DNA of 23,363 nucleotides. It comes from a virus. Position 1 is the stretch's first letter; the number at the start of each line of letters is the position of its first letter. Below, in pieces: positions 1 to 23,363 of the stretch. Below the pieces are notes generated by a model. That model searched no databases, was not told the DNA's origin, and was given only the letters and a program-made list of their open reading frames with translations. Position numbers and translations under genes: made by a program. The stretch covers positions 1 to 23,363 of the IMG/VR virus record IMGVR_UViG_3300012928_000045, one strand, 5' to 3'.

Positions 1-1497
1 AAGATTGGTGACGGAGAAATTGGAACATCGGCACTCGCAAGTGCATGTATTACGGAGGCAAAATTAGCCTCAGGATCGGTCACAAGCAGTAAATTAGGTG
101 CATCATCCGTACAAACATCAGCCGTTGGAGATGCTCAAATTACTGCTGGAAAAATTGCATCAAATGCAATAAACTCTAGTAAAATGGACATGACTGCAAC
201 GTATGATTTTTCTGCTGGTAGTGTACAAGTCGCAACCCCGAGCAATTCAAACGATGCAGCGAATAAGAGCTATGTCGATTCTGTTGCTGCTGGATTGTCT
301 GTTAAAGAGAATGTCCGTGTTGCTACAGATAGCAATGTCGATATTTCTGATGCTCCTGCAAGCATTGACGGAGTGACCCTATCAAATAATGATAGAGTAC
401 TCCTTTTTGGTCAAACAGACCAAGCAGAAAACGGAGTATATGGTTTTGCCGGCGCTGGAAATGCAATGGCTCGTACTTCGGATATGGACAATGGGCAAGA
501 TTTCCCGGGAGCATTTTTCTTTGCTCTCGAGGGCAATACTTTTGATAACCAAGGTCTAGTCTGTATTAATGATACTGCTCCGACGCTTGGATCTACAAAT
601 ATTCAGTTTCAAAGATTTACCGGGCTTGGCTCCGTGTCTGTATCAGGTGGTCTGCAAAAGCAGGGCGATACAATATCAATCGCAGATGGAGGAGTCTCAA
701 CAGCAAAACTAGCTGACGGTTGTATAACTTCCGGGAAGGTATCCACAGGTGCGATTTTAACAGCAGCCGTTGGAAACGCTCAAATTACACAGGCAAAAAT
801 GGCCAATGATTCCGTTGGTTCAGATCAAATAATTGCATCATCTGTTGGTGCAAGTGAGCTTGCTAGCGATTCCGTGACGACAGTCAAAATCGCAGATGGT
901 AATATTACAACAAGCAAATTATCTAACAATAGCGTCTCCAGCGATAAATTACAATCAGCTAGTATACAAACTGTGCATGTTGGTGATGCACAAATTACTA
1001 ATGCAAAACTTGCCTCCGATTCAGTCGACTCAGCCCAAATCGCAGACGGTGCAATTAATGATTCGGCAATGTTATCAAACGGTGTTGTAGGTCAAAATCA
1101 ACTTGCATCGGCTTCGGTTTCGTCGGCAAAAATAGCATCAGGTGCTGTTGGGACAACTGCATTAGCTGATTCGTGCGTAAATTCGGATAAGCTATCTAAC
1201 TCTTCCGTGACAGCATCAAAACTTGGAATTACATTTGTACAACAAGGTTTTCAAATTTCCGGTAATTCAACCACAACATTAGATCTGTCACAAACTTTGC
1301 CAAGTAATTCTTTGAATTCAGTACTTGTATTTAAGAACGGTTTGTCTCTGCGCAACATGACAGCTCTTGGAGATACAGCAGCAGACGAGGATGAATTCTC
1401 AGTATCGGCTAATGGTGGATCTGGCGGTGTAGCAAGAATAACATTTGGAGATGCTTTGGCGAATGCTGACGGCATAATTGTTTGGTTCTTCCATTAG
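1..1497 (+). CDS. Tail-fibre-like virion protein, 3' part (start lies outside the window)
   Basis: The frame is open from the first base, so the N-terminus is missing; the ATG at 184 is internal. The visible 498 residues are six decapeptide repeats (bases 1-180), a globular block (about 190-660), eighteen more decapeptide repeats (about 688-1227) and a C-terminal domain. Each repeat has V/I at position 3 and L/I/V/M at position 8, pattern [GDNS]-x-V-x-S-x-K-L-A-[DNS], as in GGVSTAKLAD and DSVTTVKIAD; repeat 13 is one residue longer. The globular block begins with NKSYVDS and has SVKENVRVAT, DRVLLFGQTD and ENGVYGF, a pattern familiar from marine phage fibre and structural proteins. It probably forms an elongated trimeric virion appendage; this role is inferred. 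A terminator follows directly, so it ends a transcription unit. Confidence 0.75.
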   Translation, partial: KIGDGEIGTSALASACITEAKLASGSVTSSKLGASSVQTSAVGDAQITAGKIASNAINSSKMDMTATYDFSAGSVQVATPSNSNDAANKSYVDSVAAGLSVKENVRVATDSNVDISDAPASIDGVTLSNNDRVLLFGQTDQAENGVYGFAGAGNAMARTSDMDNGQDFPGAFFFALEGNTFDNQGLVCINDTAPTLGSTNIQFQRFTGLGSVSVSGGLQKQGDTISIADGGVSTAKLADGCITSGKVSTGAILTAAVGNAQITQAKMANDSVGSDQIIASSVGASELASDSVTTVKIADGNITTSKLSNNSVSSDKLQSASIQTVHVGDAQITNAKLASDSVDSAQIADGAINDSAMLSNGVVGQNQLASASVSSAKIASGAVGTTALADSCVNSDKLSNSSVTASKLGITFVQQGFQISGNSTTTLDLSQTLPSNSLNSVLVFKNGLSLRNMTALGDTAADEDEFSVSANGGSGGVARITFGDALANADGIIVWFFH

Positions 1498-1518
1498 ATT
1501 TTAAGATTCGTACTGTGT

Positions 1519-1548
1519 AGCCCGGCCTGATGTGGTCGGGCTTTTTTT
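1519..1548 (+). terminator. Rho-independent terminator after the fibre-like gene
   Basis: AGCCCGGCC (1519-1527) pairs with GGTCGGGCT (1534-1542) across a six-base loop, with one G-T wobble, and runs into seven Ts (1542-1548). It sits about 20 bases after the fibre stop codon. Confidence 0.9.
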
Positions 1549-1558
1549 ATGCTATAAA
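1544..1558 (+). promoter_or_regulatory. Possible extended -10 promoter directly after the terminator
   Basis: TGCTATAAA at 1550-1558 fits an extended -10 (TGn then a TATAAT-like hexamer). The 13-mer TTTTTATGCTATA (1544-1556) recurs exactly at 2164-2176 before the capsid gene, which supports a phage promoter element. No good -35 is visible, and the T-run belongs to the terminator. Confidence 0.4.
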
Positions 1559-1561
1559 AAG

Positions 1562-1629
1562 TTATACACAAGTTATACACAGCCTATGAATAACTTTATA
1601 CACAAGTTATACACAGCCTATGAATAACT
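1562..1629 (+). repeat. Perfect 34-bp tandem repeat with four DnaA-box-like 9-mers
   Basis: Bases 1562-1595 and 1596-1629 are identical. Each unit holds TTATACACA twice, 11 bases apart: 1562, 1573, 1596 and 1607. This 9-mer fits the DnaA-box consensus TTWTNCACA. AAGTTAT (1604-1610) and ATAACTT (1624-1630) also form a short inverted repeat. The block lies between a terminator and the start of the next gene. It could be a host-DnaA-dependent replication origin, a DnaA-controlled promoter region or a DnaA-titrating site; the sequence alone does not decide. Confidence 0.75.
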
Positions 1630-1647
1630 TTTTTCAAGGGGTGAATC

Positions 1648-2136
1648 ATGGCAAAAGCGAAGATACAAAAGAAGTATACAAAAGGACTTGGAAAGAGTAC
1701 AGCCGCGAGACGTAAAGCCGAGTTTCGCAAACGAATCGAGGGGAAGAGGACCGGAGCCGCACGATTTAAACCAGTGGCCGGAGACACAAAGAAGACCAGA
1801 CCAAGCAAATACACTTTGAGCGCAAAGAAGCTCAGGGAAGAAGTACGAGATGCAACCAGCAAAATGAAGACCGGCAAACAGCAGGAGAGATTTATTAAAG
1901 GAGTCGCAAAAGTGACAGGAATCTCCAAAGGGATTATCGATCAGGTTTACAAAAGAGGACTAGCCGCATGGGCTGTTGGTCATCGTCCGGGAGCAACGCA
2001 ATCTCAATGGGCACGCGCTAGAGTTTATTCATTCTTGCAAAAAGGCGGAGCTGTAACGAAGGGGCCTGATCGTGAGCTTTATGACAAAGCAAAAAAACAA
2101 CTATCAAAAAAAAGTTCAGGTTTTCGTTTGAAATAA
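1648..2136 (+). CDS. Basic phage protein with DUF5824-like block
   Basis: 162 residues, very rich in Lys and Arg throughout. The start has a strong Shine-Dalgarno (AAGGGG, 1636-1641) seven bases from the ATG. The first 60 residues look disordered and basic. Residues 104-130 carry GLAAWAVGHRPGA followed by QWARARVYSFL, the block I recognise as the phage-associated DUF5824-type family; its biochemical role is not known to me. It sits alone between the DnaA-box repeats and the capsid promoter. Its position before the capsid gene, where scaffold or protease genes often lie, and its charge would fit a DNA- or head-associated protein, but that is inference. Confidence 0.75.
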   Translation: MAKAKIQKKYTKGLGKSTAARRKAEFRKRIEGKRTGAARFKPVAGDTKKTRPSKYTLSAKKLREEVRDATSKMKTGKQQERFIKGVAKVTGISKGIIDQVYKRGLAAWAVGHRPGATQSQWARARVYSFLQKGGAVTKGPDRELYDKAKKQLSKKSSGFRLK

Positions 2137-2151
2137 TGCAAACAACAAAAC

Positions 2152-2178
2152 TTGCACAATAGATTTTTATGCTATACT
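2152..2178 (+). promoter_or_regulatory. Promoter for the major capsid gene
   Basis: Extended -10 TGCTATACT (2170-2178) with a possible -35 TTGCAC (2152-2157) at a short 15-base spacing. The 13-mer TTTTTATGCTATA here matches 1544-1556. It leaves an untranslated leader of about 80 bases before the capsid ATG, in which I see no clear further signal. Confidence 0.55.
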
Positions 2179-2267
2179 AGGATAGATAATACAGCAGGGT
2201 ACGGTCGCGCCGGTAACAGCAGAAGAGCCCAAAGCACACCAATAAACCCTAATGAATGGAGGCCATA

Positions 2268-3236
2268 ATGGCAACTTCAAACCCAATTACGTTTGACAAC
2301 GTTTCTGCTTCTGGCGGTCTTGTCGGAAATTTACGACTTGAAGCAATGATCTCCCAAGAGATCAACCTACTTTTAAAAGATACAGCAAACCTAAGAAATA
2401 CTGCTCTTCTTAGCTATCAAGGCAGCATTAACGGCACTGGATCAGATACCGTTCGTGTACGTCTCGCCGGTTTAGATGGTTTTGATTCAATGGCAGCAGC
2501 GACATCAGAAAATCATGATCACTCTTCTGATACAACAGCGTTGACAGTGCAAACAGCCGATCTTGTCGCGGCTCGTCAATACATCATTTATGAGATTGAC
2601 GATCTTGCTTCAATGACTGGATTTGGCGGATCTGATATCGATCCCTTCCGTCTTGCACAAAGCATTGCAGGAAGCTATGAAACACGCTTTGCAGAACTAA
2701 CCGGATCAGCAGCCGCATCTTTGACTGCAACAGCCGGCGCAAATACCACAACTCTATCCGTGGACGATTTCTTTGATGCTATCTTTTCTCTTGAACAAGC
2801 AGCGTCAGGGGCAGGTGCTCCGGGTCCATACGCGGTGGTTTTAGCTCCCAAGGCATTGACAGAGCTGCAAGACTCTCTTCGCAATGAGACCGGGAACGCA
2901 ATAAGCCGCATGCAATCATCTATGGACATGTTGCAAGCCAAGGGTGAAAACTTTGTAGGTAATTTATTTGGCGTTGACGTATATCGAAGTAAGCATGTTA
3001 ACGAAAACCTTTCTGCCGGATTTGACAACTATATGATTTCGCCTGGCTGTATCGGATATGTTGACGGTATTCCCGTCGGTGTACGCGGTTCTGCTGATCT
3101 TATGTCTATGGGCAAAATTGTTTGTGAATTTGACCGTCGTCCTATGTCAAGCAGCACATTTATAGTGGGTCATGGGTACGTGGGACTTGGACTGATCAAT
3201 GCAGACAAGGGCGTCAAGCTTCTTTCAAAACGATAG
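2268..3236 (+). CDS. Major capsid protein (HK97-type fold, inferred)
   Basis: 322 residues from ATG 2268, chosen because GGAGG (2258-2262) sits five bases before it; the in-frame ATG at 2256 has no ribosome site. The protein has the composition and layout of a siphovirus major capsid protein: a short N-terminus without an obvious cleaved delta domain, and a C-terminal half with segments such as GPYAVVLAPKALTEL, NLFGVDVYRSKHV and MISPGCIGYV, then a basic end (VKLLSKR). It would form the icosahedral shell. It has its own promoter and is followed at once by a strong hairpin terminator, which fits high expression of this gene alone. No scaffold or maturation protease gene lies just upstream. Confidence 0.85.
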   Translation: MATSNPITFDNVSASGGLVGNLRLEAMISQEINLLLKDTANLRNTALLSYQGSINGTGSDTVRVRLAGLDGFDSMAAATSENHDHSSDTTALTVQTADLVAARQYIIYEIDDLASMTGFGGSDIDPFRLAQSIAGSYETRFAELTGSAAASLTATAGANTTTLSVDDFFDAIFSLEQAASGAGAPGPYAVVLAPKALTELQDSLRNETGNAISRMQSSMDMLQAKGENFVGNLFGVDVYRSKHVNENLSAGFDNYMISPGCIGYVDGIPVGVRGSADLMSMGKIVCEFDRRPMSSSTFIVGHGYVGLGLINADKGVKLLSKR

Positions 3237-3245
3237 ATTCGCTTT

Positions 3246-3310
3246 GTTGGGAGACTTCAGAGTTTTAAATTCTGTAGTCTCCAAACTCTGCGAGTCTCCC
3301 AACTCTTTTT
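3246..3310 (+). terminator. Large hairpin terminator with loop complementary to the next ribosome-binding site
   Basis: Outer stem GTTGGGAGACT (3246-3256) with AGTCTCCCAAC (3293-3303); inner stem CAGAGTTT (3258-3265) with AAACTCTG (3283-3290); then TCTTTTT (3304-3310). This is a strong intrinsic-terminator shape. The 17-base loop contains TGTAGTCTCC (3273-3282), complementary to GGAGACTACA (3315-3324), the Shine-Dalgarno of the next gene; with flanking bases the match is 12 nt. Pairing would form a pseudoknot hiding that ribosome site. Confidence 0.85.
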
Positions 3311-3324
3311 AATTGGAGACTACA

Positions 3325-3984
3325 ATGGACTACACAAATTTTTCCCAGCCATGGGAAGAGAAAACGCAAAATCAAACGCGTATACCAAAAAAGGCAAACA
3401 GTCGTTTTATTTTTGCACATAACCCTGAAAATTGGCAATTAAAAGTGTTTGACACGTACACGACTAATACAGACGGCAAAAAGAAAAAGGAAAAAATTCC
3501 TTTGCTTCTTCCGGTATTGTCAAGTATTCCAGAGACTCCCGGAGTAAATGGAACAAGAGCAGTAGGAGGACGAATCGATTCTTCTATTATGCGCACAAAT
3601 TTACAAGATCAAGGTTGGACACTGCTAGATCCAACAAAACACGATTATATGCGCGTGTATCCTGCACACAGGGGTAACTATCACACATCAAAATGGATTC
3701 GCCTTGAAAAAGTCGGACGACGAGTAATAGAGCACTTTGATCAGGACGCCTTTGATCAATGGCGATTATCTCTTATGAGAGACGGTATCTTAAATCATCC
3801 TCATCCACAAATAGCATCTTTGAAGCTGATCGGGATGAATAGAGCTCTAAGCAGACTGGAAAGGGACCAGCACATACCAGAGGTGGCGAACAGACTTAAA
3901 TCAAAACAAGAAGAGCTGCGTCTTACAAAAAAAGCAATCAAACGAGTCGAAGATCTTGGGGCTGGAGCATACAATGTCCGATAG
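3325..3984 (+). CDS. Unknown phage protein after the capsid gene
   Basis: 219 residues from ATG 3325, six bases after GGAG (3315-3318); an in-frame TTG at 3313 also exists but would place the ribosome site inside the gene. I do not recognise the family. The N-terminal half is basic and polar (KKKKEK stretch near residue 50); the C-terminal half looks helical, with LSRLERDQ and a charged run around ELRLTKKAIKRVED. Its place between capsid and joining genes suggests a head-related or accessory role, without direct evidence. Its translation may be controlled by the upstream hairpin. Its end overlaps the next small gene by 11 bases. Confidence 0.75.
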   Translation: MDYTNFSQPWEEKTQNQTRIPKKANSRFIFAHNPENWQLKVFDTYTTNTDGKKKKEKIPLLLPVLSSIPETPGVNGTRAVGGRIDSSIMRTNLQDQGWTLLDPTKHDYMRVYPAHRGNYHTSKWIRLEKVGRRVIEHFDQDAFDQWRLSLMRDGILNHPHPQIASLKLIGMNRALSRLERDQHIPEVANRLKSKQEELRLTKKAIKRVEDLGAGAYNVR

Positions 3985-4114
3985 CAGCGAAAGAGCGGCA
4001 ATTAATCGTATTGCTCAAAAAGTGGCACAGCAATCAAACATCTCACATAACGACGCTCGTCAAATAGTTGTTAAACACTTGACCCGAGCACACAACAAGA
4101 AAAGGAGTCAATAA
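3974..4114 (+). CDS. Small unknown protein (46 residues)
   Basis: ATG 3974 lies six bases after GGAG (3964-3967); the frame reads 46 residues beginning MSDSSERAAINRIAQK and stops at 4112-4114. It overlaps the previous gene by 11 bases and its stop overlaps the next ATG by one base, the packing expected of a real translated gene. The sequence looks helical (AINRIAQKVAQQ, then ARQIVVKHL) and ends basic. A short helix-turn-helix is possible, but function is unknown. Confidence 0.7.
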   Translation: MSDSSERAAINRIAQKVAQQSNISHNDARQIVVKHLTRAHNKKRSQ

Positions 4115-4440
4115 TGGCATACACAGACAAAGCAGAATTTAAAATACCAAGACACATTGTATTGCAAGGTGGGGTTAACGTTGAATCAATTACAAGCGTT
4201 CGCCTACTTAGTTACAAAGATTCGCAAGTACAGATATTGGACAATAGTACTGTTGGAGCTATTGACTGTAAACTCCCAGAAGCAAAAGAAGGCGCATTCT
4301 TTTTTATTCATAATACTGGCTCTCAAGCGATTCATGTCAGAAACGCAGGAGCAACAGTCACATTTGCTATTCTTGCAACCGGCGAGGGCTGTATGGTCGC
4401 GTCATCTGCATCTGAATATCATCTGGTGATGAAGGCATAA
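4114..4440 (+). CDS. Small beta-rich virion-type protein, unknown
   Basis: 108 residues; the start overlaps the preceding stop by one base and has AAAGGAG (4101-4107) as ribosome site. It contains no charged helices and alternates hydrophobic and polar residues (ITSVRLLSYKDSQVQIL, GAFFFIHNTGSQAIHV), suggesting a small beta-barrel or sandwich. In this position, near the capsid gene, head decoration or spike proteins are common, and that is the best guess; no family-defining motif is visible. Confidence 0.7.
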   Translation: MAYTDKAEFKIPRHIVLQGGVNVESITSVRLLSYKDSQVQILDNSTVGAIDCKLPEAKEGAFFFIHNTGSQAIHVRNAGATVTFAILATGEGCMVASSASEYHLVMKA

Positions 4441-4442
4441 TC

Positions 4443-5210
4443 ATGTCGTCGTCTACTCCATACGCGGCACAAATACGAGCAATCGAACTGCTCGAGAGAG
4501 GGAAGGCACAGACGTCTGAGCTCAAACTATTTCGTGATGGTGCGCAGCTTGTACCAACAGCCGCAACATATACCCTAATCAAGCCAACAGGAGCGGATCT
4601 TCTGACGGGTCAGACAGCATCCATTGATCCATCTGGTACAGTCTCCTATGCTCATTCAGCCGAGCAGCTTAAGGCATCGGAGAATCTAGGAGAAGGGTAT
4701 GTGCAAGAGTGGACAATCACAATTGATGGCGAAGAGTATCTCTTTCGCCGAATGGCGGCTTTGGTCCGTCGGAGACTATATCCAGTTGTATCAGACATTG
4801 ATCTTACAGCGACATATTCAGATTTAGATAATTTACGGCCATCATCATTGACGAGTTATCAACAATATATAGATGATGCTTGGTATCAAATTTTGCGAAG
4901 AATACGAAATCGAGGTATGGGATACGAGTACTTGATGATGAGCGCCGAATCATTCTTTGAAGCGCATCGTCATTTAAGTTTATATCTAATTTTTCGTGAC
5001 TTTCATTCCTCTTTGGGTCAATCAAACGGACGTTATCTTGATCTTGCAAACGAACATTATCGTTTATATCGAGATGAATTTGATTCGATAAATTTCATTT
5101 ATGATGAGGACCATGACGGAGAGGCAGACGATCCAAACAAACGAACCAGAGGACAGCCAACAATCTTTCTTAATCGTCCCGGTCAATACTATAGACGGAG
5201 ACGAATATAA
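4443..5210 (+). CDS. Head-tail connector/adaptor-type protein
   Basis: 255 residues. Residues 1-110 look like a beta-rich domain; from about 115 the segment YPVVSDIDLTATYSDL, then SYQQYIDDAWYQILRRIRNRG, resembles the N-terminal helices of head-tail connectors (gp6-like adaptors). The C-terminus is rich in Arg and Tyr (YYRRRRI). Such proteins form the ring between portal and tail. The gene sits between head genes and the tail terminator, the usual place. The N-terminal extension is longer than in simple adaptors, so it may be a two-domain version. The stop overlaps the next ATG by one base. Confidence 0.55.
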   Translation: MSSSTPYAAQIRAIELLERGKAQTSELKLFRDGAQLVPTAATYTLIKPTGADLLTGQTASIDPSGTVSYAHSAEQLKASENLGEGYVQEWTITIDGEEYLFRRMAALVRRRLYPVVSDIDLTATYSDLDNLRPSSLTSYQQYIDDAWYQILRRIRNRGMGYEYLMMSAESFFEAHRHLSLYLIFRDFHSSLGQSNGRYLDLANEHYRLYRDEFDSINFIYDEDHDGEADDPNKRTRGQPTIFLNRPGQYYRRRRI

Positions 5211-5641
5211 TGACTGTTTCTGTGCGAGAGGTTCAACGAGTCTTATCAATCAAAATTGGTGACTTAACAGGTTATCGAGAGGTCCGACAATTGCCCGAGC
5301 TTTTCGGTCGAACACAAAATACTCTTGCACATTTAGGTTTCGCTGTAGAAGTATCAAGCACTCAGCAGGCAAACGACAGACAGCGCATTGCGGTTGGTCT
5401 GTATGTCGATACAAGCGTTAAAATAAAATTGGCATATCGTCTCCGGCCGCATGATCTAATATTAGATTACGGTAACGCTCTTGACAAAGAGCAAAATGTT
5501 ATCAAAACACTAATGCAAAGAAATTTTGCAAAAGGAATTGAAGTTCGATTTTTGAGGGCTACGCGTCGGACACCAGATTCACAAGAATACTTAATTTCTG
5601 AAATAGATTTGCAAGTTTTACACACTATACAATTAACTTAA
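5210..5641 (+). CDS. Tail terminator/tail completion-type protein
   Basis: 143 residues. The layout fits lambda gpU-like tail terminators: an N-terminal helix, then HLGFAVEVSSTQQ, IAVGLYVDTSVKIKLAYRLRPHD and a C-terminal strand ending in LQVLHTIQLT. Such proteins stop tail-tube growth and join the tail to the head. It lies between the putative connector and the tail tube gene, the conserved place for this function. No catalytic residues are expected. The assignment rests on order, size and strand pattern. Confidence 0.6.
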   Translation: MTVSVREVQRVLSIKIGDLTGYREVRQLPELFGRTQNTLAHLGFAVEVSSTQQANDRQRIAVGLYVDTSVKIKLAYRLRPHDLILDYGNALDKEQNVIKTLMQRNFAKGIEVRFLRATRRTPDSQEYLISEIDLQVLHTIQLT

Positions 5642-5652
5642 AAGGAGCAAAA

Positions 5653-6153
5653 ATGGCTTACTCAAATTTACCAAAGACTCGAAGAGATGGAGTCATTACA
5701 TTAAAAGACGGCACAGGAACTCCCGTAACCCTTGAAGTCGCATTCGAAGAAGGGAATCTGACTTTTGATACACCAAAAGCAGCGCAAACAGTCATACGAG
5801 ACAGAGGCACAATCAGCACAGTCAGGAAAGGCGATGATGAGCCAGCAGCTAGCGGATCTTTTAGTGCTAATTTCCGCCAATTCACAGACGGATCTGAAGC
5901 CGGATCAATTCTTGATTTCATAAATAAAACAGGTCACTACAGTAGTAATGTGTCGACTGGAAGCACAGGCACACCATTTGTAGAGTTTTATTGTATTGAT
6001 ATTGTGTATGAATGTGACGCACAATCTCTTGGAGACGATGCAGCGACATCGGCAACACTTGCCGCCTGCGTGGTCACTGCTTCTTTCTCTGAGGGAGATC
6101 CGAGCAGCTTCACTTTGAATTTTACTTGTTATCAGGGCGTTACATACGCATAA
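5653..6153 (+). CDS. Major tail (tube) protein
   Basis: 166 residues, ribosome site AAAGGAG (5641-5647) six bases before the ATG. The protein is rich in Thr, Ser and Gly with alternating strands (DGVITLKDGTGTPVTLEVAFEE, FSANFRQFTDG, TASFSEGDPSSFTLNFTCYQG), as expected of siphovirus tail tube subunits, which stack as hexamer rings along the tape measure. It stands directly before the frameshifting chaperone pair, the classic order tube - chaperones - tape measure. Confidence 0.75.
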   Translation: MAYSNLPKTRRDGVITLKDGTGTPVTLEVAFEEGNLTFDTPKAAQTVIRDRGTISTVRKGDDEPAASGSFSANFRQFTDGSEAGSILDFINKTGHYSSNVSTGSTGTPFVEFYCIDIVYECDAQSLGDDAATSATLAACVVTASFSEGDPSSFTLNFTCYQGVTYA

Positions 6154-6171
6154 ACAAAATCGGGAGACTAC

Positions 6172-6549
6172 ATGAAAATCAATATAAAAAAATTGGGAGG
6201 AGAGATTAATCTCTCAACTCCTAGTTTGGCAACATGTTTCGAATTTGTGTCGCTATGGTCTGCCGAGACAGACAATGCTATGCTTGCTCGTCTTTGCGCT
6301 GGTTCAATTGGAGTATGCATTGATCACGCTGCAAAATTACCAAAATATAGACCTAATAAGCATCGTGCTTCTCAGTATGGTCATTTGTGCCTTGATCGTC
6401 TTCTTGGAGAGGGAGTAACGGCTTCTGTGATTTATGAAGAAGGAATAAAATGCCTTTCTTTTATGAGCACAAAAATACCGACAGAGGCAGAGGTCGACGA
6501 AAGAGCAAATTTTTCCTCTACTCAAAAGCCGGACATCTCGACAGATTAG
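6172..6549 (+). CDS. Tail assembly chaperone, short form (gpG-like)
   Basis: 125 residues, ribosome site GGGAG before the ATG at 6172. Small, mixed-charge protein between tail tube and tape measure, where lambda G lies. It does not itself resemble lambda G by motif; the assignment comes from position and from the overlapping -1 frame that begins at a canonical slip site. Such chaperones bind the tape measure and tail tube subunits during assembly and are absent from the finished virion. This short form is the expected major product. Confidence 0.75.
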   Translation: MKINIKKLGGEINLSTPSLATCFEFVSLWSAETDNAMLARLCAGSIGVCIDHAAKLPKYRPNKHRASQYGHLCLDRLLGEGVTASVIYEEGIKCLSFMSTKIPTEAEVDERANFSSTQKPDISTD

Positions 6550-6731
6550 CACTACGATTGTGTCGCTTTTGGGGTCAAGCTCCCGGTTGGTTTACAAATC
6601 TACCCCCACAGACTCAGACAGACTTGATTGCAGATTATATTCTTGAACATGAGTCACAAAAAGACAGAGACGAAAGAAAAAAGCGGTATAATGTACAACA
6701 AGCAAGACGAATAAGGGAGCGCATGACATGA
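6172..6731 (+). CDS. Tail assembly chaperone, -1 frameshifted long form (gpGT-like)
   Basis: Reading begins as the short form, slips back one base at A AAT TTT (6507-6513) and continues in the other frame from 6513 to the stop at 6729-6731. The product would be 114 residues from the first frame plus 72 from the second, 186 in all. The second frame extends 180 bases past the short-form stop and has no ribosome site of its own; an ATG at 6450 is out of context. Its end is charged (ESQKDRDERKK) and overlaps the next start as ATGA. The ratio of the two forms is normally critical for tail assembly in this system. Confidence 0.75.
6507..6571 (+). promoter_or_regulatory. Programmed -1 frameshift signal
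   Basis: The slippery heptamer A AAT TTT is in the correct phase of the upstream frame (codons GCA AAT TTT). Nine bases later a stem-loop starts: CAAAAGC (6523-6529) with GCTTTTG (6565-6571), and GACA (6532-6535) with TGTC (6561-6564). Heptamer, spacing and stimulator match known -1 sites. Confidence 0.8.
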
Positions 6732-7297
6732 GCAAAGTTTTTTTTAAACATGGTAATGCTGCCGTTGGAGTATCAGACGAACTAGAGAGACTTGTCAATC
6801 AGCTTCTTGACGCTAATCCAATTATTAAAAAAACCATGCAGAACGAGGTCGAGGACATCTATCAAGAGGCATATCGTAATTGGCCTGTACGCATAGAGCC
6901 TCCAAAGAGCGCACGAAGCAAGATGATGTCTGAGGTTTCTCGACTTAGGCGAGCAGGTAAAACAGGACCTCAAGCGTATGCAATTGCAAAGAGCATGGAG
7001 GACAGAGGCAAGTTTGTACCGGGTGACGCATCAGAAGCAAAAATATCAGACCAGAGCCAAGACTCAAAAAACAAACTAGAAAGAGGGATCATGATAGATG
7101 GTTCTGATATTGTTGCTTTTGTCCGTAACAATGCTCCGTATGCGTGGGCAATAAAAACAGGTCAATACACAATTAACGATTTAGCTTTTGGGACACGTAC
7201 TTGTAACGAATTGTTATGGCAACCAATGCAAAATGCAGGTAAAAAACTTGTCGATGTGTTGGCAGACGATTTAATTAATCAGGCAAAGAAGGGATAA
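6728..7297 (+). CDS. Tail/head-completion-type protein (HK97 gp10-like, tentative)
   Basis: 189 residues, ATG overlapping the previous stop as ATGA. Residues 20-60 look like the helical start of gp10-like tail completion proteins (LERLVNQLLDANP, IYQEAYRNWPVR), and the end has APYAWAIKTGQ and LWQPMQNAGKKLVDVLADD, again typical of that group. Between them is an insert with RAGKTGPQAYAIAKSMEDRGKF, which resembles a short phage-associated helical motif also hinted at in the protein at 22917-23324. Its site between chaperones and tape measure is unusual for gp10, so the role is tentative. Confidence 0.5.
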   Translation: MSKVFFKHGNAAVGVSDELERLVNQLLDANPIIKKTMQNEVEDIYQEAYRNWPVRIEPPKSARSKMMSEVSRLRRAGKTGPQAYAIAKSMEDRGKFVPGDASEAKISDQSQDSKNKLERGIMIDGSDIVAFVRNNAPYAWAIKTGQYTINDLAFGTRTCNELLWQPMQNAGKKLVDVLADDLINQAKKG

Positions 7298-7300
7298 AAA

Positions 7301-9379
7301 ATGGCTGACGTAAATAAGAGTGTCGAGATAACTTTACGCGCTAATCTCAAACAACTACAACAATCACTCGAAAACATCCCCAACATAACGAAAAAAGAAG
7401 CGCAGGCAATGACAAGAGCATTGTCGTCTGAATTTAACAAGGCTCAAAAAGCAGCGAAGAAGGCAGCAGAAGAAAGCAAAAAGGCTGCAAAAGCGACGAG
7501 CGCAGCTTATGAGCAAAGCGGAAAGAAAGTCGGAGCATCGTTTGATAGGGTCGCACAAGACGCAAAATCATCAGCGCACGAAATAAAGATTAGTTTTGAG
7601 GATGCAGCAGATAATACCAACAGATTAGCAGAGAACGCGGAGACTCTAGGGACATCAATGGGAGCGGCAGATCTTGCCGTTAGTCGATTGTTTCCGAATC
7701 TTGATGCAGGAGCTCAAAAAGCTCTCGAGATGGCTGACGGTATTGCAACCGCAGCAGAGCAGGCGATTAAAGGCGGTCCGGCTACAATGGCATTAACGGC
7801 GGCTGTTGTTGCAGGTACAGCAGCATACAATCTGTATACTCGATCAACACAACAAGCAGCAGCACAACAGAAGAGACTTGCAGAAGCGCAGAAAGAAGCG
7901 AATGCAAAACTAGACGAACAATTCGGTATCGTGCAAAGCATCACGGGAGATTTCAAAGATGCGAATCGAGAGTTCAAACTGCTGACAGGAAAGATAACAC
8001 AACTTGATTTTGATTTGCAAACGGCTAGAGACAGATCAGCAGCTAAAATGAATCAAGAATTAGAAATACAAAATAAGAGAGTAAAAGAGCAGGAGAGACT
8101 CGTCACGATACTAGAAAAAGCAGAAAAAGGAACGTCAAGACTGACAGCAAAAGAGAGAGAGCTGCTGAATACAGCAATGTCAATCAGTGACAACGCGCTC
8201 GTCAAACAGGGTATCGATGCAGAGGGAGTCACGGCAGCGCAGGCCCTTGTCAAGTTTAGAGGAGAGCTTCTCGGCAGACTACAGAGGGAAAGAGATTTCG
8301 CAAATGCAATTGTGAATCGCAGACAACAAACCTTACAAGCTGAAGAAAAACTCATCAAAGCTAAAGACGAGTACAATAAGGAATCCGAAGAAGAAGAGAA
8401 GAGGCAAGAAGATCTTGCCAAGGCTGAGCAAGACAGACTGAAAGCTCTTGCGAATATACAACAGATCCAAGCAGTCGGACAATCACTAGCTGAAAAAAGA
8501 CTTGCAGCAGAAGACAAAGCGCGTCAGATTGCTATTTCTACTCTTGATCCACAGCAGCAGATCATCGAACAGACAAAAATGCGCACAGACAAAATAAACG
8601 AAGCAATAGAAAGAATCAACAAAGAGGTTGAAGGCGCAGAGAAGCTCGCAAAGACGGAAGCAGACAGGACAGCAGCCGCACAAGTTAGAGCAGAAGGAGA
8701 GCGAACAATCGCAGCTCTCATCGAGCAAAGACAAGTCACAGAAGAAGAGGGAGAGATCAGACTCCAAGAGATCAGAGATCAAAACAGCAACAAGACAAAA
8801 GAAAACATTAAGTCGGAATCTGAGCTTAGACGGGAAGCAATGGAAGAACAACTAAGCAATCTCAATCTTATGCAAGAAGGTATTGTTGGTACATTTTCAA
8901 ACACAATACAAACAATGACAACCATTGCAGAGGCGGCAGGTAACAAAAACAAAGAGATTATCAAAGCTCTTTTCTTTGCACAGAAAGCGGCGGCAATAGG
9001 TGAGGTGGCATTTAATACAGCAAAGGCAATAACTGCAGCACAAGCCTATCCTCCACCATTTAACGGTTTAATGATTGCATCCGCAGTGGCAGCAAGTGCT
9101 GCACAAATGGCCAGTATTTTTGCACAAGAAGCACCAAAATTCCACATGGGTGGTATGACTCCAGACGAAAGTATCGCAGTTGTAAAAGCAGGTGAGGCGG
9201 TGCTTGATCGGTCAACGGTCAACAGACTAGGCGGAGAAACTGGAGTCAATAGATTACAAAACGGTATGTCATCAAATTCCGAGGTGATTGTCATTAATCC
9301 CTATAAACATTTTGATCGATTTATTACAGACAGACAAAGAGCTGGACTATCCGCCAGATCATCACGTAGAGGTTATTAA
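7301..9379 (+). CDS. Tape measure protein
   Basis: 692 residues. Residues 15-120 and 180-520 are almost entirely coiled-coil, rich in Ala, Lys, Glu and Gln. About 545-605 is a hydrophobic stretch (LFFAQKAAAIGEVAFNTAKA, then PPPFNGLMIASAVAASAAQM), as usual for tape measures that enter the membrane. Near 617-640 is HMGGMTPDESIAVVKAGEAVLDR, the typical Gly-rich C-terminal signature. Tape measures set tail length at roughly 0.15 nm per residue, which suggests a tail near 100 nm. There is no visible lytic transglycosylase or peptidase domain. Located directly after the tail assembly genes. Confidence 0.9.
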   Translation: MADVNKSVEITLRANLKQLQQSLENIPNITKKEAQAMTRALSSEFNKAQKAAKKAAEESKKAAKATSAAYEQSGKKVGASFDRVAQDAKSSAHEIKISFEDAADNTNRLAENAETLGTSMGAADLAVSRLFPNLDAGAQKALEMADGIATAAEQAIKGGPATMALTAAVVAGTAAYNLYTRSTQQAAAQQKRLAEAQKEANAKLDEQFGIVQSITGDFKDANREFKLLTGKITQLDFDLQTARDRSAAKMNQELEIQNKRVKEQERLVTILEKAEKGTSRLTAKERELLNTAMSISDNALVKQGIDAEGVTAAQALVKFRGELLGRLQRERDFANAIVNRRQQTLQAEEKLIKAKDEYNKESEEEEKRQEDLAKAEQDRLKALANIQQIQAVGQSLAEKRLAAEDKARQIAISTLDPQQQIIEQTKMRTDKINEAIERINKEVEGAEKLAKTEADRTAAAQVRAEGERTIAALIEQRQVTEEEGEIRLQEIRDQNSNKTKENIKSESELRREAMEEQLSNLNLMQEGIVGTFSNTIQTMTTIAEAAGNKNKEIIKALFFAQKAAAIGEVAFNTAKAITAAQAYPPPFNGLMIASAVAASAAQMASIFAQEAPKFHMGGMTPDESIAVVKAGEAVLDRSTVNRLGGETGVNRLQNGMSSNSEVIVINPYKHFDRFITDRQRAGLSARSSRRGY

Positions 9380-12300
9380 TGGGTAATAACGTAACACCGG
9401 ACTATTTAAGAGGCTTCCTTGTTCCGCTTGCATTAGATCAAAATAATGTGTGGAATGATCAAAGTAATTTTACCACAGCAGAAGAACGCGCAGGTGATCC
9501 AATACCGCAACAAAATACACCTATGCAATTAATTGCTAAGGGCAGACAAAGCGGTGCATCAGATTTAACAATACGTACACAAAGCGCAGGTTTCGCCGGT
9601 GATGGGGCTGGTTTTATATTTCGCGATAATCAAACAAATGTATTTTATGGTAGAGATGCACAAAATAGTCTTTCTAGATTTCAGTATCTACGATTCTCAA
9701 CATCATCGTCGAGTCAATATTTGCATCCGTCTGCATTGGATACTGGAGATGGTGATTTGTTAGTCTCTTATTTTCACGACTTGAATTCAGGTAGATTTTT
9801 AAAAATTGATACCATCAAGCAGGATGATACACAAACCCCAGTCATTGTTTACGAAGAACCAGTAACAAATACGGGTTACGATATTTTGTCTGATATGTGT
9901 ATATTGCCGGACGGTAGATATTTACTATGTCTGTTGTCTGGAGATGCGACCAGCGTCAATATAAAATCATTTGTCAGTGATGATGGGGCTACATGGTCCA
10001 TTAGATCAAATAGAGCAATTCGTGACGAAATTTTAATAGGAACCACAACAGGAGCCGGTAACGATACACACAAACCGGTCAAATTAAGAATTGAACAATC
10101 TAATAGTGTCATTTTGCTTTTGTTGGAAACACGCTGGAATAACACAAATGATACGAAAAGAAATAGAGTAATCCAATATGCGAGTACTGATCTAGGCGCG
10201 TCATTTCGATTAATCACTACAGAGACAGAAATTTCTCAACATTCTTTTCATTCGATAGATTTGTATGCAGACAAAGGACTTTTTAGATTTGCCTTTTATG
10301 GTGACAGAAGTCCGACATATATGTCCTTACCTTCTGCATTTACTTCTGTTCATTCAATGCGCTCCGCTGGTGCATTTGTTTTGGTAGATGGTACGATTAG
10401 GTGTGATGGTAATGATAATTTTATGTCGAATGGAGAACTTACTGCATTTACTGACGAGGGCGCAAGTCATCACATTATAGCCAGAGCATCAAATTTAAAT
10501 GCAGCTGATTACAGAATCTATTGGAGTCAAGATGCTATATCGTGGCGCAATATGGGACGAGACATAAACGGAGCAGGTCGATGTATACGGACAGGAGATG
10601 CAGATTCGAGCGTAGAAAAAATCAAAGCTGTCACTTGGACAGGGAAAACTATTTTAGTGGGTGAGGCTGATGCAACCGCAGCAAATTTTAGTTTATGCAT
10701 GCTTTCTCTTGGTGGTTACACATCTGTTACACTGCCAGCAGCAACCAGAGAAAATGCAGATTTCGCAGAATGGAATAGATTATCATTTGCTTTTAATTAT
10801 CCTGCTGTCGATGTTTTTTCAAATTTTACAAATGTATCAAAAACAGCAGTAGGCGGTGGCGAAGCGTTATCTTCAAACGGCGTAGTAAATTCTGGTAATG
10901 AATTCTGGACTACCAACCCGTCAATTCTTGGCATGCCAACAGCAGACATAATCGACAAAGGGCTCATTGTCAGTGCTCAATTTAATAATATGACAGGAGG
11001 AAATAATACAACTAGTAATCGAGGCATATTACTACGCGTAGACAATGGGACAAATGATTTCGAAGTCGAGGTTAGGGTTACACAAACACAAATTGTTGTA
11101 AGAGACAATAATGCAAGTTCAAATGTCATTACAATCGGATCATTATCGTTAGACGATGTTGATATTTTGGTTGGTTTGTCAAGAGAAAAAGTCACGTTGT
11201 TTTTTCGTAATAATAATCCTGTCAGCAACAAAAGAACATGGATAAACGGCGGTACATTCACAAGTCTTACTGATGGCGGCGGTTCATCTGCATCTCAAAG
11301 AATCAGATGGGGTCATTTGGCTTATTCAGGAGTTGGTATACTGCGCACAACTTGGAGTAATATTTCTTTTGCTCAAGGTTTTCAAATATCTAACCAGATA
11401 CATGATTTTACGAATCCAGATGATTTGATGTTCCGATCATATCCAACCTTGGATCGGTTTGCATGGGTAGCAGACAATGTACTCATATCTAGTGCAAACG
11501 GGCAGACTTTTTTAAATGATGAATATAGAATAACCCCAGATTCAAACTTTACGATAAACAATGTGTTGTATGATAATTCACCAACACCAAGAGTAATGTA
11601 CAAAAGTCAAAATGTGACATCTGGTAATGTTCCCGAGACCTTCATCGCTTTTAAATTAGATGACAATCTAAGTGTTCACATTGATGAAAACATGCCAAAT
11701 GATATTTTGGGCGTACATATATCGAATTACAATTTTATACATGCAAAAATAGAATATTATAGTTCTGCTGCGTGGTCTGTGCTTGATTCTTTCGATTCAG
11801 CAATAGAGAGTAAATGTACAGCAGACGGAAGATCAATAAGAGGTCATTCATCTGCTACAAACCAACCATATTTCAAATTTAATGAATGTGCAGGTTGGCG
11901 AGTAAAAATACAAGTTGGGGCAGAAGATTTTGTATGGCGTACCGTAATCAGTAATTCAGAAGGCGTATTTGGCGGCACAGCAACAACAACAAAACAGGCG
12001 GTTCTGTTGTTAGATGCCTCAGTGACTATATCCGCAACAAGTGGCATAATTTATTTGGTGCCGAACAACATGACTCTTCTTATCAATCTTAATGGTTTAA
12101 AATTTGAGGGTTTGGCTTTGCGCATACCGTCACAAACAACGCTCGAAAATGATATTCGAATTGGTCTGTTACATATTGGAGCAGTTGTCATTCCTGGAAA
12201 ACAATATCAAAGAGGGAGAACTATATCAATTTCATCTGGTACTGAAACCACAGAGACACAATCAGGCGTTATTTATGCGCGGAATTATCACCCTTCACGG

Positions 12301-12660
12301 CGCATATTCCGTATTGCATGGACTGAGGGTATTGATGTATCACAATTGCAATCAGACAATCCAGATCCTGATTATTGGATCGCAGACGCATTATCAGGCC
12401 AACCAATAGCAATTGCAAACGATGTACCTGATCTTCTTCAAGGACTTCTCGATTATCTACAAGGCGAAAAAAAACCAATTGTATATGTGCCTTTGATTTC
12501 AAAAAGTACAAACCCGAGAGAACTACACAGAGAAAACGAACAGGCTCTTGTGATGCTTGTTGGTGAGGTCCAGACTGAGAATATTTTGGGAGATGAACTT
12601 GTAAGCGACGGCGGCGAACTGATTCGATGTGCAACAATCACATTGCAGGAGATTATATGA
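9379..12660 (+). CDS. Large tail-tip protein with sialidase-like Asp boxes
   Basis: 1093 residues, start overlapping the tape measure stop by one base, ribosome site AGAGG. Residues 90-450 contain three Asp-box-like motifs: SDDGATW (about 200), STDLGASF (about 269) and SQDAISW (about 383). These are hallmarks of BNR/sialidase-type beta-propellers. Residues 470-680 look like a lectin-type beta sandwich. The last 150 residues are a separate domain ending LIRCATITLQEII. Placement after the tape measure is that of distal tail or receptor-recognition proteins. I see no sialidase catalytic Arg triad, so binding rather than cleavage of glycans is the safer inference. Confidence 0.65.
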   Translation: MGNNVTPDYLRGFLVPLALDQNNVWNDQSNFTTAEERAGDPIPQQNTPMQLIAKGRQSGASDLTIRTQSAGFAGDGAGFIFRDNQTNVFYGRDAQNSLSRFQYLRFSTSSSSQYLHPSALDTGDGDLLVSYFHDLNSGRFLKIDTIKQDDTQTPVIVYEEPVTNTGYDILSDMCILPDGRYLLCLLSGDATSVNIKSFVSDDGATWSIRSNRAIRDEILIGTTTGAGNDTHKPVKLRIEQSNSVILLLLETRWNNTNDTKRNRVIQYASTDLGASFRLITTETEISQHSFHSIDLYADKGLFRFAFYGDRSPTYMSLPSAFTSVHSMRSAGAFVLVDGTIRCDGNDNFMSNGELTAFTDEGASHHIIARASNLNAADYRIYWSQDAISWRNMGRDINGAGRCIRTGDADSSVEKIKAVTWTGKTILVGEADATAANFSLCMLSLGGYTSVTLPAATRENADFAEWNRLSFAFNYPAVDVFSNFTNVSKTAVGGGEALSSNGVVNSGNEFWTTNPSILGMPTADIIDKGLIVSAQFNNMTGGNNTTSNRGILLRVDNGTNDFEVEVRVTQTQIVVRDNNASSNVITIGSLSLDDVDILVGLSREKVTLFFRNNNPVSNKRTWINGGTFTSLTDGGGSSASQRIRWGHLAYSGVGILRTTWSNISFAQGFQISNQIHDFTNPDDLMFRSYPTLDRFAWVADNVLISSANGQTFLNDEYRITPDSNFTINNVLYDNSPTPRVMYKSQNVTSGNVPETFIAFKLDDNLSVHIDENMPNDILGVHISNYNFIHAKIEYYSSAAWSVLDSFDSAIESKCTADGRSIRGHSSATNQPYFKFNECAGWRVKIQVGAEDFVWRTVISNSEGVFGGTATTTKQAVLLLDASVTISATSGIIYLVPNNMTLLINLNGLKFEGLALRIPSQTTLENDIRIGLLHIGAVVIPGKQYQRGRTISISSGTETTETQSGVIYARNYHPSRRIFRIAWTEGIDVSQLQSDNPDPDYWIADALSGQPIAIANDVPDLLQGLLDYLQGEKKPIVYVPLISKSTNPRELHRENEQALVMLVGEVQTENILGDELVSDGGELIRCATITLQEII

Positions 12661-14441
12661 GAGTATATCCTTCTAATGACTATCTAGGAGCTGAAATTTG
12701 TTTTCTGTTGGAAGTTGATATTAAGGGCACAATGTATAGATTTTCATCTTTTCCGATTGAAATTATGAATAACAATGATGTTGTTTTTTACAGTGGTTTA
12801 TTGAGCGATCCAGAATACGCTGAACAGTTTCAAGAAATTGGAAAAATAAAATTATCGACAAACTCAATATCAATGTCCTTAATTTTTCCTTTTGACGTTG
12901 CAAAAAGAGAAATGAGCGGCAAAACAATCGAGTACTCAAAAGCGGTTCTGTCATACGTAACAATTTCGAAGAATCGTGTGCAACAATCTTTTGACAACGT
13001 AATCAATATTTTTGCAGGAGTAATCAAAGAACCTATTTATGGGCATCCCACAAAAGAAAAAGGATACGTGGAATTTTCTATTGAAAACGAAATATATGTA
13101 AATGATTCTAGTCTGCTGAGTCTTATCAATAAAGATTTGGTAATGTTTGATACATTTGTATATTCTCCCGGTTCATTTACGGGAGCCGGTCAAATTTTAA
13201 ACATAGAACAAAATTATGCTAGTCAAGACAAGCATCACTCAGTTGGTAAAATAGTCCCTGCTATAATTGGATCGCCGGGTATATCTTCATCAATAAATGG
13301 AACGGTTTTTGATTATCCGGCTACACCAGCATACAGAATCGGCTCTTTTGCAGATTTAGAAAATCCAACAATATTTTTCCTTTTGGTAGCTGGACATTAT
13401 TGTTTAGGCGATACCGTCACAATACAGGATAACCAGGGCAACAAAGTTACAAACAAGACGGTCTTTAATTCAACGTCTGGAAGTGGACAAATGTTCGCTT
13501 ATGTTGTATTCGATCAAAATGAATTAGACGCATTTGATTTTGATTTTGATGAGAAATTTGAGTATTATATTCGATGGACTGATGCTTCTGGAGCTGTAAG
13601 CCCATACACAGGTACATCAATATCCAATGCAGGAGATTTTCTAATTTTTGTTTTCGAAAGTTTAAATATTGACTACGATAGAGAGGCATTTCAGATTCTT
13701 AAAAGTATTTTGAATGAGTACAAATTTTCGGGTTACATCAATGATGTATCAATAAAAGCGTATGAATTCGTACAAAAATATATTATTCCTTTTTTGCCAA
13801 TAACTCTTAGCACAGGAGCAAAAGGCGTCTATCCGGTGCTTGACTATCGTATAGCTGGAATGTTTGAATCACACAAAAAATCAATCACAACTAGTGCATT
13901 ATTCGAACGTGTATCTGCAATTAGTCCATCACAAAAAGAAATAATTAACGAGATAACAGTACAATATGCTCCCGGTTTTGTCCATACAACGACATTTGAC
14001 ATGACCTTCGGAGGTATAGATATTAATCATCAAATTGGTGGTAACGATTACAGAGGCGTTGTACACATTGGATCAGAATTTTTAGAATCTATCGAAACAG
14101 AATATCAAATTGTCAGCCCATACAGCAGATTATCTAAACAAATTTACGGTACGCAAAAATCATCAATTGCACTTGAATATGTGTCCGACAGAGCAACAGC
14201 AGTCAAAATTGGTCTTGATATTATACGTCGAAAATGTTTACCAGAGAAAATCTGTACTTACAGAGCAGCATTTCATTTTGGTCATCTGCTGGTTGGTGAT
14301 GTCATCGAACTAACAGATTTAGACATCGGAATGTCACAATCAAAAGTGCAAATTATTGGTAAAACATACGAAAGCGCATCATGGTTATATGATATAATGT
14401 TTCAAGATAATCCAATTGATAATCAAAGAGTTGTAGAATGA
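12657..14441 (+). CDS. Tail-tip/baseplate hub-type protein
   Basis: 594 residues from ATG 12657, which overlaps the previous stop as ATGA; an upstream in-frame ATG at 12627 lies inside the preceding gene and has no ribosome site. The protein is rich in Ile, Phe and Asn with little Cys and no membrane segment. The second gene after the tape measure usually encodes the hub or baseplate protein closing the tail, and regions such as FAGVIKEPIYGHP and FHFGHLLVGDVIELTDLDIGM resemble such proteins. No enzymatic motif is visible. Role inferred mainly from order and size. Confidence 0.55.
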   Translation: MRVYPSNDYLGAEICFLLEVDIKGTMYRFSSFPIEIMNNNDVVFYSGLLSDPEYAEQFQEIGKIKLSTNSISMSLIFPFDVAKREMSGKTIEYSKAVLSYVTISKNRVQQSFDNVINIFAGVIKEPIYGHPTKEKGYVEFSIENEIYVNDSSLLSLINKDLVMFDTFVYSPGSFTGAGQILNIEQNYASQDKHHSVGKIVPAIIGSPGISSSINGTVFDYPATPAYRIGSFADLENPTIFFLLVAGHYCLGDTVTIQDNQGNKVTNKTVFNSTSGSGQMFAYVVFDQNELDAFDFDFDEKFEYYIRWTDASGAVSPYTGTSISNAGDFLIFVFESLNIDYDREAFQILKSILNEYKFSGYINDVSIKAYEFVQKYIIPFLPITLSTGAKGVYPVLDYRIAGMFESHKKSITTSALFERVSAISPSQKEIINEITVQYAPGFVHTTTFDMTFGGIDINHQIGGNDYRGVVHIGSEFLESIETEYQIVSPYSRLSKQIYGTQKSSIALEYVSDRATAVKIGLDIIRRKCLPEKICTYRAAFHFGHLLVGDVIELTDLDIGMSQSKVQIIGKTYESASWLYDIMFQDNPIDNQRVVE

Positions 14442-15043
14442 TGTATAAAAATTGGCATGGAACAATGCCAGATATATTGCATACGGTGCGAAATCTAGGA
14501 TACAAAATTTTTACAACGGAAGATTTTGATTTAAATATTATTGGTGTACGCAGCTCCAACAGAAGACCGGGTTCTTTTGATGATATGATTGTTGTGTGCT
14601 ACAAATCCAATAGAGATTGGATAGAAGAGCGATACAAAGCGACAACAGACCCCAGCATGGAGCAGCACAGAGACCCCGACAATCCGAAAGGTGTTGCAGT
14701 GCTCAAGCCCGGACAATATAGGGGCGTATACAAAATCGATAAGCACGGCGGAAAGTACTACGCGTTATGTCAACGAGGAGCAGAAGTAACGGTCTATAGG
14801 GACAACAACAGAGACGAGCGCACAGACTATATAAACGAAGAAAGCGGTTACTTTGGAATAAATCTGCATAGAGCACATCAAACACGAATAGTCCACAGTA
14901 CACAATATTACAGTCACGGCTGCCAAGTGATACAGAACCCGGCAGACTTCGCGCGTTTGATGGGGCTTGCACGTCTGCAAATTGGCATTGGATACGATTC
15001 TTTTACGTATACATTAATAGAATCAAAAGATATGGAGCTATGA
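14438..15043 (+). CDS. Probable lysis enzyme with L,D-transpeptidase-like SHGC motif
   Basis: 201 residues, start overlapping the hub gene stop. Residues 33-54 have NIIGVRSSNRRPG and FDDMIVVCYKS; 86-110 VAVLKPGQYRGVYKIDKHGG; 139-145 FGINLHR; and 159-163 SHGCQ. The His144 and Ser-His-Gly-Cys (159-162) arrangement is that of L,D-transpeptidase (YkuD)-like cysteine enzymes acting on peptidoglycan. I recall phage proteins with the same KPGQY...FGINxHR...GCQV layout annotated only as hypothetical. With a holin-like gene next to it, an endolysin-like role is the best inference. Could alternatively be a virion-borne wall enzyme, as it follows the tail genes. Confidence 0.6.
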   Translation: MMYKNWHGTMPDILHTVRNLGYKIFTTEDFDLNIIGVRSSNRRPGSFDDMIVVCYKSNRDWIEERYKATTDPSMEQHRDPDNPKGVAVLKPGQYRGVYKIDKHGGKYYALCQRGAEVTVYRDNNRDERTDYINEESGYFGINLHRAHQTRIVHSTQYYSHGCQVIQNPADFARLMGLARLQIGIGYDSFTYTLIESKDMEL

Positions 15044-15417
15044 TGGATGCAACAACTTATACCGACATCTGGGTAAATTTAGCAACAAATAGCCCATTTT
15101 TGGGGTGGATGATATACACGTATCTCCAGACACAAAAAGACTTGAAACAAACGCGCGAAGACTCCAAAACCGAAATGCGCGAAATTCGCACAGAAGCAAG
15201 AGACGAAGAAGCCAGAATCAGAGATAGATTTGAAGCCGTCATCAAAGATTTACATCAGGACCGAAAAGTTTTAATTGATGGCTTTTCAACTCGCATTGAT
15301 AGTCTTGAGCGAGGACAAAAAAAACTTTTTGCTATTCTCGAACCAATACGCGAGCAAATCCAAGAAATAAAATTAAAAGAAGAATTAAAAAAGCAATTAG
15401 ATGCCGAAAGAGCGTAG
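15043..15417 (+). CDS. Holin-like membrane protein with long coiled coil
   Basis: 124 residues from ATG 15043, five bases after GGAG (15034-15037); the tandem ATG at 15040 overlaps the previous stop but is too close to that site. One hydrophobic segment at residues 9-30 (IWVNLATNSPFLGWMIYTYL) is followed by about 90 residues of charged coiled coil. This is the layout of BhlA/UviB-like small holins, which permeabilise the membrane for lysis. The gene follows the putative lysis enzyme. Its last 21 bases overlap the end of the opposing DnaQ-type gene. Confidence 0.6.
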   Translation: MDATTYTDIWVNLATNSPFLGWMIYTYLQTQKDLKQTREDSKTEMREIRTEARDEEARIRDRFEAVIKDLHQDRKVLIDGFSTRIDSLERGQKKLFAILEPIREQIQEIKLKEELKKQLDAERA

Positions 15418-15960
15418 TATATTTCTCACACGCCAAAACAAACGATGAATCATAGTTGCACGTATTAATTTATTGTACAACATATATGTTTGTAAAACAT
15501 CAATTTGCGCTCTGTGCCCAGACGGCCAATTAAAATATTCTCGAATCGAATCCATACTAAGAGAATCCAAATTATGAAGATGTTCGTGTGCCAATGTGAC
15601 AGTGTCAATTAATCTACGATCATAACGTTTCTTTATGCCAAAACGAAAGAAAGTTTCACAAATAAACTCTTCATCAAATCTCACATTGTGACCTACTAGC
15701 ATGCAGTTTGCTAACAAATCAGAGACATCATTCATGACCATTTCTGCATCCTCTGCATCACTCCAGTCTGATTCGTTGTATCCGTTAATTTGTAGAGCTC
15801 TTGGATCTGCATGATTAATATGTACCGGTTTAATTTTGCGCGTATATGTTGTTTTACCGTGAATAGGACAAACTCTAAGAATACTTATTTCTATTATTTC
15901 GTGCAGTTGTGAATTTAATCCTGTGGTTTCTACATCGATAAATGCTAAAGGTTTTTTCAT
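15397..15960 (-). CDS. DnaQ-type 3'-5' exonuclease (DEDDh)
   Basis: 187 residues, leftward. All catalytic parts are present: ExoI FIDVETTGL (Asp9, Glu11), ExoII GHNVRFDEEF (Asp96), ExoIII with Asp119 and the His149-x4-Asp154 pair (GHRAQID). This is the full DEDDh set of DnaQ/epsilon-like exonucleases, so activity on DNA or RNA 3' ends is likely. No phage DNA polymerase is seen in the window, so it may act as a free-standing nuclease or with a host polymerase. It is one of only two leftward genes, diverging from the early operon and converging on the holin-like gene with a 21-base overlap. Ribosome site is weak (GGAAA). Confidence 0.85.
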   Translation of the reverse strand: MKKPLAFIDVETTGLNSQLHEIIEISILRVCPIHGKTTYTRKIKPVHINHADPRALQINGYNESDWSDAEDAEMVMNDVSDLLANCMLVGHNVRFDEEFICETFFRFGIKKRYDRRLIDTVTLAHEHLHNLDSLSMDSIREYFNWPSGHRAQIDVLQTYMLYNKLIRATMIHRLFWRVRNILRSFGI

Positions 15961-15977
15961 TATTTTTCCGATTTTGT

Positions 15978-16006
15978 TTGCAGCCTGAAAACATTCAGGC
16001 TATAAT
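15978..16006 (+). promoter_or_regulatory. Strong early promoter with inverted-repeat operator in its spacer
   Basis: -35 TTGCAG (15978-15983), 17-base spacer, -10 TATAAT (16001-16006). The spacer is an inverted repeat: AGCCTGAA (15982-15989), AACA, TTCAGGCT (15994-16001). It would be an ideal repressor site blocking polymerase; the XRE-like protein at 16430-16708 is the obvious candidate binder. Confidence 0.75.
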
Positions 16007-16008
16007 TA

Positions 16009-16017
16009 AGTATAACA
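16009..16017 (-). promoter_or_regulatory. Possible leftward extended -10 promoter for the exonuclease gene
   Basis: On the minus strand TGTTATACT is an extended -10 (TGn plus TATACT) with no clear -35. Transcription would start at or just before the same inverted repeat, so one repressor could control both directions. Confidence 0.4.
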
Positions 16018-16047
16018 TAAAAGTTATGATTCAAACAGGATACTACA

Positions 16048-16251
16048 ATGACACAAGAAGAGACGACAATGACACAAGAAATAAAAGACTTATTACACAT
16101 GGACATGGACACATTTACAGATGAAGAACTCGAGGACGTAACGATATCAGCACAAATAAATGGTGTGACTTATTATATCGACACGATTTATTGTGACAGC
16201 ATTGATATAATATTTGAAGCTATTGAAAAAGAAGACTGGGATACCGAGTAA
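16048..16251 (+). CDS. Small, extremely acidic early protein
   Basis: 67 residues; CAGGA (16036-16040) seven bases before the ATG. First gene after the operator-bearing promoter. About 20 Asp/Glu against two Lys and no Arg, net charge near -18. The 12 bases ATGACACAAGAA occur at 16048 and again at 16069, so a second in-frame start exists. No known family recognised. Small, strongly acidic first-expressed phage proteins are sometimes DNA mimics that block restriction or other host nucleoproteins; that is only a suggestion here. Confidence 0.75.
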   Translation: MTQEETTMTQEIKDLLHMDMDTFTDEELEDVTISAQINGVTYYIDTIYCDSIDIIFEAIEKEDWDTE

Positions 16252-16266
16252 ACAGGAGACAAAGAA

Positions 16267-16440
16267 ATGAGTAATGAAAATGTAGAAATAGTAATAGTAC
16301 ATTTTTGCAGTGGACAAACATCTGCATACTACAGACATGATCCAGAACTATTATGCATCCTTATACACGAGCATGATCATATAGAAGAAATTACCACAGC
16401 AGAACTGTACAACGTAAAGGACAAAAAAAATGAATCGTGA
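16267..16440 (+). CDS. Small early protein, unknown (57 residues)
   Basis: ATG 16267 follows CAGGAGA (16254-16260) at a good distance. The frame gives 57 residues beginning MSNENVEIVIVHFCSG and ending at the stop 16438-16440, overlapping the next gene by 11 bases. Acidic and rich in His (ILIHEHDHIEEI). The His/Glu cluster might bind a metal, but there is no family match I can name. Confidence 0.7.
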   Translation: MSNENVEIVIVHFCSGQTSAYYRHDPELLCILIHEHDHIEEITTAELYNVKDKKNES

Positions 16441-16708
16441 CACAAAAACCTTTGCTCAGTGGTTGGATGATGTAATGCAAAAGAACAACATTAAACAAAC
16501 CGACTTAGCAAAAGAACTATCGACAGAAGAACATACTGTGAATCGAAGTACTATCAATTTATGGTTATCCAACTCACGTCTTCCAAACGACATGATGCAG
16601 GAAAGGTTAGCTAAATACTTTTCTTCTTTGGGTGTTTTTGGTTATCATCCAATGATACGAGAAATAATATACAGAGTGCATGTCACAAAAATAAATAAAA
16701 AGAAATGA
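16430..16708 (+). CDS. XRE-like helix-turn-helix DNA-binding protein, probable repressor
   Basis: 92 residues. Residues 7-58 have the helix-turn-helix pattern of XRE/Cro-like repressors: FAQWLDDVMQKNNIKQTDLA as helices 1-2, then STINLWLSNSRLPNDMM as recognition helix and the S-x-R-x-P turn. There is no peptidase or oligomerisation domain, so it is Cro-sized rather than CI-sized. It is third gene of the early operon and likely feeds back on the inverted-repeat operator upstream. The basic tail (TKINKKK) may add DNA affinity. Start overlaps the previous gene by 11 bases; ribosome site AAGGA is somewhat distant. Confidence 0.8.
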   Translation: MNRDTKTFAQWLDDVMQKNNIKQTDLAKELSTEEHTVNRSTINLWLSNSRLPNDMMQERLAKYFSSLGVFGYHPMIREIIYRVHVTKINKKK

Positions 16709-16721
16709 TAAAAATCTTCTT

Positions 16722-17117
16722 ATGTCAAGAGTACGTATGATAGTATACATCAAACCTATAGCATGCCCCAGACCTAGAGTAGCAAGAGGCCGGACCTACT
16801 ATCCAATGCAGTACAAAAAGTGGATAAAGGAGATGAAAACCAGATTAAAAGATCTGAGTATCCCTTCCGGTCCGATTCATGTTGAATTGGTTTTTGTTGT
16901 GCAACGACCGAAAAGAATGAAAAAAGGGAATCGTGTTATACACAGCAAACGCCCAGACCTAGATAACATGATAAAAGCCGTCTTGGATGCTTTACCTATC
17001 AAAGACGATGCTGTTGTTCATTCCATCAAAGCACAAAAATTTTATGGGGCTACAGACGAAGATCCAAAAATAGAGATTATGATACGTAGTGCCGAAATTA
17101 AGAAGAGCCTCGAATAA
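16722..17117 (+). CDS. rusA: RusA-like Holliday junction resolvase
   Basis: 131 residues. Residues 75-96 have SKRPDLDNMIKAVLDAL then KDDAVV, which is the RusA signature: Asp79, Asp81 and Asp95/96 as metal ligands and Lys85 as the conserved lysine. The N-terminal CPRPRVARGRTYYP also fits the family. It would resolve branched DNA during phage replication and packaging as a dimer. Length is normal. Ribosome site for ATG 16722 is poor; the in-frame ATG at 16737 is an alternative. The stop codon lies inside a strong hairpin. Confidence 0.85.
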   Translation: MSRVRMIVYIKPIACPRPRVARGRTYYPMQYKKWIKEMKTRLKDLSIPSGPIHVELVFVVQRPKRMKKGNRVIHSKRPDLDNMIKAVLDALPIKDDAVVHSIKAQKFYGATDEDPKIEIMIRSAEIKKSLE

Positions 17118-17134
17118 TTCTATATTCGAGGCTC
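17105..17134 (+). other. Perfect 12-bp inverted repeat at the end of the rusA-like gene
   Basis: GAGCCTCGAATA (17105-17116) and TATTCGAGGCTC (17123-17134) are exact reverse complements across a six-base loop and contain the rusA-like stop codon. No T-run follows on the plus strand; the minus side reads TTCTTAATTT. It may stabilise or end the mRNA, or be a protein site. Confidence 0.6.
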
Positions 17135-17166
17135 ATACAACACAATGCACAAAAACAGGAGATTTT

Positions 17167-18090
17167 ATGCGCCTATACAATATAACCGCGTTTCCAAATA
17201 TACGCCAACCAGACAATCAAATTAAACTTGCCTATTCTTGGGTTAATCTTTGTAGATTCTTGGGAAAACAAAGAAAACCAGTTGCAAAAATTAGACAGGG
17301 TGCATGGTCTCCAGCATCTTTTGACGGCAAAAGATCAAATACAAACGTCACTAGTCTGTCGTGTTTGGTACTGGATATTGATGATTCAATCACATTTGGA
17401 CAGGCAAATGTAACTTTAATGGTTACAAATGTAAGAAGTTATTTGCATACTTCTGTCAGTCATGACAACAATAATGATCGTTTTCGGATAGTCATTCCAA
17501 CAGCCGAAAAAATACCGGGCGATGAATGGACATACTATTATCTGGCTTTGGAATCTTGGTTTGATGAAACGTTCGGTGCCTTCGAAAACGCAACTTTTGA
17601 CAGATCAGCCAAAGACGCAGCAAGAGCATATTACGTGGGTTATCACACAATGCACTTTGCAGAAGATTTTATCGAGGGTAAAATTTTAGATTGGAAGGGC
17701 CGAGCACAAGATGCAAAAGAAAAATATATGATAGAGATGGCCAAAAGAAGAAAAGAGCAAGAAGAAAGATTAGCTTTGGCAGAAAAGAAGAAACAAAATC
17801 TTGGTAAACATATTAGTGCTAGTGATCAAAGAAAATACATGTATGAGGCTTTGAGAAACGATTCATCTGAAAGAAGAAAATTCGCTCTTTGGTTAGGAGC
17901 AACCATTAAAGGCGGCGAGTCAGGAGAGCGTGCTGTTCTTTGGTCTTGTCCGAGATGCGGAAAGAATGACTGTACATTCTTCTATATCGATCCAACTCGC
18001 TATCCTTCTGCATACTGCAATCATCGGAATAACTGCAACTGGAAAGGCTCTGTAGGATACTTGGCCGAAATCAATTGTTATACATTATGA
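17167..18090 (+). CDS. DNA primase, archaeo-eukaryotic type, with C-terminal zinc ribbon
   Basis: 307 residues from ATG 17167, six bases after AGGAGA (17156-17161); an in-frame upstream ATG at 17089 would overlap the resolvase gene. Residues 66-73 CLVLDIDD supply the acidic metal ligands, and HTSVSHDNNNDRFRIVIP (94-111) the S-x-H and Arg motifs of AEP/PrimPol-like primases. Residues 175-215 are a charged linker, and 261-290 a zinc ribbon: CPRC then CNHRNNC. It would make primers at the phage origin. A VapE-type ATPase two genes on is the usual partner of such primases. Stop overlaps the next ATG as ATGA. Confidence 0.8.
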   Translation: MRLYNITAFPNIRQPDNQIKLAYSWVNLCRFLGKQRKPVAKIRQGAWSPASFDGKRSNTNVTSLSCLVLDIDDSITFGQANVTLMVTNVRSYLHTSVSHDNNNDRFRIVIPTAEKIPGDEWTYYYLALESWFDETFGAFENATFDRSAKDAARAYYVGYHTMHFAEDFIEGKILDWKGRAQDAKEKYMIEMAKRRKEQEERLALAEKKKQNLGKHISASDQRKYMYEALRNDSSERRKFALWLGATIKGGESGERAVLWSCPRCGKNDCTFFYIDPTRYPSAYCNHRNNCNWKGSVGYLAEINCYTL

Positions 18091-18779
18091 GTTTACGCCC
18101 TTTTTTCTCATATTATGGAAGCAAATATTCAATTATCGAAAAGTATCCAGCTCCAGAACATGAGACAATAATCGAACCATTCGCAGGCTCTGCACAATAC
18201 GCAACCCGGTATCCATACAAGAAAGTGCATTTGTACGATTTAGACGAGAACATTGTGCAAGTTTGGGATTATTTAATCAATGTGTCAGAGTCTGAGATAC
18301 TATCTCTTGACATGGACTTTTATCACATTGATGAATCAAGTCTGACGAGCACACAAAAAAAGCTTGTTGGATTCTGGATAAATAGTGCGTCAGCATTGCC
18401 CAAGAAGACAAAGACAAGTATGCATAAAACAAATACGCAAGACTGGAGAATAAGAGTATCTTGTCAATTGCAATATATTAGACACTGGAAAGTACATCTT
18501 TTATCATACGAGCAGATTGATAATGAATGTGCTACATGGTTTATCGATCCTCCATATATCGACAAGGGGAAGCACTACAGACGATCATCGAAAAATATAG
18601 ACTTTGATAATCTTGCAGATTGGTGTAAAAATCGCAAAGGGCACTATATTGTCTGTGAAAATGCTAATGCAGATTGGCTTCCTTTTAAATCTTTGACGAC
18701 ATTCAAAAGCAACACAAACAAAAAAACAGAAGAGGCAATCTACACAAACATACAAGACAAACAACTATCATTATTTTAA
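18087..18779 (+). CDS. dam: D12-class DNA adenine methyltransferase (Dam-like) ending in QLSLF
   Basis: 230 residues from ATG 18087. Residues 7-13 FSYYGSK, 30-35 EPFAGS (AdoMet site) and 154-157 DPPY (catalytic) are the expected motifs of D12-class N6-adenine methyltransferases, whose usual target is GATC, though specificity cannot be read here. It is shorter than E. coli Dam. The last five residues QLSLF match the bacterial sliding-clamp-binding consensus QL[SD]LF. Placed between primase and helicase, it may mark phage DNA at replication, against restriction or for initiation or packaging control. Confidence 0.85.
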   Translation: MSLRPFFSYYGSKYSIIEKYPAPEHETIIEPFAGSAQYATRYPYKKVHLYDLDENIVQVWDYLINVSESEILSLDMDFYHIDESSLTSTQKKLVGFWINSASALPKKTKTSMHKTNTQDWRIRVSCQLQYIRHWKVHLLSYEQIDNECATWFIDPPYIDKGKHYRRSSKNIDFDNLADWCKNRKGHYIVCENANADWLPFKSLTTFKSNTNKKTEEAIYTNIQDKQLSLF

Positions 18780-18796
18780 AAAACACAGGAGACACA

Positions 18797-20164
18797 ATGA
18801 CCAATACACAAAGACTACACAACCAAGACGCGCGAATCGTCGCGCTGCAAAATCTTGGATTTGAATTACGCGTTAGGCGCACAGACTCAGGTGATAGAGT
18901 TTTAGGCAGCTTGTTTAACATTACTCAAATTTTAAGACATTATCCAACATACAAAAATAGGGCTCGTTATGATGATTTTGCAAATGTTGTTTGTTGGACC
19001 AATAACAATGTTGCGGAACGAATTAATGATTATCACATTGATTGTATTCGGCTTGATGCGGAGGATAGATGGGGCGTTTCTTTTACTTCGGATAAAGTTT
19101 GGAGTGCGGTTGAAATTGTTGCAAAAGAAAACTCATATAATGCAATTACAGATTATTTTGATTCCATTCGTGGACAATGGCAAAAGAAGAAAAAAAGAGC
19201 TCATAAATTTCTGATTGATTATTTGGGTGCACAAGACACAAAAATAAATAGAGCGTATTCCTTGCGTTTCTTGCTGTCTGTTGTTGCTCGTGCCTATGCT
19301 ACCATAGATAAACCGGTGAAAGTGGATACAACGCTAGTACTGTACGGAGGACAAGGCATCGGGAAGAGTACAGCACTTGAGACTCTTTGCTTTTCGGATG
19401 CGCTCGGCTCTGCATATTTTGGAGACTCTGAACTTAGCATGGACAGATATAAAGAAGCGGTCCAGTCTATACAAGGAAAACTAATCTATGAAATTCAAGA
19501 GCTGGCGAGACGATCAAAATCTGTTGAAGTAGAAAAGGCATTCTTGACCCGAAAAATCGACGATGTTCGGCTCCCATACAAACGAGCAAATGAAAAGTTT
19601 GCACGTCGGACTGTTTTCGTTGCAACCACCAACAAGAAAAATGTCTTACATGATGCGACCGGCTCCCGTCGCTTTTGGTGTGTGGACCTTGGAAAGAAGA
19701 AGATTGACATTTCAAAGCTGAAAGAGGATGTGTCTTTGATCTGGTCAGAGGTCTTGTATTACTACGATAACAAAGAGCAGCACTATCTTACAGACGAAGA
19801 GGAGAGGCTGCGCGAGCAGAGCGCACAAGACTTTACTGATCCTCATCCTTTGACAGATGCAGTCTTGGACATTGCAGAACGACTGACAGCTCCAATAACG
19901 ACAGCCAGAATTATAGAAGAGCTGTATACACCAAATGAAGTTTTAAACGCGCAGAATTACTACCAGAACAACAGCAAACAAAGTCACAGCGTTAAGCATC
20001 TAGAAAAATCTACGCGTCAAAATCAAAACATTATTAATGATATTCTTCAATCGAACGGCTACGAATATGGAAGAAAAAAATGTCCAGAACAGAAAAAACG
20101 TATTCGAGGTTGGTGGCCTGTTTGTAGTGAAAAAGTGGACGGGCCATCTGATGTCCACCAATAA
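18797..20164 (+). CDS. VapE-type replicative ATPase/helicase
   Basis: 455 residues, ribosome site CAGGAGA eight bases before the ATG. Residues 184-191 GGQGIGKS (Walker A), 229-236 LIYEIQEL (Walker B region), 276-279 ATTN (sensor) and 289-294 GSRRFW (arginine region) define the virulence-associated E (VapE/VirE) ATPase family. The first 170 residues are an N-terminal region with no motif I can name; the C-terminus after residue 370 is helical and basic. These enzymes work with AEP primases as replication initiator or helicase in phages and satellite elements. GGTGGNC motifs begin within its last 50 bases and continue into the intergene. Confidence 0.85.
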   Translation: MTNTQRLHNQDARIVALQNLGFELRVRRTDSGDRVLGSLFNITQILRHYPTYKNRARYDDFANVVCWTNNNVAERINDYHIDCIRLDAEDRWGVSFTSDKVWSAVEIVAKENSYNAITDYFDSIRGQWQKKKKRAHKFLIDYLGAQDTKINRAYSLRFLLSVVARAYATIDKPVKVDTTLVLYGGQGIGKSTALETLCFSDALGSAYFGDSELSMDRYKEAVQSIQGKLIYEIQELARRSKSVEVEKAFLTRKIDDVRLPYKRANEKFARRTVFVATTNKKNVLHDATGSRRFWCVDLGKKKIDISKLKEDVSLIWSEVLYYYDNKEQHYLTDEEERLREQSAQDFTDPHPLTDAVLDIAERLTAPITTARIIEELYTPNEVLNAQNYYQNNSKQSHSVKHLEKSTRQNQNIINDILQSNGYEYGRKKCPEQKKRIRGWWPVCSEKVDGPSDVHQ

Positions 20165-20190
20165 ATTGATTGAAAGCACAGGTTCAAAGC

Positions 20191-20334
20191 ATGTTTTACT
20201 ATAATGTACCAGAAAGCCCGGGCTTTCTCTATAAACTATATAATTACTTTTTCTCAGAAAGATTTGAAGAAAAAGAGTGGACTTCGTGGACGCACGTCGA
20301 AAAGGCACATACAACCTTGATTATCAAAAAGTAA
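20191..20334 (+). CDS. Possible small protein after the VapE-type gene (uncertain)
   Basis: A 47-residue frame from ATG 20191 to stop 20332-20334, beginning MFYYNVPESPGFLYKLYNYF, rich in aromatic and Lys residues. Its ribosome site is weak (CAGG) unlike the neighbours. It covers a perfect 18-bp palindrome and two GTGGAC motifs, so the stretch may instead be non-coding origin DNA. Confidence 0.3.
   Translation: MFYYNVPESPGFLYKLYNYFFSERFEEKEWTSWTHVEKAHTTLIIKK
20211..20228. repeat. Perfect 18-bp palindrome AGAAAGCCCGGGCTTTCT
   Basis: Fully self-complementary; as RNA it folds to a 7-bp stem with loop CCGG. No T-run follows, so it is a poor terminator; a dimer-binding site or an origin element is as likely. 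Confidence 0.6.
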
Positions 20335-20335
20335 G

Positions 20336-20402
20336 AAGGTGGCCCAAAGGTGGTCCAAAGGTGGACGCGTCCAATATTTGTACAAATAAATAAAAATAAA
20401 GT
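20336..20402 (+). repeat. Iteron array and AT-rich tract, candidate replication origin
   Basis: Three 11-bp direct repeats AAGGTGGNCCA-like start at 20336, 20347 and 20358. Further GGTGGNC or GTGGAC sites occur at 20112, 20135, 20153 (reverse), 20277 and 20286. The third repeat enters palindrome TGGACGCGTCCA (20362-20373), followed by palindrome TATTTGTACAAATA (20375-20388) and an A/T-rich run to 20402. Iterons beside an AT-rich tract, just after primase and helicase genes, are typical of a replication origin. Confidence 0.55.
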
Positions 20403-20431
20403 TTGCACATTGAAAACAAACGTGTCATAAT
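20403..20431 (+). promoter_or_regulatory. Strong promoter for the right-hand gene block
   Basis: -35 TTGCAC (20403-20408), 17-base spacer, -10 CATAAT (20426-20431) preceded by TG (extended). Transcription would start near 20438, about 28 bases before the next ATG. Confidence 0.75.
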
Positions 20432-20465
20432 GTTTACATGATGCAAACAAACAGGAGACAACATC

Positions 20466-20702
20466 ATGGACTATGCACTACAACATTTCATTTCAGATTG
20501 CGCAATCAGACAACCAAGAAACGGCCATAGCTTTACAACACATGGAAAGACTTATCTAGTCAAATGTCATTATGGTTCATTCAGTGTTCCATTCATGAAT
20601 GTTACATGTAAAGAGACAGGATTTAACAAAACAATCAATCTGAATCATGAACATTACAATAGAATGGTCGAAGCAATCATCGCAGACTACAACAACCAAT
20701 AA
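20466..20702 (+). CDS. Small unknown phage protein (78 residues)
   Basis: First gene behind the strong promoter. Ribosome site ACAGGAGA (20451-20458) with spacer ACAACATC. Slightly basic and His-rich, with segments GHSFTTHGKTYLVKC and FNKTINLNHEHYNRMVEAI; a small alpha/beta fold is likely. No family recognised. Its stop codon is the first part of a 24-bp repeat that also starts the next gene. Confidence 0.75.
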   Translation: MDYALQHFISDCAIRQPRNGHSFTTHGKTYLVKCHYGSFSVPFMNVTCKETGFNKTINLNHEHYNRMVEAIIADYNNQ

Positions 20703-20884
20703 CAACAGGAGACAACATCATGAGATATTCAGATCAAAAAACTCGATACTTAGCACAAAAAGAAAACCCGGATTGCTTTGCCTTTTATGGTCGCGGAGGA
20801 AGTGAAGGCTTCATTTGTTTTTATTGTCAGCAGGCATTGAAAACTTGGAAAAACCAAAAATAACAACAGGAGACAACATCATGA
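20700..20884 (+). repeat. 24-bp stop-to-start leader repeated at 20700-20723 and 20861-20884
   Basis: Both copies run identically from the stop codon TAA of one gene through ACAACAGGAGACAACATC to the ATG of the next. The 18-base core ACAGGAGACAACATCATG also stands at 20451-20468. Three consecutive genes thus carry the same translation leader. Confidence 0.85.
20720..20863 (+). CDS. Small Cys-containing protein (47 residues)
   Basis: ATG 20720 follows the repeated leader. The frame gives 47 residues starting MRYSDQKTRYLAQ and stops at 20861-20863, where the leader repeats. Cys residues are spaced as CFAFYGRGG, then FICFYCQQAL (C-x17-C-x2-C), which could be a small zinc-binding unit, although one ligand is missing. 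Unknown family. The exact leader on both sides argues that it is translated. Confidence 0.7.
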   Translation: MRYSDQKTRYLAQKENPDCFAFYGRGGSEGFICFYCQQALKTWKNQK

Positions 20885-21171
20885 AATATTTTATTATTAT
20901 ACAAAAAAACTATGAAATTATGAGCGTAGGAATTAGCAGAAAAGAAGCACTTCTAGATTTGTGTGAATGGACAGACTTCAATGATATAGAAGAAATTCCA
21001 TATAAATTAAACTATAATTCATCAAATGATGGCGATTTGGTTTTGTTAGAATGTACAGAAGAATTGTATGCAAATGCAGTTCTAGGCGGTCAATTTTATG
21101 ATGTAGAGAATAACATCGCAATCATTGATCACGATGCTGCTGAACACTATTCTAACGAGGAGTTATCATGA
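20881..21171 (+). CDS. Acidic unknown protein (96 residues)
   Basis: ATG 20881 chosen because the repeated leader ends there; an earlier in-frame ATG at 20815 lies inside the preceding gene. About 20 Asp/Glu against five Lys/Arg. The N-terminus has YFIIIQKNYEIMSVGISRKEALLDL, resembling small alpha/beta phage proteins. No family recognised. The end overlaps the Sak4-like gene by four bases. Confidence 0.75.
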   Translation: MKYFIIIQKNYEIMSVGISRKEALLDLCEWTDFNDIEEIPYKLNYNSSNDGDLVLLECTEELYANAVLGGQFYDVENNIAIIDHDAAEHYSNEELS

Positions 21172-21890
21172 AATATAAAATTATTAATGCAGGAAAAGCA
21201 AAGCCAAGCACAAAAATAAAATGCTTGTTATACGGAGATACCGGGGCAGGAAAATCATTTTTGGCGGCAACATCTCCCAGACCATTATTTCTTTTGACTG
21301 AGATGAATGGTCAAGCATCGATAATGCACAGTAACCCTAAGGCAGACATAATACATATAGACAGTGCTTTGTTGTTGGCAGAGATATTACGCGACATATC
21401 AGACAACCCGAGCAATTGGAAACAATATGATACAATTGTCATTGATTCTTTTACGGAGATGCAAAGACTAATCAAGGATCAAATAACAAATAACGGAAAG
21501 AATCAAATGAAGTTGCAAGATTGGGGCAAACTTGCCGACAGCATGCGTAACTTGGCAAGACGCATCAGAAACTTGCAAAAAAATATTGTTGGAGTATGTC
21601 TTCTAGAATCAAGCATTGACGAAGCAACCGGGGAGAGACATTTAAAGCCGGCTTTTGATGGTAAAAAGACAGGAGGAGAGATTGCACAATATTTTAATTT
21701 TGTCGGCTTATTGTATACGCAGACAACAACCAAACAAGAAAATGGACACAAAGTCAATAGTGTTCATAGATGTTTGATGGTCGAAGGTCCATCAAGAATA
21801 ATGTGTAAGCCTTGTTATCCTCTTGTTGGAATAATACACGAACCAAATTTGAAAGAAATATTTACATCAATAACAGGAGATTTAAAATGA
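21168..21890 (+). CDS. Sak4-like RecA-family ATPase (AAA_24 type)
   Basis: 240 residues. Residues 23-30 GDTGAGKS (Walker A) and 88-98 YDTIVIDSFTE (Walker B, Asp93) with FLLTEMNGQ between them are typical of phage RecA-like ATPases of the Sak4 group. The region around KTGGEIAQYFNFVGLLY is also typical. They aid single-strand annealing or strand exchange in phage recombination, usually with a single-strand-binding protein; none is recognised here. It fits with RusA and the exonuclease as a recombination set. Confidence 0.8.
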   Translation: MKYKIINAGKAKPSTKIKCLLYGDTGAGKSFLAATSPRPLFLLTEMNGQASIMHSNPKADIIHIDSALLLAEILRDISDNPSNWKQYDTIVIDSFTEMQRLIKDQITNNGKNQMKLQDWGKLADSMRNLARRIRNLQKNIVGVCLLESSIDEATGERHLKPAFDGKKTGGEIAQYFNFVGLLYTQTTTKQENGHKVNSVHRCLMVEGPSRIMCKPCYPLVGIIHEPNLKEIFTSITGDLK

Positions 21891-22021
21891 TAAATGTAAA
21901 AAAACTTGTTTATAGAGCTCTTCAAGGCGACGAAAGAGCGTACAGAAATTTAGTCATAAGATATGGGAAAACTACAACGAAAAACTTACTTTTAGCCGGG
22001 GCGAGACAATGCAATCAATAA
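21887..22021 (+). CDS. Small basic protein (44 residues)
   Basis: ATG 21887 overlaps the Sak4-like stop as ATGA and follows ACAGGAGA (21873-21880). The sequence MINVKKLVYRALQGDERAYR looks helical, and RNLVIRYGKTTTK follows. Net positive. Function unknown. It overlaps the next small gene by 13 bases. Confidence 0.65.
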   Translation: MINVKKLVYRALQGDERAYRNLVIRYGKTTTKNLLLAGARQCNQ

Positions 22022-22131
22022 TTGAACTAGGACAACACGCCAGACCATTTGTTATTATCTTTATGTCAGTTGGATCATTGTTATCATTGCCTGTTTTATT
22101 GTCTCTTGTTTCAGGAAACAAAAATGATTAG
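22009..22131 (+). CDS. Small membrane protein (40 residues)
   Basis: ATG 22009 to stop 22129-22131. One hydrophobic segment covers residues 13-35 (PFVIIFMSVGSLLSLPVLLSL), so a single-pass membrane peptide is likely. It overlaps both neighbours (13 and 8 bases), consistent with coupled translation. Ribosome site is not strong (GGGGCGAGAC before the ATG). A role in membrane effects or lysis timing is possible but unsupported. Confidence 0.55.
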   Translation: MQSIIELGQHARPFVIIFMSVGSLLSLPVLLSLVSGNKND

Positions 22132-22357
22132 ATATAGCGGTTTCAAACGATGGTCCAGAGACGCAGCTTTTCACAGTGTATATTTACGTCATCCTGATCA
22201 TCCAAAACCAGAATTTAGAGAAGCTCTTGAAAAAAAACCAGATGATTATAATTTTGAAATTGATACCAAAAAAATTGTAGAACAGACTGTCAAAAAATTA
22301 ATCAAAGAAGATCCTTCTTTGCAACATAGAATCGTTGTTAAACATACAGTAAAATAA
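22124..22357 (+). CDS. Unknown basic phage protein (77 residues)
   Basis: ATG 22124, with CAGGAAA eight to ten bases upstream, overlaps the membrane peptide gene. Begins MIRYSGFKRWSRDAAFHSVY, then Pro-rich LRHPDHPKPEFREA, and a charged helical end. No family recognised. It is the last rightward gene before an opposing gene ending 12 bases away; no terminator hairpin is seen in the gap. Confidence 0.65.
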   Translation: MIRYSGFKRWSRDAAFHSVYLRHPDHPKPEFREALEKKPDDYNFEIDTKKIVEQTVKKLIKEDPSLQHRIVVKHTVK

Positions 22358-22368
22358 ATGTTTTGTTA

Positions 22369-22734
22369 TCAACGGTTCTTCTTTTTTTCTTTTTCTCTTT
22401 CGATTCTTCGAAGAGAAGCAGAAACCCAGCGACGACCTACAGAGCCTCCCCACAATCTCCATGCTCGAGCGGCTTTACTTGTTCTGTCTTGTCTTGCTTC
22501 CTTTTCTCCCGGAGACTCAGCATGACGCGCGAACCATGCACGCATAAGAATCATCTGCTGCTCGTCGATTGCTCCGCTTGCCAAACGTCGAGCCGTTCTC
22601 ATACCAGTTCCAGGCACTCTCTTCTTCCCTTTATCCTTGTATGCTGCTCTTTGTGCCAACGGAAAAGATAAATTGTAATCAATCGCACTTTGTGCAATCT
22701 TTTGTATATTTATTGGTACTTTATATTTAGGCAT
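22369..22734 (-). CDS. Leftward basic phage protein with WGG motif
   Basis: 121 residues, strongly basic. Residues 44-70 GMRTARRLASGAIDEQQMILMRAWFARHAE, shortened here to TARRLASG and MRAWFARHAE, and AARAWRLWGGSVGRRWV near 88-104 match a small block that I know from phage head-associated and nuclease-like proteins (RMxxFFARHE, then WxLWGGDxGxxW). Its function is not known to me. The opposing plus-strand frame in this region is low-complexity (runs of Phe and Ser), so the minus frame is preferred. It diverges from the 22801 gene. Confidence 0.65.
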   Translation of the reverse strand: MPKYKVPINIQKIAQSAIDYNLSFPLAQRAAYKDKGKKRVPGTGMRTARRLASGAIDEQQMILMRAWFARHAESPGEKEARQDRTSKAARAWRLWGGSVGRRWVSASLRRIEREKEKKKNR

Positions 22735-22748
22735 ATTCGTCTCTTAAG

Positions 22749-22777
22749 TTGCACTTTGTTTATCATATCGGTATAAT
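22749..22777 (+). promoter_or_regulatory. Strong rightward promoter
   Basis: -35 TTGCAC (22749-22754), 17-base spacer, -10 TATAAT (22772-22777). The same -35 is used at 20403. It reads into the basic genes at the right edge. Confidence 0.75.
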
Positions 22778-22784
22778 TATATCA
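22776..22784 (-). promoter_or_regulatory. Possible leftward extended -10 promoter
   Basis: Minus-strand TGATATAAT is an extended -10 overlapping the rightward -10. No good -35. It could drive the leftward gene 42 bases away. Confidence 0.35.
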
Positions 22785-22800
22785 TTAAACAGGAGAAAAA

Positions 22801-22920
22801 ATGTACAAACCTATGCGAAAATCAAACGTAAAAAAAATGATAAACAACAAGAAAAAAAAGACGAACAAACCCAAACGAGGGCAGCGCACAGCAACAAATA
22901 AAAGAAGAACAAAAAAGTGA
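22801..22920 (+). CDS. Very basic 39-residue protein
   Basis: ATG 22801 follows ACAGGAGA (22789-22796). 39 residues beginning MYKPMRKSNVKKM, with about half Lys or Arg and no hydrophobic core, so probably disordered and nucleic-acid-binding. The stop overlaps the GTG start of the next gene (GTGA). DNA condensation or a packaging-related role is possible but not shown. Confidence 0.65.
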   Translation: MYKPMRKSNVKKMINNKKKKTNKPKRGQRTATNKRRTKK

Positions 22921-23324
22921 GCAGAGCGAAGAAGAACAGAAGCATTAATGAGAACAGAGCAATCAGCCAAAGAATCGACAAACTTAGGATGCAAGGGCTC
23001 AGTAAAGAGAGAGCAACGGCAGCAGCTTTCCGCATGTTTAAGGACGGAGAGTTATCCGTAAGAGTTGATAACGTCCGAGCAACCGGTAAGAAGTCGGCGC
23101 AAGATGTTGCCATTGAAAAAGCTGTCATCGCAGCAGCAACAAGACTACGACAGAAGGCAGAGCAAGACAAGAAAAGAATACAACGAGCTGAGATATTAGC
23201 ACGTCGTGCCAAGCTCAAAGCCAAGAGGACAGGACAACCAGAGACAGCGCAGGAATTAGAGTCAAGATTGCGCACAGAACCTATTGCAAGGACGATCCCA
23301 CGACTCAGACGCAGACAAATATAG
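22917..23324 (+). CDS. Basic helical protein, GTG start
   Basis: 135 residues; GTG 22917 overlaps the previous stop as GTGA, so translation is probably coupled. Arg/Lys/Ala-rich and almost wholly helical. Residues 27-46 QGLSKERATAAAFRMFKDGE form a small motif (QGxSxEqAxAxAf) seen in several phage structural or DNA-associated proteins; the insert in the 6728 gene is similar. Function unknown. The last 39 bases of the window hold no recognisable feature. Confidence 0.65.
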   Translation: MSRAKKNRSINENRAISQRIDKLRMQGLSKERATAAAFRMFKDGELSVRVDNVRATGKKSAQDVAIEKAVIAAATRLRQKAEQDKKRIQRAEILARRAKLKAKRTGQPETAQELESRLRTEPIARTIPRLRRRQI

Positions 23325-23363
23325 TCCATGTGTCTAGCTACATACCCCCCGCACTGCGCGTAC

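Follow-up and report, generated by a model that had tools for sequence, protein, structure and literature searches.

Conserved complementarity points to a probable two-state antisense hairpin at the end of a phage capsid message

RNAIII of Staphylococcus aureus carries C-rich loops in two hairpins of its 3' domain (hairpins 13 and 7) that pair with the ribosome sites of spa, SA1000, rot and coa, and this pairing blocks initiation, with cleavage by RNase III (PMC2837412). Phages also encode antisense RNAs: c4 of phages P1 and P7 and sar of P22 act on translation initiation of a phage gene, and the complementary stretches of c4 are thought to be located in loops (PMC12197685). An sRNA can also derive from the end of a message, as in the case of CisR, which comes from the prtV 3' UTR and inhibits a phage mRNA (PMC13250501).

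Here we describe a hairpin at the end of a capsid mRNA that, by sequence, resembles RNAIII hairpin 13 in setting one loop against several ribosome sites. There is no sequence relation between the two. RNAIII is a bacterial quorum-sensing RNA, whereas the phage element ends a structural mRNA, has genes of its own phage as putative targets, and has a conserved second fold containing an internal mimic of those targets. The likeness to c4 RNA lies in an antisense segment near a phage ribosome site. However, c4 and sar are directed at a single target, the antirepressor, in lysogeny control, whereas the capsid hairpin, at the 3' end of its mRNA, matches several genes for virion assembly. Comparison of the hairpin region with Rfam returned no family at gathering score, c4 included, and only sub-threshold eukaryotic miRNA and snoRNA models. 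Bacterial sRNAs derived from 3' UTRs are a further likeness, being regulatory RNAs from mRNA 3' ends that pair with other mRNAs; the capsid element lies in a 3' UTR, and its complementarity to the ribosome sites of several targets is conserved. It differs from CisR in that here the phage would regulate itself, with the seed in a terminator loop. Transcription attenuators form mutually exclusive hairpins, one of which is a terminator. The capsid element likewise has two conserved exclusive folds, one of them a terminator, but one of its strands is antisense to distant ribosome sites, and no leader peptide or ligand is known. By kind, the element would be an antisense RNA at ribosome sites; we found no description in the open-access literature of a capsid-mRNA 3' hairpin directed at the assembly genes of its own phage. 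Based on the sequence comparisons below, we consider it probable that the terminal hairpin of the capsid mRNA is a two-state antisense element restraining a set of morphogenesis genes.

The window, that is, the whole stretch of DNA analysed, is a 23,363-base record of an uncultured virus and starts inside a fibre-like gene. The locus of interest is the gap between the capsid gene and the next gene, and the relevant features are as follows.

1519 to 1548, + strand: terminator after the fibre-like gene, dividing the upstream targets from the capsid transcript
2152 to 2178, + strand: predicted promoter-like sequence before the capsid gene, TTGCAC-N15-TATACT, from consensus
2268 to 3236, + strand: major capsid protein gene (open reading frame, MATSNPITF..., stop codon TAG at 3234 to 3236)
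3236 to 3242, + strand: P0, GATTCGC, right where the capsid reading frame ends; partner of C' in the loop-hiding fold
3246 to 3265, + strand: A, the 5' arm, made up of GTTGGGAGACT (3246 to 3256), a single t, and the inner CAGAGTTT (3258 to 3265)
3270 to 3282, + strand: B, the antisense segment TTCTGTAGTCTCC, in the apical loop of the terminator fold
3283 to 3290, + strand: inner 3' strand AAACTCTG, which forms the inner stem with CAGAGTTT
3290 to 3296, + strand: C', GCGAGTC, the partner of P0
3293 to 3303, + strand: C, the outer 3' arm AGTCTCCCAAC of the terminator, which pairs with GTTGGGAGACT
3304 to 3310, + strand: T-rich tract of the terminator, TCTTTTT
3313 to 3324, + strand: D, TTGGAGACTACA, covering the Shine-Dalgarno and spacer that precede the next gene and complementary to B without mismatch over 12 nt
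3325 to 3984, + strand: next gene, target 1 (open reading frame, 219 aa), head-tail adaptor-like by position only
6163 to 6172, + strand: GGAGACTACA, ribosome site of the chaperone gene; complement of B over 10 nt
6172 to 6549, + strand: chaperone-position gene, target 2 (open reading frame), tail assembly chaperone by position

Genes were named from their position and from weak homology; the capsid was assigned from an initial annotation of the window and from the order of the genes (terL, portal, scaffold-like, capsid, tube, tape measure). The capsid gene has 54 relatives in viral contigs. The capsid, adaptor, tube and chaperone proteins matched no Pfam or PHROGs family, and the tape measure has PHROGs support. 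The chaperone-position gene sits between the tube-like gene, which it follows directly, and the tape measure downstream; this position is conserved. In the relatives examined, a terminator-like hairpin stays in place behind the fibre-like gene, ahead of the capsid region, with complete turnover of its sequence, and alignment of capsid-gene upstream regions showed the promoter-like sequence to be conserved in the window's group. We also observed a small hairpin in the capsid 5' UTR at 2197 to 2223 (GGGTACGGTCGCGCCGGTAACAGCAGA), with a stem of approximately CGGT/ACCG around CGC followed by AACAGCAGA. This hairpin was recognisable in all lineages aligned, including those with capsids about 50% identical, and L068 and L185 carry a compensated version (GGTTCGCAACC); it is possibly a 5' stability or protein-binding element.

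The initial annotation had proposed that the loop of the capsid-gene terminator can hide the ribosome site of the next gene. The arms, inner stem and TCTTTTT that it describes are all present, as an A:C stem followed directly by the T-rich tract as in an intrinsic terminator, and the element begins at the capsid stop codon. The loop bases TGTAGTCTCC (3273 to 3282) are, as claimed, exactly complementary to GGAGACTACA at 3315 to 3324, and the match extends to the 12 nt of D. The second copy of GGAGACTACA, before the chaperone gene, is also present, although one base upstream of the reported 6164 to 6173; its final A also opens the chaperone ATG. With at most one mismatch, GGAGACTACA occurs at 11 sites in the window compared with 0.8 expected, a count reached in 0 of 100 shuffles. 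Among ATG starts of open reading frames over 60 aa in the window, the best loop partners were the next gene (-19.8 kcal/mol) and the chaperone gene (-18.8 kcal/mol), with the third at -13.2 kcal/mol. Three early-gene sites (GGAGACAACA) were rejected as targets, each having one mismatch to the loop and a pairing energy of only -13.2 kcal/mol. Three small early-region genes (at 20454, 20708 and 20869) have a common leader, acaGGAGACAACATCATG, which is a near copy of the late motif and pairs with the loop at -13.2 kcal/mol with one mismatch.

We searched viral contigs with the capsid and portal proteins and obtained 63 distinct records in which the 3' region of the capsid could be read, plus deeper lineages. 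A tblastn search for isolates among 50,697 phage records gave no match to the capsid or portal proteins, terL gave matches there at approximately 25% identity only, and no capsid relative was found in bacterial and archaeal genomes. Group 1, to which the window belongs, contains 51 of the 63 records; its loop carries TAGTCTCC (TAGTCTTC in L130), and the ribosome site of the next gene reads GGAGACTACA or the close variant GGAGACAACA. Group 2 contains the other 12, at approximately 55% capsid identity, with GTCGGTTC in the loop, GGATACCGACA or similar at the ribosome site, and a second complement of the loop, D1, directly after the T-tract. Loop and next-gene ribosome site were complementary in all readable close relatives, and in group 2 with an unrelated motif.

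Start regions were located by homology rather than by complementarity. In both groups the loop matched the starts of the terS-like gene (the first late gene), the scaffold-like gene (after the portal gene), the post-capsid gene and the chaperone gene after the tube gene, and in group 2 that of an MTase-like gene as well. The four target ribosome sites paired with the loop of their own group at mean energies of approximately -16 to -22 kcal/mol, compared with -7 to -11 kcal/mol for the loop of the other group. The remaining genes had no comparable gap in both groups; the MTase-like gene had one in group 2, and smaller gaps were found in group 1 for terL (-12.7 vs -9.2 kcal/mol) and g143 (-13.6 vs -10.7 kcal/mol). 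In relatives, the terS-like and scaffold-like genes lie upstream of the point at which the window starts, as does a further match, site E. The loop thus has matches in genes 3-10 kb off, upstream of the conserved terminator and the capsid promoter-like sequence, an arrangement that favours action in trans.

Site E is located approximately 45-50 nt before the fibre-like gene and can form a duplex of as many as 15 nt with the loop; neither E nor D1 of group 2 is a ribosome site. The initial annotation had named an absence of covariation between loop and ribosome site as evidence against its reading. Within group 1 we looked for such covariation and saw none, but the B:D pair is invariant in 19 sequences there and so speaks neither for nor against it; such constancy would suit a segment on which more than one partner acts as a constraint, though it does not amount to covariation. 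The loop does covary with E inside the same group (permutation p = 5e-5 over 16 clusters), with five pairs changed on both sides and a score reached in 0 of 500 shuffles; examples are L130 (loop CTTCGG, E CCGAAG), L131 and L097. Covariation of loop and ribosome site was found across lineages, as described below. In many relatives, L120, L119 and L131 among them, we also observed a short palindrome after E (ACACGTGT, AAACATGTTT or ATGCAT).

Deeper lineages, with portal proteins 37-62% identical, have a different motif in the same arrangement. Outside the window's lineage, wholesale replacement of the motif has given GGAACCGACA and, among the deeper lineages, GGAGACCCAC (L154, L156, L160, L162 and L191), GGAGGC (L150 and L186), GAGGAGC (L185) or GGAGAGCAC (L196), and loop and ribosome sites change together. 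We compared native with chimeric pairing across up to 15 deep lineages; the probe was the whole intergenic region, with no prior selection, and lineages were permuted. Native pairing was stronger for scaffold (n = 10), adaptor (n = 15) and chaperone (n = 11) at p = 5e-5 each, values that express association rather than a count of independent events since the permutations treat related lineages as exchangeable. For terS the p-value was 0.08 with five lineages, and g255, a non-target, gave p = 0.015; the difference was not significant for capsid, portal, terL, tube, TMP, g143 and g103b.

Starts were also ranked within single lineages, with antisense 16-mers picked after inspecting the sequences: the best 4 of 49 starts in L191 were chaperone, scaffold, terS and adaptor; the best 3 of 31 in L185 were adaptor, chaperone and scaffold; the best 3 of 58 in L160 were scaffold, adaptor and chaperone in some order; and the best 2 of 34 in L196 (portal 37% identical) were adaptor and the chaperone-position gene. 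The fit was weaker in L150 and L186, where the common motif is only six bases and some non-target starts score equally. In such lineages too, the predicted folds have a long hairpin with the antisense at its tip or close by. A search of L151 gave no convincing antisense, and L205, an outgroup, has no fitting antisense after its capsid gene, though its targets have one common ribosome site. We noted in L205 an identical, self-complementary ribosome site (ATCGGAGAGCCCCGATG) at 11429, 13228 and 16354, at least two of which belong to the adaptor and chaperone genes.

The 110-nt hairpin region folds at -34.9 kcal/mol (z = -4.9 relative to shuffles), and the minimum-energy fold is not the terminator but an alternative that hides the loop sequence. 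Group 1 has two mutually exclusive sets of conserved helices, as in a two-state attenuator: in one, A:C forms the terminator and B is exposed in the loop; in the other, A pairs with B and P0 with C'. Their predicted energies are within approximately 7 kcal/mol of each other, with the loop-hiding fold more often favoured. Both folds covary. Native pairing exceeded chimeric pairing for A:C (-26.2 vs -18.8 kcal/mol), P0:C (-11.4 vs -7.1 kcal/mol) and A:B, each at p = 5e-5, whereas the control pairings P0:B (p = 0.051) and B:C did not covary in group 1. In P0:C', 5 of 7 pairs have changed on both sides. A gapless strand alignment of P0:C' and A:B contained 93.3% standard pairs and 32 cells changed on both sides compared with 9.1 in shuffles, and A:B and A:C were supported in group 2 too. 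The T-tract is not universal in the lineage: it is weak or absent in L040, L041 and L043, and L191 and L160 have no comparable T-run directly 3' of the antisense arm. Segment A, which can pair with C or with B, resembles the target sites and looks like a weaker, wobble-rich copy of them. Wobbles occupy 40 of 209 cells in A:B, compared with 1 of 190 in B:D and 2 of 180 in B:E, and because they abound in A:B and are rare between B and its targets, the match under selection in B appears to be that to the targets rather than to A. Taken together, the sequences show that the loop is complementary to ribosome sites, that this complementarity is specific to these genes and is replaced jointly from lineage to lineage, and that both folds covary.

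Because the loop sequence has been replaced many times while the match was kept, the most likely explanation is that the capsid message doubles as an antisense switch for partner genes. In the terminator state, transcription would end after the capsid gene and the apical loop would display B. B could then base-pair with the region from Shine-Dalgarno to start of the terS-like, scaffold-like, post-capsid and tail chaperone genes, and in the second lineage also of the MTase-like gene, blocking their translation. In the other state, A would hide B and P0 would hold C'. The terS and scaffold genes would be reached in trans, because a terminator and a promoter-like sequence lie between them and the capsid gene; if the fibre-gene terminator and the capsid promoter both work, terS, scaffold and E would be reachable in trans only. 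The next gene could also be reached in cis on read-through RNA. We infer pairing in the cell, repression, trans action and purpose from these patterns. Phages need hundreds of capsid proteins and few terminases, adaptors and chaperones, and the purpose may be that an abundant capsid message holds down proteins needed in fewer copies. That capsid protein is thereby kept high and partner proteins low, as the initial annotation suggested, is a reasonable guess.

Other readings account for part of these data. The initial annotation favoured a pseudoknot formed in cis on read-through RNA that would close only the post-capsid gene. A 12-nt complement approximately 31 nt downstream of the loop is well placed for this, as is D1 just after the T-tract of group 2. 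The motif is also present at the terS, scaffold and chaperone ribosome sites, however, where it tracks the replacement of the loop, and we regard a pseudoknot private to one gene as quite unlikely. What stands of the earlier proposal is a loop antisense to the next-gene and chaperone ribosome sites, conserved lineage-wide with the paired sequences replaced; the matches to distant ribosome sites turn it into a putative multi-target antisense regulon. The direction of action could also be reversed: ribosome sites, E and D1 would act on the hairpin, as sponges or as RNAs that it senses, and what is regulated would be termination downstream of the capsid gene. Little energy separates the terminator from the loop-hiding fold, a target that captured B would leave A available to pair with C, and E and D1 match B best yet are not ribosome sites. 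Against this, lineage after lineage has its pairing exactly on the Shine-Dalgarno and start of the same genes, and a good T-tract is missing in some lineages, so that we hold this reversal to be unlikely.

A motif common to several ribosome sites is a typical mark of translational repressors, and A resembles the target motif; a phage RNA-binding protein might read the motif, in which case the hairpin would be its decoy or a site of autoregulation, and B no more than the strand that faces A. This is difficult to reconcile with a B that fits the targets better than A (wobbles in 3 of 370 cells compared with 40 of 209) and changes when E changes, and with unrelated motifs in at least five lineages, each of which would require a new protein specificity; we give it little credence. 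An ordinary intrinsic terminator also has a stem and T-tract, and its C-rich arm could resemble an anti-Shine-Dalgarno by chance, as CUCC complements any GGAG. Chance, though, does not account for matches of 10-15 nt that are conserved and co-replaced, and most non-targets whose sites contain GGAG do not favour their own loop; the chimera tests refute this explanation at the sequence level, and we consider it hardly credible. The inverted copies that flank large parts of the late region might instead serve a role in DNA, as sites of inversion, packaging or replication. The copies coincide with ribosome sites and all face the same way with respect to the gene, and wobble pairs and the apical-loop placement suggest RNA, making a role in DNA extremely improbable.

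The preferred reading, an antisense switch carried by the capsid message, does not explain E and D1 as plain translational repression, because neither is a ribosome site. A more speculative version, which we find possible but doubtful, is a target-sensing terminator. Free scaffold, terS, adaptor and chaperone ribosome sites, or E, would capture B on the nascent capsid transcript and release A to form the terminator, silencing the targets in the same act, and RNA-RNA stoichiometry would set both read-through and partner translation. In this version, the lineage would have exchanged its pairing code on at least five occasions. If target sensing is true, virion parts would be balanced without a protein regulator.

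If the antisense switch itself is correct, this lineage would have an RNA solution in which the most abundant structural mRNA carries an antisense that restrains the others. The repeated joint replacement of a loop and three to four distant ribosome sites would make it a rare antisense regulon that can be read from sequence alone. The natural sets of loops and ribosome sites would be orthogonal, and the regulon may offer a route to similar circuits in other uncultured phages.
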